NCBI RefSeq assembly: GCF_036898825.1
Contig: NZ_JARUND010000001.1
Location: 3,720,001 to 3,784,000, forward strand
Reading direction: 5' to 3'
Length of the DNA stretch: 64,000 bases
Source of the DNA: Streptomyces sp. B21-083
GTDB lineage: Bacteria; Actinomycetota; Actinomycetes; Streptomycetales; Streptomycetaceae
The translations under genes and the position numbers were made by a program. This document shows positions 1 through 64,000 of this stretch, piece after piece; the stretch's first letter is position 1, and each line of letters opens with the position of its first letter. The notes beneath the pieces are model-generated. The model did no database searches and had not been told where the DNA came from. It saw only the letters and a list, made by a program, of their open reading frames with translations.

Positions 1-347
1 GCGGTGAGCGCCTGCACGAGCAGCAGCACGCCGATCAGCGCCCACACCGTGAACGCCGTACGGCGCCACAGCCGTGCGAGCCACACCTCGCCCTCGGCCC
101 GGCCGCGCTCGGCGACGACCGCCGCGGACTGGGTCAGTTCGTCGGAGACCCACTGGCGGGAGGCCGAGGCCGAATGGGCCACCGCGGCCGGCAACCCCTG
201 CCCGGCCGCGAATCCCTCCCGCATGAGCAGGAACTCGGCGACCGCGCGCCGGTGCCCCGTACGCGCCCCGTGCGGGCAGTCCCCACAGGCGCAGCCACCC
301 CCGTGTTCCCCGGGCAGCACACCTTGCCTCGCCTCCTGCACCGCCAC
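1..347 (-). CDS. Cys-motif membrane protein, C-terminus outside window
   Basis: A minus-strand frame stays open from a GTG at 347 to the window edge, giving 115 residues of a longer protein. It begins with a soluble stretch carrying Cys19-x-Cys21-x2-Cys24 followed by PHGARTGHRRA and EFLLMREG, then a polar helix rich in Ala, Glu and Ser. It reaches a hydrophobic segment (about residues 99-113, TVWALIGVLLL) where the window cuts it. The three closely spaced cysteines next to a HRR motif suggest a metal-binding or redox-active cytoplasmic head on a membrane anchor; that is inference. A GGAAGG about 12 bases upstream supports the GTG; a second in-frame GTG lies at 341. I do not recognise a named family. 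Confidence 0.7.
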   Translation of the reverse strand, partial: MAVQEARQGVLPGEHGGGCACGDCPHGARTGHRRAVAEFLLMREGFAAGQGLPAAVAHSASASRQWVSDELTQSAAVVAERGRAEGEVWLARLWRRTAFTVWALIGVLLLVQALT

Positions 348-589
348 GCCCGACGCCCGCCTTCCACACACCCGACACGACACATCACGAACCAGGACAT
401 CCACTCACCGGAACAAACCGGGGCAGAAAGGGACTCCGGAAGCCTCAAACGTGGCTCACGCAACTCCCCTACGACGAGAGCGAATTGTGCCCTACCTAAC
501 ACTCGTTGTGTGCGGCAGGTCGGCCCCGGCAGGGGAAAAGGCGAGTGAAACCGCGGCCTCCTTGTTGACCCGGCTGCGAGAATTCGCGT

Positions 590-1471
590 ATGGCCGAGAT
601 CATCCAGCGCGACGGGACCTGGGTCTTCGACGGCAGCACGGTCAGGATCACGCCGGGGCTCCACCGTTCCGTGCCGCTGTTCCGGCAGACGTACGGCGAG
701 GTCGCGGTGCCCCTGGAGGCGGTCTCCGGCATCGTCTACGAACCCGAACGCAAGCACGGGAGGCTGCGGCTCAGGCTCCGCGAGGGCGCCGACCCGCTGC
801 TCCAGGCGACCGGCGGACGACTGCCGGACGCGGCCGACCCGTACCGGCTGACCGTGGACATCGACCGGTCCGGAGTCGCCGAGTACGTCGCCGAGGAGAT
901 CCGGCACGCCCTGCTCCTCGACCAGGTTCCCAGGGAACCGGCCATGGCGTATCTGCTTCCGGGGCCGCCCGTGCCGGTGTCGGTGCGGTCCAGCGACGGC
1001 ATGGTGTCGTTCGACGGTACGCGGGTCCGTATCGACTGGGCCGACACCTCCGACCGGGTCAAGCGGGCCACCGGCCCTCGCATGCTCTCCAGCCACGATC
1101 TCGTGCGGGTCGACTGGCTGCCCAACTCCGGGTACGAGGACGGCTTCATGCGCTTCGTGACCCGCGAGACGGTGTTCTCCAAGTTGCCGCCCGGGAAGGA
1201 CCCCTACGCCCTCGACCTGTGGGGCAGCACCCGCCGCGACCTGCTGACGGCGCTCGTCGCGACCGCCGTCACCGCACGTCTGCCGCACCCCTCCACCCGG
1301 GCGGTCGACCACATGGACCCGCCCCGGCTCACGCCCGCGGTCCCGCCCCGGTCCGACCATCACGACGTACTCCTGCGCAGGCTCCGCGAGTTGGGCGAGC
1401 TGCACCGCGAGGGCATGCTCACGGACGAGGAGTTCGCGACCACCAAGGCGGCCGTCCTACGGGGTTTCTGA
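590..1471 (+). CDS. DUF4429 protein with C-terminal SHOCT domain
   Basis: A 293-residue cytoplasmic protein. Two tandem beta-rich modules (about 1-115 and 120-230), each opening with a G-x-x-x-F-D-G-x-x-V-R-I pattern, match the duplicated DUF4429 fold of actinobacteria. The last 35 residues (LLRRLRELGELHREGMLTDE onward) form a SHOCT helix pair, a short oligomerisation or tether domain usually found at protein ends. No signal peptide or membrane segment is present. The ATG at 590 fits the domain start, though no strong Shine-Dalgarno is visible. It is divergent from the partial gene at 1-347. The cellular role of DUF4429 proteins is unknown to me. Confidence 0.85.
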   Translation: MAEIIQRDGTWVFDGSTVRITPGLHRSVPLFRQTYGEVAVPLEAVSGIVYEPERKHGRLRLRLREGADPLLQATGGRLPDAADPYRLTVDIDRSGVAEYVAEEIRHALLLDQVPREPAMAYLLPGPPVPVSVRSSDGMVSFDGTRVRIDWADTSDRVKRATGPRMLSSHDLVRVDWLPNSGYEDGFMRFVTRETVFSKLPPGKDPYALDLWGSTRRDLLTALVATAVTARLPHPSTRAVDHMDPPRLTPAVPPRSDHHDVLLRRLRELGELHREGMLTDEEFATTKAAVLRGF

Positions 1472-1533
1472 GCCGTGCGGGGATCGGGCCCCGGCCGGGG
1501 TCGCCGAGCCGGTCGAGGTCGCCGAGCCGGTCG

Positions 1534-2328
1534 TCAGCTCAGCAGATCCGGTTCGCTTCTGCTGATGTCCCGCCACAGGGGCTGGTAGTTGATCCACGCG
1601 ACCAGGTCACCGCCGAGCTGCTCCCGTGTCGCGACCGCCTGCTTGTGGTCGATCAGGATGGGCCGGCCCGCCGCCCGCGCCGTCAGCTGGACCTGACTCG
1701 ACCGTTCCATCGACACGAACCACCAGGCCGCCGCGTCCACCGAGTCGCCCACCGTGAGCAACCCGTGGTTGCGCAGCACGAGAGCCTTGCGGGAGCCCAG
1801 CGCGGACGCGATCCGCCGACCCTCGTCGGCGTCCACGGCGACGCCGGTGTACGTGTCGTACAGCGCGTGGTCCTCGTAGAAGGCGCAGCTCTCCTGGGTG
1901 ATCGGGTCGAGGAGGTCGCCGAGGGCCGAGAGGGCGCGGCCGTGCACCGAGTGGCAGTGGGCCACGGCGACGACGTCCGGGCGGGCGGCGTGCACCTGGG
2001 CGTGCACGGTGAAGGCCGCCTGGTTGATGTGGTAGCGGCCCTCGATGACCTGGCCGTCCTGGTTGGCCATGACGAGGTCGCTCACGGTGACCTGCTTGAA
2101 GGGAATCCCGAAGGGGTTCACCCAGAAGCAGTTGCTGTACTCCGGGTCGCGTGCCGTGATGTGGCCCGAGACACCGTCCTCGAAGCCGAAGCGCCCGAAC
2201 AGCCTGATCGCCCCGGCCAGCCGTTCCTTGCGGTGCCTGCGCTCGTCGTCGAGCGACTCGTACATCGGGGGCATCGCGAACTGCAGCTGGTCGGTGGGCA
2301 ACGGCAGGGGCGGAGTGGGCCCGTGCAT
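1534..2328 (-). CDS. class II aldolase/adducin family protein
   Basis: A 264-residue protein spanning a whole class II aldolase/adducin domain. Recognisable elements are FGFEDGVSGHITARDPE, then VAVAHCHSVHGRALSALG, which supplies the His-x-His zinc ligands, and LVLRNHGLLTVGDSVDAAAW with the third metal-binding His. Family members cleave or epimerise sugar phosphates such as fuculose or ribulose phosphate, but the substrate cannot be read here and the gene stands alone. The start at 2328 is supported by GGAGGACCT just upstream; an internal ATG at 2274 is possible. It is transcribed divergently from the flavin-type gene at 2528. Confidence 0.88.
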   Translation of the reverse strand: MHGPTPPLPLPTDQLQFAMPPMYESLDDERRHRKERLAGAIRLFGRFGFEDGVSGHITARDPEYSNCFWVNPFGIPFKQVTVSDLVMANQDGQVIEGRYHINQAAFTVHAQVHAARPDVVAVAHCHSVHGRALSALGDLLDPITQESCAFYEDHALYDTYTGVAVDADEGRRIASALGSRKALVLRNHGLLTVGDSVDAAAWWFVSMERSSQVQLTARAAGRPILIDHKQAVATREQLGGDLVAWINYQPLWRDISRSEPDLLS

Positions 2329-2527
2329 AGGTCCTCCAGCACTGGGTTCCTTTACGGAGCGGAAGTTACCGTCGGTCCGCGTAGGAGAACAGGGATGTTT
2401 GCGAAGAGATGTACGACGAGATGAAAGAGATATCTGAGCCAGGGACCCAAGACTCCGACGAGACAGTGACAGGACGCCGGCGAATACACGTCACAGGATG
2501 TCGGGTATCCGCGTCAGACTCGGCCCC

Positions 2528-2995
2528 ATGAACTGGGCAGTATTCACCACCGCGGAACCCGACCTGGCCGCTACCGTCGAAAAACGCTTCCGGGCCTTCG
2601 ATCACCACAATCTCGCCACCCTCCGCAAGGACGGGTCGCCTCGCACCTCCGGCCTCGAGGTTCGCTTCCTGTACGGAGAGTTGTGGCTCGCCATGATGCC
2701 GGACTCGCTCAAGGCACTGGACCTGCGCCGCGACCCCCGCTTCGCCCTCCAGACGAACCCCGGCCCGGGGACGGACACGGCCGGCGGCGACGTACGCGTC
2801 AGCGGACGCGCGTACGAGGCCGAGGATCCGGCCACCAAGGCCGCGTACGTCGAAGAGGTGAAACCGCCGGAGCCGTTCCACCTCTTCCGCACCGAGCTGA
2901 CGGAGGTCGTGCGGACGTACGTCGAGGACGACAAGTATCTGGTCGTCCAGGTCTGGCAGCCCGGAGAGCCGGTGCGCACTCTCAGGCGGACGTGA
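2528..2995 (+). CDS. pyridoxamine 5'-phosphate oxidase family protein
   Basis: A protein of about 155 residues with the split-barrel FMN-binding fold of the PNPOx family. It shows NLATLRKDGSPRTSGLEVRF at the start, GELWLAMMPDSLKALDLRRDPR as the core strand and helix, and RVSGRAYEAED later. Such small actinobacterial members often bind FMN or F420 and reduce or protect against small electrophiles; the exact substrate is unknown. I place the start at the ATG at 2528 (MNWAVFTT) because the fold begins there; the frame is open ten codons further upstream. It ends 18 bases before the convergent guaA. Confidence 0.82.
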   Translation: MNWAVFTTAEPDLAATVEKRFRAFDHHNLATLRKDGSPRTSGLEVRFLYGELWLAMMPDSLKALDLRRDPRFALQTNPGPGTDTAGGDVRVSGRAYEAEDPATKAAYVEEVKPPEPFHLFRTELTEVVRTYVEDDKYLVVQVWQPGEPVRTLRRT

Positions 2996-3013
2996 GCCGC
3001 ACCGCCTCTGGGA

Positions 3014-4585
3014 CTACTCCCACTCGATGGTGCCCGGCGGCTTGCTCGTCACGTCGAGGACGACCCGGTTGACGTCGGCGACCTCGTTGGTGATGCGCGT
3101 CGAGATCTTCGCCAGGACCTCGTACGGGAGGCGGGACCAGTCCGCGGTCATCGCGTCCTCGGAGGAGACCGGGCGCAGGACGATCGGGTGGCCGTACGTA
3201 CGGCCGTCGCCCTGGACGCCCACGCTGCGCACGTCCGCGAGGAGGACCACCGGGCACTGCCAGATGTCGCGGTCGAGGCCGGCGGCCGTCAGTTCCTCGC
3301 GGGCGATAGCGTCGGCCTCACGGAGGAGGTCGAGGCGGTCCTTGGTGACCTCGCCGACGATGCGGATGCCGAGGCCGGGGCCGGGGAACGGCTGGCGCTG
3401 GACGATCTCGTCCGGCAGGCCCAGCTCCTGGCCGACCATCCTGACCTCGTCCTTGAAGAGCTTGCGCAACGGCTCGATCAGCTCGAACTCGAGGTCTTCG
3501 GGCAGTCCGCCCACGTTGTGGTGGGACTTGATGTTGGCGGTGCCGGTACCGCCACCGGACTCGACCACATCGGGGTAGAGGGTGCCCTGCACCAGGAACG
3601 CGACCTCCGGACCCTCGTCCGCGATGATCTCGGCCTGTGCCTGTTCGAAGACGCGGATGAACTCGCGCCCGATGATCTTCCGCTTCTCCTCGGGGTCGGA
3701 GACCCCGGCGAGCGCGTTCAGGAAGCGCTCCTCGGCGTCGACGACCTTCAGGGTGACGCCGGTCGAGGCGACGAAGTCCTTCTCGACCTGCTCGGTCTCA
3801 CCCTTGCGCATCAGCCCGTGGTCGACATACACGCAGGTCAGCTGGGAGCCGATGGCCTTCTGTACGAGGGCTGCGGCGACCGCCGAGTCCACGCCGCCGG
3901 AGAGACCGCAGACGGCGCGCTTGTCGCCGACCTGCTCGCGGATCAGCGCCACCTGCTCGTCGATGACGTTGCCGGTGGTCCAGGACGGGGTCAGGCCCGC
4001 GCCCCGGTAGAGGAAGTGTTCGAGGACCTGCTGGCCGTGCGTGGAGTGCATGACCTCGGGGTGGTACTGGACCCCGTACAGCTTCTTCTCGTCGTTCTCG
4101 AAGGCGGCGACCGGGACGACGTCCGTGGACGCCGTGACCGAGAAGCCCTCGGGTGCGGCGGAGCAGGCGTCCCCGTGGGACATCCACACCGACTGGTCCG
4201 CCGGGGTGCCCTCGAAGAGGGTGGAGGACGGCTTTGTGACGGCCAGCTGTGTACGGCCGTACTCGCGCGCTCCGGAGTTGTCGACCGTGCCGCCGAGGGT
4301 GGTCGCCATCAGCTGGAAGCCGTAGCACATGCCGAAGACGGGGACGCCGGCCTCGAAGATCGCGCGGTCCAGGCGCGGGGCGCCCTCCGCGTAGACCGAC
4401 GAGGGGCCACCGGAGAGGATGATCGCCGCCGGGTTCTTGGCGAGCATCTCCTCTACCGACATCGTGCTCGGCACGATCTCGCTGTAGACCCTGGCCTCGC
4501 GGACTCGGCGGGCGATGAGCTGGGCGTACTGCGCACCGAAGTCGACGACCAGGACGGTGTCGGGGGCGGGGGTCGCTGCTGACAC
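3014..4585 (-). CDS. guaA: GMP synthase (glutamine-hydrolysing)
   Basis: A 523-residue GMP synthase, full length for the family, converting XMP, ATP and glutamine to GMP in the last step of guanine nucleotide synthesis. Three domains are visible. A class I glutamine amidotransferase (about 9-205) has the catalytic Cys in [15 protein letters not shown] and the His/Glu in QYHPEVMHS. An ATP pyrophosphatase follows with the P-loop [15 protein letters not shown]. The C-terminal dimerisation/XMP domain ends KPPGTIEWE. The matching dehydrogenases guaB and guaB3 lie 25 kb away in the same window. The upstream region holds a copy of a dispersed repeat (4664-4740). Confidence 0.98.
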
Positions 4586-4663
4586 GGGGGCCTTCCGGCG
4601 GTTGGGCGGGGGTCTGTGTGGGCAATTCTACCGGGGTGGCTGTGGGACACCGCGCCGTCGACC

Positions 4664-4740
4664 GGGGGCTGCCGCCCCCAGACCCCCGCCACGGCCCTGA
4701 ACGGGCCTCGTCCTCGAACGCCGGACGGGCTGAAGGTGCC
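4664..4740. repeat. dispersed Streptomyces intergenic repeat, copy 1
   Basis: A stretch containing CCCTGAACGGGCC and GCCGGACGGGCTGAAGGTGCC lies between guaA and the chorismate mutase leader. It recurs at 40574-40650. The last 50 bases of the two copies (4691-4740 and 40601-40650) differ at only two positions. It begins with a GGGGGCTGCCGCCCCC-type hairpin. From general knowledge, similar sequences are common between Streptomyces genes. Confidence 0.75.
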
Positions 4741-4765
4741 GACCGGCGCTGAAAAGGATGCCGCC

Positions 4766-4794
4766 TTGGAAAGGCGGCCCTCCCCGTGCATACT
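4766..4794 (+). promoter_or_regulatory. promoter for a leaderless chorismate mutase leader transcript
   Basis: A TTGGAA -35 hexamer at 4766-4771 and a CATACT -10 hexamer at 4789-4794 are separated by exactly 17 bases. The expected start point, six to seven bases downstream, falls on or next to the ATG of the leader ORF at 4802. No Shine-Dalgarno precedes that ATG, so translation from a leaderless mRNA is the simplest reading. Confidence 0.55.
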
Positions 4795-4801
4795 GACCCC
4801 C

Positions 4802-4873
4802 ATGCTCACGCACCCGACCTTCGTCTTTACCTATGGCAACCGGCCCACCGGCTGCCATGGTCGTGCTGCTTGA
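4802..4873 (+). CDS. putative Phe/Tyr attenuator leader peptide
   Basis: A 23-codon ORF (start MLTHPTFVFTYGNRP) with codons TTC GTC TTT ACC TAT in its first half. TTT and TAT are rare in this GC-rich genome, so two Phe and one Tyr within five codons, two of them in rare codons, is the composition expected of a regulatory leader sensing aromatic aminoacyl-tRNA. It ends 22 bases before a perfect 13-bp GC hairpin and lies upstream of a chorismate mutase gene, the branch-point enzyme for Phe and Tyr. The start is set by the promoter spacing. It is too short to be judged by coding statistics; the assignment rests on position and content. Confidence 0.6.
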   Translation: MLTHPTFVFTYGNRPTGCHGRAA

Positions 4874-4895
4874 GCAACTGACAAGCGACTTCCCA

Positions 4896-4926
4896 GGCGC
4901 CCCGGGCCGACAAGGCCCGGGGCGCC
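4896..4926 (+). terminator. attenuator-type terminator hairpin
   Basis: A perfect 13-bp inverted repeat, GGCGCCCCGGGCC and its complement, separated by the loop GACAA and followed by TGCCGTTTCC. It sits between the leader ORF and the chorismate mutase gene, where it would stop transcription unless ribosome stalling in the leader favours another fold. The T-tract is short, as is common in Streptomyces terminators. Confidence 0.65.
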
Positions 4927-4999
4927 TGCCGTTTCCGGGTTCTGCCGGTCCGGGGCACCTCCTTCCGATCCTTTGGATCCTTCCGACAAGGAGCCCCGT

Positions 5000-5281
5000 A
5001 TGACCTCTCTCGATGTGACCGGCGCCCGCACCCCTGAGGCCGCCGATGTGATCACCGGCGCACGGGAACGCATCGACGCCCTCGACGACCGGATCATCGG
5101 TCTCGTCCAGGAACGGATGGCCGTGTCCGCCGTGATCCAGGAGTCGCGGATCACCTCCGGCGGACGGCGCGTGAACCTGTCCCGCGAGATGGACGTCCTC
5201 AGCCACTACCGGGACGCGCTGGGCAGGCCCGGCACGTCCCTCGCGATGACGTTGCTGGAGCTGTGCCGGGGTCGTATCTGA
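5000..5281 (+). CDS. chorismate mutase (AroQ type)
   Basis: A 93-residue single-domain chorismate mutase of the all-helical AroQ class, which rearranges chorismate to prephenate at the start of the Phe/Tyr branch. The first long helix carries RERIDALDDRIIGLVQERMA, with the family's Arg and Asp pattern; the second contains NLSREMDVLSHYRDALG; the C-terminal helix ends LLELCRGRI. The ATG at 5000 has AAGGAG six bases upstream, so the nine codons of open frame before it are not used. The gene is alone behind the leader ORF and hairpin described at 4766-4926, implying control by aromatic amino acid supply. Confidence 0.9.
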   Translation: MTSLDVTGARTPEAADVITGARERIDALDDRIIGLVQERMAVSAVIQESRITSGGRRVNLSREMDVLSHYRDALGRPGTSLAMTLLELCRGRI

Positions 5282-5756
5282 GTTCGGGCGCCGTCTCACC
5301 CGTCCGGCGCGTGACCGCCGTACGCCGTCCTCGTTGGTACCGGTGTCCGCGCCAGCCAGGGGCGGGCCCGCACAAACCACGCGTGGCTCCAGGGTTGCGA
5401 CCGGACGGCAGGGGACAGCAGCCCGGTCAACCCAGAGAACGGTCGGCCCCGGGGACGCCCGGGGCCGGCCGACACAGGACAGCACAGTCGACTGCGGTAC
5501 AAGGGCCAAAGAGTACGAGTCCGGGTCAAAAGGTTGCGTACTCGGTGACCTTCCAGCACGATGCAGGAACAGCTCCACATCCCTTAGCAGGCAAGTGCAT
5601 TGCCTCGCGATCCCCGACTGCCATTGGTCCAGACCAGGCGTGCGCCTCCTGTACGCCGGGGCGCCGACCGTGGGTACAGACCAACAACGCGGCGCAACCC
5701 CCCGGCGCCGCTTTCCCCCAGGCACCGGCGCTGCCCTGACGCCGGTGCTGACGGAG
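5282..5756. other. gene-free convergent interval
   Basis: About 475 bases between the ends of the chorismate mutase gene and the convergent gene at 5811. No convincing coding frame was seen on either strand. It holds a 10-bp GC hairpin at 5444-5467 that probably ends chorismate mutase transcription, a small inverted repeat GGCAA/TTGCC around 5590-5604, a DasR-like palindrome at 5625-5636, and a second hairpin at 5723-5747 (CACCGGCG/CGCCGGTG). Confidence 0.7.
5625..5636. promoter_or_regulatory. DasR-like (dre) palindrome
   Basis: TGGTCCAGACCA matches the core TGGTCTAGACCA of the GlcNAc-responsive DasR sites, and of chitinase-promoter repeats in Streptomyces, at 11 of 12 positions. It lies between two convergent gene ends, with no gene start in reach on either strand. 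Confidence 0.45.
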
Positions 5757-5790
5757 AAGGGCCCTGCGGCTCCGCCCCGCGGGGCCCTTT
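5757..5790. terminator. bidirectional terminator
   Basis: AAGGGCCCTGCGG pairs with CCGCGGGGCCCTTT around a short loop, giving an A-rich entry and T-rich exit on both strands. It lies just downstream of the minus-strand gene ending at 5811. Confidence 0.75.
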
Positions 5791-5810
5791 GCCGTGTCCG
5801 GCGCCCACTC

Positions 5811-6962
5811 TCAGGAACGTGTCACGATGCCGCAGCTCTTGGTGTCGACTTCACCGCTGCGGTCGTAGGGGTCGACGGCGGGGCCGGTGGGGCTGGCGCC
5901 CGTCGAGTCGGCGTCCGAGTCGAACCCGGGGTGGAGATAGCCGTCGTACACGTCGCAGGCCGAGTTGCCGAGCGAACTGTCGTAGTTCGCGATGCTGATC
6001 CGACCTGGTGTGACCTGGTACTTGGCCGGGTCGTAGAGCCTGATGTCGAGGACCCGGCGCACGATCGTGCGGGCCACCTCGGTCGCGCCCGGGTCGGCGT
6101 GCGTCAGCGGATAGACGAAGGTGTAGTCGGCGTGCACGACGACGGTCTCCTGCCTGCCCGCCTCGAACGTCATCCGTCCGCGGATCTTGACCACGTCACC
6201 GACCAGGCGCAGTTCGGCGGGGTTGAACCTACTGAACATCCGCAGCGGATCATGCTTCTCGTCCGGTCGGCTCAGGCCGGTGTTCAGCAGGCGGAGCAGA
6301 TCCTTCTGGCTGGGGTCGATCACCTTGAGTGCCGCTTCGGGGCGCCCGCCGCGCAGGGTGGCGGGGTCGAGGTTCGCGTTGACCAGGAGCCGCTTGGTCT
6401 GCTGAAGCGCCCGTTGCACCTGGGCCTTCGAGAACGAGCCCACCGCCTTGGCCGTCGGCAGGACGATTCCGGCCGCACCGTTCGAGTACCGCACAGCTGG
6501 TGATCCGGCGAACGGCCTGGTGAGGGTGGGGACATCGGGGTCCGCCGTCGACGGCGCCGCGGACGGCGCTGCCGTCTCCTCGGGGAGCGGGGTGGCGGCG
6601 TAGGTCTCGTCCGACCCGGCGGAACCGAAGGGGTCGCCGGGGAGCAGAGACGGCTTCATGGCCACCACCGCCACGGCGATCGCCAGTGGTGCGCCGATCA
6701 CCGCCCACCACCGTCGGCGCCTCACCGCGCGGTCGTCGGCCTTCTGGCGGGCGGGGTCGGTGCGCCAGCCCGTGGGCTGTTCGCCCCGCGCGTCCTGCTG
6801 GCGCAGCCGTTCGGTGACCATTCGCGCCCGTGCGGACGGTTCCTTCGGAGCGGAGGCACGGATGTCCCGCTCGGTGTCGCGGGTGAACTGCTCCCATATG
6901 TCATCGGGAACCGACGGCTCGGGCTCTTCGGCCGGCTTACCGCCGGGCTGGTTGTCAGACAC
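5811..6962 (-). CDS. membrane-anchored protein with extracytoplasmic domain, unknown function
   Basis: A 383-residue protein. Residues 1-95 are charged and cytoplasmic (DDIWEQFTRDTERDIRA and RMVTERLRQQDA). One transmembrane segment (WWAVIGAPLAIAVAVVAM, about 94-112) and a Pro/Ala/Ser linker follow, then an external domain of about 240 residues. The external part has a helical half (AQVQRALQQTKRLLVNANL) and a beta-rich half ending with cysteines near ACDVYDGYLHPG and SCGIVTRS. I choose GTG at 6962 (VSDNQPGG) because AGGA lies about ten bases upstream and no conserved residues precede it. The layout, short N-domain plus one membrane pass plus sensor-like external domain, recalls proteins that report on the envelope, but no family name can be given. 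Confidence 0.75.
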   Translation of the reverse strand: MSDNQPGGKPAEEPEPSVPDDIWEQFTRDTERDIRASAPKEPSARARMVTERLRQQDARGEQPTGWRTDPARQKADDRAVRRRRWWAVIGAPLAIAVAVVAMKPSLLPGDPFGSAGSDETYAATPLPEETAAPSAAPSTADPDVPTLTRPFAGSPAVRYSNGAAGIVLPTAKAVGSFSKAQVQRALQQTKRLLVNANLDPATLRGGRPEAALKVIDPSQKDLLRLLNTGLSRPDEKHDPLRMFSRFNPAELRLVGDVVKIRGRMTFEAGRQETVVVHADYTFVYPLTHADPGATEVARTIVRRVLDIRLYDPAKYQVTPGRISIANYDSSLGNSACDVYDGYLHPGFDSDADSTGASPTGPAVDPYDRSGEVDTKSCGIVTRS

Positions 6963-7186
6963 GAGGGATATTCCTAAGTGATCCGCAAGTGTCTCCACAA
7001 CCAGCCCACACTCAAACCCCCACGCTCGTACCCAAAACCCGAGAGGGCAGTCCAGATGTGACCCAGCACACATAAGTTTTCTGTGAGCAAAGGGCAACCA
7101 TTCACAGCCGCCGCATGTCACACGTTCAGAACCAGGGGCCACGCCCGTGCCCCGTCACCTGGATGTTCCGAGGTCTTGAGGTCTTC

Positions 7187-8218
7187 ATGAAGCTTCGCCG
7201 TGCCATGGTCGCCGCAGCGGCGACGGCTGTCATAACCCCGCTGGCCCTGCTGTCCGCGCCGGTCGCGTTCGCCGACGGGTCGCCCTCGGCCACCCCGAGC
7301 GAGACCGTCACCGAGACGCCGTCGCAGACCCCGAGCGACTCCACGTCGGCGACCCCCTCGGACCCCGCGCCCTCCGACACCGGTCTGCCGTCGGACGTGC
7401 CGTCCGACAGCGCCTCGCCGAGCGCGAGCATCAGCGACTCCGCCTCGCCCTCTGCCTCCGTCTCCGCCTCCCCCTCGGTGTCCGCCGAGCCGAGCGAGAA
7501 CCCGACGGACCCGGACGTCCCGTTCTGCGAGGACCTCGACGAGGACTACAGCGACGCCCAGGTGTCCGCCGACATCAAGGGCCTGCCCGGCAAGATCGTC
7601 GCGGGTGACGGCTTCCACGGCTTCAAGCTGGTCGTCACGAACGACTCGAAGGCCGACATCAAGGGTGTCGCCTTCTACGCCGAGATCGAGAACTACGAGT
7701 TCGACGAGGCGAAGTTCCTCAGCCCGTACGTCGACCTGGAGTTCAAGAACCCCGAGACCGGCAAGTGGGACCGGATCGGCGACGACGACTGGGCCGGCGA
7801 CTACTTCTTCTACGTCGACAAGCTGAAAGCCGGGGCCAGCGAGTCCGTCGACCTGCGCGTCAGCATCGACAAGCAGGCCCCCGCGGGCGACGCCTACTCC
7901 TTCGGCTCCGGCGCCTACATCGACAACGTCGACGGCCAGGACTGCATCGCCGAGGGCTGGGCCCAGTACGACTTCAAGGTCCTGAAGTCCGGCTCCTCGA
8001 ACACCGACCCGGGTTCGGCCACGCCGAGCGACAACGGCTCCAAGGACCCGGTCCACAAGCCCCAGGGCAACGTCTCCGACCTGCCGACCGGCAACCTCGC
8101 CGACACCGGCTCCAGTTCCGCCCTGCCGATGATCGGCCTGGTCGGCGGTGTCGCCGTCGTCGCCGGTGCGGGTGCGGTGTTCGCGATGCGTCGCCGGAAG
8201 GCGGGCACGGAGGCGTAA
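7187..8218 (+). CDS. LAxTG sortase-anchored surface protein
   Basis: A 343-residue secreted protein. Residues 1-29 are a signal peptide (basic MKLRR, hydrophobic core, AFA before D30). Residues 30-110 are a Ser/Thr/Pro-rich stalk of repeated SxTPS and SAS motifs. Residues 110-290 form one beta-rich domain with two cysteines and many Asp/Glu. A second Gly/Ser spacer leads to LADTG, then a hydrophobic span and RRRKAGTEA, the standard cell-wall sorting signal of Streptomyces LAxTG proteins recognised by class E sortases. No sortase gene is in the window. GAGG before the ATG at 7187 supports that start over upstream codons in frame. A strong terminator follows. Confidence 0.85.
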   Translation: MKLRRAMVAAAATAVITPLALLSAPVAFADGSPSATPSETVTETPSQTPSDSTSATPSDPAPSDTGLPSDVPSDSASPSASISDSASPSASVSASPSVSAEPSENPTDPDVPFCEDLDEDYSDAQVSADIKGLPGKIVAGDGFHGFKLVVTNDSKADIKGVAFYAEIENYEFDEAKFLSPYVDLEFKNPETGKWDRIGDDDWAGDYFFYVDKLKAGASESVDLRVSIDKQAPAGDAYSFGSGAYIDNVDGQDCIAEGWAQYDFKVLKSGSSNTDPGSATPSDNGSKDPVHKPQGNVSDLPTGNLADTGSSSALPMIGLVGGVAVVAGAGAVFAMRRRKAGTEA

Positions 8219-8233
8219 GCCTCCGGCAAGGAC

Positions 8234-8277
8234 AAGAGAAGGACCTGCGCTCGGAGGGGGGCGCGGGTCCTTCTCTT
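8234..8277 (+). terminator. intrinsic terminator after the LAxTG gene
   Basis: A 17-bp stem with one G-U pair (AAGAGAAGGACC ... GGTCCTTCTCTT outer arms, GCGC inner arms) is followed by ATTTTCTTC and a run of T. It sits between convergent gene ends and may serve both. Confidence 0.88.
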
Positions 8278-8293
8278 ATTTTCTTCGGCCTTT

Positions 8294-10087
8294 TTATTGT
8301 TTCTTCGGCACCGTCGGTATCCCCAGGAACGGCAGGCGCAGCGCGCCGAACGCCTCCGCCGGGACCGCCGGTGACTTCGGTTCGACCGGCTGCAGACGTT
8401 CGTACGCCGCGCCCTGAGCCGGACGCGGGTCCGCCTCGCCGTTGTTCGGCCAGTACGACACCGCGCGTTCCGCCTGGGCGGTGATCGTGAGGGACGGGTT
8501 GACGCCCAGGTTCGCGGAGACCGCGGCGCCGTCGACCACCGAGATCCCGGGATGGCCGTACAGACGGTGGTACGGGTCGATCACGCCCGTCTCCCGTGAG
8601 TCGCCGATCGGACAGCCGCCGAGGAAGTGCGCGGTCAGCGGCATGCCCATCAGTTCGCCCACGTTGCTGCCGGCGAAGCCGTTGATCTCGGCGGCGAGCG
8701 CCGAGGCGCTCTCCGTCGCCGCCCTGATCTGCTTGGGGTTGGGGGAGCCATGCCCCTGACGGGCGGTGAGCAGGCCCTTGCCCGCACCCTTGGGCTTCAG
8801 GTAGGTGGTCAGGGAGTTGTCCAGGGACTGCATCACCAGGCCGATGATGGTCCGCTCCGACCAGTGCCGGTTGGAGATGGAGCGCAGGACCAGCAGGGGG
8901 TGGCGGGCGGCGTTCGCCAGCCAGCCCAGGGCCCTCGACGACCCTTCCGCGTACGGGACCTGGAGGATCGACAGACCGCCCATCGAGTTCGAGCCCTTGC
9001 CGTAGCGGACCGGTTCGATGTGGGTGTTCGCGTCGGGGTGGACCGAGGACGTGATGGCGACTCCGCGCGTGAAGTCGACCTTCGCCTCCCCGGTCACCTT
9101 GCGGTAGCGGCGGTCGTCGGTCTGGGCGCCGACCAGCGCCTCCGAGTTGGTACGGGTCAGCTCGCCCAACCGGTCGGAGAGGTACGGGAGTTGGCCGCCC
9201 GCCTTCATCCGGTGCAGCAGGGTCTGGGTGCCGTACGTGCCGGCCGCGAGGACGACCCGGCGGGCCGTGAGGGTGCGGCCCGCGCCCTTCCGCTTCGCGT
9301 CCGTCGGGAGCGTGGTGACCGCGTAGCCGCCACGCGAGTCGTCCGTGACGGACACGACCGTCGTCAGGGGGTGGACGACCGCGCCCGCCTTCTCCGCGAG
9401 GTAGAGGTAGTTCTCGTTGAGGGTGTTCTTCGCCCCGTGCCGGCACCCGGTCATGCACTCACCGCACTCGGTGCACGCCTTGCGCGCGGGCCCGGCGCCC
9501 CCGAAGTAGGGGTCGGGGGCCTGCTCCCCCGGCGCCGCCCTCACCTTGCCCTCCGCGTCCTCACCGTCTCCGAAGAAGACGCCCACCGGCGCCATGTGGA
9601 ACGTGTCCCCGACGCCCATCCGCTCGGCCGCCGACTTCAGATGGACGTCGGAGGGGGTCATCGTCGGGTTGAGCCGTACGCCGAGCATGCGCCGGGCCTG
9701 GTCGTAGTACGGGCCGAGCTCCTCCTGCCAGTCCGTGATGTCACGCCACTGGGGGTCGTCGAAGAACGGCTTCGGCGGTACGTAGAGGGTGTTGGCGTAG
9801 TTCAGCGAACCGCCGCCGACACCCGCGCCCGCCAACACCATCACGTTGCCCAGCAGATGGATGCGCTGGATCCCGAACAGACCGAGCCTGGGCGCCCAGA
9901 GGTAGTTCTTCAGGTCCCAGGAGTTCTTGGGGAGCGTGTCGCGCGTGAAGCGGCGGCCCGCTTCCAGTACGCCGACCCGGTACCCCTTCTCGGTCAGCCG
10001 CAGGGCGGTGACAGAGCCGCCGAAGCCGGAGCCCACGACGATGACGTCGTAGTCGTATTTCTGGTCGTCGTCGTGGTCGTACGACAC
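8294..10087 (-). CDS. GMC-family FAD oxidoreductase (cholesterol oxidase-like)
   Basis: A 597-residue flavoprotein. The FAD-binding dinucleotide fold is at the N-terminus (DVIVVGSGFGGSVTALRL, about 14-31), followed by GAGVGGGSLNYANTL (about 88-101), typical of ChoD-like actinobacterial members. The C-terminal half has the GMC His region (HFLGGCPIG, then DGAAVSANLGVNPSLTITA). An unusual feature is Cys205-x2-Cys208-x2-Cys211-x3-Cys215, spaced like an Fe-S or zinc site. The start GTG at 10087 has GAGGAG at good spacing. It lies 32 bases after the aldehyde dehydrogenase gene, probably in one transcript, suggesting an alcohol-aldehyde-acid sequence. The substrate is not evident; sterol oxidation is only suggested by family. 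Confidence 0.9.
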   Translation of the reverse strand: MSYDHDDDQKYDYDVIVVGSGFGGSVTALRLTEKGYRVGVLEAGRRFTRDTLPKNSWDLKNYLWAPRLGLFGIQRIHLLGNVMVLAGAGVGGGSLNYANTLYVPPKPFFDDPQWRDITDWQEELGPYYDQARRMLGVRLNPTMTPSDVHLKSAAERMGVGDTFHMAPVGVFFGDGEDAEGKVRAAPGEQAPDPYFGGAGPARKACTECGECMTGCRHGAKNTLNENYLYLAEKAGAVVHPLTTVVSVTDDSRGGYAVTTLPTDAKRKGAGRTLTARRVVLAAGTYGTQTLLHRMKAGGQLPYLSDRLGELTRTNSEALVGAQTDDRRYRKVTGEAKVDFTRGVAITSSVHPDANTHIEPVRYGKGSNSMGGLSILQVPYAEGSSRALGWLANAARHPLLVLRSISNRHWSERTIIGLVMQSLDNSLTTYLKPKGAGKGLLTARQGHGSPNPKQIRAATESASALAAEINGFAGSNVGELMGMPLTAHFLGGCPIGDSRETGVIDPYHRLYGHPGISVVDGAAVSANLGVNPSLTITAQAERAVSYWPNNGEADPRPAQGAAYERLQPVEPKSPAVPAEAFGALRLPFLGIPTVPKKQ

Positions 10088-10119
10088 GTGCTCTCCTCGT
10101 TGAGAACAGAAAACGTCGG

Positions 10120-11751
10120 TTACCGCAGCCTCAGGGCCTTCATGACCTTCAGGCTCCGGCTCATGAACTCCGCGTACTTCTCGTCGTCCATCCCCAGGGC
10201 CGGGGCCATCGGCAGCAGGCGCTGCTGGGCGACCGTCTGGGCCTCGGTGTACTTGAGGATGCCCTCGGAGCCGTGGCGGCGGCCGAGGCCGGAGTCCTTC
10301 ATGCCGCCCATGGGCGACTGGACGCTGCCGTACGCGGACGCGTAGCCCTCGTTGACGTTGACCGTGCCGCAGCGCACGCGGGCGGCGACAGCGCGGCCAC
10401 GGGCGCCGTTCTTCGTCCACACCGAGGAATTGAGGCCGTACGGCGTGGAGTTGGCGAGGGTCACCGCCTCGTCGTCGGTCTTGAACCGGTAGATCGAGAC
10501 GACCGGGCCGAAGGTCTCCTCCGAGCAGACGGCCATCGGGGTCTCGACGCCGTCGAGGATCGTCGGCTCGTAGAAGTACGGGCCGATGTCCGGGCGGGCC
10601 GTGCCGCCCGCGATGACCTTCGCGCCCTTGGCGACCGCCTCGTCGACGTGCTTCGCCACCGTCTCCAGCTGGCGTGCACCGACGAGTGAGCCCATGTCGG
10701 CGCCGTACGCGAGGGACTTGCCGAGCCGCATCGCCTTCGTGCGGGCCGCGAAGCGCTCGACGAACGCGTCCGCGATCGACTCGTGGACGTACAACCGCTC
10801 GATGGAGATGCAGAGTTGCCCGGCGGAGGAGAAGCAGGCCCGGACCGCGCCCGCCGCCGCCTTCTCGATGTCGGCGTCGTCCAGGACCAACATGGCGTTC
10901 TTGCCGCCGAGTTCGAGGGACACGCCGACCAGGCGTGCGGCGGCGCCCTGCGCGACCTCGCGGCCGGTGCGGGTGGAGCCGGTGAAGGAGACGTAGTCGG
11001 CGTGCTTGACGACCTCGGGGCCGATGACCGGGCCCTCGCCGAGGACGACCTGGAAGACGTCGGCGGGCAGGCCGGCCTCGATGAGCAGGTCCCGGGCCCA
11101 CAGTGCCGTCAGGCAGGTCTCCGTGTCCGGCTTCATCACGACCGCGTTGCCCGCGACGAAGGCGGGGATCGCGTCGCCGACCGACAGTTCCAGCGGATAG
11201 TTCCAGGGGGCGATCTGGCCGACCACCCCGCGCGGGTGGCGCAGTTCGGTGACCTTGGTGAGGGTGGGCATCGCGCCCGCGTGCCGCTTGGGCTTGAGGT
11301 ACCGGGGTGCCATGCGGCCGTAGTGGCGGGCGGCCACGGCGACGGCCTGGACCTCCTCGTGGGCGTGCAGCCGGGCCTTGCCGGTCTCCAGCTGGATGAG
11401 GTCGAGAACCTCCGCCTGGCGGGCCAGCACCAGGTCGTGGAAGCGCAGCAGCACGGCCGCGCGCTGCCGTACCGGGGTCTGCTCCCACACGGCCTGGGCG
11501 GTGCGGGCCCGTTCGTACGCCTTCTCCACGTCCTCGGGAGTGGACTCGGGCAGGTCGGCCAGCTTCTCGCCGGTGAACGGGGTGTGGTTGGCGGTGCGAC
11601 CGGAGCCGACGACACCCTTGGTGAGCTGGGCGACCAGCTCGGGGGTGACCACGTCGGCGGCGGTGCGGGCGCCTGTGGGCGCGGGTGCCAGGGGGTTCGT
11701 ACCGGTGGGGGCGTCGGTGCCGGGCTTTACCGGGGCCTGCGAGTCCGTCAT
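10120..11751 (-). CDS. gabD2: succinate-semialdehyde dehydrogenase (NADP+)-like aldehyde dehydrogenase
   Basis: A 543-residue NAD(P)-dependent aldehyde dehydrogenase. It shows PWNYPLELSVGDAIPAFVAGN in the cofactor region, FTGSTRTGREVA, VSLELGGKNAMLVLDD with the general-base Glu, and SSAGQLCISIERL with the catalytic Cys. EETFGPVVSIYRF and MGGMKDSGLGRRHGSEGI lie near the C-terminus. The N-terminal 40 residues are Pro/Ala-rich and probably disordered. Overall it matches the GabD2/succinate-semialdehyde subgroup; the substrate could be another semialdehyde. No clear Shine-Dalgarno precedes the ATG at 11751. Two palindromes upstream (11783-11801, 11847-11862) may be operators. It probably precedes the GMC oxidase in an operon. 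Confidence 0.88.
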   Translation of the reverse strand: MTDSQAPVKPGTDAPTGTNPLAPAPTGARTAADVVTPELVAQLTKGVVGSGRTANHTPFTGEKLADLPESTPEDVEKAYERARTAQAVWEQTPVRQRAAVLLRFHDLVLARQAEVLDLIQLETGKARLHAHEEVQAVAVAARHYGRMAPRYLKPKRHAGAMPTLTKVTELRHPRGVVGQIAPWNYPLELSVGDAIPAFVAGNAVVMKPDTETCLTALWARDLLIEAGLPADVFQVVLGEGPVIGPEVVKHADYVSFTGSTRTGREVAQGAAARLVGVSLELGGKNAMLVLDDADIEKAAAGAVRACFSSAGQLCISIERLYVHESIADAFVERFAARTKAMRLGKSLAYGADMGSLVGARQLETVAKHVDEAVAKGAKVIAGGTARPDIGPYFYEPTILDGVETPMAVCSEETFGPVVSIYRFKTDDEAVTLANSTPYGLNSSVWTKNGARGRAVAARVRCGTVNVNEGYASAYGSVQSPMGGMKDSGLGRRHGSEGILKYTEAQTVAQQRLLPMAPALGMDDEKYAEFMSRSLKVMKALRLR

Positions 11752-11782
11752 GAGCCGCAGGGTATGACGGCTCGGAGGCTTT

Positions 11783-11862
11783 GGGTACCCATGGGTAACC
11801 CGGATTCACCGAGTACGCACACGGCGTCGGCCCCCAGCGGCATGCCGCCAGTAGGTACTGGC
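11783..11862. promoter_or_regulatory. two palindromes upstream of gabD2
   Basis: Near-perfect GGGTACCC-AT-GGGTAACCC at 11783-11801 and perfect GCCAGTA-GG-TACTGGC at 11847-11862 lie 30-110 bases upstream of the aldehyde dehydrogenase start. Both have operator-like sizes. No matching regulator gene is adjacent. Confidence 0.4.
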
Positions 11863-11943
11863 AACGAATCCGCTGATCAGGGCGTTGGGCGTCGCACGCT
11901 CACCCGGAGGACAGCGGGATGCGTCACTTTTCCCGGCCGGGAG

Positions 11944-13719
11944 TCACGTCCTGTCGATTGCGAGCCGGTCGCGCGCCTCCTTGAAGACGTCCGCCCCCCG
12001 CTTCTCGTCCGGCGTCCCCTTGGGCATGTCCACGCGCAGCTCGTACAGTCTGCCGTCGTCGGTCAGGATCTCCACCTGCATGACCCGGACGAGCCTGCCC
12101 TCTGTGTCGTAGGTGGTGTCGGCCTGGACCGATTTGTAGCCGCCGACCGTCGTGTCGGTGTACTGGGTGGTGGACTCGCCGTATCCAGCCCAGGTGTCGG
12201 CGGCCTCCTTCGCCTGCCCCAGGGGCGAGCGGGGCGCCTTGTCCCACAGGGTGAGGCGGACCTGGATGACCGCGTCGTTGTCGTAGATCGCCATCCGCGG
12301 CTGGTCGCCGGCGTCGCCCTGCTCGTGGAAACGGACGTACTGGCGGGGAAGGGCGAGGACCGCTCTCAGGTCCTTCTCCTCGTGGGCCGTCCAGCCGTCG
12401 AGGGTGGGCTCGGCCGCCGCCGGCGGTACGGCGACGGAGGGTACGGCTTCCGAGGCGCGCGGCCCCGGCTCCTCCACCGCGACCGCCGCGTCCTCGCCGC
12501 CGGTCTCGACGACCGCGCCCCCGAAGACCAAGCCCACGGCCACAATCGCGACCGCGCCGCCCAGGACCCCGAGGACCACCCGCCGGGAACGGCCGCGACG
12601 CGGCGTCTTCGGGGCGGGCAGCGAGGCGGCGCGGGTCTCGGGGCCGGGCGTCCCGGGCACGGGATTGCCGGGTACGACCGTCTCGGGCCCGGAAACGGAA
12701 GCGGAAGGGGGCTCGGGTCCGGACTCGGATGCCCGGCCCTCCGCCCTCAGGCGTACCGTCCCCGCGTCGTCCGCCAACTCCCTGATCGCGGACGGCTCCT
12801 GAGCCTTCGTCAACTCGACACGCTCCGGCGCCTTCGGCAGTGGCCAGCCCTTGGCGACCGCTTCCAGGGCGGCGGTGACCTCGTCCGCGTCGGGGCGCTC
12901 GGCGGGGTCCTTCACCAGCAGTCGTACGAGCAACGGGCCGAGCGGGCCCGCCTGTTCGGGCTTGACCGGCTCGGCGGCGAGAATCGCGGCGAGCGTGGAC
13001 TCCACGGTCGTACGGCGGAACGGGGACCAGCCCTCGACCGCCGCGTAGAGGAGTACGCCGAGCGACCACAGGTCGGAGGAGGGGCCGGCACCCCGGCCGG
13101 ACATGCGCTCGGGCGCGATGAACTCCAGGGAGCCGACGAACTCCCCGCTCATCGTGAGGGATTCCTCGCCCATGATGTGGGCGATACCGAAGTCTGTGAG
13201 GACGACCCGACCGTGCGGGCCGAGCAGGACGTTGGCGGGTTTCACGTCCCGGTGGACGATCCCGACGGAGTGCGCGGCGCTCAGCGCGCCGACCACGGCG
13301 AGGCCGATACGCGCGGACTCGGCGGGCTTGACGGCGCCGCGCCGAAGCACCTCGTGCAGCGACTCGCCGCGCACCAACTCCATGACGATCCAGGGGAGTC
13401 CGTCCTCGACGACGACATCGTGGACGGAGACGGCCGAGGGATGGTCGACGCGCGCGGCGGCCCGCGCCTCCCGGTGAAGGCGGTGCGCTATCCGCTGATG
13501 GGCGGCGTCCTGCGGGTCCCCGGGCAGCCTCGGCTGCTTGACGGCGACCTCACGCTCGACGAGTTCGTCATGGGCCCGCCACACGGTGCCCATGCCGCCG
13601 GATCCGATGCGCTCGGTCAGCCGGTACCGACCGCCGACGAGCCGCCCCACATCGCCCTTGTTGCCCCCGTTCCCGTTCCCCCCGCCCCTGTTCGGGCCGA
13701 CTTCCGCGCCGCTGCTCAT
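11944..13719 (-). CDS. transmembrane Ser/Thr protein kinase (paralogue 1)
   Basis: A 591-residue kinase. Residues 30-305 form a complete Hanks-type kinase domain: Gly loop GSGGMGTVW (39-47), Lys61 in VAVK, HRDVKPANVLL with Asp158, DFG at 176 and APERMSG. A Pro/Glu/Ser linker leads to one membrane span (VVLGVLGGAVAIVAVGLVFGGAVV, about 385-410) and an external domain of about 170 residues with no PASTA repeats. That external domain resembles those of the other four cluster members. It overlaps the lipid kinase gene by 4 bp (ATGA), so the two are translationally coupled. It is equivalent by position to the S. coelicolor eSTPK cluster (SCO4775-4779 from memory), linked to spore-wall synthesis; individual correspondence is not asserted. 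Confidence 0.93.
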   Translation of the reverse strand: MSSGAEVGPNRGGGNGNGGNKGDVGRLVGGRYRLTERIGSGGMGTVWRAHDELVEREVAVKQPRLPGDPQDAAHQRIAHRLHREARAAARVDHPSAVSVHDVVVEDGLPWIVMELVRGESLHEVLRRGAVKPAESARIGLAVVGALSAAHSVGIVHRDVKPANVLLGPHGRVVLTDFGIAHIMGEESLTMSGEFVGSLEFIAPERMSGRGAGPSSDLWSLGVLLYAAVEGWSPFRRTTVESTLAAILAAEPVKPEQAGPLGPLLVRLLVKDPAERPDADEVTAALEAVAKGWPLPKAPERVELTKAQEPSAIRELADDAGTVRLRAEGRASESGPEPPSASVSGPETVVPGNPVPGTPGPETRAASLPAPKTPRRGRSRRVVLGVLGGAVAIVAVGLVFGGAVVETGGEDAAVAVEEPGPRASEAVPSVAVPPAAAEPTLDGWTAHEEKDLRAVLALPRQYVRFHEQGDAGDQPRMAIYDNDAVIQVRLTLWDKAPRSPLGQAKEAADTWAGYGESTTQYTDTTVGGYKSVQADTTYDTEGRLVRVMQVEILTDDGRLYELRVDMPKGTPDEKRGADVFKEARDRLAIDRT

Positions 13720-15224
13720 GCGTCATCCCTACCCTGCGGGGCGGACGCCTGTCGACGCCGGTTCAGGGCGTCCGTCGTACGGCGGGGCAGTGCCGTACGG
13801 CCCACCGTCGCGGCCAGTTTGCGCAGTCGCCGCCAGTCCATGGGGGGCGTGGGGGCGGGCACCCCGGGCCGCCCGCGGGGGACGCGGACGCGCAGGGCGC
13901 CCGGTTCGACGCGACAGCGGACGGGGGTGGGCAGGACCAGGGCCTCGCCGTCGAGGCCGACCTCGATCTCGGGCAGGTCGGCCTCGACGACGACCTCGTG
14001 GGCGGTGACGACGGTCAGCCCTGTGGCGTACCGGCCGAGCAGCAGTTCGGCGGCCTGGGCCGCGTCCTCGACCTTGATGCCGAGCACCCCGAGGGCACCG
14101 GCGTCCAGCCGCTCACGGCGGCCGAGACCGGCGAAGTCGTCCATGCGGTATGGGTTGTTGCTGACCAGGACGGCCTGCGGCGCGTGGATGACCGTCTCAC
14201 CCGGCTGCTCCCCCGCCCGCGCTCGTGCCTGGGGGTAGGCGCGGGCGGTCAGCGTCGCACCGCGCTCGAAGGTGAGGAGCTCGGGCAGAAGCCCCAGGGT
14301 GGTGCCGACCTTGTCGTCGCGGTAGGCGGGGCTCTGCACGATCGAGGCGTACGCGCCGAAGGAGGCGTTGTTGACGAAGGGCCGGCTGTCCGCCGTACCG
14401 TCGGCGCCGCCGGTCCCGCCCGTGCCGCTGTCGAGGAAGCCCAGGTCCACCCTCAGTTCCACCCCGCCCGCGTCCGTGAGGGCGTCGAGGCAGGTCGCCG
14501 GGTCGTCCCGGTCGAGGCCGAGGTCCATGGCGAAGTGGTTGCGCGTTCCGGCGGACACGACCAGGAAGGGCAGGTCGTGTTCGGCGGCGACGCCCGCGAC
14601 TAGGGCCTGGGTGCCGTCGCCGCCGGCCACGCCGAGCAGGTCCGCGCCCGCCGCGACGGCCTCGCGGGCCAGGGCGACGACGTCCTCGGGTTCCGGTTTG
14701 CCGGGGTCGATCAGATGGACGCGCGCGCCGAGCCGCTCCGCCTTCTCCCGCAGCCGGAAACGCTCGACCTTTCCGTCGCCGGAACGCGGGTTCATGAGGA
14801 GGAACGGCCGCAGGGGTGCGGGCGACTCGTACTCGCGGACCGGAATGACATGTGACCTGGTGCTGCTCAGCGCGAATTTCCCGGCCCACACGGCGGCGCC
14901 CCACAGGGCTAGGGAGGCTGTCGCGGGCCACAGCAGGTTGGCGGCGGCGAAGAGGGCGACGACGCCGACGGGAGTGGCGACGGCGAGCACCACCCCCACA
15001 CCCCGCACGAAACCGCGCCGGGCGAGCGCCCACCACAGGCTGGACGCGGTGAGCACGGCTCCGCCCACGCCGACCAGCGCGAGCAGCAGGCTGCCCATGC
15101 CCGCGTAGCCGATCGGCAGCAGTACCGCCAGTCCGGCGGCTCCGAGCGCACCGCGCGCCGCCCAGCGCTGCCGGGCGTGCGCACGCCCGAACAGCTCGTT
15201 GCTCACGCCGGTACCCATGTCCAT
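13716..15224 (-). CDS. diacylglycerol kinase-family lipid kinase
   Basis: A 502-residue protein. Four hydrophobic segments in the first 125 residues (LAVLLPIGYAGMGSLLLALV, VLTASSLWWAL, GVGVVLAVATPVGVVALFAAANLL, ATASLALWGAAVWAG) anchor it in the membrane. The remainder is a DAGK/sphingosine-kinase catalytic domain: LLMNPRSGDGKVERF near 140-155, the nucleotide-binding GVAGGDGTQALVAGVA, VVSAGTRNHFAMDLGL and FVNNASFGAYA. The family phosphorylates diacylglycerol or related lipids and acts in lipid recycling during envelope growth. Its stop overlaps the start of kinase paralogue 1, tying a lipid kinase to envelope kinases. The start is ATG 15224; ATG 15218 and GTG 15206 are close alternatives. Confidence 0.87.
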   Translation of the reverse strand: MDMGTGVSNELFGRAHARQRWAARGALGAAGLAVLLPIGYAGMGSLLLALVGVGGAVLTASSLWWALARRGFVRGVGVVLAVATPVGVVALFAAANLLWPATASLALWGAAVWAGKFALSSTRSHVIPVREYESPAPLRPFLLMNPRSGDGKVERFRLREKAERLGARVHLIDPGKPEPEDVVALAREAVAAGADLLGVAGGDGTQALVAGVAAEHDLPFLVVSAGTRNHFAMDLGLDRDDPATCLDALTDAGGVELRVDLGFLDSGTGGTGGADGTADSRPFVNNASFGAYASIVQSPAYRDDKVGTTLGLLPELLTFERGATLTARAYPQARARAGEQPGETVIHAPQAVLVSNNPYRMDDFAGLGRRERLDAGALGVLGIKVEDAAQAAELLLGRYATGLTVVTAHEVVVEADLPEIEVGLDGEALVLPTPVRCRVEPGALRVRVPRGRPGVPAPTPPMDWRRLRKLAATVGRTALPRRTTDALNRRRQASAPQGRDDA

Positions 15225-15443
15225 GTCGACGTTTTAGCAGAGTTCGTATTCAGCCTGCTCACAGGTGGAACAAAGCGGGATTCAACGGTGACCCGGCTCA
15301 CCCCGCCGAGCAGGACGATCACGGTGCTCTTACCTTGAAGACACGATCGGGTCACGGTATCTTCACGAGCCAGTCGCCACGCAGACCCGGTATCGGCGCG
15401 CGTATTCGCACTTCACACTTCCCACCTTCTGGAGAACGTGACG

Positions 15444-16433
15444 ATGGCCGTGCCCGAGACGGATTCCCTGAAGCAGCACGGAACAGGGACTGTGACAGAG
15501 ATAGAGGCAGAGGCAGAGGCAGAGATACGCCATCACGTCTCGCGGGCCGAACTGCGGGGCACCCGGGTGCGGTTGGCCGGGTACGCGTATCCGCGCCGGG
15601 TGGCGGCGCCCGACGTCACCACTCAACTCGTCCTGCGGGAGCGGGAGTCGGGCACGGAGTACCGGCTGCCCGTCACGAGCGCCCCGTCCTCGTGCCTGGG
15701 CGCCGAGGAGGACGAGGGGCGGTACTCGTACGAGAGCGCCGGCTTCGAGGCCGACTTCGACATCGACACCGTCGCCGACGGATCGCCTCTCGACGACGGG
15801 CTGTGGGACATCTCCCTCGCCGTCTGCGCCCAGGGACACACGCGTGAGGTGCGCATAGGCAGCAGCCGGGCCGACCGGCTGCCCGGCCGTCCCGACGTGC
15901 GGATCACGGAGACCGTACGTGGTCGGCGTGCCGTCACGCTCTACACCACCGTCCCGTACGGCAACTACACGATCGACCTCGGCGAGCGGAAGCACCCGGT
16001 GCTGAAGCGGATCACGTTCGGAGACGTCCGCTGGCACGCCGGCCGGCCCACCGAGCTGCTGATCACCGGCCGCTGCGCTCTCGGGGCATGCCCGCGCGGG
16101 GCACTGACCGTGCACCTGCGCAACGAGGAGGAGCCGGGCGGGGCGGCGGTCTTCACCGCCGTACGGCCCCCGCACGGCGAGCAGTTCACCGTGTCCGTGC
16201 CCGTCGCCGAGCTGGACCGGGGCGTGTGGAGCGGCGAACTCCGGCTCGGGGAACGGGTGTTGCCTTTGCCGCCGCTACCGAAACGGCTGGCGGCTGCCAA
16301 GTGGTGGCGTCGGACGGGGCTTTGGTACGCGAAGCCGGTTTCCCGTCCCGGTGACGGATTCACTCTCCGGGTGGGCCGGACCGGTAAAAGGGGACTTCTC
16401 CGGGCGATTCTCCGGACAGCTCTCCGTTTCTGA
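15444..16433 (+). CDS. beta-rich protein resembling teichoic-acid transferase accessory domains
   Basis: A 329-residue soluble protein without signal peptide. An acidic N-terminus with a TEIEAEAEAEI run (a GAGGCA hexamer repeated at DNA level) is followed by beta-strand-rich modules: RAELRGTRVRLAGYAYPRRV, TYRLPVT-type strands, then ITGRCALGACPRGALTVHLR. It ends in a basic segment, GDGFTLRVGRTGKRGLLRAI. Such strand patterns and tail are found in extra domains of large actinobacterial glycosyl- or glycerophosphotransferases; that is a resemblance, not a demonstrated family. The ATG at 15444 is preferred because GGAGA lies eight bases upstream; a GTG at 15438 is too close. It is divergent from the lipid kinase and convergent with kinase 2. 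Confidence 0.72.
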   Translation: MAVPETDSLKQHGTGTVTEIEAEAEAEIRHHVSRAELRGTRVRLAGYAYPRRVAAPDVTTQLVLRERESGTEYRLPVTSAPSSCLGAEEDEGRYSYESAGFEADFDIDTVADGSPLDDGLWDISLAVCAQGHTREVRIGSSRADRLPGRPDVRITETVRGRRAVTLYTTVPYGNYTIDLGERKHPVLKRITFGDVRWHAGRPTELLITGRCALGACPRGALTVHLRNEEEPGGAAVFTAVRPPHGEQFTVSVPVAELDRGVWSGELRLGERVLPLPPLPKRLAAAKWWRRTGLWYAKPVSRPGDGFTLRVGRTGKRGLLRAILRTALRF

Positions 16434-16469
16434 GGATCGCCACCTCACTCCCTTTCCCCCTCTTTCCGG

Positions 16470-18176
16470 TCATCCACCGGCGGCGAAGGTGTCGAGGGCG
16501 ACATCGAAATACTCCTTCGCCTCCCGCACCTTGCCGACGGGCGCCGACACCCACACGTCGTACATCCGCCCGCCCTCCTCCCAGCACAGGTCGTACGTGT
16601 GCCGGGGCCCCTCGGCCGCGCTGAAGCCGTCCCAGGTGAACTCCCAGAGTGCGGCGGCATGTCGGGCATGCACGGTCTCGCTGACCCGCCCGTCGCGGTA
16701 ACCCGGGTTCGTGGAGGTCCCGTTGGCGTCCGCCCGCTCCATCACCGCGAGAGGGCCGCCCGGTTGGGGGTCGACGACCTTGATCCCGAGCCGGAAGATC
16801 TCCCCCGGCGACAGATAGAAGACCCGCTCCTTCTGCTCGGTCCGCGTGAACCCGTCCGGAACGGCGAGCGAGAAACCGCGCGGGTCACGTGCCAGACGGT
16901 AGCCGGAGGGGGGGGTCGCGGCAGAAGGGGTGGCCCCGGCCGTCGCACCCACACCGGGCGACACCGTCGACGTACTCGGCAGCGCCCCTGCCTCACCGGG
17001 CGACCTGGTCGACGTACCGGGCGCCGCTCCCGTCCTGCCGGGTGACACCTGCGACGCCCCCGACACCGTCGACGTCGCCGGCGCCGAGCTCCTCGGCGCG
17101 TCGCCCTTGCCGCCGCCCGAGTGCATCAGCAGCGCCGCCGCGGACACCCCCGCCCCGGCCAGCGCCGCGACGAGTACCGCGGCGATGAGCACGGCCCGCC
17201 CCGAGGGCCTCGGTGGCCGGCCCGCCGCACGGGAGGAGGCCTTGCGGAGGGAAACCGTCGGCGTCGACTCCCGGCCGCCGGATTCCTCGCGCCGCTGGGT
17301 CTGCGACCGGCCCGGGGTGTACCCGGCCGACAGCTTCGGTGTCCGCCCGGTCGCGCGGAACACCCGCAGCATCCGCTCCGCCTCGGCCGCGTCGAGGCGG
17401 CGCTCGGGATCGCGTTCCAGGAGGCCCCGTACGACGGGCAGCAGCGGCGCGGCCTGCGCCGGCGGCCGTACCTCGTCGATCACGACGGCGTGCAGGATGC
17501 CGCCCAACGAGTCGCGCCGGAACGGTGATTCGCCGCTCAGCGCCGTGCACAGCAGCGCGCCGAGCGACCACAGGTCGGACTCCGGCCCGGTCCTGACGCC
17601 GGACATCCGCTCGGGCGCGGTGTACTCGGGCGAGCCGACGAAGGAGCCGCTCTCGGTGAGCGTGGTCGCGCCCGCGACCTGGGCGATACCGAAGTCGGTG
17701 AGGACGATCCGGTCGGTTCCGTCCTCAAGGAGGACGTTCGCGGGCTTGACGTCCCGGTGCAGAACACCGGCGGCATGGGCGGTCCCCAGGGCGCCGAGCA
17801 GGGCGATGCCGATCCGGGCGGCCTCGTCTGCGTCGACGGGGCCGCGCCGGGAGATCTGGTCGGCGAGCGAGCTGCCGTCGATCAACTCCATGACGATGTA
17901 CGGGCGTTCGTCGTCCTCGACGACGTCGTGCACGACGATGATGTGCGGGTGGTGCAACTGGGCGACCGCGCGTGCCTCGCGCAGGCTGCGGTCGCGCCGC
18001 AGCCGGGCCTCGTCCGTCGCGAGGGAGGTGTCCTGCGTCAGCTCCTTGACGGCGACCCGCCGTTCGAGCAGCTGGTCGGTCGCCCGCCAGACGACGCCCA
18101 TACCGCCCCGGCCGACCCTCGCCTCCAGGCGGTACCGCCCGGCGATCACTCGGAAGCTCTCCCCCTCGGTCCCCAT
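16470..18176 (-). CDS. transmembrane Ser/Thr protein kinase (paralogue 2)
   Basis: A kinase of 568 residues from the ATG at 18176. The Gly loop is GRGGMGVVW (22-30); Lys44 lies in VAVK, Asp142 in LHRDVKPANVLL, and DFG at 161, with SPEYTAPERMSG as activation segment, so it should be active. A Ser/Thr/Pro linker, a membrane segment (VLIAAVLVAALAGAGVSAAALLM) and an external domain follow. The stalk after the membrane is a repeat of STxSPG-type motifs. The external domain opens with DPRGFSLAVPDGFTR, a pattern shared with paralogues 3-5. The frame is open to 18239, but TGAGG lies just before 18176; ATG 18188 is also possible. Confidence 0.92.
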   Translation of the reverse strand: MGTEGESFRVIAGRYRLEARVGRGGMGVVWRATDQLLERRVAVKELTQDTSLATDEARLRRDRSLREARAVAQLHHPHIIVVHDVVEDDERPYIVMELIDGSSLADQISRRGPVDADEAARIGIALLGALGTAHAAGVLHRDVKPANVLLEDGTDRIVLTDFGIAQVAGATTLTESGSFVGSPEYTAPERMSGVRTGPESDLWSLGALLCTALSGESPFRRDSLGGILHAVVIDEVRPPAQAAPLLPVVRGLLERDPERRLDAAEAERMLRVFRATGRTPKLSAGYTPGRSQTQRREESGGRESTPTVSLRKASSRAAGRPPRPSGRAVLIAAVLVAALAGAGVSAAALLMHSGGGKGDAPRSSAPATSTVSGASQVSPGRTGAAPGTSTRSPGEAGALPSTSTVSPGVGATAGATPSAATPPSGYRLARDPRGFSLAVPDGFTRTEQKERVFYLSPGEIFRLGIKVVDPQPGGPLAVMERADANGTSTNPGYRDGRVSETVHARHAAALWEFTWDGFSAAEGPRHTYDLCWEEGGRMYDVWVSAPVGKVREAKEYFDVALDTFAAGG

Positions 18177-18272
18177 GAGCCTCATCATGCCCCACCGGAG
18201 GACGCGACTCCGGGACGGTGGGCGGCGGATGACCGACAACCGCCGTACCCGGCCCGCAGGGCGGGGGCGCGG

Positions 18273-19907
18273 TCAGCCGGAGTTCGGCCGCCACCCTCGC
18301 AGCACCGTCGTGAACTGCTCACGCGCGGTCACCCAGTCGGCCGCCGGGGCGGACATGTAGATCACGTACTCGGCTCCGTCCCGGCCGAGATACGCCTGCT
18401 CGATGGCCCGCCGCGGTCCTGGGAACTCCGAGTCCTTGGCCAGGGCTGTCCAGGTGAAGTCCCAGAGCGCGCCCTTGCGGTCGCGGTAGATGTTCGACTC
18501 CAGGCTCACCCTGCTGTACTCGCTGAGCCGCTTGAGCTGCAGCTCCAGGTCGAGCTGGTGGAGGTAGGGGTCGTCGAAGTCCGGGTCCTTGTCGATGGCG
18601 ATGCGCAGGAAGTGCTTCCCGCCGTCAGGTGTGTAGTCGATCTGCCCGTTCGTCACCGTCCGCGTCCACCCCTGGGGCAGCGGGAGGCTGAAACCGGCCG
18701 GATCCTCGACCCGCGCCCAGCCCTTCGGCACGTCGGTGGCGGCGGCAGTGGAAGTGGAGGGCGTGGCAGAGGCCTCGCCGGACGCGGCGCCGGACGGAGT
18801 CGCCGCGCCGCCGGAACCCACCTCCTGCGACCGCGAGTTCCACTGGTGCAGCTCGACCGCTCCACCCACTCCGACGAGCACGACCAGCGCGGCCACGAGG
18901 GCGATCGTCCGACCCCGGCGGCTCGGCCGTCCCGGGGCGGCAGGACCGACGACGGTTCCCTGCTGAGCCGTGGTGGAAGCGGCTGCCGCGCCGCCTATGC
19001 GGAAGGTCCCGACCTCCCCTGCCGCCGGCGCCCGCACCGACCGGCTGCGCAGCGTCGGCACGTACTGCTCGGCCGCGCGGGGCCGTCGCCCCTCCGCCGC
19101 CTCCGCGAGCATCTGCTCGGCCTCGGCGGCTCCGGGCCGTACGGCGGGATCCTTGAGAAGCAGGGCCGTGATGACGGGCCCGAGCGGACCGGCGTACCGC
19201 GGCTCGGCGGGCTCGTCCTCGACGACCGCCTGCATGGTGGTCAGCGGGGAGGTCCGGCGGAACGGGGACCGGCCCTCGACGGCCGTGTACAGCGTGGCGC
19301 CGAGCGCCCACAGGTCGGAGGACGGTCCCGGGTCGTCGCCGCGCAGCCGTTCCGGGGCGAGGTAGTCGACCGAGCCGACGATCTCTCCGGTACGGGTGAT
19401 GGTCGTGTCCCCCTCGACCTGGGCTATGCCGAAGTCGGTGAGCAGGACGCGGCCGTCCTGGGAGAGGAGGACGTTGCCGGGCTTGATATCGCGGTGCAGT
19501 ACACCGGCGGCGTGCGCGGCGGTCAGTGCGCGCAGCACCCACAGACCGATCCTGGCGGCCTCACGCGGCTCGACGCGCCCGGCCTCCTTGACCGCGTCGG
19601 CCAGCGAGTTGCCCTCGACGAGTTCCATCACGATCCACGGCCGGCCGTCGTGGTCGAGCACGTCGTGCAGGGTGACGACGGCGGAGTGGTTGATCCGCGC
19701 CGCCGCGCGCGCCTCGGCCCGCGTCCGGGCGAGCAGGACGGCCTGCTCGCTCTCGGACACGTACAGCGCGGCCGTCAACTCCTTGACGGCGACGGCACGG
19801 TGCAGCAGCTCGTCGTGCGCACGCCACACCCGGCCCATGCCACCGCTGCCGATGACGTCGACGAGCCGGTAGCGGCCCGCGAGGAGCTGGCCCTGCATCT
19901 GATTCAC
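18273..19907 (-). CDS. transmembrane Ser/Thr protein kinase (paralogue 3)
   Basis: A kinase of about 544 residues. The Gly loop is GSGGMGRVW, Lys42 lies in VAVK, then LHRDIKPGNVLL, LTDFGIAQVEG and DYLAPERLRG: all catalytic elements are present. An acidic/Gly/Ala linker, a membrane segment (IALVAALVVLVGVGGAVEL), a Ser/Thr/Ala stalk and an external domain follow; the last begins DPAGFSLPLPQGWTR and contains ALWDFTWTALAKDSEF, closely like paralogue 2. The start is uncertain: GTG 19907 has GGGGA three bases away, ATG 19898 has it twelve away, and the frame is open to 19937. The gap to paralogue 2 is about 100 bases. Confidence 0.92.
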   Translation of the reverse strand: MNQMQGQLLAGRYRLVDVIGSGGMGRVWRAHDELLHRAVAVKELTAALYVSESEQAVLLARTRAEARAAARINHSAVVTLHDVLDHDGRPWIVMELVEGNSLADAVKEAGRVEPREAARIGLWVLRALTAAHAAGVLHRDIKPGNVLLSQDGRVLLTDFGIAQVEGDTTITRTGEIVGSVDYLAPERLRGDDPGPSSDLWALGATLYTAVEGRSPFRRTSPLTTMQAVVEDEPAEPRYAGPLGPVITALLLKDPAVRPGAAEAEQMLAEAAEGRRPRAAEQYVPTLRSRSVRAPAAGEVGTFRIGGAAAASTTAQQGTVVGPAAPGRPSRRGRTIALVAALVVLVGVGGAVELHQWNSRSQEVGSGGAATPSGAASGEASATPSTSTAAATDVPKGWARVEDPAGFSLPLPQGWTRTVTNGQIDYTPDGGKHFLRIAIDKDPDFDDPYLHQLDLELQLKRLSEYSRVSLESNIYRDRKGALWDFTWTALAKDSEFPGPRRAIEQAYLGRDGAEYVIYMSAPAADWVTAREQFTTVLRGWRPNSG

Positions 19908-20027
19908 GTTTCCCCGCAATGGTCTTGACAGGGGCAAGACTAAGGAGCGCCCTCGCCGGAGGGAACCGCAGGGGGCCCTACGGAGACAGCACTGTGACGG
20001 TTCTGCCCGCCGGGCACGACCCCACGG

Positions 20028-22940
20028 TCAGCCGGTGGGCTGATAGGTCGCCGCCGCCTGCTCGTACAGCCGGGTCACCTCGTCCCGCTCGGCCTCCGGT
20101 CCGCGCACCTGGACCACGTGGTACCGGCCGTCGACGACTATCGCGAGATTGCGTACGAACACCTCGCTGCCGGAGCTGTTCTGCCAGGTGAACTGCCCCT
20201 CGACCATGGTCCGTCCGCCCACCTCGATGGTCCGCATCCCGCTGGACGTGGCCCAGGTCGAGTCGCGGAACGGCTGCAACTCGTACTCCCGCTCCCGCTG
20301 GTACGCCATCGGATCGGCGCCGGACGTCTTGGTGGTGTCCCGGCCCGGTACGACGATCAGCTGGAACGAGCCGTGCGAGTACACGACTTGGCCGCGCCCG
20401 TTCTTACCGGCCCGGTCCCAGCCGTCGGCCACGGCGACGCGGAAGCCCGCAGGGTCGGTGTGCACGGTGAAACCGGCTGCGGCATCGGGCCCGCCGGCCG
20501 GCGTCGTTTCGGACGAACCCGCCGACGGGGAGGCGCTGTTGCCCTTTCCGCCGCCGGGCGAGGTCTGCTCGGGCCTCGGTTCGCTGCTCGCGTCCGGAGT
20601 GTCGGACGACTGCTCCGGCGCCGCACTGACCTTCCCGGCGGAACCGGTCCGCTCCCCGTCCCGCGCTCCGTCGCTGTTGGCCTTCGGCATGAAGAACAGG
20701 GCGTACGCGATCGCCGCGGCCAGCGCCAGCAGTATCAGCAGGAGCAGGTTGCGGCCCAGTTTGCGGGGCGCCCGCTGCTCCTGCCTGGCCCGCTTGTGCC
20801 GGCCGTGCGGACCGGTGGCGGGCAGGCCGGCCTTACGCCTGCGCACCAGTTCGCCCCGGCGGCGCACGATCGGCAGCCGGCGCGGATCGGTGGGTGGCGC
20901 GGCGACGACGTGCGCGCCCGCCTCCGGCTCGGGCGCCGACCTGACGAGGGAGCGCAGCCAGCCGTTCAACTCCTCGAAGTCGAGCCGCTCGGTGGGGTCC
21001 TGACGCAGCAGCGACTCCACGACGGGCCGCAGGGGCCCGCACTCCTCGGCGAAGGCGGGCGGCTCGGCACACACCAGCTGCACCAGCTCGGCCGTCGACT
21101 CCTCGGGATAGGGCGCATGACCCTGTACGGCCCTGAAGAGCAGCGCGCCGAGCGCCCACAGGTCCGTCGCGGGACCGATGGGCGCGGCCAGCTGCCAGTT
21201 CTCGTGGACGGGCCCGGCCTGCTCGGGCGCCCAGCGCTCGGTCACCGCCCCGACGACAGCCATCCGTGCCTGCCGTGCCCGCTCGGCGGCCAGCGCGGTG
21301 GCGGGCCCACGCCTGGGCGCGTCGGCGACAGCCGTGCCGTCCCAGCGCCCCGAAGGCCCACCGGGGACACGGTCGACCGGCGGACGCTGGTCCTGCGGCT
21401 GGACGTGGGGCTGGTCCTGGAGTTGCTCCTGAGGCGCGGCGTGGGTGAGCGGGCGGTGCTGCTGGTGCGGAATGCTGTCGGCCAACCCGTTCGCCGCGGC
21501 GCCGTTCCCTCCGGCGGGGAGAGCGGTACGCGCCTGTCCGGCAGGTCCGGCGACCCCGCTCGCGGGGAGGGCGACACCGTTCCAGGCAGACGTGTTGCGC
21601 ACGCCGTAGGGGTCGGCGATCTGCCCCGGAGGCGGAGTGGCCGGAGCCCGCTCCACACCGGCGTCGTGCACACCGGTACCCGCGTCACCGGCCGCCTCGA
21701 TCGAAGGCCGGGCGCCGGGCAGCGCCATGCGCCCGCTCTGCTCGGCCTCCTGAACCCGGGCCGCTGCCCGGGCCCCCGCCCGATATGCGGCGATGGCCCC
21801 GGCCCGCGCCGCCCGGATGTCCCCCTCTGTCTCCGACGCCCGCCGCTCGCCGGAGCCTCCGCCGCTCCCCTCGACGCCGGTCCCCGGCATCCCTCCACCC
21901 GCCCGCGCCTCGATGGCGGCACGCCGGGCAGCCTCGGGATCCACACCGGAATCCCCGCCGAACGTCCCCCCGGCAACCCCGTAACCCCCGCCGGAACGTC
22001 CGGGACCTCCGCCCCCACCGCCGGTCAAGCCCTGCGGCCTCGCCACGGCCTGTCCTCCCGCCGACGAAGCCGGTGACTGTCCGTAACCACCGCCTCCGTC
22101 GCTACCGCTCCCCGAGCCCGCACCACCGCCGACGCGCGCCTCGATGGCGGCCCGCCGAGCAGCCTCGGCATCCACGCCGGAATCCCCGGCGAACCTCCCC
22201 CCGGCAACCCCGTAACCCCCGCCGCCTCCACCGGGACGACCCGCACCGCCACCCGTCCCGGAAGCGTCGACCGCCACGCTCGCGTCCCCCGGCGCGCCGG
22301 CCGCCCCAGGCCCGCCCTGGCCGGGTACCGGGTCGTACCCGCACAGCGCCTCTTCCGCCGCCCCGGCCGCCAGCCCCGTGAGCATCACGCGTCCGTCGTC
22401 GCAGACGAGCACCGTGCGCTCGGTGATGTTGCGGTGCACCCAGCCGTGGGCGTGCAGCACCCGCAGGGCCATGAGGACGTCGGCGGCGACCTCGGCCGCG
22501 CGATACGGCGTCAGCGGCTTCTCGGCGAGCAGCGCCTCCAGGGACCTGGCCGGCACCAGTTCACTCACTATCCACAGTGAGCCCCCCTGGGCGAACACGT
22601 CGAAGACCTGGTCGAGCCGTGGGTGATCAGGGATGGACGCGGCGGCCTGCGCGGCCTCCATGGCGCGCAGTACGGTCGGATCGCTGGGTCGGCGGGTGGC
22701 CGCGGACCGCGCGGCAGCGCCTCGCACCCGACGCCCGTCCCGTGCCACGAACCCGTCCGGCAGCCCGTCCGCGTCGAGCACCTCGGCCTCGACGACTTCG
22801 GGCAACGGCACCTGCCTGACCAGGACTTCCTGCCCGCTGTAGGTGTCGAAGGCCCGGGTCTCGCGCTGTTCGAACTCATCGGACGGCGGCAGCGGCAGGC
22901 GGTAGCGGTCTGCGAGTACCCGCCCCGCATATTCCTCCAC
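20028..22940 (-). CDS. transmembrane pseudokinase with a giant activation-segment insertion (paralogue 4)
   Basis: A 970-residue protein with the kinase fold but without its catalytic residues. The Gly loop is replaced by LPLPPSDEF and the VAVK lysine by VLVRQVPL. The HRD motif reads HRN (about 169-171), and the DFG position reads TGL in VMLTGLAAG (about 186-193). About 370 residues (195-565), rich in Gly, Ala, Gln and Pro, then intervene before the activation-segment end ERWAPEQAG and helix F (PATDLWALGALLFRAVQG). The insert holds two copies of a unit GYGVAGG-x-F-x-GDSGVD followed by EAARRAAIEAR. A C-lobe, a basic stretch, a membrane span (LLLLILLALAAAIAYALFFM) and the cluster-type external domain (DPAGFRVAVADGWDR) follow. 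GTG 22940 with GGGAGG is the best start. Confidence 0.9.
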   Translation of the reverse strand: MEEYAGRVLADRYRLPLPPSDEFEQRETRAFDTYSGQEVLVRQVPLPEVVEAEVLDADGLPDGFVARDGRRVRGAAARSAATRRPSDPTVLRAMEAAQAAASIPDHPRLDQVFDVFAQGGSLWIVSELVPARSLEALLAEKPLTPYRAAEVAADVLMALRVLHAHGWVHRNITERTVLVCDDGRVMLTGLAAGAAEEALCGYDPVPGQGGPGAAGAPGDASVAVDASGTGGGAGRPGGGGGGYGVAGGRFAGDSGVDAEAARRAAIEARVGGGAGSGSGSDGGGGYGQSPASSAGGQAVARPQGLTGGGGGGPGRSGGGYGVAGGTFGGDSGVDPEAARRAAIEARAGGGMPGTGVEGSGGGSGERRASETEGDIRAARAGAIAAYRAGARAAARVQEAEQSGRMALPGARPSIEAAGDAGTGVHDAGVERAPATPPPGQIADPYGVRNTSAWNGVALPASGVAGPAGQARTALPAGGNGAAANGLADSIPHQQHRPLTHAAPQEQLQDQPHVQPQDQRPPVDRVPGGPSGRWDGTAVADAPRRGPATALAAERARQARMAVVGAVTERWAPEQAGPVHENWQLAAPIGPATDLWALGALLFRAVQGHAPYPEESTAELVQLVCAEPPAFAEECGPLRPVVESLLRQDPTERLDFEELNGWLRSLVRSAPEPEAGAHVVAAPPTDPRRLPIVRRRGELVRRRKAGLPATGPHGRHKRARQEQRAPRKLGRNLLLLILLALAAAIAYALFFMPKANSDGARDGERTGSAGKVSAAPEQSSDTPDASSEPRPEQTSPGGGKGNSASPSAGSSETTPAGGPDAAAGFTVHTDPAGFRVAVADGWDRAGKNGRGQVVYSHGSFQLIVVPGRDTTKTSGADPMAYQREREYELQPFRDSTWATSSGMRTIEVGGRTMVEGQFTWQNSSGSEVFVRNLAIVVDGRYHVVQVRGPEAERDEVTRLYEQAAATYQPTG

Positions 22941-23092
22941 GATGCCTCCCCCGGCCGTCCGGCTGCTCAATTCCGTTCGCCATACGTCCCGTTCTGCATG
23001 CGTACGGTCCGCAACCACTCACGATACGTGCCGGAGGCAACTCACAAAGAGGGGATTCGAGATCTCACGGCCTCAACTCGGAAGCGCGCGCA

Positions 23093-25279
23093 TCACGATT
23101 TCGGCTCGAACGTCTCCGTGAAGGTCCGCCATGTCTCCTTGCGCAGCTCACTGTCCCAATTCGACGCTTTCGCCGTGAACATGAGCCCATACCCGAGTTG
23201 GCCGTTGACGACGAACCCCCGGTCCACCGACCGGTACTTCGTCCCGCCCTCCGAGTAGGTGAACTCCCAGTCGGCCGTGTTCCAGCCGCGGTAGCTCACC
23301 TTCGCTATTCGGATCCGGTCGTACTGCGAACGCGTCATGTACTGCTCTTGGTTCTTCCAGTCCGCCACGGGATCACTCTTGGGTGTGGTGGTCCACCCCA
23401 CGAGCAGCCTCTGTCCGTCGGGCCCCGCGAAGCGGGCCCCCGCGGCCCCCGTGGACTCGTACTTCCACCCGGCGGGCAGTCCGATGGAGAACCCCTGCCC
23501 GCCCTTGTACGTGGACACTCCCGCGGAGCCGGCGGACTTACCGGACGCACTCGCCGACGCACTGGGTGAGTTCCCCTCGCCCGCTCCCGTGCCTGTCCCG
23601 GTTCCCGTCTCCGTGCCGGTCGGGGTGTCGGCGCTCTGCCCACCGTCCGTACGGGTGCCGTCGTCCTTGTCCTCCTTGGTCGCGGCGGAGTCGGAGGACG
23701 TGGACGTCACCTTGTCCCCGCCGCTCTTCGCCCCGCCGGCGGAACTGTCGGTGGAGCCGTCGCCCCCGAGGACGAGGGCCAGCACCACACCGAGCACGAT
23801 GACGGCGACGACCACCGCGATGAGCACCAGCGTGCGCTTCGGCACCACGTCGGTGAGCGGCGCCCTGGGCACGGACCGCGGCGGCAGATCCGGCGGCGGC
23901 ACCACGGGCCACCCCGAGCTACGCCCCCCGGCACCGGAGTTACCCCCCGGCGCTCCCCTGTCCCGAGCCTGGCCGTCCCGAGCGCCGGGAACGACAGCCC
24001 CCTGCGCGGTACCGCCGGTCCGCTTTCCGGTCTCCGGCGCACCGCCGCTCTTCGCACCCTTGTCCGCCACACCGGCGGAAGCCACACTCCCCGACGCCGC
24101 GCTCGTGGAACCCGCGGTCCCCGAGGCCGCGTCGGCCCCGGCCGCTCCCGCGGACTCGGAGGAACCGGCGGTCCCGGCAGAGCCGGCGGACTTCGTACGG
24201 ACCGCCGCTCCCGCCCCGGCACTCGCCGCGACGGCCGCCTTCTTCACGGACCGGAACGCCCCCCGGAACCGCTCGCCGGCCTCTTCGACCCGCTTGCCCC
24301 CGGAACCCGATTCGGCCGGGCTCCCGCTCTCCGCGCTCTTACCGGCTTCCTTGCCCTTGCCCGGCAGGACCGGCAACGGCACGACCTTCGTGGTGTCCAT
24401 CGGTTCCGGCGCGGCCGGCTTGGGCTCGGGAGCGTGGATCACCCCGTTGAGCATCCTGCGCGCACCGGCGTCGTCGAGCCGCTTGGCGGGATCCTTGTTG
24501 AGCAGCCCGTAGATCACGTCCTTCAGCGGGCCCGCGTTCTTCGGCTCCTCCAGCTGCTCCGTCATCACGGCGGTCAGCGTCGCGATCGCGGACCCCTTGT
24601 CGTACGGCGGCACACCCTCGACCGACGCGTACAGCAGACCGCCGAGCGACCAGAGGTCGGCGGCGGGGCCGGGCTTGTGGCCTCGGGCCCGCTCAGGCGA
24701 GATGTAGGAGGGCGCGCCGACGAGCATGCCGGTCGAGGTGATCGAAGGGTCGCCCTCGACCTGCGCGATACCGAAGTCGGTGAGGACGACCCGGCCGTCC
24801 TCGGACATCAGCACGTTCGACGGTTTCACATCGCGGTGCAGGATGCCCTCGCGGTGCGCGGACCTGAGCACGTCGAGGATCGCGAGGCCGACCTCGGCCG
24901 CGCGCCGCGGCTCCAGCAGCCCGTCCTCACGGATGACCTCGGCGAGCGACTTGCCCTCGACGAGCTCCATCACGATCCACGGCCGGTCGTCCTCCTCGAC
25001 CACGTCGAAGACGGTCACGGCACTGTTGTTGCGGATCCGCGCGATCGCCTTGGCCTCGCGCAGCGTCCGCGTGATCAGCCGCCGCTTCTCGTCCTCGTCG
25101 ATGCTCCCCGGGAACCTCAGCTCCTTGACGGCGACCGTCCGGCCGAGGGTCTCGTCCTCCGCGCGCCAGACGGTGCCCATGCCGCCGCGGCCGAGGACTC
25201 CTCCCAGCCGGTACCGCCCGGCGAGGAGACGCTCACTCCTGTCCTGACGGGATGCTCCCGCCCGCTCCGCCTCCGACAT
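23093..25279 (-). CDS. transmembrane Ser/Thr protein kinase (paralogue 5)
   Basis: A 728-residue kinase. The first 290 residues hold a complete catalytic domain (GRGGMGTVW, TVAVKEL, ILHRDVKPSNVLM, VLTDFGIAQVEG, SYISPERARG). The linker of about 200 residues is Ala/Gly/Ser-rich with AGAAG-type repeats and a basic patch (RFRGAFRSVKKAAVA). A membrane span (TLVLIAVVVAVIVLGVVLALVLG), a Ser/Thr/Gly stalk with TGTETGTGTGTG, and an external domain starting GQGFSIGLPAGWKYE complete it. The ATG at 25279 follows TTGAGGGGACGC, a good Shine-Dalgarno. This is the first gene of the minus-strand kinase series; later members may be read from it or from their own promoters. Confidence 0.93.
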   Translation of the reverse strand: MSEAERAGASRQDRSERLLAGRYRLGGVLGRGGMGTVWRAEDETLGRTVAVKELRFPGSIDEDEKRRLITRTLREAKAIARIRNNSAVTVFDVVEEDDRPWIVMELVEGKSLAEVIREDGLLEPRRAAEVGLAILDVLRSAHREGILHRDVKPSNVLMSEDGRVVLTDFGIAQVEGDPSITSTGMLVGAPSYISPERARGHKPGPAADLWSLGGLLYASVEGVPPYDKGSAIATLTAVMTEQLEEPKNAGPLKDVIYGLLNKDPAKRLDDAGARRMLNGVIHAPEPKPAAPEPMDTTKVVPLPVLPGKGKEAGKSAESGSPAESGSGGKRVEEAGERFRGAFRSVKKAAVAASAGAGAAVRTKSAGSAGTAGSSESAGAAGADAASGTAGSTSAASGSVASAGVADKGAKSGGAPETGKRTGGTAQGAVVPGARDGQARDRGAPGGNSGAGGRSSGWPVVPPPDLPPRSVPRAPLTDVVPKRTLVLIAVVVAVIVLGVVLALVLGGDGSTDSSAGGAKSGGDKVTSTSSDSAATKEDKDDGTRTDGGQSADTPTGTETGTGTGTGAGEGNSPSASASASGKSAGSAGVSTYKGGQGFSIGLPAGWKYESTGAAGARFAGPDGQRLLVGWTTTPKSDPVADWKNQEQYMTRSQYDRIRIAKVSYRGWNTADWEFTYSEGGTKYRSVDRGFVVNGQLGYGLMFTAKASNWDSELRKETWRTFTETFEPKS

Positions 25280-25658
25280 GCGTCCCCTCAAGCAACCCGC
25301 CCTGACAGAGCCTCCATTGTCCCTCACCCGACAACCGGCCGATGCCCCGGGTGCCCCTCGGGACGGACGGCGGCCCGTGGGAAGGAAGGCCGCGTGGCGC
25401 AACCGATCCCCCGCCTCACCTGCTGTCACTGCCATCCCCCCCTCCCTGACGAACCCCGTCGCGAGCGCGGGCCCCGGTCCCGAACCGGCCCCGCTCGCCG
25501 CCGACTTCTGCCCCCGCACCCCGTAGAACGGACGGGTGCCGGGCAAAGGTCCCAGCTCACGACACTCGTTCGAGTGACGGTCAGGAGTTCGAGGAGGGTG
25601 GCCGGGAAGCCGCCGGAAGTCCGAAACCAGCGGTTCGAGACCGGAAGTTGCGAAGGCG
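25280..25658. other. intergenic interval upstream of kinase 5
   Basis: About 380 bases between the start of kinase paralogue 5 and the end of glpD, both on the minus strand. No coding frame was found convincing and no strong hairpin stands out. It is long enough to hold a separate promoter for the kinase series. Confidence 0.6.
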
Positions 25659-27365
25659 TCAGAGCGGCACGATGTCCGGCGCACCCAGCCGTGCCGCGTC
25701 CGCCGTGAGGTCGTCCGGCTGCCGCTGCGACTCGCGTTCCGCCTCCACGCGCTTGTCGTAGTGCTCGACCTCACGCTCGATCCGACCCTTGTCCCAGCCG
25801 AGGACGGGCGCCATCAGCTCCGCCGCCTCACGCGAACTGCGCGTCCCCCGGTCGAACGTCTCGATCGAGATCCTGGTCCGCCGGGTCAGCACGTCGTCCA
25901 GATGCCGCGCACCCTCGTGCGAGGCCGCGTACACGATCTCCGCCCGCAGATAGTCCTCGGCGGCCTGCAGCGGCTCGCCGAGCGCGGAGTCCGCGGCGAT
26001 CAGATCGAGGACCTCCTGGGCCAGTGAGCCGTACCGGTTCAGCAGGTGCTCCACGCGCACCACATGGAGGCCGGTGCGCGCGGCCGTCCGCGCCCGGGCG
26101 TTCCACAGCGCGCGGTAGCCCTCGGCACCCAGCAGCGGCACGTCCTCCGTCACGCACTCGGCGACCCGCTGGTCGAGCCCGTGCACCGCCGCGTCGACCG
26201 CGTCCTTCGCCATCACCCGATAGGTCGTGTACTTGCCGCCCGCCACGACCACGAGCCCGGGCACCGGATGCGCCACCGTGTGCTCGCGCGACAGCTTGCT
26301 GGTGGCGTCGGACTCCCCGGCGAGCAGGGGCCGCAGGCCCGCGTACACGCCCTGGACGTCGTCCCTCGTCAGCGGCACCGCGAGTACCGAGTTCACGTGT
26401 TCCAGCAGATAGTCGATGTCGGCGCTGGAGGCCGCCGGGTGGGCCTTGTCCAGGTCCCAGTCGGTGTCCGTCGTCCCGACGATCCAGTGCCGGCCCCAGG
26501 GGATCACGAACAGCACGGACTTCTCGGTGCGCAGGATCAGCCCGGTCGTCGAGTGGATCCGGTCCTTGGGCACGACCAGATGGATGCCCTTGGACGCCCG
26601 GACGTGGAACCGGCCCCGCTCGCCGACCATCCCCTGGGTGTCGTCGGTCCACACCCCGGTGGCGTTGACGATCTGCCGGGCGCGGATCTCGTACTCCCCG
26701 CCGCCCTCGACATCCCGCACCCGCGCACCGACGACCCGCTCCCCCTCCCGCAGGAAGCCCGTCACCCGCGCGCGGTTGGCGACCTTCGCGCCGTACGCCG
26801 CCGCCGTGCGCACCAGGGTGGCCACGAAGCGGGCGTCGTCCATCTGCGCGTCGTAATACTGCAACGCTCCGACCAGCGCGTCCTTCTTCAAGGCGGGCGC
26901 GACACGCAGGGCGTGACGACGGCTCAGGTGACGGTGTGTCGGCAGACCCCGCCCATGCCCGCGGGCCATCGACATCGCGTCGTAGAGCGCGACGCCCGCT
27001 CCGGCGTACAGCCGCTCCCAGCCCTGGTGCTGCAGCGGGTACAGGAACGCCACCGGCTTGACCAGGTGCGGCGCGAGCCGCTCCAGCAACAGCCCGCGTT
27101 CCTTCAGCGCCTCCCTGACCAGGGCGAAGTCGAGCATCTCCAGATAGCGCAGGCCACCGTGGATGAGTTTGCTGGACCTGCTCGACGTGCCCGACGCCCA
27201 GTCACGGGCCTCCACCAGTCCCGTGGACAGACCGCGGGTCACGGAGTCGAGCGCGGTGCCCGCTCCGACCACGCCGGCGCCCACGACCAGCACATCCAGC
27301 TCACGCTCGGCCATTGCTGCCAGTGACTCGGCACGCTCCGCCGGTCCCAGTGCCGCTGTCCTCAT
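25659..27365 (-). CDS. glpD: glycerol-3-phosphate dehydrogenase (FAD-dependent)
   Basis: A 568-residue membrane-associated flavoenzyme oxidising sn-glycerol 3-phosphate to dihydroxyacetone phosphate and passing electrons to the quinone pool. The FAD-binding motif VLVVGAGVVGAGTALDSVTRG lies at about 25-45. GTSSRSSKLIHGGLRYLEMLD, DDARFVATLVRTA, NATGVWTDD, VIPWGRHWIVGTTDTDWD and VVAGGKYTTYRVMAKDAVDAA are standard family stretches. A C-terminal helical domain with DVLTRRTRISIETFDRG completes it. Neither a glycerol kinase nor a facilitator gene is adjacent. It is divergent from the sugar-nucleotide dehydrogenase homologue; the 300 bases between hold three DnaA-box-like sequences. Confidence 0.96.
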   Translation of the reverse strand: MRTAALGPAERAESLAAMAERELDVLVVGAGVVGAGTALDSVTRGLSTGLVEARDWASGTSSRSSKLIHGGLRYLEMLDFALVREALKERGLLLERLAPHLVKPVAFLYPLQHQGWERLYAGAGVALYDAMSMARGHGRGLPTHRHLSRRHALRVAPALKKDALVGALQYYDAQMDDARFVATLVRTAAAYGAKVANRARVTGFLREGERVVGARVRDVEGGGEYEIRARQIVNATGVWTDDTQGMVGERGRFHVRASKGIHLVVPKDRIHSTTGLILRTEKSVLFVIPWGRHWIVGTTDTDWDLDKAHPAASSADIDYLLEHVNSVLAVPLTRDDVQGVYAGLRPLLAGESDATSKLSREHTVAHPVPGLVVVAGGKYTTYRVMAKDAVDAAVHGLDQRVAECVTEDVPLLGAEGYRALWNARARTAARTGLHVVRVEHLLNRYGSLAQEVLDLIAADSALGEPLQAAEDYLRAEIVYAASHEGARHLDDVLTRRTRISIETFDRGTRSSREAAELMAPVLGWDKGRIEREVEHYDKRVEAERESQRQPDDLTADAARLGAPDIVPL

Positions 27366-27508
27366 CGCTGCCTCCAGCTGTCGGTCGCGCCGGCCGTCTC
27401 CGCACGAGCGGCCGACTGTGGTTCACGCCGTACGACTGCGCCTGCCCGGATCCCCCTGCCCGAATTCTGACCGGGTCGCCCGACTTCGGCCACCACCCGC
27501 CCTCAGTC

Positions 27509-27614
27509 TGTGGACAACCCACGCAGAAACACCTGTGGAAACTCGCCCACCCAATCACGCATATCGGTCATATTTACTCCTAGTCTGACATTGCGCTCGC
27601 TCGTTCTGTCCACA
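27509..27614. promoter_or_regulatory. cluster of DnaA-box-like sequences
   Basis: TGTGGACAA at 27509-27517 is the exact complement of the Streptomyces DnaA box TTGTCCACA. CTGTCCACA at 27606-27614 matches 8 of 9 positions and TGTGGAAAC at 27534-27542 matches 7 of 9. All lie in the shared promoter region of glpD and the divergent gene. Confidence 0.35.
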
Positions 27615-27663
27615 GGGCTTGCGCACCTGTCCCGCTTCGGCTACTGGGAAGGACGGCCCACGC

Positions 27664-28890
27664 ATGCCCGCAGACCTCGCCGTCATCGGACTCGGACATC
27701 TCGGCCTGCCACTGGCCCAGGCGGCCGTCGCCGCAGGCATCCCCACCCTCGGATACAAGACCGGCCCCGAGGCCGGTTCCCTCACCGCCGCCGAACTGCG
27801 CCGCATGCTCTCCAAGGGCTTCCGGACAGCCGCCGGCCCCGCCGAACTCGGCCGTGTACGCACCGCCGTCATCTGCGCGCCCACACCACGCGGCGCCGAC
27901 GGAACCCTTGACCTGAGCCAGGTGGAGGCCGCCGCCCGCACCCTCGCCGCGCGCCTGCGCCCGCACACCACGGTGATCCTTGAGTCGCCCGTCCACCCGG
28001 GAACGACGGAGGAGTTCCTGCGCCCTCTCCTCGAAGAGGGCTCCGGACTGCGGGCGGGCCGCGACTTCCACCTCGCCTACTCCCCCAGCCGCGTCGACCC
28101 CGGCAACCGCGACTTCACCCCCGCCAACACCCCGAAGGTCATCGGCGGCCTCACCCCCGCGTGCACCGAGTCGGCCGCCGCCTTCTACGGCAGGCTCACC
28201 GACAAGGTCGTCCGCGCGCGTGGACCCCGGGAAGCGGAAACGGTGCAGCTCCTGGAGACCAACTTCCGGCATGTCAACATCGCCCTCGTCAATGAGATGG
28301 CCGTCCTCTGCCACGACCTGGGCGTCGACCTGTGGGACGTCATCCGCTGCGCGGAGACCAAGCCGTTCGGCTTCCAGGCATTCCGCCCAGGCCCGGGTGT
28401 GGGCGGCCACGCCGTCCCCCAGGACCTGCACAACCACACGGGCCACACCGGCCGCACGGGCCGCGCCCTGCGCATGGTGGAACTCGCCCAGCAGGTCAAC
28501 GACCACATGCCCCAGTACGTCATCCAGCGCGCGGCCACCCTCCTGAACGAGCACGGCAAATCGGCCCGGGGCGCACGCGTACTGCTGCTGGGGGTCACCT
28601 ACAAGCCCGACCTCGCCGACCAGCAGGGTTCCCCCGCCCAGGAGATCGCGATCCGCCTGATGGAACTGGGCGCCTCGGTCAGCTACCACGACCCGCACAT
28701 CCCGTCCTGGAGCGTCCTGGAGCGCCCCCTCCCCCGCGCGGACTCCCTCTACGAGGCGGCAGCCGACGCCGACCTGACGATCCTCCTCCAGCAGCACCGC
28801 ACGTACGACCTCCAAGGCCTGTCGGTGAAGGCACAGCTGCTGCTGGACACCCGGGGGGCGACTCCTACGGGGGCGGCGCATCGGTTGTGA
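27664..28890 (+). CDS. UDP-sugar dehydrogenase homologue lacking the catalytic cysteine
   Basis: A 408-residue member of the UDP-glucose/UDP-ManNAc dehydrogenase family. The N-terminal Rossmann motif GLGHLGLPLAQAA, central NFRHVNIALVNEMAVLCHDLG and C-terminal VTYKPDLADQQGSPAQEIA are all recognisable, so the three-domain fold is intact. Key positions have changed: the catalytic motif GGHCxPxD reads GPGVGGHAVPQD (Ala250), the helix Lys before the ExN motif is Gln195 (VQLLETN), and the acidic residue after the second strand (GYD) is Lys32 (GYKTG). An ordinary two-step NAD oxidation of a UDP-sugar therefore looks unlikely. The ATG at 27664 fits the first strand. No glycan cluster is adjacent. Confidence 0.85.
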   Translation: MPADLAVIGLGHLGLPLAQAAVAAGIPTLGYKTGPEAGSLTAAELRRMLSKGFRTAAGPAELGRVRTAVICAPTPRGADGTLDLSQVEAAARTLAARLRPHTTVILESPVHPGTTEEFLRPLLEEGSGLRAGRDFHLAYSPSRVDPGNRDFTPANTPKVIGGLTPACTESAAAFYGRLTDKVVRARGPREAETVQLLETNFRHVNIALVNEMAVLCHDLGVDLWDVIRCAETKPFGFQAFRPGPGVGGHAVPQDLHNHTGHTGRTGRALRMVELAQQVNDHMPQYVIQRAATLLNEHGKSARGARVLLLGVTYKPDLADQQGSPAQEIAIRLMELGASVSYHDPHIPSWSVLERPLPRADSLYEAAADADLTILLQQHRTYDLQGLSVKAQLLLDTRGATPTGAAHRL

Positions 28891-28949
28891 AGGGGGGCGC
28901 GTGCGAGTCGCTGAGCCTCGGAGGCCGGTGGCGCGGGGGCTCTCGCGTC

Positions 28950-29250
28950 GGTACCGTACAGGCAGGTGGAGCCCGCTGCAGGGGTTACTGCGGCAGCCTC
29001 CGGGATGGTTCACGGGTGTCCGCCCCTAGTTCTTGTTCGGGCGGCCGCTCACCATCCGTAGGTCCACAAGATGCACCACCTCCGGCACCGGGCCGCCCCA
29101 CGGCGAGTCCGGTACCTTATAAAGAGGTGGAGCCCACCGCAGGGGCACTGCGGCAGGCTCCTGGATGGTTCACGAGTGTCCGCCCCTAGTTCTTTTGGGG
29201 GCGGCCGCTCACCATCCATATGTCCGCAAGAGGCACCTCCTCCGGAACTT
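28950..29250. repeat. 160-bp tandem repeat pair with internal dyads
   Basis: Two direct copies, about 28950-29090 and 29111-29250, are offset by 160-161 bases and roughly 85% identical in the core. Each starts near GGTACC, continues AGGTGGAGCCC and GCAGGGG, then has a dyad: GGATGGTTCAC with CCGCCC is mirrored by GGGCGG with CTCACCATCC. A one-base length difference (GGGGTTACTG versus GGGGCACTG) shifts the offset. The dyads suggest a structured RNA or a small palindromic element. Confidence 0.75.
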
Positions 29251-29540
29251 GACCGCCCGAAGACGGAGCCGGTCCCAGCGGGTGGGCTTGCGGTGGCGAC
29301 CCATGGGCGCCCCCTTCCGCGACACCGCCCATAGACCCGGTAGGCGGCTTGCTGGAACTCGGGCCGGGCCCCGATGGGTGGGGGTCCGGAAACATGTCCT
29401 TGGAAGGGGGCGCTCCAGAGAACTGGGGCGCCGACACACACGCTAGCGGCCTCGCCACCCCTGATCGGCGCGCATTCGCCCCGAACGCAACCGTGCGCCC
29501 CCGCTCGCGAAACGCGCCCCACCAGCGCCACTTGGACACA

Positions 29541-29582
29541 CGAAGGGGCCCGGCCACCCCTACGGGTAACCGGGCCCCTTCG
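29541..29582. terminator. terminator after guaB3
   Basis: A perfect 13-bp stem, CGAAGGGGCCCGG and its complement, with a 16-base loop, lies about 30 bases past the guaB3 stop codon on the minus strand. Confidence 0.8.
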
Positions 29583-29611
29583 ACCTCGCTCAAGCCGAGC
29601 GCGGCGTCATC

Positions 29612-30736
29612 TCATCGCATGTGCTGCGAGTCCGCCACCGTCACCTCGACGCGCTGGAACTCCTTGAGGTCGCTGTAGCCCGTGGTGGACATGGCGCGGC
29701 GCAGGGCGCCGAAGAAGTTCATCGAGCCGTCGGGCGTGTGCGACGGGCCCATGAGGACCTCCTCGATCGTGCCGACCGTGCCGAGGTCGACCTTCTTGCC
29801 GCGCGGCAGCTCCTCGTTGACGGCCTCCATGCCCCAGTGGTGGCCCTTGCCGGGCGCGTCCGTGGCGCGGGCCAGCGGGGAGCCCATCATGACCGCGTCG
29901 GCGCCACAGGCGATCGCCTTCGGGAGGTCGCCGGACCAGCCGACGCCGCCGTCCGCGATCACGTGCACGTACCGGCCGCCGGACTCGTCCATGTAGTCGC
30001 GGCGGGCGGCGGCCACATCGGCGACCGAGGTGGCCATCGGGACGCGGATGCCCAGCACGTTGCGGGTGGTGTGCGCGGCGCCGCCGCCGAAGCCGACCAG
30101 CACGCCGGCCGCGCCGGTGCGCATCAGGTGCAGGGCCGCGGTGTAGGTGGCGCAGCCGCCGACGATCACCGGGACATCCAGCTCGTAGATGAACTGCTTC
30201 AGGTTCAGCGGTTCGGCGGCACCGGAGACGTGCTCCGCGGAGACCGTCGTACCGCGGATGACGAAGATGTCCACGCCCGCGTCGACGACGGCCTTGGAGA
30301 ACTGGGCCGTGCGCTGCGGGGAGAGCGCGGCGGCGGTGACCACGCCCGAGTCGCGCACCTCCTTGATGCGCGCGCCGATCAGCTCCTCCTTGATGGGAGC
30401 CGCGTAGATCTCCTGGAGACGGCGGGTCGCGGTGTCCACGTCCAGCTCGGCGATCTCGTCGAGCAGCGGCTGCGGGTCCTCGTACCGGGTCCAGAGGCCT
30501 TCGAGGTTGAGGACGCCGAGGCCGCCCAGCTCGCCGATGCGGATCGCGGTGGCCGGGGAGACGACCGAGTCCATGGGGGCCGCCAGGAAGGGCAGCTCGA
30601 AGCGGTAGGCGTCGATCTGCCAGGCGATCGAGACCTCCTTCGGGTCGCGCGTACGACGGCTGGGGACGACGGCGATGTCGTCGAAGGCGTACGCCCTACG
30701 GCCGCGCTTGCCGCGCCCGATCTCGATCTCAGTCAC
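29612..30736 (-). CDS. guaB3: GuaB3-family IMP dehydrogenase-related protein
   Basis: A 374-residue (beta/alpha)8 barrel of the IMPDH/GMP reductase superfamily without CBS domains. It starts IGRGKRGRRAYAFDDIAVVPS and has FLAAPMDSVVSPATA and VIADGGVGWSGDLPKAIACGADAVMMGSPLA for phosphate binding. In place of the IMPDH active-site loop GPGSICTT it has GFGGGAAHTTRNVLG, lacking the catalytic Cys, as in mycobacterial GuaB3. Its reaction is therefore less certain than that of guaB next door. It is the second gene after guaB on the same strand, separated by 116 bases with a hairpin. Confidence 0.9.
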   Translation of the reverse strand: MTEIEIGRGKRGRRAYAFDDIAVVPSRRTRDPKEVSIAWQIDAYRFELPFLAAPMDSVVSPATAIRIGELGGLGVLNLEGLWTRYEDPQPLLDEIAELDVDTATRRLQEIYAAPIKEELIGARIKEVRDSGVVTAAALSPQRTAQFSKAVVDAGVDIFVIRGTTVSAEHVSGAAEPLNLKQFIYELDVPVIVGGCATYTAALHLMRTGAAGVLVGFGGGAAHTTRNVLGIRVPMATSVADVAAARRDYMDESGGRYVHVIADGGVGWSGDLPKAIACGADAVMMGSPLARATDAPGKGHHWGMEAVNEELPRGKKVDLGTVGTIEEVLMGPSHTPDGSMNFFGALRRAMSTTGYSDLKEFQRVEVTVADSQHMR

Positions 30737-30796
30737 GTGTGTGGCCTTTCCATCCTTGGCTGTGCGCGTCCCAGTATCCCCGACGGGTACGACAAA

Positions 30797-30825
30797 GGCG
30801 GCCCCGGAGTGCCTCCGGGACCGCC
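30797..30825. terminator. hairpin between guaB and guaB3
   Basis: GGCGGCCCCGGAG and CTCCGGGACCGCC form a 13-base stem with one mismatch around TGC, about 30 bases past the guaB stop. It may terminate or attenuate transcription into guaB3. Confidence 0.7.
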
Positions 30826-30852
30826 TCTCGCACGTCCGGTTACCGCTCGCGC

Positions 30853-32397
<1,545 letters not shown>

Positions 32398-32452
32398 CTA
32401 ACGGGAAGCACGGGTCCCGAATTCCACGATGCGGGATGCCCGGGGCTTCGTA

Positions 32453-32488
32453 TGTTCGTACGGAATCGACTGTTCGTACGGAGTCGGC
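32453..32488. repeat. 18-bp direct repeat upstream of guaB
   Basis: TGTTCGTACGGAATCGAC and TGTTCGTACGGAGTCGGC are adjacent and match at 16 of 18 positions. They lie about 100 bases upstream of the guaB start and just beyond the sigma-factor stop. The size and placement suit a binding site for a dimeric regulator of guaB. Confidence 0.5.
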
Positions 32489-32542
32489 GCCCCGGTCGTT
32501 CATACAGGGCCGGGAAAAGGGTGGGGCCCGGCGCTGCGGCCT

Positions 32543-33220
32543 CTACTGCTCCGCCAGTGCTCGCAGCCGGCTCAAGGCGCGGTGCTGGGCCACGCGCACC
32601 GCGCCGGGTGACATTCCCAACATCTGGCCCGTCTCCTCCGCCGTGAGGCCCACCGCGATGCGCAGCAGAAGCAGTTCACGCTGGTTCTCGGGGAGGTTGG
32701 CCATGAGTTTCTTGGCCCATTCGGCGTCACTGCTGAGGAGGGCCCGTTCCTCGGGGCCCAGGGAGTCGTCGGGGCGTTCCGGCATCTCGTCCGAGGGGAC
32801 CGCGGTCGAACCCGGGTGGCGCATCGCGGCGCGCTGGAGGTCGGCGACCTTGTGCGCTGCGATCGCGAAGACGAACGCCTCGAACGGGCGTCCGGTGTCG
32901 CGGTAGCGCGGCAGGGCGAGGAGTACGGCGACGCAGACCTCCTGCGCCAGGTCCTCCACGAAGTGCCGCGCGTCGCCCGGCAGTCGGGACAGCCGGGTGC
33001 GGCAGTAGCGCAGGGCGAGGGGGTGGACATGGGCGAGCAGGTCGTGCGTCGCCTGCTCGTCCCCGTCGACGGCGCGATGGACGAGCGAACCAATCACCCC
33101 ATGGGCATAAGCCGCCTCGTCGTCACGCATCGGACCATGGTGCCTTGGCGCCGCTCTCTCCGTGGCACCGCGTCCGTTGTTGTGCACCGAAGCGTTATGA
33201 GCAGGTGCGCCGGAACTCAT
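32543..33220 (-). CDS. shbA: ECF sigma factor, ShbA/SigD type
   Basis: A sigma factor of about 225 residues. Region 2 lies at [45 protein letters not shown], where the acidic helix and the DNA-melting strand are clear. Region 4 is [20 protein letters not shown], then [20 protein letters not shown], with the helix-turn-helix. No anti-sigma gene is beside it. Position next to bldM, whiD and guaB matches the Streptomyces gene whose S. griseus version, ShbA, drives transcription of the principal sigma gene hrdB, and the SigD gene of Mycobacterium. The ATG at 33220 has GGGGAGG nine bases upstream; ATG 33130 is an alternative, giving a core protein of 195 residues. Confidence 0.85.
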
Positions 33221-33386
33221 ATCCTGCGCCCTCCCCTTCCGCTCGACCGACTCGTCCCCGAGGAACTCCACACCTCAAGGATGCGGCATCCGCGGCGAAA
33301 CGAGCAGCGGTTGTCCGGCGGACCGTTTTGCACCCCCCGCCCACCATGCGGTAGGCGGGGACTTTCTCACCCCCGGTGAGGTCCAC

Positions 33387-33998
33387 CTAACGGACCAGAC
33401 CCCACCGGAAACCGAGCGCCACCGCGTGCGCGCGGTCCGAGGCGCCGAGCTTCTTGAAAAGGCGCCTGGCATGCGTCTTCACCGTGTCCTCGGAGAGGAA
33501 CAGTTCGCGTCCGATCTCGGCGTTCGACCGGCCGTGGCTCATGCCTTCCAGGACCTGGATCTCACGCGCGGTGAGCGTGGGCGCGGCGCCCATCTCGGCC
33601 GAGCGCAGTCTGCGCGGCGCGAGCCGCCAGGTCGGGTCGGCCAGCGCCTGCGTCACCGTGGCCCGCAGTTCGGCGCGCGAGGCGTCCTTGTGCAGATAGC
33701 CGCGGGCACCGGCGGCGACGGCGAGCGCCACGCCGTCCAGGTCCTCGGCGACGGTGAGCATGATGATGCGCGCTCCGGGGTCGGCGGACAGCAGCCGCCG
33801 GACCGTCTCGACGCCGCCCAGACCGGGCATGCGCACGTCCATCAGAATCAGGTCCGAACGGTCGGCACCCCAGCGGCGGAGGACTTCCTCGCCGTTGGCC
33901 GCCGTGGTCACGCGCTCGACACCGGGCACGGTCGCGACCGCGCGGCGGAGCGCCTCTCGGGCAAGCGGGGAGTCGTCGCAGACGAGGACGGATGTCAT
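33387..33998 (-). CDS. bldM: BldM response regulator
   Basis: A 203-residue NarL/FixJ-type response regulator. The receiver domain has the acidic pair D8-D9, Asp54 in LILMDVRM and Lys104 in LHKDASRAEL. The DNA-binding domain is a LuxR-type helix-turn-helix, LTAREIQVLEGMSHGRSNAE then FLSEDTVKTHARRLFKKL. Gene order (bldM divergent from whiD, next to the sigma gene and guaB) and sequence identify it as BldM, the orphan regulator needed for aerial hyphae that acts as homodimer or as heterodimer with WhiI. GGAGGG precedes the ATG at 33998. A consensus BldN promoter sits 150-170 bases upstream. Confidence 0.92.
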   Translation of the reverse strand: MTSVLVCDDSPLAREALRRAVATVPGVERVTTAANGEEVLRRWGADRSDLILMDVRMPGLGGVETVRRLLSADPGARIIMLTVAEDLDGVALAVAAGARGYLHKDASRAELRATVTQALADPTWRLAPRRLRSAEMGAAPTLTAREIQVLEGMSHGRSNAEIGRELFLSEDTVKTHARRLFKKLGASDRAHAVALGFRWGLVR

Positions 33999-34401
33999 GG
34001 CCGCCCTCCGCAGCTGATGCGCGTCACCTTGAGCCTCCAGGCTGGTACAGAATTGTCACCTGTGCGGTTGACACTCGACCGAATTCTCGGCAGTGGGTAC
34101 TGCCGCCCGTCCGAGCGCTTGTTCCTCCAACCGCCTCCGCACTCTCAACGACGGTCACTCGAAAGAGTTACGGGGCTGTGTGTCGTCTTCGGCACTCTAC
34201 GTGAGGGCGTGGACACGGTGCAGACATGCGCAACAGACCCTCAACGTTTCATCACAACCTATGCCCCATTTAGCCGTTTTTCTTCCCTTTTATTGGTGTC
34301 TGAGGCTAGATTCGCAATGAGTCATATTTTCATCTCCTTAGATCGTAGTTGTACGGTCAGGGGCACCAACTCAGCCCAGAACGGCAACAAGGGGACAAAC
34401 A
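33999..34401. other. bldM-whiD divergent regulatory region
   Basis: About 400 bases with no coding frame. It holds the BldN-type promoter of bldM. The half nearer whiD is unusually AT-rich for this genome (CGTTTTTCTTCCCTTTTATTG around 34274 and CATATTTTCATCTCC around 34323), a likely site for developmental promoters and regulators. I could not assign a whiD promoter with confidence. Confidence 0.7.
34145..34172 (-). promoter_or_regulatory. sigma-BldN-type promoter of bldM
   Basis: Read on the minus strand, CGTAAC (34172-34167) and CGTTGA (34150-34145) are separated by exactly 16 bases, which is the consensus for promoters used by sigma BldN, including bldMp1 of S. coelicolor. It lies about 150 bases upstream of the bldM start codon. 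Confidence 0.82.
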
Positions 34402-34731
34402 ATGGCAGATTTCTCCCGCCTTCCCGGTCCGAACGCGGACCTCTGGGACTGGCAGCTCCTCGCGGCCTGCCGTGGGGTCGACAGCTCGCTCTTCTTCCAT
34501 CCGGAGGGAGAGCGCGGTGCGGCACGGAGCGCTCGCGAGAACTCGGCCAAGGAGGTCTGCATGCGATGCCCGGTCCGCGCGCAGTGCGCGGCACACGCGC
34601 TGGCGGTGCGCGAGCCGTACGGCGTGTGGGGCGGATTGACCGAGGACGAACGCGAAGAGCTGATGGGGCGGGCCCGCAACCGGCTGGTGTCGGCGTCGGC
34701 CGGTGGCGGGGACCTCGACTCGAACAACTGA
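34402..34731 (+). CDS. whiD: WhiB-family regulator WhiD
   Basis: A 109-residue WhiB-like protein. Four conserved cysteines (23, 53, 56, 62; C-x29-C-x2-C-x5-C) bind a 4Fe-4S cluster. GVWGG at about 74-78 is the turn that contacts the sigma factor, and the basic tail ERE-ELMGRARNRL binds DNA. Position opposite bldM identifies it as WhiD, needed for the last stages of spore maturation in Streptomyces, where it binds region 4 of the principal sigma factor. AGGGGAC precedes the ATG at good spacing. A small hairpin overlaps the stop codon. Confidence 0.93.
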   Translation: MADFSRLPGPNADLWDWQLLAACRGVDSSLFFHPEGERGAARSARENSAKEVCMRCPVRAQCAAHALAVREPYGVWGGLTEDEREELMGRARNRLVSASAGGGDLDSNN

Positions 34732-34747
34732 AGGAACGTTTCTTCAG
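34728..34747 (+). terminator. weak hairpin at whiD end
   Basis: CTGAAGGAA faces TTTCTTCAG with almost no loop; the outer six pairs are perfect. It begins on the whiD stop codon and is followed by a C/G-rich sequence rather than T-run, so termination here is only possible. Confidence 0.3.
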
Positions 34748-34786
34748 CGCGGCCCGCACGGGCACGCGCACGCGTGCCCACCTGCC

Positions 34787-35686
34787 TCAGACCCGGTCCG
34801 CCGCCCGCGTGAGCTGGTCCAGCGTCGCCACCACCGCCGGCACCTGCGCCAGGTCGGGCAGGGTCAGCGCGACGATCTCCCGCCGGACCGCCGGTTCCAG
34901 CGTCAGGGTGCGCACACCCCGCGGCCGTACGGACTCGACGGCGAGCCAAGGCAGGACCGCCACACCCAGACCCGCGCCCACCAGGCCGACCACCGCGGGG
35001 TAGTCGTCGGTCGCGAAGTCGATGCGAGGGGTGAAGCCCGCGCTCTCGCACGCCTCGACCAGCTGACCCCGGCAGCGCGGGCAGCCGGCGATCCAGGGCT
35101 CGGCGGCGAGTTCGCCGAGGGCGACCGACTCGGCGCGGGACAGCCGGTGCCCTTCGGGCACGAGGCCGACGAGCCGGTCGGTGAGGAGGGGGCGGACCAC
35201 CAGGTCGTCCCACTCACCGGCGCCGGCCGCTCCCTCGTAACGGAAAGCGAGCGCCACGTCGCAGTCGCCCTCGCGCAGCAGTTCGACCGAGTGCGGGGGT
35301 TCGGCCTCCTCCAGGGAGACGCGGGTGCCGGGGTGGGCGGCGCGCAGGGCGGCGAGGGCCTGCGGCACGAGGGTGGAGCTGCCGCTGGGGAAGGAGACCA
35401 GCCGGACCCGGCCGGCCCGCAGTCCGGCGATCGCCGCGACCTCCTCCTCCGCCGCCGTGAGGCCCGAGAGGATGCCGGCCGCGTGTCGCACGAGGGCCTC
35501 GCCCGCCTGGGTCAGGCGCATCTCGCGCCCGCTGCGGATGAGCAGCGGGGTGCCGACCGAGGCTTCCAGCGCTTTCATCTGCTGGCTCACGGCGGGCTGG
35601 GTGCAGCCCAGTTCGCGGCCCGCCGCCGAGAAGGAGCCGGTGGCGGCCACGGCACGCAGGACACGGAGATGACGGGCTTCGATCAT
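34787..35686 (-). CDS. LysR-family transcriptional regulator
   Basis: A 299-residue LysR regulator. The N-terminal winged helix-turn-helix is RHLRVLRAVAATGSFSAAGR then CTQPAVSQQMKALEASVG. The rest is a periplasmic-binding-protein-like effector domain (VRLVSFPSGSSTLVPQALAA, LVGLVPEGHRLSRAESVAL, AVVGLVGAGLGVAVLPWLAV). It is divergent from the MOSC-domain gene, the usual arrangement for a LysR regulator and its target; the 130 bases between hold ATTCTTCGATCATAAGTGAT with a repeated ATTCTT, a possible binding site. The effector is unknown. Confidence 0.92.
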   Translation of the reverse strand: MIEARHLRVLRAVAATGSFSAAGRELGCTQPAVSQQMKALEASVGTPLLIRSGREMRLTQAGEALVRHAAGILSGLTAAEEEVAAIAGLRAGRVRLVSFPSGSSTLVPQALAALRAAHPGTRVSLEEAEPPHSVELLREGDCDVALAFRYEGAAGAGEWDDLVVRPLLTDRLVGLVPEGHRLSRAESVALGELAAEPWIAGCPRCRGQLVEACESAGFTPRIDFATDDYPAVVGLVGAGLGVAVLPWLAVESVRPRGVRTLTLEPAVRREIVALTLPDLAQVPAVVATLDQLTRAADRV

Positions 35687-35816
35687 TCTTCGATCATAAG
35701 TGATTCTTTGACGTTGTGGTGAATAATGCGTCGACGCTTTGGGGATGAGTGACTTAGCGTGTGGTCGTGGTCATGAATGCGCCGGCGAAGTGGCGAGTAC
35801 GGGGGCGAGTGTCGTG

Positions 35817-36479
35817 ATGAAGGTGTTGTCCGTGAACGTGGGTCGTGCGAGGGCCGTGCCGTACACGGACCATCCGCAGGGCACGGGTATCGACAAGCGG
35901 CCGGTGGACGGGCCGGTGCGGGTGGCGGCGCCCGGGCCCAAGGGGATCGGCGGCAGCGGTCTGGCCGGGGACACGGTGTGCGCGAAGGAGCACCACGGCG
36001 GCGACGAACAGGCGGTGTACGCGGTCGCGCGCGAGGATCTCGACGCATGGGAACGCGAGCTGGGCCGCCCACTGCGTGACGGGATGTTCGGCGAGAACAT
36101 CACCACGCGAGGCCTGGACGTGTCCGGTGCGCTGATCGGCGAGCGCTGGCGGATCGGATCCGAACTGGTCCTTGAGGTCACCAGCGGCCGTATCCCCTGT
36201 GGGACGTTCCAGGGCCATCTGGGTGAGAAAAAGTGGGTGCGGCGGTTCACGGAGCGGGGTGCGCCGGGCGCCTATCTGCGGGTGATCGCGCCGGGCGAGA
36301 TACAGGCGGGCGACTCGGTGGCCATCGTGCACCGGCCGGATCACGAGGTGACGGTCGCCCTGTGTTTCCGGGCCCTGACGACGGAGCGGACTCTGCTGCC
36401 ACGGCTGCTCATGGCCGGTGCGGCGCTGCATTCGGAGGCGGCGACAGCAGCTGACGCGTATGTGAGGAAGTACGGCTGA
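35817..36479 (+). CDS. MOSC domain-containing protein
   Basis: A 220-residue protein with one MOSC domain of the YiiM type. GIDKRPVDGPV and VCAKEHHGGDEQAVYAVARED precede the core GMFGENITTRGLDV and the conserved-Cys stretch SGRIPCGTFQGHLGEKKWVRRF. MOSC proteins bind molybdenum cofactor or handle sulfur and reduce N-hydroxylated compounds. A short helical C-terminal extension follows. I use the ATG at 35817; upstream in-frame codons exist, but conserved sequence starts there. It is probably controlled by the divergent LysR gene. Confidence 0.88.
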   Translation: MKVLSVNVGRARAVPYTDHPQGTGIDKRPVDGPVRVAAPGPKGIGGSGLAGDTVCAKEHHGGDEQAVYAVAREDLDAWERELGRPLRDGMFGENITTRGLDVSGALIGERWRIGSELVLEVTSGRIPCGTFQGHLGEKKWVRRFTERGAPGAYLRVIAPGEIQAGDSVAIVHRPDHEVTVALCFRALTTERTLLPRLLMAGAALHSEAATAADAYVRKYG

Positions 36480-36588
36480 CGCGCGGGCGGGGCACGGTCG
36501 CTGACAAGGGATTACCTGAGGTCTCCGGGCGGGGACTTCACGATCGGGAGAGAGCGTGCAGGGGGCGGACGGGCACAGCCGGGGTCAC

Positions 36589-36594
36589 TAATCT
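36589..36594 (+). promoter_or_regulatory. -10 element for a leaderless SDR transcript
   Basis: TAATCT ends six bases before the ATG at 36601, and no Shine-Dalgarno lies between. Such spacing puts the transcription start on the start codon. A matching -35 is weak. Confidence 0.4.
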
Positions 36595-36600
36595 TGCGCC

Positions 36601-37374
36601 ATGACAACGGCTTTGATTACGGGATCCACCGCGGGTATCGGCGCCGCGTTCGCGCGGCGGCTGGCGGCCGACGGCCACAACCTCGTCCTGGTGGCGCGCG
36701 ACGCCAAACGGCTCGGCGAGCAGGCGACCGAACTGCACGACCGGCACGGCATCGAGGCGGAGGTGCTGAGCGCCGACCTCGCGACGGACGCCGGTATCGA
36801 GGCGGTGGCCGCACGCCTCGGGGACCGCAAGAACCCCGTCGACCTGCTGGTCAACAACGCGGGCTTCGGCAACAAGGGCCGCTATCTCGACGTCTCGATG
36901 GAGGACGAGCTGCGGATGCTCAAGGTGCACTGCGAGGCGGTGCTGCGGCTGACCAGTGCGGCGGCCGAGGCCATGCGGGAGCGGAGGCGCGGGGGTGTCG
37001 TCAATGTGGCGTCCGTCGCCGCATTCGTGCCGCGCGGGACGTACGGGGCGTCGAAGGCCTGGGTCGTGCAGTTCACGCAGGGGGCGGCGAAGGATCTGGC
37101 GGGGAGCGGGGTGCGGCTGATGGCGCTGGCTCCCGGTTTCGTACGTACGGAGTTCCACGAGCGGGCCGGGATGGGGACGGACAACATCCCGAACTGGATG
37201 TGGCTGGACGCGGACAAGCTGGTCGCGGCGGCGCTCGCCGATCTGGCCCGGGGCAAGTCGCTGTCGATTCCGGACCCGCGCTACAAGGCGCTGATGGGCG
37301 TGGTGAAGGTGACGCCGCGTGCCCTGCTGGGCGGGATCTCGTCGAAGACGGGGCGGAAGTACGGGCCTCAGTGA
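36601..37374 (+). CDS. short-chain dehydrogenase/reductase
   Basis: A 257-residue classical-type SDR. The cofactor motif TGSTAGIGAAFARRLA lies at 8-23, NNAG at about 89, the catalytic Ser in NVASVAAF and the Tyr-Lys pair in YGASKAW. Arg/Lys after the second strand (VARDAKRL) favours NADP(H). The substrate is unknown. It is followed on the same strand by the ABM/SnoaL fusion gene about 90 bases on, which may be co-transcribed. Confidence 0.93.
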   Translation: MTTALITGSTAGIGAAFARRLAADGHNLVLVARDAKRLGEQATELHDRHGIEAEVLSADLATDAGIEAVAARLGDRKNPVDLLVNNAGFGNKGRYLDVSMEDELRMLKVHCEAVLRLTSAAAEAMRERRRGGVVNVASVAAFVPRGTYGASKAWVVQFTQGAAKDLAGSGVRLMALAPGFVRTEFHERAGMGTDNIPNWMWLDADKLVAAALADLARGKSLSIPDPRYKALMGVVKVTPRALLGGISSKTGRKYGPQ

Positions 37375-37467
37375 CACGTTTACGGGCCGGTGTGAAGGAG
37401 GTGGTGCCGCGACTCCGGTGGGAGTATGGAGAGAGGTACCGGACCCAGGGGGGCCGGAGGCGGCGCC

Positions 37468-38175
37468 ATGACATTCGTACAGCTGATTGACTGCAAGACC
37501 AGTCGGTTCGACGAGATGAACCGGTTGATGGACACCTGGGTCGAGCAGACCCAGGGCAAGCGGAGCGCGACGCACACGCTGATCGGCAAGGATCTCTCGG
37601 ACTCGTCGCACTTCGTCGAGATCGTGGAGTTCCCCTCGTACGAGGAGGCGATGCGGAACTCGAATCTTCCGGAGACGGACCGGATCTTCCGGGAGATGGT
37701 CGCCCTGTGCGACGAGATGCCGACGTTCACGGATCTGGACGTGGTGCGGGACGAGCAGTTGTGCGCGGACTCCTCGCGGCGCTTCTTCGAGGTGATCGCC
37801 ATCCGGGGTGAACTGCCCCCGCTCAACGACCTGTTCGTGGAGAGCTATCACGAGCACGATCCGTCGAACGAGCAGGATGCCATCGGGCTGGACGCGGCCC
37901 GGCGCGTTATCGAGATGTGGCGTGAGGGCTTCGACTTCGCGTTCACCGTGCACGACCAGATCGCCCAGGGCGACCGGGTCTGCACCCGCTGGACGTGGAA
38001 CGGGACCCAGCGCGGCGACTTCCTCGGGATTCCCAGCAGTGGCAGGCAGGCCTCGATGACCGGCATGACCATCCACCGGTTCGACGCTGACGGGAAGATC
38101 GTCGAGGGCTGGTGGGAGTACGACCGGCTGGGGCTGATGGGGCAGCTCGGAGTGCTGGACTCCTTGGAGCAGTAG
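37468..38175 (+). CDS. two-domain ABM-like + SnoaL-like protein
   Basis: A 235-residue protein joining two small ferredoxin/cone folds. Residues 1-100 (MTFVQLIDCKTSRFDEMNRL through FTDLDVVRDE) look like an antibiotic-biosynthesis-monooxygenase-like dimeric alpha/beta barrel. Residues 112-230 (FFEVIAIRGELPPLNDLFVE through ADGKIVEGWWEYDRLGLMGQ) match the SnoaL/ester-cyclase type with the C-terminal IVEGWWEYD signature. Both domain types bind small hydrophobic molecules; which is not evident. The start ATG 37468 has GGAGG about nine bases upstream. A bidirectional terminator follows. Confidence 0.85.
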   Translation: MTFVQLIDCKTSRFDEMNRLMDTWVEQTQGKRSATHTLIGKDLSDSSHFVEIVEFPSYEEAMRNSNLPETDRIFREMVALCDEMPTFTDLDVVRDEQLCADSSRRFFEVIAIRGELPPLNDLFVESYHEHDPSNEQDAIGLDAARRVIEMWREGFDFAFTVHDQIAQGDRVCTRWTWNGTQRGDFLGIPSSGRQASMTGMTIHRFDADGKIVEGWWEYDRLGLMGQLGVLDSLEQ

Positions 38176-38201
38176 AGAGCATCGGACCGCCCGCGAAGGG
38201 A

Positions 38202-38236
38202 GAAGCCCCCCGTTCCAGCCAGGAACGGGGGGCTTC
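38202..38236. terminator. bidirectional terminator between convergent genes
   Basis: A perfect 15-bp stem, GAAGCCCCCCGTTCC and complement, with a 5-base loop AGCCA and TTCTTCG after it. It separates the ABM/SnoaL gene from the convergent groEL. Confidence 0.9.
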
Positions 38237-38259
38237 TTCGTGCCGCGTGAGCTGTTGGC

Positions 38260-39891
<1,632 letters not shown>

Positions 39892-39919
39892 TCAGCCCTC
39901 TCGGAAACTTGGGAGAAAC

Positions 39920-39976
39920 GAACTGCGCCCCCAGCACCCGGCTTGTTGAGAGTCGCGGGGGCCAGGGGCGCAGTTC
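39920..39976 (-). promoter_or_regulatory. intercistronic hairpin in groESL
   Basis: GAACTGCGCCCC (39920-39931) is perfectly complementary to GGGGCGCAGTTC (39965-39976), a 12-bp stem with a 33-base loop containing further GC pairs. It lies between groES and groEL on their transcript, so it could partially terminate, protect ends or mark a processing site. Confidence 0.6.
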
Positions 39977-40012
39977 ACTGCAATGCTGGTAATGCTGATG
40001 GAACCGGGTGAA

Positions 40013-40321
40013 TTACTTCTCGACGATCGCGAGCACGTCGCGAGCCGAGAGGACGAGGTACTCCTCGCCGTTGTACTTCACTTCGGTGCCGCCGTACTTG
40101 CTGTACAGCACGATGTCGCCGGTCTTCACGTCGAGCGGCAGGCGCTCGCCGTTCTCGAAGCGGCCCGGGCCAACTGCCAGGACAACGCCCTCCTGGGGCT
40201 TCTCCTTGGCGGTGTCCGGAATGACCAGGCCAGAGGCCGTGGTCTGCTCGGCTTCGAGCGGCTGGACCACAATGCGGTCCTCGAGCGGCTTGATGGCAAC
40301 CTTGGAGCTGGTGGTCGTCAC
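40013..40321 (-). CDS. groES: co-chaperonin GroES
   Basis: A 102-residue GroES. It begins [29 protein letters not shown] and contains the mobile-loop region, [34 protein letters not shown] as core and C-terminal strand. It caps GroEL in folding. The start is a GTG at 40321 with GGGGGAGG seven bases upstream. Two CIRCE elements upstream place it under HrcA heat-shock control, with groEL downstream. Confidence 0.97.
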
Positions 40322-40418
40322 GATCCGACCTCCCCCTTCGGAGATCTCACGGGGTTAACTGTCTGAGGTGGCGACCAGGTCGATCCGTCGTCGCGGGTGC
40401 CGGACCTGCCCGTCGCTG

Positions 40419-40445
40419 TTGGCACTCTCCAGGGGGGAGTGCCAG
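40419..40445. promoter_or_regulatory. CIRCE element, proximal
   Basis: TTGGCACTC, nine bases, GAGTGCCAG: the HrcA operator with a few changes from TTAGCACTC-N9-GAGTGCTAA. It lies downstream of the groES promoter. Confidence 0.88.
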
Positions 40446-40452
40446 AACTGAG

Positions 40453-40480
40453 ACTATGGCTGCGATTAGCACTCGGTCAA
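40453..40480 (-). promoter_or_regulatory. groES promoter
   Basis: Read on the minus strand, TTGACC (40480-40475) and CATAGT (40458-40453) are 16 bases apart. The -35 lies inside the spacer of the distal CIRCE, so HrcA binding would block it directly. Confidence 0.6.
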
Positions 40481-40492
40481 GCGGAGTGCCAA
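40466..40492. promoter_or_regulatory. CIRCE element, distal
   Basis: TTAGCACTC, nine bases (GGTCAAGCG), GAGTGCCAA: matches the HrcA operator at all but one position. It overlaps the -35 of the groES promoter. Confidence 0.92.
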
Positions 40493-40570
40493 TGTCGCCG
40501 ACGGTTCGGCGGGCGGGGGGCGTGTGATCGTGGGTTCAGGTGAGGTGCCGTTTGTCGGGGTGGGCGCCGG

Positions 40571-40650
40571 TTTCTGGGGGCTGTGCCCCCAGAAACCCCT
40601 ACGGCCCTGAACGGGCCTTGTCCTCAAACGCCGGACGGGCTGAAGGTGCC
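40571..40650. repeat. dispersed Streptomyces intergenic repeat, copy 2
   Basis: Second copy of the sequence at 4664-4740. It starts with a perfect hairpin TTTCTGGGGG-CTGTG-CCCCCAGAAA (40571-40595), which probably terminates transcription of the deacetylase ending at 40690, and continues with CCCTGAACGGGCC and GCCGGACGGGCTGAAGGTGCC. Confidence 0.75.
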
Positions 40651-40689
40651 GGCCCGGGCCCGAGGTGGCAGCTGGGAAAGGCGCTCGGG

Positions 40690-41490
40690 TCAGAGATAGT
40701 CCTCCAGACGGCCCACGCTCAGGCCTCTCCTCTGTACCTCCCGGAGGAGCTGCACCGTTCGTTCGACCAGGGGTGGGGCGTTCAGGTCGTCGTCCGGGCC
40801 TACCAGGGCGATGGTGCCCGGCCCGAGGGGCTCCTCCCCCGGTGTCCACAGCACCAGCGCCGAGGCCCCGCAGTCCGAGGCCGCTCTGAGGGTGGTCGTG
40901 TCGTAGGTGCCGTAGGGCGGGCGGAAGAGGCGGGGGCGGAGGCCGAAGCGTTCGCGGAGTCTGTCCTGTTGGCCGCAGATCTCGGCGCGCTGGCCGGCGT
41001 ACGGCAGGCCCCGTAGGGACTGATGGTGCAGGGTGTGGTTCTGGACGCTCGCGCCGACCTCGCGCAGGCGGGCGAAGTGGGCGTAGCCCGGGCCCACAAC
41101 GCTTGCCGTGAGGAACATGCTGACCGGGAGGCGCAGTTCGCGGACCAGGTCGACGAAGCGGGGGTCGCGTTCGGCGCCGTCGTCGTAGGTGAGGAAGACG
41201 ACCTTGTCGTGGGTCGGGACGCGGTCGACGACCGGGGGGAGACCGGGGCCTGCCGTGCGAATCCTGCGGGGGTGCGGGGGCGGGGCCAGGCGCACGGGGG
41301 ACGACAGGCCCCAGCGGCGGTACGCGGGCGTGTCGGTGGCCGGGGAGGGGTGTGTGCGGGTGTGGTGGGCCGCGTGGGCCGCTTTTCTGCCGAGGCGTTC
41401 GATGGGGTCCACGGACTGGGCGCAGCCGGTGGCGGTCGTCGCCAGGAGCGCGGCGGCGAGTGCGGCGGCGGCCAGGGGGCGCGCGGTCAC
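40690..41490 (-). CDS. lipoprotein polysaccharide deacetylase (NodB fold), copy 2
   Basis: A 266-residue lipoprotein. The signal sequence ends LLATTATGC with the lipobox Cys. The catalytic NodB domain has VVFLTYDDGAERDP (the DDG metal and base residues), NHTLHH with zinc-binding His pair, and RLFRPPYGTYD. Family enzymes remove acetyl groups from peptidoglycan, chitin or xylan. It ends GRLEDYL, almost like its neighbour. Its GTG start overlaps the neighbour's stop by four bases (GTGA), so the pair is translationally coupled and looks like a tandem duplication. Confidence 0.9.
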   Translation of the reverse strand: MTARPLAAAALAAALLATTATGCAQSVDPIERLGRKAAHAAHHTRTHPSPATDTPAYRRWGLSSPVRLAPPPHPRRIRTAGPGLPPVVDRVPTHDKVVFLTYDDGAERDPRFVDLVRELRLPVSMFLTASVVGPGYAHFARLREVGASVQNHTLHHQSLRGLPYAGQRAEICGQQDRLRERFGLRPRLFRPPYGTYDTTTLRAASDCGASALVLWTPGEEPLGPGTIALVGPDDDLNAPPLVERTVQLLREVQRRGLSVGRLEDYL

Positions 41491-42377
41491 AGGTAGTCCT
41501 CCAGACGGGCTACCGCGTATCCCTTGGCGGTGACGAGCTTCATGAAGCGGCGGACCATGTCGGGCATCGTGCCCTTTCCGTCGTCCTTGCCCCGGAAGTG
41601 GCTGAGGACGATGTCGCCGGGGTGGAGGTCCCGGTCCCCTTCCCGGTAGTCCCAGTGGTCGGCGAAGACCTCCTCGTTCCAGAGTGGGACGTACTTCACG
41701 CCGCACGACTTCGCCGCGCGGAGACTGTCCTCGTCGTAGTTGCCGTAGGGCGGGCGGAAGAGGGCCGGGCGGGTGCCGTACTGCTTCCTGATCACGTCCT
41801 GCATGCCGCAGATCTCGGCCTTCTGGCGCTCGTAGGAGAGGGCCGGCAGGTAGCGGTGATGGAGGGTGTGGTTGTCGAGTACGACACCCCGGTCGCGCAT
41901 CTTTCTGAAGTAGCCGTAGTCCTCGTTGACCAGGTAGTCGCTGAGGAAGGCGGTGTACGGGATCTTCAGTTCGCTCATCATCCGCAGGAACGCCGGGTCC
42001 TTCTCGGCGCCGTCGTCGATGGTGAGGAAGACGACCTTGTCGCGGGTGGGGATCGTGGTGAAGACGGGCGGCAGCCCGCGTGCCTCGTGGTCGTCCACCT
42101 CGAAGCCCTTACGGGTGGTGAGCCTCGGTTTGCGGGTGGGGGGTGCTGGTGCGGTCAGTGGGGGCGCGGCCAGGCCCCAGTGCCTGGCGGCGGCGACCCG
42201 GGCCGCGGCGGAGCGGCGCAGGTTCCGGGCGTACGCGTCGAGGGCACGCGCCGGGGGTGCGTGGAGGCGCAGTTCCTGGCCCGGGGCGGGGCGGCCTCTC
42301 TTCGGCGGGGCGGCCCCTTGCGCGCAGCCTGAGGCGAGCGCGGCCATGGCGAGCGCGATGATCCCGGCCCGGACCAT
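41487..42377 (-). CDS. lipoprotein polysaccharide deacetylase (NodB fold), copy 1
   Basis: A 296-residue lipoprotein. MVRAGIIALAMAALASGC is a signal sequence with lipobox LASGC. A Pro/Arg/Ala-rich linker leads to the deacetylase domain: VVFLTIDDGAEKDP, NHTLHHRYLPALSYERQ, ALFRPPYGNYDEDSLRAA and LHPGDIVLSHF, the last two including the catalytic His and Asp/Arg regions. The ATG at 42377 gives a compact signal; the frame is open upstream, including ATG 42413. It heads the two-gene operon and is divergent from the methyltransferase. It likely acts on cell-envelope polysaccharide; the substrate is not readable. Confidence 0.9.
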   Translation of the reverse strand: MVRAGIIALAMAALASGCAQGAAPPKRGRPAPGQELRLHAPPARALDAYARNLRRSAAARVAAARHWGLAAPPLTAPAPPTRKPRLTTRKGFEVDDHEARGLPPVFTTIPTRDKVVFLTIDDGAEKDPAFLRMMSELKIPYTAFLSDYLVNEDYGYFRKMRDRGVVLDNHTLHHRYLPALSYERQKAEICGMQDVIRKQYGTRPALFRPPYGNYDEDSLRAAKSCGVKYVPLWNEEVFADHWDYREGDRDLHPGDIVLSHFRGKDDGKGTMPDMVRRFMKLVTAKGYAVARLEDYL

Positions 42378-42503
42378 TGACCTGTTTTTGTAATTTTGTC
42401 CTACTGTCCGCATGGTGCCGGATCTTCCCAGCGCGGGGCCGCGGAACTCGGCCGACACCGCCGCGGGAAGCACGCCGTCCACCGGCTGGCCCACAATGAC
42501 CCG

Positions 42504-43688
42504 GTGAACGACCTCGCCGCACCCCTCTCCGCCTTCGCCGCCCTGCTCACTCCGGTGGGCCGCGCCCTCCTCGACGAGGTGCGCGGTACCGAGCCGGCCC
42601 GTGAGCTGGCCGTCGCCACCCGGCTGCGCCGCGAGCACCCCGCCGAGCTGGTCTCGGCGGCGCTCGGACAGGAGCGCCTGCGACAGCGGGCGGTGGCGAA
42701 GTTCGACACCGAGGACGCCGGGCGGATGTTCTTCACGCCCAACGGGGTCGAACAGTCGACACGGGCGAGCGTGGCCGCGTACCGGGCGGGGCGGTTCGCG
42801 GAGTTGGGCGTGACCTCGGTCGCCGACCTGTGCTGCGGGATCGGCGGCGACGCGCTCGCACTCGCCCGGGCCGGCATCCGTGTCCTCGCCGTGGACCGGG
42901 ATCCACTCACGGCCGCCGTCGCACGCGCGAACGTCGACGCGCTGGGCATCGGTGATCTCGTGGAGGTACGGGAGGCGGATGTCACCGATGTCGACACGAC
43001 GGCGTACGACGCGGTGTTCGTCGATCCCGCGCGACGCGGGGGGCGCGGGAGGATCTTCGATCCCGAGGCGTACTCACCGCCGCTGTCGTGGGCCGTGGAG
43101 GCGGCGCGGAAGGCTCCGCTGGCCGCGCTGAAGATCGCTCCCGGTGTGCCGCACGAGGCGATTCCCGCCGACGCCGGGGCCGAGTGGATCTCGGACGGCG
43201 GGGACGTGAAGGAAGCGGTGCTGTGGTTCGGGACCGAGCCCGGCGTAATTCGGGCAACTCTGCTGCCCGGACCGCGTGTTCTGGTCGGGCGGGGGCTGCC
43301 GGACCCTCAGGTGCGCCCGGTGGGGCGGTACTTGTACGAGCCCGACGGCGCCGTCATCCGGGCACATCTGGTGGCGGAGGTGGCCGAGGAGGTCGGTGGG
43401 GGGCTCGTCGACGAGACGATCGCCTATGTGACGGCGGATGAGCTGCGCACCACTTCCTATGCCTCCGCTTACGAGATCACCGATCAACTGCCTTTCGGGG
43501 TGAAGAAGTTGAAGGCGCTGCTGCGGGAGCGGGAGGTCGGGGTGCTGACCGTGAAGAAGCGGGGGTCGGCGGTCGAGCCCGAGGAGCTCCGGAAGATGGT
43601 GAAGCCTCGGGGGGCCAACTCCGCGACGGTTTTTCTTACTCGGGTGGCGGGGGCGCCGGCGATGCTTGTTGGGCATCCCGTGCGGTGA
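42504..43688 (+). CDS. class I SAM methyltransferase with THUMP-like C-terminal domain
   Basis: A 394-residue protein. The SAM-binding motif is VADLCCGIGGDALALARAG, followed by VLAVDRDPLTAAVARANVDAL and AVFVDPARRGGRGRIFDPE, where DPAR resembles the catalytic DPPY/DPxR of RNA and protein modifiers. The C-terminal 100 residues (ELRTTSYASAYEITDQLPFG to VKPRGANSATVFLTRV) form a THUMP-like RNA-binding domain. An RNA target is plausible but unproven. The start is the GTG at 42504 without a clear Shine-Dalgarno; the frame is open to 42396. It converges on the ECF42 gene. Confidence 0.85.
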   Translation: MNDLAAPLSAFAALLTPVGRALLDEVRGTEPARELAVATRLRREHPAELVSAALGQERLRQRAVAKFDTEDAGRMFFTPNGVEQSTRASVAAYRAGRFAELGVTSVADLCCGIGGDALALARAGIRVLAVDRDPLTAAVARANVDALGIGDLVEVREADVTDVDTTAYDAVFVDPARRGGRGRIFDPEAYSPPLSWAVEAARKAPLAALKIAPGVPHEAIPADAGAEWISDGGDVKEAVLWFGTEPGVIRATLLPGPRVLVGRGLPDPQVRPVGRYLYEPDGAVIRAHLVAEVAEEVGGGLVDETIAYVTADELRTTSYASAYEITDQLPFGVKKLKALLREREVGVLTVKKRGSAVEPEELRKMVKPRGANSATVFLTRVAGAPAMLVGHPVR

Positions 43689-43731
43689 GCTCCGCTGGTT
43701 GGGCGGTTCTTTACGCTGCCGGTCCGGTGGG

Positions 43732-43765
43732 GGCTTGTCGCGCAGTTCCTCGCGCCGCTAGGGGG
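43732..43765. repeat. dispersed repeat GCTTGTCGCGCAGTTCC, copy 1
   Basis: GGCTTGTCGCGCAGTTCCTC followed by GCGCCGCTAGGGG. It overlaps the last codons and stop of the ECF42 sigma gene. A second copy is at 48331-48365. From general knowledge this type of sequence is frequent at Streptomyces gene ends. Confidence 0.65.
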
Positions 43766-45038
43766 CGCACTCCTTCGCTCTGGTTCTTAGCCAGTTCCGT
43801 TCTTGTTCGTTCTGTGTCAGGTCTGCTGCTCTGAGGAATTCCGCTGCTGCCTCCTTTGCGCGGCCCAGGCGGAGGAGGAGGTCGCCTCTTACGCTGGGGA
43901 GCAAGTGGTAGTCCTGCAGGGCCGGTTCGGCTGTCAGGGTGTCGATGATCTGGAGGGCGGGGGCCGGACCCTCGGCCATCGAGACGGCCACCGCTCGGTT
44001 CAACTCCACCACCGGGGACGGGGATCGGACGGCCAGGGCCGCGTACAGGGCGGCGATGCGGGGCCAGTCCGTGGCGTCGTAGGAGTGGGCGTGGGCGTGG
44101 CAGGCGGCGATGGTGGCCTGGAGGGCGTACGGGCCCGGGCCCGACGTGGTGGTCGTGGCGCCGGCCGCTTCGGCTCGGGCCAGGGCTGTGAAGCCGCGGG
44201 CGATCAGCATGCGGTTCCAGCGGGAGCGGTTCTGGTCCTTGAGGAGCACCGGTTCGCCGGTCGGGCCCGTGCGGGCCGCCGATCGGGACGCCTGAAGCTC
44301 CAACAGGGCCGTCAGCGCGTGCACTTCGGGTTCCTTGGGCATCAGGCCCGACAGCACGCGGGCGAGGCGCAGGGCGTCCTCGCAGAGGGCCGGCCGCAGC
44401 AGGTCGTCGCCTGCCGTGGCCGCGTACCCCTCGTTGAAGATCAGGTAGATGACCTCCAGCACCGAGCCGAGACGGGCCTCGCGCTGTGGGCCGTACGGGA
44501 CCTCGAAGGCGACGTTCTTCGTCGCGAGGGTTCGTTTGGCGCGGACGATCCGCTGGGCGACCGTCGCCTCGGGGACCAGGAAGGCGCGGGCGATCTCGGG
44601 GGTGGTGAGGCCGCCGAGGAGGCGGAGGGTGAGGGCGATACGGGCCTCGGCGGACAGCACCGGGTGGCAGGCGGTGAAGACGAGACGCAGCAGGTCGTCG
44701 TCGATGTCGTCGGGGGCGGACGGCTCGACGGGCGGGGCGGTCGTCTCCAGGGTCCGGCCGATCTCCGCCAGCTTGCGGGCGTAGGTCTCGCGGCGGCGGA
44801 CCATGTCGACGGCGCGGTGTTTGGCGGTGGCCATGAGCCAGGCGCCCGGGTTGTCGGGGACGCCGTCGCGGGGCCACTGTTCGAGGGCGGCGACCAGCGC
44901 GTCCTGAGCGAGTTCCTCGGCGATGCCTATGTCCCGGACGGTACGGGTGACGGCCGCGATGATGCGGGGGTATTCGAGGCGGAAGACCGTCTCGACGGAT
45001 CGCTCGGTCACGGAGTCGGAGGTGGGCTGCTGGGTCAC
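43758..45038 (-). CDS. ECF42-type RNA polymerase sigma factor
   Basis: A 426-residue sigma factor, much longer than typical ECFs. Region 2 is FRLEYPRIIAAVTRTVRDIG then AEELAQDALVAALEQWPRDG; region 4 is LTLRLLGGLTTPEIARAFLV followed by PEATVAQRIVRAKRTL. About 240 extra C-terminal residues, helical and TPR-like (EVIYLIFNEGYAATAGDD, LLPSVRGDLLLRLGRAKEAA), form the DUF6596 extension typical of group ECF42. No anti-sigma is present, as expected: group members are associated with a DGPF/YciI protein, encoded immediately upstream here. The C-terminal extension is known to be required for activity in this group. The ATG at 45038 is 87 bases after the YciI stop. Confidence 0.9.
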   Translation of the reverse strand: MTQQPTSDSVTERSVETVFRLEYPRIIAAVTRTVRDIGIAEELAQDALVAALEQWPRDGVPDNPGAWLMATAKHRAVDMVRRRETYARKLAEIGRTLETTAPPVEPSAPDDIDDDLLRLVFTACHPVLSAEARIALTLRLLGGLTTPEIARAFLVPEATVAQRIVRAKRTLATKNVAFEVPYGPQREARLGSVLEVIYLIFNEGYAATAGDDLLRPALCEDALRLARVLSGLMPKEPEVHALTALLELQASRSAARTGPTGEPVLLKDQNRSRWNRMLIARGFTALARAEAAGATTTTSGPGPYALQATIAACHAHAHSYDATDWPRIAALYAALAVRSPSPVVELNRAVAVSMAEGPAPALQIIDTLTAEPALQDYHLLPSVRGDLLLRLGRAKEAAAEFLRAADLTQNEQERNWLRTRAKECAP

Positions 45039-45125
45039 AGCCCACCATCAGACACCGTCGGCGGCGATCGGCCAAGGAAGCCGGGAGAGCAATGAGGGAC
45101 GCAACGAGGCCAGGGGGGGCTTTGC

Positions 45126-45482
45126 TCAGCCCTCCGCGATCTCCCGTACCTCGCAGGTGACCGTCCAGTGCTCCTCGTGGACCTTCAGGAAGCGCTTGGT
45201 CCACTCCAGGGCCTCGGCCATGTCCTTGCACTGCATGACCGCGTAACCGCCGATGATCTCCTTGGACTCGGTGAAGGGGCCGTCGGTGACGGAGAGCTTG
45301 CCGTCCTGCCAGTGCACGCGGGCGCCCTGCGAGGTGGGGGTGAGACCGGCGGTGTCGAGCATCACGCCGGCCTTGGTGATCTCCTCGATCAGCTCGCCCA
45401 TGCGCTGCATCAGCTCGGGGCTGGGGCCCTCGGCGGGGGCGGTGGCTTCGTCGATCTTCACGAGGGACAGGTAGCGGGGCAT
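45126..45482 (-). CDS. YciI/DGPF-domain protein, ECF42 partner
   Basis: A 118-residue protein of the YCII-related family. It shows MPRYLSLVKIDEAT, a helix with LMQRMGELIEEITKAGVML, and the signature VTDGPFTESKEIIGGYAVM, which contains DGPF. It folds as a dimeric alpha/beta barrel. Genes of this kind accompany ECF42 sigma factors, and the downstream gene is one. GGAGGAACCCG immediately before the ATG at 45482 supports that start over an open frame reaching 45560. A large hairpin lies upstream. Confidence 0.92.
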   Translation of the reverse strand: MPRYLSLVKIDEATAPAEGPSPELMQRMGELIEEITKAGVMLDTAGLTPTSQGARVHWQDGKLSVTDGPFTESKEIIGGYAVMQCKDMAEALEWTKRFLKVHEEHWTVTCEVREIAEG

Positions 45483-45561
45483 CGGGTTCCTCCTTGGGCG
45501 GGGCCCGGTTCCTTCCGGGCTCTCACCTGTGCGTCGAACGGGGAGGGCCGGGATCGACACG

Positions 45562-45609
45562 GCTGCGGAAACTTCTTCGGGAAATTTTCCCGGGAGGTGT
45601 TTCCGCAGC
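45562..45609. terminator. large double-dyad hairpin upstream of the YciI gene
   Basis: GCTGCGGAAAC (45562-45572) and GTTTCCGCAGC (45599-45609) form a perfect 11-bp outer stem, and CGGGAAA with TTTCCCG (45578-45592) forms the tip. It lies after the LCP gene, so it may terminate LCP transcription; it could equally be a regulatory site for the YciI-ECF42 pair. Confidence 0.65.
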
Positions 45610-45630
45610 TCAGAGGCTTCCTCTCAGCAT

Positions 45631-45683
45631 GATCAACGCGATCTCACGATCTACGTGATCTACGTGATCTACGTGATCAACGC
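45631..45683. repeat. 9-bp tandem repeat array
   Basis: GATCTACGT occurs three times in a row (45648-45674), flanked on both sides by GATCAACGC (45631-45639 and 45675-45683), with a GATCTCAC unit in between. It runs over and beyond the stop codon of the LCP gene (45677-45679). Confidence 0.8.
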
Positions 45684-46774
45684 AAGGTCGCCCACAACTC
45701 CGCCGCCTCCGGCTCCTGGGCGACCACCCGGTTGGCGTTGGACGCCGCTGTCACCACCGGCATCGTCACCGTCGCCAGCTCGTCCGCCGACAGGCCCTGC
45801 ATGCTCTGGCCCAGGCTCGTCAGCTCGCTGAGCGAGTTCAGGCCGGTGTCCGTGGTCAGGCCGGCCGTGGCCACGTCGGCGACCTTGTACAGCTTGGCCG
45901 GGCTGGTCAGCAGGTTCGTCGAGGAGATCTGCTGGAGGAGGGCCTTGACCAGTTTCTGCTGGAGACCTATTCGGCCCAGGTCGCTGCCGTCGCCTATGCC
46001 GTGCCGGGTGCGGGCGAGGGCGAGGGCCTGGGTGCCGTCGAGGTGGTGTTCGCCCGCCGTCAGGTCGAGGTGGCTGTCGTCGTCGTGGATGTCCTCGTCC
46101 GTCGTCACCGTGACGCCGCCGAGCGCGTCCACCAGGTCCGCGAAGCCGGCGAAGTCGACCTCCAGGTAGTGGTCCATGCGGACGTTCGTCATCGCTTCCA
46201 CGGTCTTGACCGCGCAGACCGGGCCGCCGACCGAGTACGCCGTGTTGAACATGGCGCCGTACGCCTCCGCCGTCGAACCCCCGTCCGGCAGGGGGCAGGG
46301 CGGGCGCGTGACCAGCGTGTCGCGCGGGATGCTCACGATCGTCGCCTTCGTGCGGCCCGCGTCCAGGTGGACGACCATCGCGGTGTCGGACCGCGCGCCC
46401 TCACTGCTGCCGCCGCCGAGTGCCTGGTTCCGCTTGCCGGTGCGCGAGTCCGACCCCAGGACCAGAATGTTCAGCGCCTCGCTCGGCAGCGGTGTCGCCG
46501 AGGCGGACGCGCCTGCCGAGGGCAACGACCGCGTCTTCGCCGGGCGGTTGTCGCCGAGCGCGCTGTCGATGTCGACGCTCTTGATGTTGTCGTTCAGGTG
46601 CCAGTAGGCGTAGCCCGCGCCCCCGGCGGCGAGCACCAGGGTGCCGGCCAGGGTGAAACCGACGGCCTTCATCCAGCGCGACGACCGTCGGCCCGCCTGC
46701 CCGGCCACCTGTCTTTCCGCTTGTCTTTCCGCGCCCCCGTCGTCATCCGACGTCTTTCCCTCGTCTCCCGTCAC
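45677..46774 (-). CDS. LytR-CpsA-Psr (LCP) family protein
   Basis: A 365-residue membrane-anchored enzyme. A charged cytoplasmic tail of about 35 residues is followed by one membrane span (AVGFTLAGTLVLAAGGAGYAYW) and an external LCP domain: ALNILVLGSDSRTGKRNQAL with the Asp/Arg pair, SDTAMVVHLDAGRTKATIVSIPRDTLVTRP, DHYLEVDFAGFADLVDALGG, LDGTQALALARTRHGIGDGSDLGRI. LCP enzymes transfer secondary polymers such as teichoic or teichuronic acids from lipid carriers onto peptidoglycan. A short C-terminal tail follows. It is a single gene, possibly read with the YciI-ECF42 pair. Confidence 0.93.
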   Translation of the reverse strand: MTGDEGKTSDDDGGAERQAERQVAGQAGRRSSRWMKAVGFTLAGTLVLAAGGAGYAYWHLNDNIKSVDIDSALGDNRPAKTRSLPSAGASASATPLPSEALNILVLGSDSRTGKRNQALGGGSSEGARSDTAMVVHLDAGRTKATIVSIPRDTLVTRPPCPLPDGGSTAEAYGAMFNTAYSVGGPVCAVKTVEAMTNVRMDHYLEVDFAGFADLVDALGGVTVTTDEDIHDDDSHLDLTAGEHHLDGTQALALARTRHGIGDGSDLGRIGLQQKLVKALLQQISSTNLLTSPAKLYKVADVATAGLTTDTGLNSLSELTSLGQSMQGLSADELATVTMPVVTAASNANRVVAQEPEAAELWATLR

Positions 46775-46847
46775 ACGGAAGAACGTACGTCCGAATTATT
46801 ACGAGCAGGGGCGCATGCCCGGCATTCTTCGGAAAATCTCACACTTC

Positions 46848-48206
46848 TCAGCCCAGCGTGACCGTCGGTACGGCGTTGCTCCCGCTCCATGTCCCGTTGA
46901 AGCCGAAGCTCACGGAACCGCCGCTCGGCACCGTCCCGTTGTACGAGGCGTTCGCGCAGGTCACCGCCGCCCCGGCCTGGGTGCAGGTCGCGTTCCAGGC
47001 CTGTGTGACCTGCTGACCCCCGCCGTACGTCCAGCTCACCTTCCACGACGACAGCGAGCGGCCCGCGGAACAGGCGATCGTCACCTGCCCGGTGAACCCG
47101 GTGTTCCACTGGCTCGGGACGCTGTACGTCGCCGTGCAGCCCTCCGTCGACGGGGTGCCGCCGAACGACTGGGCGATGGCGTAGTACGCCGGTTTCGGGG
47201 CGAAGCTCTCCGTGTACGGGGTCGCCGCGCCGTATCCGTCGAAGACGTCCGGGATCCACGAGTCGGCGTCGGTGAAGCCCCAGACCGTCACGCCGACGCA
47301 CCGGGTCACGGCCACGCAGGCGCCCATGACGGCCTTGTAGTCGGCCGCCTGCTGGGTCAACTTGGCGTCCGTGACGGGAAGTTGCATACGGATGTCCAGT
47401 TCCGTGATCGCCACGTCGACGCCCAGATCGGCGAACCGCTGGATGTTCTGCTGGAGGGTCGAGGGGTACTGACCGAGGATCAGGTGAGCCTGCAGGCCCA
47501 CTCCGTCGATCGGGATCCCGCGCTCCTTCAGGGACTTGACCAGGTTGTAGAGGGCCGTGCTCTTCGCGTTGACGCCCTCGACGTTGTAGTCGTTGATGTA
47601 GAGCTTCGCCGCCGGGTCGGCCGCCCGCGCCCAGGTCAGGGCCTGGGCGATGTAGTCGGTGCCGAGGTTGTTCGACCAGAGCGTCGAGCGGTAGGTGCCG
47701 TCCTCGTTGAAGGGCTCGTTCACCACGTCCCAGGCCGCCAACTTGCCCTTGTAGCGCGTGACTTCGGTGGTGATGTGGTCCTGGAGGATGGTGCTGAGCT
47801 GGGCCGGCGTCCAGGTGCCGTTCGCCAGCCAGCCGGGGTTCTGGCTGTGCCAGACCAGGGTGTGGCCGCGCACCTGCTGGTTGTGGGCCTGGGCGAAGGC
47901 GACGATCTGGTCGGCCTCGGTCCAGTTGTAGGTGCCCCGGGTGGGCTCCACGGACTCCCACTTCATGGCGTTGCCGGGGGTGAGGGAGTTGAACTGGGCG
48001 CCGGCGAGGTCGCCGTACGTGCCGGTGAGCTTGGAGCCGGTGACGGCTGTGCCTATGACTTTGCCCTTGGTGGTGGCTAGGTCGCGCAGTGGGGGGTCTG
48101 CCGCGGTTGCCGTCCCGGCGAGGCCGAGGAGCAGGGTGGCGGTGGTGGCTGCGGCCGTGAGGACGGCTAGCAGGCGGGGGTGTGGTGCTGTTCTGGAGGG
48201 GCTCAT
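46848..48206 (-). CDS. secreted GH10 endo-1,4-beta-xylanase with CBM2
   Basis: A 452-residue secreted enzyme. Residues 1-35 are a signal peptide ending TATA. The GH10 barrel (about 40-345) has VRGHTLVWHSQNPGWL, the acid/base Glu in WDVVNEPFNEDG and the nucleophile Glu in VAITELDIRM, then VTVWGFTDADSW. The last 95 residues, from CTATYSVPSQWNTGFTGQVT, form a family 2 carbohydrate-binding module with paired Cys and exposed Trp. The linker is very short. ATG 48206 has GGAGG eight bases upstream. A palindrome CCGAAAGTTTCGG overlaps that Shine-Dalgarno. It hydrolyses xylan outside the cell; products probably enter through the adjacent transporter. Confidence 0.96.
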   Translation of the reverse strand: MSPSRTAPHPRLLAVLTAAATTATLLLGLAGTATAADPPLRDLATTKGKVIGTAVTGSKLTGTYGDLAGAQFNSLTPGNAMKWESVEPTRGTYNWTEADQIVAFAQAHNQQVRGHTLVWHSQNPGWLANGTWTPAQLSTILQDHITTEVTRYKGKLAAWDVVNEPFNEDGTYRSTLWSNNLGTDYIAQALTWARAADPAAKLYINDYNVEGVNAKSTALYNLVKSLKERGIPIDGVGLQAHLILGQYPSTLQQNIQRFADLGVDVAITELDIRMQLPVTDAKLTQQAADYKAVMGACVAVTRCVGVTVWGFTDADSWIPDVFDGYGAATPYTESFAPKPAYYAIAQSFGGTPSTEGCTATYSVPSQWNTGFTGQVTIACSAGRSLSSWKVSWTYGGGQQVTQAWNATCTQAGAAVTCANASYNGTVPSGGSVSFGFNGTWSGSNAVPTVTLG

Positions 48207-48217
48207 TGCGGGGGCCT

Positions 48218-48230
48218 CCGAAAGTTTCGG
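48218..48230. promoter_or_regulatory. xylanase palindrome overlapping the Shine-Dalgarno
   Basis: CCGAAAGTTTCGG, a perfect dyad with central G, lies 12 bases from the xylanase start codon and partly covers the GGAGG. GAAA-x-TTTC-type palindromes are known near Streptomyces xylanase genes. A related CGAAAGATTCG is at 49514-49524 before the transporter operon. Confidence 0.6.
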
Positions 48231-48330
48231 TTGTTCAACCGATTGACTTCGGAGCAGTTTGGGGGGTGTTGGGGTGCTCGTCAATAGAGATGGGGTGCGG
48301 AGGTGTGTGGGTCGGCTGCGGGGGCGTCGT

Positions 48331-48365
48331 GGCTTGTCGCGCAGTTCCCCTCGCCCCTAGGGAGC
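48331..48365. repeat. dispersed repeat GCTTGTCGCGCAGTTCC, copy 2
   Basis: GGCTTGTCGCGCAGTTCCCC followed by TCGCCCCTAGGG. It lies 15 bases past the LacI gene stop and upstream of the xylanase promoter. See copy 1 at 43732-43765. Confidence 0.65.
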
Positions 48366-48380
48366 TGCCCTGAGCCCCTA

Positions 48381-49433
48381 CTACACGGTTGACGGTGGTG
48401 CTGTGCTGTTGCGTACCACCAGGCTTGTTGCCAGTTCTACCCTTGTGGCTCCTGAGGTGCCGTCCTCGCGGCCGAGGTTCAGGACCAGCTTGGCTGCCGT
48501 TTCCGCCATTTCCATGAGGGGCTGGCGGACGGTCGTCAGCGGGGGGCCGACCCAGCGGGTGACCGGCAGGTCGTCGAAGCCGACGACGCTGAGGTCCTCG
48601 GGGATACGCAGGCCCAGTTCGCGGGCGGCCTCGTACAGGCCCAGGGCCTGGAGGTCGTTGCCGGCGAAGACGGCGGTCGGGCGGTCGGGGGAGCGCAGGA
48701 GTTCGAGGCCGGCGCGGTAGCCCGTCTCGTGGTGGAAGTCGCCCACCTTGATGAGGGCGGGCTCGACCGGCAGGCCGGCCGTCTCCAGCGCCGCGCGGTA
48801 GCCGTCGACGCGGGCGCGGCTGCACATCATCCGGGAGGGGCCGCTGATCGCCGCGATGCGGGTGTGGCCCAGCTCGACGAGGTGGCGGGTGGCCGCCAGG
48901 CCGCCCTGCCAGTTGGTCGCGCCGACCGAGGGCACGTCGTCGCCCGGGTCGCCCGCCGGGTCCATCACCACGAACGGGATGGAACGGCTGGTCAGCAGCG
49001 CCCGCTGGGACTCGTCGAGGCCCGAGAGGACGAGGATCACGCCGTGCGGGCGGCGAGCCGCGACCTGGTCGGCCCAGGTGCGGCCCGGGGTGAGGCGACC
49101 CGCGCTCTCGGAGAGGACGACGCTCAGCCCCTCCTCCCGCGCCGCGTTCTCCACACCCCGGATGACCTCCATCGCCCACGCGCTCTCGAACTCGTGGAAG
49201 ACCAGGTCGATCAGCGGGGAGCGGGTCGCCTCGGCGCGGCGGCGACGGTAGCCGTAGGACCGCAGCAGGTCCTCGACGCGGGTCCGGGTCGCGGGGGCGA
49301 CATCGGCACGGCCGTTGAGCACCTTCGAAACAGTCGGAGCGGAGACGCCTGCCTCGCGGGCGATCTCGGCGAGCGTCGCGGTCTGCGTGGACTGCGGTGT
49401 CGTCTGCGTTTCAGCGGGTTTCGAGGGTCTCAT
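48381..49433 (-). CDS. bxlR: LacI-family repressor of the xylan locus
   Basis: A 350-residue LacI/GalR regulator. The N-terminal helix-turn-helix is LAEIAREAGVSAPTVSKVLN with hinge-helix region TRVEDLLRSYGYRRRR. The remaining residues form the sugar-binding periplasmic-protein fold (LIDLVFHEFESAWAMEVIRG, GVILVLSGLDESQRALL, AVFAGNDLQALGLYEAAREL, VVGFDDLPVTRWVGPPLTTV). It sits between the xylanase and the divergent transporter operon, as the BxlR-type repressor does in other Streptomyces; the symbol is assigned by context. CGAAAG-x-TTCG-type dyads near both targets are plausible operators. Confidence 0.85.
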   Translation of the reverse strand: MRPSKPAETQTTPQSTQTATLAEIAREAGVSAPTVSKVLNGRADVAPATRTRVEDLLRSYGYRRRRAEATRSPLIDLVFHEFESAWAMEVIRGVENAAREEGLSVVLSESAGRLTPGRTWADQVAARRPHGVILVLSGLDESQRALLTSRSIPFVVMDPAGDPGDDVPSVGATNWQGGLAATRHLVELGHTRIAAISGPSRMMCSRARVDGYRAALETAGLPVEPALIKVGDFHHETGYRAGLELLRSPDRPTAVFAGNDLQALGLYEAARELGLRIPEDLSVVGFDDLPVTRWVGPPLTTVRQPLMEMAETAAKLVLNLGREDGTSGATRVELATSLVVRNSTAPPSTV

Positions 49434-49513
49434 GGCGGCGATCGTATCCCTGCGCGCCCTCTTGACGAAGACCCTGTCCCACCATAAGTTCCCGGAACAT
49501 TCGAAGTACCACC

Positions 49514-49524
49514 CGAAAGATTCG
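49514..49524. promoter_or_regulatory. possible LacI operator before bxlE
   Basis: CGAAAGATTCG, an imperfect dyad related to the palindrome at the xylanase gene. It lies in the divergent region between the LacI gene and the transporter operon, about 50 bases upstream of the latter. Confidence 0.45.
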
Positions 49525-49574
49525 TACAGAGACTCGTTCAGGTTTCGTTCAGAACATTCGCGAGAGGTGCTGTC

Positions 49575-50918
49575 ATGGAGTCGAACAGAGGGCGGTCCAC
49601 CCGGCCCACCGGTACGGCGTTCAGCAGGCGCTGGGTGCTCGGCGCCGGCGCGTCCGCCCTGCTCACCACCGGCCTCAGCGCCTGCGGCTCGGGTGAGGGT
49701 TCGGGCGGTGGCGGGGACACGGTCACCGCGTTCGTGTACGGGGACGACGCCGTGAAGGTCCAGGCCGCGGCTGCCACGCGGTTCAACAAGTCGGCGGCCG
49801 CGAAGACGGCCAAGGGCAAGGTCAAACTGGAGAAGATCCCGGGGTCGGACTACTCCGCGAAGCTGCGCACGGCGATGGGCTCGCCCAGCGCCCCGGACGT
49901 CTTCTTCAACTGGGGCGGCGGCTCCATCAAGGCGTACCAGGAGGCCGGCAAGATCGTCGACCTGACCGACATCATCGAGAACGACCCGGTGCTGAAGAAC
50001 GGCTTCCTGCCGTCCGTGCTCGCCGCCGGTGATCTCAAGGGCCGTCACTACGGGATACCGATGCGCGGTATGCAGCCGGTGATCCTCTTCTACAACAAGT
50101 CCGTGTTCGCCGAGCAGAAAATCCAACCGCCCACCACCTGGGACGAGTTGCTCGCCGTCAACAGCAAGCTGAAGAAGGCGAAGATCACCCCCTTCGCCCT
50201 CGGCGGCTCCGATCTCTGGCCCGAACTGATGTGGCTGGAGTACCTGGTGGACCGTATCGGCGGCCCCGAGGTCTTCAAGCGCATCCAGGACGGTGACGCC
50301 GAAGGCTGGGGCGACCCGGCGGTCCTGAAGGCCGCCGAGATGGTGAAGGAACTCATCGACGACGGCGCCTTCGGCGACAAGTTCACCTCCGTGTCGTATG
50401 TCAACGGCGGCGCTCCGGCGGTGTTCGCCAAGGGCAAGGCGGCGATGCATCTGATGGGCTCGTGGGAGTACTCGACGCAGCTCGGCAAGTTCCCCGACTT
50501 CGCCAAGTCGAGCCTGGGCTGGGCGGCCTTCCCGAAGATCGAGGACGGCGTCGGCGACGTCCGCAACGTCGTCGGCAACCCCACCAACTACTGGTCGATC
50601 AACCCCCGTACGAAGAACAAGGACGCGGCGATCGCCTTCCTCAAGGACTGCGCGTCCGAGGCGTACGCGAAGGACCTGGTCGCCCTCGGCGACGTACCGA
50701 CCACCTCGAACGCGGCGGCGCTGCTGTCGTCCGCGCCCAACCCGGAGTACGCGAAGTTCCAGTACGAGATGGTCCAGCAGGCGCCCGCGTTCACGCTCTC
50801 CTGGGACCAGGCACTCGGCGACGAGCTGGGCACGAAGATGCACACGGAGATCGGAAAGCTCTTCACTGGCAAGTCGACGCCCAGTGAGTTCGTGTCGGCC
50901 TGCAAGGAGTTGAAGTGA
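49575..50918 (+). CDS. bxlE: ABC sugar transporter substrate-binding lipoprotein (BxlE-like)
   Basis: A 447-residue extracytoplasmic solute-binding protein. The N-terminus has a twin-arginine-like [21 protein letters not shown] with lipobox LSAC, so it is exported, possibly by Tat, and lipid-anchored. The rest is a cluster B sugar-binding protein ([76 protein letters not shown]). The gene neighbours (permeases, GH3 enzyme, LacI, xylanase) suggest xylobiose or related oligosaccharides. GAGAGG precedes the ATG. It is the first gene of the operon and overlaps the next by four bases. Confidence 0.93.
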
Positions 50919-51805
50919 GCTCCACGGTCACCTCCGGGGGCGGAAGAACGGTGAAGGCGCGGGCCGGGCGGCCGAATGCCGTCTGGGCGCTCCCCGCGGT
51001 CCTCTTCTTCACCTTCTTCGCGGTCGTCCCGATGGGCCTCGCCTTCTATCTCTCCTTCACCAAGTGGGACGGCCTCGGCGACCCGAAGCCGGTGGGTCTC
51101 GCCAACTGGCAGAAGCTGCTGGACGATCCACGGCTGACCCAGTCGCTGGGGATCACCGTCCTTCTGATGGTGACAAGTTGGGTCTTCCAGACGGTGATCT
51201 CCCTGTTGCTCGGCGTATGGGCGGCGGGCCGGCAGCGCAACCGGGCCATCCTCTCCGGGATCTTCTTCGTCCCGTTCCTGCTCTCCTCGACGGCGATCGG
51301 GCTGCTCTTCTACGCCCTGCTGGACCCGAACTTCGGCATCATCCGGGAGAACATCCTCGGCTCGTCGAGCGGCGCCTTCCTCGTGATCGTCTTCGTCGGC
51401 GCCTGGCAGTTCATCCCCTTCCACACCCTGATCTACCAGGGCGGGGCCCGCCAGATACCCGAGGTCCTCTACCAGGCGGCGGCGATCGACGGCGCCGGCC
51501 GCTACCGCCAGTTCTTCTCGATCACGCTCCCGCAGCTACGGCACACCATCACCACGTCCACCATCCTGATGGTCGTCGGCCTGCTGACGTACTTCGAGAC
51601 CGTGCTCATCCTCACCAAAGGCGGCCCAGGCACGGACACGGCGATCCTGCCGTACCTGATGTACGAAGCCGGTTTCAAGAGTTACGACTTCGGCTACGCG
51701 AGCGCCATCGCGTCCTTCCTGGTCGTGACCGCGACGGGACTGTCCGTGCTCCTTGTGCGACTGACCGGCTTCGGCGGCATGCGCAGTACGCGTGAAGGGA
51801 TGTGA
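50915..51805 (+). CDS. bxlF: ABC sugar transporter permease (BxlF-like)
   Basis: A 296-residue inner-membrane permease with about six hydrophobic segments, starting [22 protein letters not shown] and ending [16 protein letters not shown]. The cytoplasmic EAA loop for ATPase contact is [21 protein letters not shown]. The GTG at 50915 overlaps the bxlE stop (GTGA), giving translational coupling. It pairs with the next gene. No ATPase gene is in the operon; in Streptomyces such importers use the shared ATPase MsiK, encoded elsewhere. Confidence 0.93.
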
Positions 51806-51809
51806 CGGA

Positions 51810-52715
51810 GTGTCACACGACACGCTTCCTCGTCCCACGACGACCGACAAGCGCCCGGACCGGCCGCGGACCGACGCTCACCGTCGGCGCAGGCACTGGT
51901 CGAGGCGGGCCAACCCGCTGGCGGGACTGGGCTCGATCATCTGGCTGGTGATCGTCCTCGTCCCGATCTACGCCATGCTGTCGGCCTCGCTCACCGGACC
52001 CGACAAGGCGCTCACCGGCAACCCCCTGAAGCCGCCCACCGATCCGACCCTCGACAACTACAACACCGTTCTCCACTCCGGCTTCTGGCATCTGCTGAGC
52101 AACACGGTGATCGTCGCCGTCACGGTCGTGGTCATCGTCCTCGTGCTCTGTGTCCCGCTGGCGTACGTGGCCGTGCGCACCCGCACCCGCTGGTCGGGGG
52201 CGGCCTTCCGGCTGTTCCTGCTCGGGGTGGCGATCCCGGCCCAGGCGGTGGTGGTCCCGCTCTATCTCCTGATCGCCAAACTCGACCTGTACGACAGCCT
52301 GTTGGCGGTGATCCTGCCGACGGCGGCCTTCGCGATGCCGGTCTCGGTGCTGGTCCTCACGGGCACCCTGCGGGACATCTCGGAGGACCTGTACGAGGCG
52401 ATGGCCCTCGACGGCGCCTCCCCCGTCCGCATGCTGTTCCAGCTGACCGTCCCCCTGGCCAAGGGCGGCATCAGCACCGTCGTGATCTTCTCGGCCCTGC
52501 AGGCCTGGAACGGCTTCCTCTTCCCGCTGATCTTCACCCAGTCCGACGAACCCCGCGTGCTCACCCTCGGCCTCTTCAACTTCGTGAGCCAGTTCGGCGT
52601 GAACATCCCCGCCCTGCTCGCGTCGGTCGTCCTCTCCGGCATCCCGATCTTCGCCGTCTACCTGGTGGCCCGGCGGGCGCTGATCGGCGGCCTGATGGGC
52701 GTGGGGGGCAAGTGA
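51810..52715 (+). CDS. bxlG: ABC sugar transporter permease (BxlG-like)
   Basis: A 301-residue permease of the MalG type. A basic N-terminus is followed by six membrane spans (GSIIWLVIVLVPIYAMLSASL, VIVAVTVVVIVLVLCVPLAYVAV and others). The EAA loop is EAMALDGASPVRMLFQLTVP. QAWNGFLFPLIFTQ and VYLVARRALIGGLMGVGGK finish it. The GTG at 51810 has AAGGGA nine bases upstream. Its stop lies at a GTGA overlap with an upstream start of the GH3 frame. It forms the channel with BxlF. Confidence 0.93.
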   Translation: MSHDTLPRPTTTDKRPDRPRTDAHRRRRHWSRRANPLAGLGSIIWLVIVLVPIYAMLSASLTGPDKALTGNPLKPPTDPTLDNYNTVLHSGFWHLLSNTVIVAVTVVVIVLVLCVPLAYVAVRTRTRWSGAAFRLFLLGVAIPAQAVVVPLYLLIAKLDLYDSLLAVILPTAAFAMPVSVLVLTGTLRDISEDLYEAMALDGASPVRMLFQLTVPLAKGGISTVVIFSALQAWNGFLFPLIFTQSDEPRVLTLGLFNFVSQFGVNIPALLASVVLSGIPIFAVYLVARRALIGGLMGVGGK

Positions 52716-52771
52716 CCACCGGCGACCACGCAGACACCGAACTCGCAGACTCTGACTCTGACAGGAGTTCC

Positions 52772-55099
52772 ATGACGACCGCCCCCTGGCGTGACCGCGC
52801 CCTGTCCGCCGACGCCCGCGTCGACGACCTGCTCTCCCGGATGACCCTGGAGGAGAAGACCGCCCAGCTGTACGGCCTGTGGGTGGGCGCCTCGACGGAC
52901 GGCCACGGGGTCGCCCCGCACCAGCACGACCTGACCCCGGCCTTCCAGTTGGACGACCTCATCCCCCTGGGCCTCGGCCAGCTCACACGCCCCTTCGGTA
53001 CGGCCCCCGTTGACCCGGCGCTGGGCGCGCAGGCGCTGGCCCGCGCCCAGCGCCGGATCGCCGAGGCGGGCCGCTTCGGCATCCCGGCGCTGGCCCACGA
53101 GGAGTGCCTGGCGGGCTTCACGGCCTGGCGCGCGACCGCCTACCCGGTCCCGCTGGCCTGGGGCGCCACCTTCCACCCCGAGCTGGTGGAGGAGATGGCG
53201 GCCCGCATCGGCCACGACCTCGCCTCGGTCGGCGTGCACCAGGGCCTCGCCCCGGTCCTGGACGTCGTACGGGATGCGCGCTGGGGCCGGGTGGAGGAGA
53301 CGATCGGGGAGGACCCGTACCTGGTGGGGACGATCGGGTCGGCGTATGTGCGGGGTCTGCAGTCGGCGGGGATCATCGCCACCCTGAAGCACTTCGCGGG
53401 ATACGCGTCCTCGGCCGGCGCCCGCAATCTCGCTCCCGTCCGGGCGGGAGTGCGGGAGTTCGCGGACGTGACCCTGCCGCCGTTCGAGATGGCGCTGCGT
53501 GAGGGCGGGTCGCGTTCGGTGATGGCCGCCTACAACGAGACGGACGGCGTCCCGGCCTCCGCCGACCCATACCTTCTCACCCAACTCCTGCGCGAGACCT
53601 GGGGGTTCACGGGAACGGTCGTCTCGGACTACTTCGGCATCGCCTTCCTGGAGACCCTGCACCGGGTCGCGGGGACACCGGCCGAGTCGGCCCACCTGGC
53701 ACTGGCAGCCGGCATCGATGTCGAGCTGCCGTCGATCGGGAGTTACGGCGACGCGCTGGTGACGGCGGTACGGGCAGGGGACGTACCGGAGTCGCTGGTG
53801 GACCGGGCGGCGCACCGCGTCCTGACGCAGAAGTGCGAGCTGGGTCTCCTGGACGAGGACTGGCGGCCGGAGCCGGACGGCGGGCCGATCGACCTGGACT
53901 CGGCCGGAAACCGGGCGCTAGCCCGCCGGTTGGCGGAGGAGTCGGTGGTACTGCTGGACAACCCGGACGGGCTGCTCCCGCTGGCGCCGGACACGCGGAT
54001 CGCCGTCGTCGGGCCCCGGGCGGCGGACGCGCTGGCGATGCTGGGCTGCTACTCGTTCCCCTCGCATGTCCTGCCGAGCCATCCGGAGTCCCCGGTGGGC
54101 ATCGACATCGCCACGCTCCTTGACTCCCTGCGCGCCGAACTCCCGGACGCCAAGGTGACGTTCGCGCAGGGCTGCGACACCTCGGAGCCGGGCGACGCGG
54201 GCTTCGCGGAGGCGGTGGCCCGCACTGCCGAGGCGGATGTGTGCGTGGCGGTACTCGGCGACCGGGCCGGCCTGTTCGGCGCGGGCACGTCGGGTGAGGG
54301 CTGCGATGTGGCGGAACTGCAACTGCCCGGTGTGCAGGCGGAGTTGCTGGACTCACTGGTGTCGACGGACGTCCCTGTGGTGCTTGTACTGCTCACCGGC
54401 CGCCCGTACGCGCTGGGCCGTTGGCACGGCCGACTGGCGGCGGTGGTACAGGCGTTCTTCCCCGGGGAGGAGGGCGGCCCGGCAGTCGCGGGAGTACTGT
54501 CGGGCCGCGTCACCCCGTCGGGCCGGCTGCCGGTGAGTGTGCCGCGGGAGCGCGGGGGCCAGCCGTGGACGTACCTCCAGCCGCCGCTGGGACTGGCGGA
54601 CGGGGTGAGCAGCCTGGACCCGACGCCGCTGTATCCCTTCGGGCACGGCCTGTCGTACACCTCTTTCGCCTGGGAGGGCTTCGAGGAGGGGGTCGCGGGC
54701 GCGGGCGGCGCGGCGCAGATCGGGACGGACGGTTCGTACGAGGTGTCGGTGACCGTCCGCAACACGGGTGCGCGGGCCGGGGCGGAGGTCGTCCAGCTGT
54801 ATCTGCACGACCCGGTGGCCTCGGTGACCCGGCCGGATGTGCGCCTGATCGGTTACGAGCGGCTGGAGTTGGCGCCGGGGGCGGCGAGCCGGGTCACGTT
54901 CCGCTTCCACGCGGACCTGTCGGCGTTCACGGACCGTTCGGGACGCCGGATCGTCGAACCGGGCGTGCTGGAGCTGCGGTTGGGGGCGTCGAGTGCGGAC
55001 GTGCGGCACGCGGCTCAGGTGCGACTGGTCGGTGAGGTGAGGGAGTTGGGGGTGGACCGGCGGCTGCGGTGCGAGACGTCGACCGCCCCGGCGGGGTAG
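52772..55099 (+). CDS. bxlA: GH3 beta-xylosidase/beta-glucosidase (BxlA-like)
   Basis: A 775-residue intracellular glycosidase without signal peptide. The N-terminal GH3 barrel contains MTLEEKTAQLYGLW, GIPALAHEECLAGF and the nucleophile Asp in TVVSDYFGI. The second GH3 domain has VVLLDNPDGLLPLAPDTRIAVVG. The C-terminal fibronectin-III-like domain has VSVTVRNTGARAGAEVVQLY. Length and domain order match the intracellular beta-xylosidases encoded with xylobiose importers. ATG 52772 has AGGAG at ideal spacing; the frame is also open from GTG 52712, overlapping the permease stop. It hydrolyses imported xylo-oligosaccharides to xylose; glucosidase activity is not excluded. Confidence 0.93.
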   Translation: MTTAPWRDRALSADARVDDLLSRMTLEEKTAQLYGLWVGASTDGHGVAPHQHDLTPAFQLDDLIPLGLGQLTRPFGTAPVDPALGAQALARAQRRIAEAGRFGIPALAHEECLAGFTAWRATAYPVPLAWGATFHPELVEEMAARIGHDLASVGVHQGLAPVLDVVRDARWGRVEETIGEDPYLVGTIGSAYVRGLQSAGIIATLKHFAGYASSAGARNLAPVRAGVREFADVTLPPFEMALREGGSRSVMAAYNETDGVPASADPYLLTQLLRETWGFTGTVVSDYFGIAFLETLHRVAGTPAESAHLALAAGIDVELPSIGSYGDALVTAVRAGDVPESLVDRAAHRVLTQKCELGLLDEDWRPEPDGGPIDLDSAGNRALARRLAEESVVLLDNPDGLLPLAPDTRIAVVGPRAADALAMLGCYSFPSHVLPSHPESPVGIDIATLLDSLRAELPDAKVTFAQGCDTSEPGDAGFAEAVARTAEADVCVAVLGDRAGLFGAGTSGEGCDVAELQLPGVQAELLDSLVSTDVPVVLVLLTGRPYALGRWHGRLAAVVQAFFPGEEGGPAVAGVLSGRVTPSGRLPVSVPRERGGQPWTYLQPPLGLADGVSSLDPTPLYPFGHGLSYTSFAWEGFEEGVAGAGGAAQIGTDGSYEVSVTVRNTGARAGAEVVQLYLHDPVASVTRPDVRLIGYERLELAPGAASRVTFRFHADLSAFTDRSGRRIVEPGVLELRLGASSADVRHAAQVRLVGEVRELGVDRRLRCETSTAPAG

Positions 55100-55100
55100 G

Positions 55101-55239
55101 CCCTGTCGTCGAATTCCCGTCGTCGCCCAGCGGGCGGCCCGGCGGCGTCAGGCTGGTGACCGGGGGCACCTCCCACGCCCACAAGGCAGTGGCGGAGCGT
55201 GCGTGGCGTCGCCGGGCAGACGGGAATTCGACGACAGGG
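55101..55239. repeat. 139-bp MITE-like element with perfect 21-bp terminal inverted repeats
   Basis: Bases 55101-55121 (starting CCCTGTCGTCGAATTCCC) and 55219-55239 (ending ACGACAGGG) are perfect reverse complements over 21 bases. Between them is a GC-rich core with an inner dyad (CCACGC ... GCGTGG). The element starts one base after the GH3 stop codon and ends 20 bases before the convergent gene's stop, so it could also serve as a two-way terminator. No transposase is encoded. Confidence 0.8.
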
Positions 55240-55259
55240 ACCGGCCCCGCCCGGTCGGC

Positions 55260-56198
55260 TCACGGGACGGCGGGGCCGCTCAGGTAGCGGCCCCGCGTGT
55301 CGTACGGCCAGGCGTTGGACACGCAGCCCTTGAGGCCGTCGATCTGCTGCATCATCGCGGGCGCGGGGCGGCCGGGACCCGGGCATGTCTCGTGGCCGCG
55401 GCCCAGCCAGTGGCCGACCTCGTGGTTGACGATGAGGGCGCGGTACTCGACCGGCGGTCCGTCGAACTCGGGGGAACCCAGCTGCCAGCGCTTGAGGTTG
55501 ATCACGACGTCGGAGCCCGTACGGCAGTTGACCTCGCCTATGTGGTCCGCCTGCCGTACGTCGCACAGCTTGTCGGTGGTGGACGCGGTGGCGACGCGGA
55601 ACGTCAACTCCGCTTCTGGTCCGGTGACTTGGCGGAAGCGGGCACCGGCCCGGCCCCAGCCGCGCCCGTCGCCCAGGATGACGCCGATCTGCCGGGCGGC
55701 GTCCGCCGGGTCGACGCCCGCACCCTTCTCGACCTGGACGCGGAAGGGCGTCCCGGAGGCGGGCCCGGTGACGGTGACCGGTGCCGTGTCGAAGGTGCCG
55801 GGGCCGGAGGCGGGGATGGCGGGCTGCGAGGAGGAACCGGTCCCGGCGCCCTTCCCTGGCCCTTTCCCGGACCCGGAAGTGCCGCTGCCGTCAGGGGACT
55901 TGGGTGACTCGGACGGCTCGGGAGCCGCGCCGGCGGTGGAGTCGTCCGGGGGCTGACTCGCGCCGTCCGCCCCCGCACCCGGGGTGGGCTCGGCCGGTGT
56001 CCGGGCCGCCTCCGGGGAGCGGGACTGCGACGCGCTGTCCGGCAGCAGCCGGGGCAAAAGGACCGGCACCGCCGCCGTACCGAGCGCGGCGAGGCAGACC
56101 GTGGCGCCGATCGCCCCGATACGGGTCCGGCGCCTGCGCCGCCGCCGTAACGCGATCAGGCGGCCCGTCCGGTTCACCGCACGTCGTTGCTCACTCAT
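55260..56198 (-). CDS. DUF3152 protein with metzincin-like HExGHxLGxxH motif
   Basis: A 312-residue protein. A very basic start (RRRRRRRTR) leads into one hydrophobic segment (IGAIGATVCLAALGTAAVPVLL), a signal anchor. A Pro/Ser/Gly linker of about 80 residues follows, then the DUF3152 domain. That domain has RVQVEKGAGVDPADAARQIG, cysteines in TDKLCDVRQADHIGEVNCRTG, and NHEVGHWLGRGHETCPGPG, a zinc-metalloprotease-type HExGHxLGxxH. Active metzincin chemistry outside the cell is a reasonable inference; no substrate is known. It ends with YDTRGRYLSGPAVP. It overlaps the upstream membrane protein gene by four bases and is the last gene of the sigma-factor operon. Confidence 0.87.
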   Translation of the reverse strand: MSEQRRAVNRTGRLIALRRRRRRRTRIGAIGATVCLAALGTAAVPVLLPRLLPDSASQSRSPEAARTPAEPTPGAGADGASQPPDDSTAGAAPEPSESPKSPDGSGTSGSGKGPGKGAGTGSSSQPAIPASGPGTFDTAPVTVTGPASGTPFRVQVEKGAGVDPADAARQIGVILGDGRGWGRAGARFRQVTGPEAELTFRVATASTTDKLCDVRQADHIGEVNCRTGSDVVINLKRWQLGSPEFDGPPVEYRALIVNHEVGHWLGRGHETCPGPGRPAPAMMQQIDGLKGCVSNAWPYDTRGRYLSGPAVP

Positions 56199-57211
56199 CG
56201 GGGGGAACCGCCTGTCTCACTCGTACCGAGGACATTGCTCAAGTCGATCGCCGAGGAGGACTCGGCGGTGGAGGGCTGGGGTGTGAAGGGCTGGGGTGTG
56301 CGGGCCTGGCGTGTGGGGGCCCGGGGTTTGGGGGTCCGGGTCCTGTCGGGCGGCGCGAGGGATGCCCCGTCCGTGGGGTTCGCCCCCTGCTCCTCCGCTC
56401 CGTACAGCGCCTGGGCCTCCATCTCGGCCTTCACCTCGGACAGCAGGGCCGGGGTGCCCGCCGCCGCCACCAACTGGTCGGCGCTCACGGGTGGGGAGAC
56501 CCTCGCGTCGGTGTCCGGGCCGACGGTCAGCTCCACGGTGCTGTCCGCGTAGAGGTAGCTGACGCTGACGGACTGGCCGCCCCACAGGGCGCCGCCCGCC
56601 ACGACGACCCGCGCCTCGATCCGGCCGGACAGCCACGCCGTACGGCAGGTCATGGCCGTCTCGGGCGGGTCCGGGCATACGACGAGGGCGTCCGACCCGG
56701 GCTCGACCCGCAAGGTCACGGGGAAGGTGTGCCCGCCGACCCGACCGGCGAAGAGACCCTTGTCGTCCACGGACACGGTCCCGATCAGTTGGCCCAGCGC
56801 CCGGGTCAGCGCCTTGGCCATGCGCATCCTGCGGGCGGTCTCCGACATGTCCGAGGCCACCGGCACCGGCACGGTCGATGCCGGTGAGGGTGACGGTGGC
56901 GTCGCGGAGGGGACGGCGGGCGGTGCGACCGCCGGGCTGACGGGCGCGGACGCGTGGTCCCCCAGGCCGCCGAGCACGGCCGAGCCGACGCCGCCGATCG
57001 CGAGGACCCCGGTCACCGCACCGGCCACGGCGGCCCGCGCCCGGACCCGGCGACGCCTGCCGAGGCGTATCGCCTCCTGCGTCAGATCGGGCAGCGGGGC
57101 GAGTCCGGCGGCGGCCCGCTCCATCAGGTCCCTCAGCTCTCCGACGACCGCGTCGTCGGGCCCGGCGTCCGGCTCGGGCCCGTGCGGGCGGCCGGGTGGC
57201 GTGTCGTGCAC
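56195..57211 (-). CDS. single-pass membrane protein downstream of SigE-family sigma
   Basis: A 338-residue protein. The cytoplasmic N-terminus (VGELRDLMERAAAGLAPLPD then LTQEAIRLGRRRRVRAR) and one membrane span (AAVAGAVTGVLAIGGVGSAVLGGL) precede a Pro/Ser linker and an external domain with a Cys pair (VVCPDPPETAMTC). The C-terminus is rich in Thr, Pro and Gln (TPKPRAPTRQARTPQPFTPQ). Its position after a sigma gene, with a short cytoplasmic head and membrane span, suggests an anti-sigma or sigma-dependent sensor, but no zinc-binding HxxxCxxC motif is seen. The GTG at 57211 has GAGGAG six bases upstream. Confidence 0.82.
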   Translation of the reverse strand: MHDTPPGRPHGPEPDAGPDDAVVGELRDLMERAAAGLAPLPDLTQEAIRLGRRRRVRARAAVAGAVTGVLAIGGVGSAVLGGLGDHASAPVSPAVAPPAVPSATPPSPSPASTVPVPVASDMSETARRMRMAKALTRALGQLIGTVSVDDKGLFAGRVGGHTFPVTLRVEPGSDALVVCPDPPETAMTCRTAWLSGRIEARVVVAGGALWGGQSVSVSYLYADSTVELTVGPDTDARVSPPVSADQLVAAAGTPALLSEVKAEMEAQALYGAEEQGANPTDGASLAPPDRTRTPKPRAPTRQARTPQPFTPQPSTAESSSAIDLSNVLGTSETGGSPR

Positions 57212-57238
57212 GGATGCTCCTCTCAGCACTGGCGGCGT

Positions 57239-57302
57239 ACGGGGGATACGGGGGCGGGGGATACGGGGTCCCGGGTCACGGGGTCACGGGGTCACGGGGA
57301 TT
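57239..57302. repeat. GC-rich short tandem repeats
   Basis: Runs of GGGGGATAC and three consecutive GGTCACGG-type units (around 57270-57298) lie between the sigma gene and the membrane protein gene. They are direct repeats, not a dyad. Confidence 0.6.
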
Positions 57303-57805
57303 CAGTACTCGGCGGTGTACACATGGGCTTCCCCCAGCACCGCGCGCAGCCGGGTCAGCGAACGGGAGCACTGGCTCTTGACGGTGGACTCGCTGCACCG
57401 CAGCTGTGCGGCCACCTCCGACACGCTCAGGTCCTCCCAGTAGCGCAGGACGACCATCGCCCTTGCCCTGGGCGGGAGTTGGCCGAGCGCGGCCATGAGG
57501 GTGACGCGCAGATCGGGTCTGGGTGCGGCTGGTGCGGGGTCGGGGCGGGCGTGGGCGAGCAGGTCGCGCAGCCGGCGGCGCCGCTCGTGCAGGAACAGTC
57601 GGGTCAAGACGGTACGGGCGTAGGCGTCGAGGTGCTCGGCGCGGCTCGCCCGGTGCCAGTGCTGGAAGAGCCGGGCCAGCGTGGACTGCACCAGGTCACG
57701 GGCGTGCTCGCGGTCACCGCAGAGCAGATACGCCGTCCGGTACAGCCGCTGGCCACCTGCCCGCGCATACTCCTCGAAGTCCCGCTGCCGGACCGTCGCC
57801 GACAT
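57302..57805 (-). CDS. SigE-family ECF RNA polymerase sigma factor
   Basis: A 167-residue ECF sigma factor. Region 2: DFEEYARAGGQRLYRTAYLL, HARDLVQSTLARLFQHW; region 4: LPPRARAMVVLRYWEDLSVS then QLRCSESTVKSQCSRSLTRL. The short length and sequence fit the large SigE-type group of Streptomyces. The next two genes on the strand (a membrane protein and a DUF3152 protease-like protein) overlap each other and probably form an operon with it after 90 bases containing GC-rich tandem repeats. The signal sensed is unknown. Confidence 0.93.
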   Translation of the reverse strand: MSATVRQRDFEEYARAGGQRLYRTAYLLCGDREHARDLVQSTLARLFQHWHRASRAEHLDAYARTVLTRLFLHERRRRLRDLLAHARPDPAPAAPRPDLRVTLMAALGQLPPRARAMVVLRYWEDLSVSEVAAQLRCSESTVKSQCSRSLTRLRAVLGEAHVYTAEY

Positions 57806-58080
57806 CCACCCTCCCCTTTCCCGTCCCGCGTATGGCTGTGGAGCTCACATGCCGCAAAGGCACACGTGCCTCATACGCATCACGCCCCTCACACGCCTCA
57901 CAGGTCTCGGTCTCACCTGTTCTTGAGCGTGCTCGGGGCGGAAAGGTTGAAGGGGTTCGGGGAAATTTCTCGCGGTGCGGTCAGGCCGTCTCCGGGGCGA
58001 CCTCACCGGAGCGGTCGCCCTCGTCGAGTCGTTGCGCCGGCATGGAGCACTCCGATCAACCGAGTGGAAAGGACGCGGAC

Positions 58081-58908
58081 ATGGGCAGCGCGAACGGAGA
58101 GTCCCGTCAACTCCGGCCGACAGCGAGGTCGTTCGGCGCCGACGCCGACCGTTACGACCGGGCCCGCCCCCGCTACCCCGACGCCCTGGTGCACCGGATC
58201 GCCGCCGCGGCACCGGGCCCGGACCTCCTGGACGTCGGGGTCGGCACCGGCATCGTCGCCCGGCAGTTCCGGGCGGCTGGGTGCCGGGTGCTCGGGGTGG
58301 AGGTGGACGCGCGGATGGCCGAGTTGGCCCGGCGGAGCGGGGTCGAGGTGGAGGTGGCGGCGTTCGAGGAGTGGGACCCCGCCGGGCGCGCCTTCGACGC
58401 GGTGGTCTCCGCGCAGGCCTGGCACTGGGTGGACGCGGTCGCCGGCGCCGCGAAGGCGGCTCGGACCCTCCGTCCCGGAGGCCGACTCGCCCTGTTCTGG
58501 AACGTGTTCCAGCCCTCGTCCGCAGTCACCGACGCCTTCGCCGAGGTCCATGACCGGGTCCTCCCGGACACCCCGAACCTCTGGACGAGGCCCGCCCTCG
58601 ACACGTACGCGCCCCTGTTCGCCGAGGCGACCGACGGGATACGGCAGGCGGGCGGCGCGTTCGGCGAGCCTGAGGAGTGGCGGCACGAGTGGGAGCACAC
58701 GTACACCCGCGACGAGTGGCTGGACCTGCTCCCCACCCACGGCCGCACCGCCCAACTCCCGCCCGCCCGGCTGACGGAGCTCCTGACCGTGACCGGCACC
58801 GCGCTCGACGCGCTGGGCGGCGACTTCACGGTGAACTACACGACGGTGGCGATCACGGCGCCCCGGACGCCCGACGCCGCATCGCCCCCAGCGTCTGCCC
58901 GGCCATGA
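58081..58908 (+). CDS. class I SAM-dependent methyltransferase
   Basis: A 275-residue methyltransferase. The first motif is LLDVGVGTGIVARQFRAAGC, followed by VLGVEVDARMAELARRSGVE, AFDAVVSAQAWHWVDAV and LRPGGRLALFWNVF, typical of UbiE/Methyltransf_11 types acting on small molecules. The GGAAAGGA run before ATG 58081 supports that start over ATG 58042. It starts in the wide region after the sigma gene's start, and its last 56 bases overlap the antisense end of the small membrane gene at 58853. The substrate is unknown. Confidence 0.9.
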   Translation: MGSANGESRQLRPTARSFGADADRYDRARPRYPDALVHRIAAAAPGPDLLDVGVGTGIVARQFRAAGCRVLGVEVDARMAELARRSGVEVEVAAFEEWDPAGRAFDAVVSAQAWHWVDAVAGAAKAARTLRPGGRLALFWNVFQPSSAVTDAFAEVHDRVLPDTPNLWTRPALDTYAPLFAEATDGIRQAGGAFGEPEEWRHEWEHTYTRDEWLDLLPTHGRTAQLPPARLTELLTVTGTALDALGGDFTVNYTTVAITAPRTPDAASPPASARP

Positions 58909-59092
58909 GGAGACAGGCCACGAGGGCCGGCGGCCAGATCCACACCGGGGCACCGCCGTTGTTGGCGGGGGTGAGCGCGGCGAGGGCCGATCCGGTGCCC
59001 CAGAAGAGCAGGCGGAACACCAGCAGCGCCCGGGAGTTGGCGGGAGACGCGTAGACGATGCGGCCCCGGACGGAACTCGGGTCAACAGTCAT
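58853..59092 (-). CDS. small membrane protein, third gene of a three-gene operon
   Basis: A 79-residue protein with two hydrophobic segments (LLVFRLLFWGTGSALAAL and WIWPPALVACLLMAGQTLGAM) and a basic C-terminus. Its ATG overlaps the upstream gene's stop by four bases. It overlaps the convergent methyltransferase by 56 bases. I recognise no family. Confidence 0.65.
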   Translation of the reverse strand: MTVDPSSVRGRIVYASPANSRALLVFRLLFWGTGSALAALTPANNGGAPVWIWPPALVACLLMAGQTLGAMRRRASGAP

Positions 59093-59394
59093 GGCTGCGA
59101 CGGCCTCCGCGTCACCGGGGGCGATCGCCTCGCCCGGTACCAGGACGGTTCACTCACGTCACTCGTGGCCGTTTCCTCCGCCGCCGCCTCCGGCATGTCC
59201 TTCGCCGCGCGCCTTCCCACGTACCGCTGGGCGATCGTCGCACAGATCAGGGCGAGGGGCAGGGAGGCCAGTCTCCAGCCGTCGGGCAGCAGCCAGGCCG
59301 AGAGCGCGCCGAAGAAGGTCAGGGTGGCGACCAGGGCGACTCGGTCGCGACGCCCGGAGCTACCCGGTTCCCCACGGAACAGCCGACCGCTCAC
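59089..59394 (-). CDS. small membrane protein, second gene of the operon
   Basis: A 101-residue protein. After a polar start (VSGRLFRGEPGSSGRRDR), a hydrophobic region (VALVATLTFFGALSAWLLPD, then LASLPLALICATIAQRYVG) forms two membrane spans. A polar tail of about 40 residues rich in Glu and Ser follows. Its GTG overlaps the previous gene's stop (GTGA), and its stop overlaps the next start (ATGA). Confidence 0.65.
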   Translation of the reverse strand: MSGRLFRGEPGSSGRRDRVALVATLTFFGALSAWLLPDGWRLASLPLALICATIAQRYVGRRAAKDMPEAAAEETATSDVSEPSWYRARRSPPVTRRPSQP

Positions 59395-59699
59395 CGGCTC
59401 GCCCGCCGTGGCCCCACGTACAGCAGGGCCCCGACGAGTAGGCAGCCGAAGGCCGGTCCGAGAAGCACGTCGTCCCACCCGTGACGGTGTCCGTGAGGGA
59501 TGCGCGCCGCGGTACCGAGCGCGAGCCCGACGCCGAACAGAATGTCCGACCACGCGCCCGTCCTGCCCCGGCGCTCCGGCGGCTCCGCCGGAGTTCCGCG
59601 CCGGAAAAGCTGGACAGCCCCTTGGCCGACGAGTGCCACGGCGATGGCGAACCCCACCAGGGTGTTCACCCTCGCGCGGGCGGAACAAGCGTTGCCCAA
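59391..59699 (-). CDS. small membrane protein, first gene of the operon
   Basis: A protein of about 102 residues with two or three hydrophobic segments (TLVGFAIAVALVGQGAVQLF, ILFGVGLALGTAA, VLLGPAFGCLLVGALLYVG) separated by a Pro/Arg-rich cytoplasmic loop. The start is uncertain: a TTG at 59699 with GAGG one base upstream, or a GTG at 59669. The two downstream genes overlap by four bases each, so the three proteins are produced together and may form one membrane complex. Confidence 0.6.
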   Translation of the reverse strand: MGNACSARARVNTLVGFAIAVALVGQGAVQLFRRGTPAEPPERRGRTGAWSDILFGVGLALGTAARIPHGHRHGWDDVLLGPAFGCLLVGALLYVGPRRASR

Positions 59700-59721
59700 T
59701 CCTCGAAGGGAGAGGGGTACA

Positions 59722-59976
59722 TCACTCGCTCACCACCTCAAACCGCCACCGGTGCACCGCCCTCGCCACCAACCCCGCGTCCGGCTCGGCGAGTTCGGGG
59801 AGTTCGGCCTCGTATTCCGCGTCCCACCATGTGATGACGAGGACGCGGTCCTGCGGTGCTCGGAGTGTCTCGCGGCGCAGGGGTTCCGTCGGCAGTGCCT
59901 GCGCCCGTGCCCAGGCGAGGAGTGCGTCCCCGCGCCCCTCGACGGCCCGCGCCTCCCACATCAACGCGACGGTCAC
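59722..59976 (-). CDS. small conserved protein downstream of tsaD
   Basis: An 84-residue protein starting at a GTG that overlaps the tsaD stop by four bases. It has [20 protein letters not shown], then [20 protein letters not shown] and [12 protein letters not shown], a pattern like small ferredoxin-like (dimeric alpha/beta barrel) proteins. It is translationally coupled to tsaD. Its role in tRNA modification, if any, is unknown. Confidence 0.75.
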
Positions 59977-61061
59977 GGGTACAGGTTCCCCTTGCTCACC
60001 GCGTGGGAACGGCCGGGCACGTGCGGGTCCGTCACCGGTAGCGACGAGTCCGCCGACAGGTCCCAGTCGGAGGGAGCCCGGTTGCGGGCGACCATCTCGG
60101 CGCCCAGCGCGGCCACCATCGCGCCGTTGTCCGTGCACAACTTGGGCCGGGGCACCCTCAGGCGGATACCGGCCGCCTCGCAGCGTTCCTGGGCGAGCGC
60201 CCGCAGCCGGGAGTTGGCGGCCACTCCTCCGCCGATCATCAGGTGGTCGACGCCCTCGTCCTTGCAGGCCCGCACCGCCTTCCGGGTCAGTACGTCCACC
60301 ACCGCCTCCTGGAAGGAGGCCGACACGTCACGCACCGGTACCTCCTCCCCCGCCGCCCGCTTCGCCTCGATCCAGCGGGCCACGGACGTCTTGAGCCCGG
60401 AGAAGGAGAAGTCGTACGCCGGATCGCGCGGCCCCGTCAGTCCGCGCGGGAACGCGATGGCCTTCGGGTCGCCCTCGCGCGCGTACCGGTCGATGACCGG
60501 ACCGCCGGGGAAGCCGAGGTTCAGCACCCGGGCGATCTTGTCGAAGGCCTCGCCGGCCGCGTCGTCGATGGTCGCGCCCAGCGGCCGTACGTCCGAGGTG
60601 ATGTCGGCGGAGAGAAGGAGCGAGGAGTGGCCGCCGCTGACCAGCAGGGCCATCGTCGGCTCGGGCAGCGGCCCGTGTTCCAGCTGGTCGACGCAGATGT
60701 GGGAGGCGAGATGGTTCACGCCGTACAGCGGCTTGCCCAGCGCGTAGGCGTACGCCTTCGCCGCCGAGACCCCGACCAGCAGCGCGCCCGCGAGCCCGGG
60801 ACCGGCGGTGACGGCGATGCCGTCGAGGTCCTTCGCGCTCACCCCGGCTTCCTTCAGCGCCCGCTCGATGGTGGGCACCATGGCTTCGAGGTGCGCACGG
60901 GACGCCACCTCGGGCACGACACCCCCGAACCGGGCGTGCTCGTCGACGCTGGACGCGATGGCGTCCGCGAGGAGCGTGGTCCCGCGCACGACACCGACAC
61001 CGGTCTCGTCACAGGAGGTCTCGATGCCGAGGACGAGCGGAACGTCCTTGGAGTCAGCCAT
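59973..61061 (-). CDS. tsaD: tRNA N6-threonylcarbamoyladenosine transferase TsaD
   Basis: A 362-residue TsaD/Kae1 protein that, with TsaB and TsaE, attaches threonylcarbamoyl to A37 of ANN-decoding tRNAs. [17 protein letters not shown] at the start, [11 protein letters not shown] with metal-binding His pair, [24 protein letters not shown] core and [14 protein letters not shown] near the C-terminus are family hallmarks. The ATG at 61061 has AAGGAA about eight bases upstream. It overlaps rimI by 8 bp upstream and the small gene by 4 bp downstream. Confidence 0.97.
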
Positions 61062-61641
61062 TGCTCTGGGTTCCTTGTACGTCGGTTGCCTGTACGCCTG
61101 TCTGCTGCTCGTCGGCCTCGCGCGCCGGCACCGATGCCGAGGGGTCACGCAGGCGCATCACCAGGGCGTCGACGTTCCCCGGCTGGTAGTAGCCGCGCCG
61201 GAAGCCGATCGGCTCGAAGCCGAACCTCTCGTACAGCTTCTGCGCGCGCACGTTGTCCACCCGGCACTCCAGCATCACCTCGGCGCACTCGAACGCGGTG
61301 GCCGCCCGCAGCAGTTCGGTCAGCAGCAGGGCGCCGAGACCCGTGCCCCAGTGCTCGCGGGCGACGGCGATCGTCTGGACGTCGGCCCCCGTGGCGGAGC
61401 CGCTGTCGGATTCGGTACCGGCGGTGGCGAGACCGCCGTACCCGATGATCCGCCTGCCGCCCTCCGGGTCCACCTCCTCGGCGACGAAGTACCGCCGGGT
61501 CGCGTCCGGTCCCCGCGCGTGGGCCAGGTCCGACCAGAACATGCCCCGCGACCAGGCGTCCTCGGGGAAGAGGTCCTTCTCCAGCTCCAGCACGGGCTCG
61601 ATGTCCCACCAGCGCATCTCGCGCAGCACGGCAGTCGTCAC
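61054..61641 (-). CDS. rimI: ribosomal protein S18-alanine N-acetyltransferase RimI
   Basis: A 195-residue GNAT acetyltransferase. [20 protein letters not shown] and [14 protein letters not shown] are RimI signatures, followed by the acetyl-CoA motif [20 protein letters not shown] and [21 protein letters not shown] low-complexity tail of about 25 residues ends the protein. Its GTG overlaps the tsaB stop (GTGA), and its end overlaps the tsaD start, giving a tightly coupled tsaB-rimI-tsaD operon. Confidence 0.94.
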
Positions 61642-62294
61642 TTGGGGGTGACCACCTTGTAGTTCTTGGGGACCTGGGCGTCGGGGCGGCGCAGGTAGAG
61701 GGGCCGGGGTTCGGGCAGTTCGACGCCCGCCGCCAGCCGTTCGGCGGCCAGCGAGGCGAGGGCCGCCGCGGACACGTGCTCGGGCGCGTGCGCGCTCGGG
61801 AAGGTGTCCGGGTAGAGCAGGGCGCCCGCGCCGACAGCCGGCAGGCCCGCGACCTGGTCGGCGATGTCCGCCGGCCGGTCGACGGACGGCTCCGTGACCC
61901 TCGTACGGGAGTCGCTGTAGCGCGCCCAGTAGACCTCCTTGCGGCGGGCGTCGGTCGCCACGACGAAGGGGCCCTCCGGGACGTCGGCGGCGTACGCGAG
62001 GCCGTCCAGCGTGCAGACGCCGTGGACGGGGACGCCGAGCGCCAGTCCGAAGGTGTCGGCGGTCATCAGGCCGACGCGCAGCCCGGTGTAAGGGCCGGGG
62101 CCGATGCCGACGACGATGCCGGTGACGGCGTCGAGGCCCGTGCCCGCCTCGGCGAGGATCCGGTCGACGGCGGGCAGCAGCAGTTCCCCGTGCCGGCGCG
62201 CGTCGACCTGGCTCGACGCGGCGACGACGGCCGTCCCGTCGTGCAGGGCGACCGTGACGGCCGGGGTGGCGGTATCCAGAGCGAGCAAGAGCAC
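61638..62294 (-). CDS. tsaB: tRNA threonylcarbamoyladenosine biosynthesis protein TsaB
   Basis: A 218-residue TsaB, partner and activator of TsaD. The N-terminus LLLALDTATPAVTVALHDG and the signature VVGIGPGPYTGLRVGLMTAD (family GPGSFTGLR) are clear. The GTG at 62294 has no Shine-Dalgarno, and a TAGGCT -10-like hexamer ends six bases upstream, so the operon may begin with a leaderless message. rimI and tsaD follow with overlaps. Confidence 0.94.
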   Translation of the reverse strand: MLLLALDTATPAVTVALHDGTAVVAASSQVDARRHGELLLPAVDRILAEAGTGLDAVTGIVVGIGPGPYTGLRVGLMTADTFGLALGVPVHGVCTLDGLAYAADVPEGPFVVATDARRKEVYWARYSDSRTRVTEPSVDRPADIADQVAGLPAVGAGALLYPDTFPSAHAPEHVSAAALASLAAERLAAGVELPEPRPLYLRRPDAQVPKNYKVVTPK

Positions 62295-62404
62295 GCGAAC
62301 AGCCTACGGCGCCCGCGCCCCGCGTACGGCCGCTCCGGTCGGCGGTACGGCTGCTGCTACCGTCACCGCAAAACGGGACGTAACTGACGAAGAGGTGGGC
62401 ACTG

Positions 62405-62962
62405 GTGACCAGGAGCAGCTCGGGATTCGTGGCCGGGCTCACCGCGGCGGCTCTCGCCGGGGTCGGCTTCCTCGCCTACCAGGCCTCGGCGAACGTCCCC
62501 CTGCGTCCGGGCGCCGAGCGCCTGTCCTCCTCGACGCCGGTGACCACGTCGAAGGTCCCCCGGGACACCCGGCACCCGGGGGCGCTGCCGGCCGGCTCCG
62601 GCGCGGGCAGGCGGGTCGTGTACTCCCTGGAGGACGACCGGGTGTGGCTGGTGGGCACGGCCGGCAGGGCGCGCCGCTCGTTCACGGTCACGCCGGGCAC
62701 GGTCGATCCGGCGCCGGGCAGCTATCTGGTCACGTCCCGCTCGAACTCGATCACGGGGACCGACGGCATCCCGATCGAGCACGTCGTGCGGTTCACGGGC
62801 GTGGACGGCGTGGCCATCGGCTTCAGCGCGGCGGTGGACGACGGCGCGGTTCCGCAGGCCGACCCCGAGACGCGCACGGGCGGCATCCGGGAGACGCGGA
62901 CCGACGGGGACGCGATGTGGGAGTTCGCGACGGTCGGCGAGAAGGTCGTCGTGATCCGCTGA
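62405..62962 (+). CDS. secreted protein of unknown function, YkuD-like fold without the catalytic residues
   Basis: A 185-residue protein. An N-terminal hydrophobic segment (FVAGLTAAALAGVGFLAY) is a signal or anchor. The external part is beta-rich: RRVVYSLEDDRVWLVGTAGR, FTVTPGTVDPAPGSYLVTSR, PIEHVVRFTGVDGVAIGFSA, MWEFATVGEKVVVIR. The strand pattern recalls L,D-transpeptidases, but there is no HGT/SxGC motif and no Cys, so peptidoglycan cross-linking is unlikely. The GTG at 62405 has GAGGTGGG upstream. It stands alone between minus-strand genes. Confidence 0.72.
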   Translation: MTRSSSGFVAGLTAAALAGVGFLAYQASANVPLRPGAERLSSSTPVTTSKVPRDTRHPGALPAGSGAGRRVVYSLEDDRVWLVGTAGRARRSFTVTPGTVDPAPGSYLVTSRSNSITGTDGIPIEHVVRFTGVDGVAIGFSAAVDDGAVPQADPETRTGGIRETRTDGDAMWEFATVGEKVVVIR

Positions 62963-62983
62963 ACGCGCGACGACAGCCAGACT

Positions 62984-63163
62984 CTAGGCGGCTTCGGGCC
63001 GCCGGCGGACGGACACCTCGGGCGGACGCGGCGGTGTCGAGACCGCGCGGGCGGCGGCGCAGGACGCCAGCAGATCACGCATGGACACCCCGGGGACCGC
63101 GTACGGCTTCGGCTCGGGCGCGTTCATGCTCATGCTCGCGCTCGCGCTCTCGGTAGCCGACAT
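62984..63163 (-). CDS. 59-residue protein behind an iron-box-like site
   Basis: A small gene not matched to any family. AGGAGG sits seven bases before the ATG at 63163. The protein is Ser/Ala-rich at the start (MSATESASASMSM), has PKPYAVPGVSMRDLLASCAA in the middle with one Cys, and ends in Pro/Arg. It is intrinsically flexible and has no signal peptide. A TTAGGT-AA-ACCTAA palindrome lies about 30 bases upstream of the start, suggesting DtxR/IdeR-type iron control. Confidence 0.7.
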   Translation of the reverse strand: MSATESASASMSMNAPEPKPYAVPGVSMRDLLASCAAARAVSTPPRPPEVSVRRRPEAA

Positions 63164-63194
63164 GGGCGCCTCCTGAGGTCCGGGGGCGGACGTA

Positions 63195-63210
63195 GTTAGG
63201 TAAACCTAAC
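63195..63210. promoter_or_regulatory. iron-box-like palindrome
   Basis: GTTAGGTAAACCTAAC, a perfect dyad apart from its central A/A, shares half-sites with the IdeR/DmdR consensus TTAGGTTAGGCTAACCTAA, although the arms are closer together. It is immediately upstream of the small gene starting at 63163. Confidence 0.55.
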
Positions 63211-63282
63211 CACGAGCTGGGTACCATGTGACCACGGGCGAGACACCCGACGCAACATCTTGCCGACGGATTGTCGGAACAT

Positions 63283-63846
63283 TCACGCGAACGTTCCCAC
63301 TGCGCTCAGGTCAACCGGCGCCCACCGCTCCCCCACCCCCGTGAGGGTGACGTGCCGCACCTCGTCCGTGGTGTCTCCGACGGCCCGGTGGATGAGGAGA
63401 TGGAGCCGGTCGTCGGTCAGCTCCTCGACCTTGCCCTCACCCCACTCCACGACGATGACGGACTCGGGCAGCGAGACGTCGAGGTCGAGATCCTCCATGT
63501 CGTCGAGACCGCCGGCCAGCCGGTACGCGTCCACGTGGACGAGCGGCGGCCCGTCGCCGAGGGAGGGGTGGACGCGGGCGATCACGAAGGTGGGCGAGGT
63601 GACCGCACCCCGGACCCCGAGCCCCTCGCCGAGCCCGCGCGTCAGCGTCGTCTTGCCCGCGCCCAGCTCACCGGTGAGCATGACGAGGTCGCCGGCCCGG
63701 AGCAGCCCGGCGAGCCTCCGGCCCAACTCCCGCATCTCGTCGGGTGAGTTGACGATGAGCTCGGACGACAGGGAGGACGTGGGGCGCGAGGGGGCCTCGG
63801 TGGGGAACTCAGCCGGGCCGTCGTGCGCTGCTGCTGGTGCTTCCAT
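63283..63846 (-). CDS. tsaE: tRNA threonylcarbamoyladenosine biosynthesis ATPase TsaE
   Basis: A 187-residue ATPase. The Walker A motif is GELGAGKTTLTRGLGEG, followed by TSPTFVIARVHPSLGDG, VHVDAYRLAGGLDDMEDLDL and SVIVVEWGEGKVEEL, the last being Walker B-like. TsaE cycles the TsaB-TsaD complex. An N-terminal tail of about 40 residues rich in Pro/Ala/Ser precedes the domain. The ATG at 63846 lies inside the end of the upstream hydrolase gene (38-bp overlap). Confidence 0.94.
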   Translation of the reverse strand: MEAPAAAHDGPAEFPTEAPSRPTSSLSSELIVNSPDEMRELGRRLAGLLRAGDLVMLTGELGAGKTTLTRGLGEGLGVRGAVTSPTFVIARVHPSLGDGPPLVHVDAYRLAGGLDDMEDLDLDVSLPESVIVVEWGEGKVEELTDDRLHLLIHRAVGDTTDEVRHVTLTGVGERWAPVDLSAVGTFA

Positions 63847-64000
63847 AACCGGAAACCGTAGCCCCTGCCGGCACGGCACCCGCGCGGGTGAGCAGGTCGG
63901 CGAGCCGGTCGGTGACCACCTCGGGGTGTTCCAGCATCACCAGGTGCCCGGCGTCCGGCACGAGGACCAGCTCGGCGTCCGGCAGCAGGTCGGCGATGGC
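63809..64000 (-). CDS. alpha/beta hydrolase, N-terminus outside window
   Basis: The last 63 residues of a gene running in from beyond the window. ELVLVPDAGHLVMLEHPEVV contains the catalytic His region (GHLVMLEHP) of alpha/beta hydrolases; the C-terminus is a Ser-rich tail. It overlaps tsaE by 38 bases. Hydrolase genes in this place are common in Streptomyces tsaE regions. Confidence 0.8.
   Translation of the reverse strand, partial: AIADLLPDAELVLVPDAGHLVMLEHPEVVTDRLADLLTRAGAVPAGATVSGYGSTSSSARRPG

Follow-up and report, generated by a model that had tools for sequence, protein, structure and literature searches.

The window analysed here, a stretch of 64,000 nucleotides from Streptomyces sp. 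B21-083, carries a short leader element between the leftward gene guaA (3017-4585, minus strand; Pfam GATase and GMP_synt_C) and a rightward gene for an AroQ-type chorismate mutase (CM) of 93 amino acids (5000-5281, plus strand). The original prediction had named the latter gene from its letters alone, and the identification is confirmed by Pfam CM_2 and by NCBIfam PRK07857, which scores above its cut-off. A candidate promoter lies exactly where it had been placed: the -35-like hexamer TTGGAA (4766-4771), a spacer of exactly 17 nucleotides and the -10-like hexamer CATACT (4789-4794), which ends 7 nucleotides before an ATG at 4802, all on the plus strand. By eye, TTGG recurs at the same place in many relatives. 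A strict sigma-70 scan of 4600-5900 reported no promoter; the leader promoter appears weak by itself and draws its support from conservation. The CM ribosome binding site, AAGGAG (4988-4993, plus strand), is conserved as AGGAGCCC. A perfect inverted repeat, GCCGCCTT-GGA-AAGGCGGC (4760-4778), has the -35 hexamer of the leader promoter at its centre and scored also as a terminator-like site on the minus strand; by eye it is not retained in relatives, and it could be an operator or a chance occurrence.

The ATG at 4802 opens a plus-strand leader ORF of 23 codons followed by TGA, MLTHPTFVFTYGNRPTGCHGRAA (4802-4873, with the stop at 4871-4873). Its candidate sensor codons lie in the run TTC GTC TTT ACC TAT (Phe-Val-Phe-Thr-Tyr; 4820-4834, plus strand) and number only three: Phe TTC at 4820-4822, Phe TTT at 4826-4828 and Tyr TAT at 4832-4834. 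The ORF and these codons are present as first reported, and the description of two of them as rare agrees with codon usage in 29 long ORFs of the window that are GC3-rich, where TTT accounts for 1 of 326 Phe codons and TAT for 26 of 288 Tyr codons, some of these TAT codons coming perhaps from spurious ORFs. A short ORF, presumably translated, with codons for products of the controlled pathway is the first thing expected of an attenuator.

The second, a terminator hairpin between leader and gene, is present as well, judging from the sequence. Hairpin T (segments 3:4; 4894-4928, plus strand) pairs 4894-4908 with 4914-4928 in a perfect 15-bp stem closed by the 5-nucleotide loop GACAA and followed by a short T-containing tail, CCGTTTCC, so that its U-tract is short; it begins 20 nucleotides past the leader stop. 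The perfect hairpin originally predicted before CM does exist, but its dimensions need correcting, the 13 bp and 22 nucleotides first given describing the inner part of the 15-bp stem. RNA 4803-5010 folds with a z-score of -6.28 against shuffles, a stability that includes T.

A reference-genome scan for CM relatives found at least 463 encoded, of which the best 80 were kept, 79 of them from genomes named Streptomyces. The motif TTTACCTATGGCA (at most one edit) together with the terminator (at most two edits) stands upstream of CM in 79 of the 80 fetched loci; in the last (L050) just 146 bases precede the CM match, too short to score. Among all loci with the core motif, 149 of 151 carry a recognisable terminator core 13 to 27 nucleotides after the stop, the distance being 22 nucleotides in 89. 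We aligned the window with 68 of the 79 loci, the other 11 being omitted as similar by eye. Among the unique rows, 68 in number, neither TTT nor TAT deviates at all, the first TTC deviates in three, and the codon that separates the two Phe codons differs at its first position in 34. Two deviations fall in the 5' arm of T and 67 in its 3' arm, the latter count being inflated by shared descent and in part made of alignment shifts at the outer end. From this asymmetry, the 5' arm of T may serve two folds. Nucleotide conservation is very high within Streptomyces, also past the Tyr codon. The frame after that codon can shift (L051), but in two loci (L070, L163) an extra base yields a TAG near the usual place of the TGA; a small-protein function of the leader peptide was dropped, the frame past Tyr not being kept. 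The leader arrangement and its conservation are far beyond chance. In a few Streptomyces CM leaders, Trp stands beside the Phe/Tyr codons (QWFSY, VWFSY and QFWFTY in L146/L183, L211 and L213).

Is the element confined to Streptomyces? Of 297 genomes of the family, 120 contain an exact pattern derived from the window; they belong to 5 of the 17 genera, and the other genera have variants. The pattern was found in none of 70 genomes of one genus (g14), by our count of the result rows; a search for the CM enzyme in six g14 genomes gave no match in five and a weak match in the sixth. We picked 120 further stretches from the genus, family, order and class by CM match (E <= 1e-10 for the class set). 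Four without a usable gene match were dropped, which left 116 loci, and a locus truncated by a contig end (L216) was counted as a failure. The scan looked for an ATG or GTG with a -10-like hexamer 4 to 10 nucleotides upstream, opening an ORF of 8 to 40 codons with at least two Phe/Tyr codons in six. Its first version required TANNNT, missed CATACT and gave 27 positives among the 116 at two or more codons; the looser hexamer was adopted after seeing this outcome, and shuffles and reverse strand were rescored with it.

With the looser hexamer, the scan was positive at every one of 37 loci from the genus, where one genome is represented twice, at 33 of 36 from other genera of the family, at 14 of 14 from other families of the order and at 20 of 29 from other orders. 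The corresponding shuffles passed at 1.0, 1.1, 1.3 and 2.4%, and the reverse strand at 1, 1, 0 and 0 loci, that is, 2 of 116. The three failures in the family comprise two near misses (FSH in L136, VFTQ in L153) and one leader, GFFTYG in L128, that by eye lies behind a weak -10; at nine of the 29 loci from other orders the scan found no leader. The leaders themselves vary: RFFFYG (L139), AYFFTYG (L140), AFFFYG (L187), SYFYYG (L190), RFFYYG (L193), RFFYGYR (L219, L221) and RFFYAL (L189). Thus the peptide drifts (FVFTY, FFFY, YFFTY, YFYY, FFYY, FFYGY) and the Phe/Tyr codons are retained; by this comparison it is the codons, not the peptide, that are conserved across genera and orders, and Streptomyces is not alone in having the element. 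The conservation among orthologues that the original prediction had called for is found for both codons and hairpin in the genus and family, and for the codons in other orders too. In family f6 (L196, L219, L221, L223, L226, L227), leaders of the RFFYGYRSAVPV type precede CM; in four of these loci (L196, L221, L223, L226), GC-rich inverted repeats of the CCCGGGGCTC..GAGGCCCGGG type follow the leader and may be alternative hairpins.

The same survey bears on where the message begins. In 65 of the 67 leaders outside the genus, a -10-like hexamer ends 6 or 7 nucleotides short of the start codon, although the scan had permitted 4 to 10 and ties were given to the longer distance; with ties broken towards 6-7, the figure is 104 of all 105 leaders. 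Because this distance is constant, leaderless initiation is the likely state, and the leader ORF likely starts on or next to the transcription start, as first proposed.

The terminator holds up well in the family, where the median stem of T is 15-16 bp and the hairpin has been redrawn with its pairing kept, as in CAAGCGCC...GGCGCUUG (L126) and GAAGACGCC...GGCGUCUUC (L133). T residues make up 0.33 and 0.27 of the 12 nucleotides past the stem in the two family sets and 0.30 in the order, against a background of 0.14; in the class set the fraction is 0.18 (11 measured). A hairpin satisfying our rule was present in 11 of 20 leaders from other orders, with a median stem of 11 bp. T is thus well supported as a terminator from comparative sequence, and termination at it is predicted.

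The consensus fold of the 69 rows contains two further hairpins, A over the Tyr codon and B over the stop codon, in addition to T. Covariation within Streptomyces is nearly absent (2 of 32 predicted pairs changed on both sides) because the sequence is too conserved. Hairpin A (segments 1:2; 4832-4860, plus strand), TATGGC-A-ACCGG / CCGG-C-TGCCATGG, overlaps the Tyr codon; mean z-scores of its region are -2.04 in the genus (38 sequences), -1.81 in other genera (33), -0.41 in the order (14) and -1.84 in the class (11). Hairpin B, TGCTTG / CAAGCG (4867-4887, plus strand), holds two bases of the stop codon in its 5' arm. MAFFT misaligned B across genera, and a looser test of the best helix was significant at p <= 0.05 for 13 of 38 sequences of the genus, 1 of 33 from other genera, 0 of 14 from the order and 0 of 11 from the class. 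After this weak result, exact complements were counted wherever the leader stop was UGA and T had been located: in the family, a stretch exactly complementary to the last codon and the UG after it occurs in 33 of 58 unique sequences, where about 8 are expected, and it takes five compensating versions (GCUUG:CAAGC, GUGUG:CACAC, GCGUG:CACGC, GUCUG:CAGAC and GCCUG:CAGGC). Outside the family, it was found in 0 of 11 sequences of the order and 1 of 8 of the class. Within the family, a hairpin over the stop codon is fairly supported by these complements; beyond it, B finds no support.

An alternative fold, for which the original prediction had suggested a search, was found. With a ribosome placed so that Tyr occupies its A site, the uncovered RNA up to the loop of T gives a partial fold of -20.7 kcal/mol that pairs CCGG-C-UGCC-A-UGG (4848-4860) with CCAGGCG..CCGG (4893-4905), with hairpin B inside. 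This putative antiterminator (segments 2:3, plus strand) joins 4848-4851 to 4902-4905, 4853-4856 to 4896-4899 and 4858-4860 to 4893-4895. In seven other loci whose folds were inspected (L118, L126, L133, L140, L187, L199, L203), this segment likewise finds its partner in the 5' arm of T or in the nucleotides immediately ahead of it. Mean predicted pairing of the 5' arm of T with the ribosome stalled, at the stop codon or absent is 0.67, 0.52 and 0.71 in the genus, 0.68, 0.46 and 0.59 in other genera, 0.57, 0.50 and 0.52 in the order, and 0.64, 0.50 and 0.59 in the class. Pairing in the stalled state exceeds that of the state at the stop codon in 36 of 38, 32 of 33, 5 of 14 and 9 of 11 sequences, respectively, and that of the state with no ribosome in 19 of 38, 24 of 33, 6 of 14 and 5 of 11; in the genus, the state with no ribosome is not accounted for by folding alone. 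Statistical support for the 2:3 duplex is modest: it reaches p <= 0.05 against shuffles in 10 of 95 sequences, and matched arms beat mismatched ones in 34 of 57. We therefore put the antiterminator forward as a proposal with suggestive support, its duplex being slightly favoured over shuffled sequences.

Conservation of the apparently leaderless upstream ORF, of its Phe/Tyr codons and of T is shown by the comparison, as is that of hairpins A and B within the family, and it supports the interpretation first offered. We consider that CM is probably controlled by a ribosome-mediated transcription attenuator that senses charged tRNA-Phe and tRNA-Tyr on a leaderless message, with a probability of roughly 0.83. 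From the conserved parts we infer a start point, stalling, an antiterminator and a response to starvation, as follows. RNA polymerase would initiate at the leader ATG or immediately beside it, and a ribosome would load on the leaderless 5' end. With ample Phe and Tyr, this ribosome would reach the stop codon and prevent the pairing both of hairpin B and of hairpin A's 3' arm; the GC-rich T could then form and end transcription. Without translation, hairpin A would sequester segment 2 and T would form too. When Phe or Tyr is scarce, the ribosome would stall on TTC, TTT or TAT and block hairpin A, segment 2 (4848-4860) would take up the 5' arm of T (4893-4905), hairpin B being stacked within the pairing, and this antiterminator would block T, so that CM is transcribed.

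Does the switch have to be intrinsic termination? The ORF might sense Phe and Tyr and yet act through Rho access, RNA decay or CM translation, which we regard as improbable. The short U-tract of T would suit such a switch, and mycobacterial cysteine upstream ORFs, according to passages of a survey (PMC1262725), lack clear terminators. Some relatives from other orders have short hairpins near the gene (L189, L194), and in the window the ribosome binding site falls within a predicted local hairpin (about 4953-4999, GGGGC...GCCCC). However, pairing of that site is hardly higher than in shuffled controls (means of 0.65 versus 0.62 in the genus and 0.65 versus 0.58 in other genera), and a hairpin over the CM ribosome binding site was rejected as unsupported across relatives. 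The compensating changes that redraw T, its long median stems in the family and its T-enriched tail argue for termination instead.

It is far less probable that an FxFTYG nascent peptide arrests the ribosome upon sensing a ligand or drug: FTYG/FSYG is nearly invariant in the family, but other orders change the peptide (YFYY, FFYA, FFYGY) and keep its Phe/Tyr content, and Trp codons are added in most leaders of DAHP synthase genes. Least credible of all is a structured RNA with no codon sensing (a constitutive terminator, small RNA or protein-binding leader) and an accidental ORF. The very high nucleotide conservation in Streptomyces, even past the Tyr codon, speaks for it; against it, codon content persists across orders that do not share the nucleotide sequence, the frame-shifted L070 and L163 keep a stop near the usual place, and no Rfam family, Phe_leader included, gives a covariance-model match at gathering score, since the region 3500-6500 yielded three weak hits (E 0.016-0.45) that lie far below it.

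An attenuator leader peptide, AroR, reportedly precedes aroF in Corynebacterium glutamicum (Neshat et al., 2014), so that a Phe/Tyr leader at another aromatic gene is already published. It resembles our element: in passages of PMC11802643 and PMC4046766, the leader of this actinobacterial gene, which encodes a DAHP synthase, has Phe-Tyr-Phe, and attenuation of the aromatic-pathway gene responds to Phe limitation, Tyr availability being without effect there according to the review. AroR differs in controlling DAHP synthase where the window element would control CM, a comparison made by description. Assignment of the window element to an AroR type, defined by a Phe/Tyr leader before DAHP synthase, was rejected on that ground; in other families, related leaders do stand before a DAHP synthase gene. 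The pheL leader of pheA is not known to be leaderless, to have sensor codons other than Phe or to be related in sequence to the CM leader. It is similar in function, as it controls a chorismate mutase-prephenate dehydratase gene through charged tRNA-Phe in E. coli and other gamma-proteobacteria (as outlined in part of PMC11802643). Similar in form are the leaderless upstream ORFs trpL1, ilvL and leuL of Streptomyces with their sensor codons, and trpL1, ilvL and leuL2 have terminators as the CM leader does (passages of PMC8079986 and PMC1262725), but other amino acids are sensed.

We thus appear to have a known mechanism at a place where we did not find it described, with unusually broad comparative support. 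Among the matches listed by full-text searches confined to open-licence papers, we recognised no report for actinobacterial CM, which is not proof of absence; the word 'chorismate' is absent from the text of PMC13236596, PMC2965389, PMC4633059 and PMC5784534. The element would fill a stated gap: the relevant passages of Seliverstov's 2005 survey report no conserved RNA structures before phenylalanine/tyrosine operons in actinobacteria (PMC1262725), and among the eight S. lividans leaders named in passages of PMC8079986 there is none that would sense Phe or Tyr. It could also serve as an in vivo reporter of Phe- and Tyr-tRNA charging in antibiotic producers with chorismate-derived aromatic precursors, and its many natural variants would allow a test of how leaderless ribosomes drive attenuation.

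Leaders of related design occur before another aromatic gene. We built a covariance model (R1) from 39 CM leaders; most of its weak hits span only a terminator. Of 14 full-length weak hits that were fetched, nine, from families f19 and f30, are leaders that precede a single type of protein, which NCBIfam identified in 3 of 3 tested cases as 3-deoxy-7-phosphoheptulonate (DAHP) synthase; the other five (L249, L255-L258) look like end-of-gene terminators and were set aside. Among 30 DAHP synthase loci, taken as the best from 80 matching genomes and hence biased to relatives of the query, 20 have an upstream ORF with at least two Phe/Tyr/Trp codons in six, compared with 1.8% of shuffles. By reading, Trp belongs to the cluster in 17 of these 20 leaders (FWRFYGY, WSFWYG, FWFWYG, YYWF), and TGG falls within the six codons up to and including the last Phe/Tyr in 4 of 105 CM leaders, the two scans differing in that Trp was scored only for DAHP synthase. 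Leaderless upstream ORFs with Phe/Tyr and mostly Trp codons before DAHP synthase were thus reached, through the model of CM leaders, in other families of the class (L245-L248, L250-L254, L259-L271, L273, L282, L283 and L285-L288).

The odds seem to us even that these leaders belong to a class-wide set of leaderless aromatic attenuators in the Actinomycetes, whose codons would track the pathway step, with Phe/Tyr at chorismate mutase and Phe/Trp/Tyr at DAHP synthase, and in which the stop-codon hairpin of the Streptomyces family would both report a finished ribosome and fold inside the antiterminator. Such a change of codon set would be a natural experiment on codon-specific sensing. In the window's own genome, the scan found no clustered Phe/Tyr/Trp upstream ORF before two type II DAHP synthases and one prephenate dehydratase; gene starts were taken mechanically, and that of L289 is probably too far upstream, which makes this one locus no fair test. 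At L289, on contig 2, a Trp-rich ORF on the opposite strand by eye adjoins a type II DAHP synthase gene and resembles the published trpL1 (MFAHST..NWWW..HPAAH).
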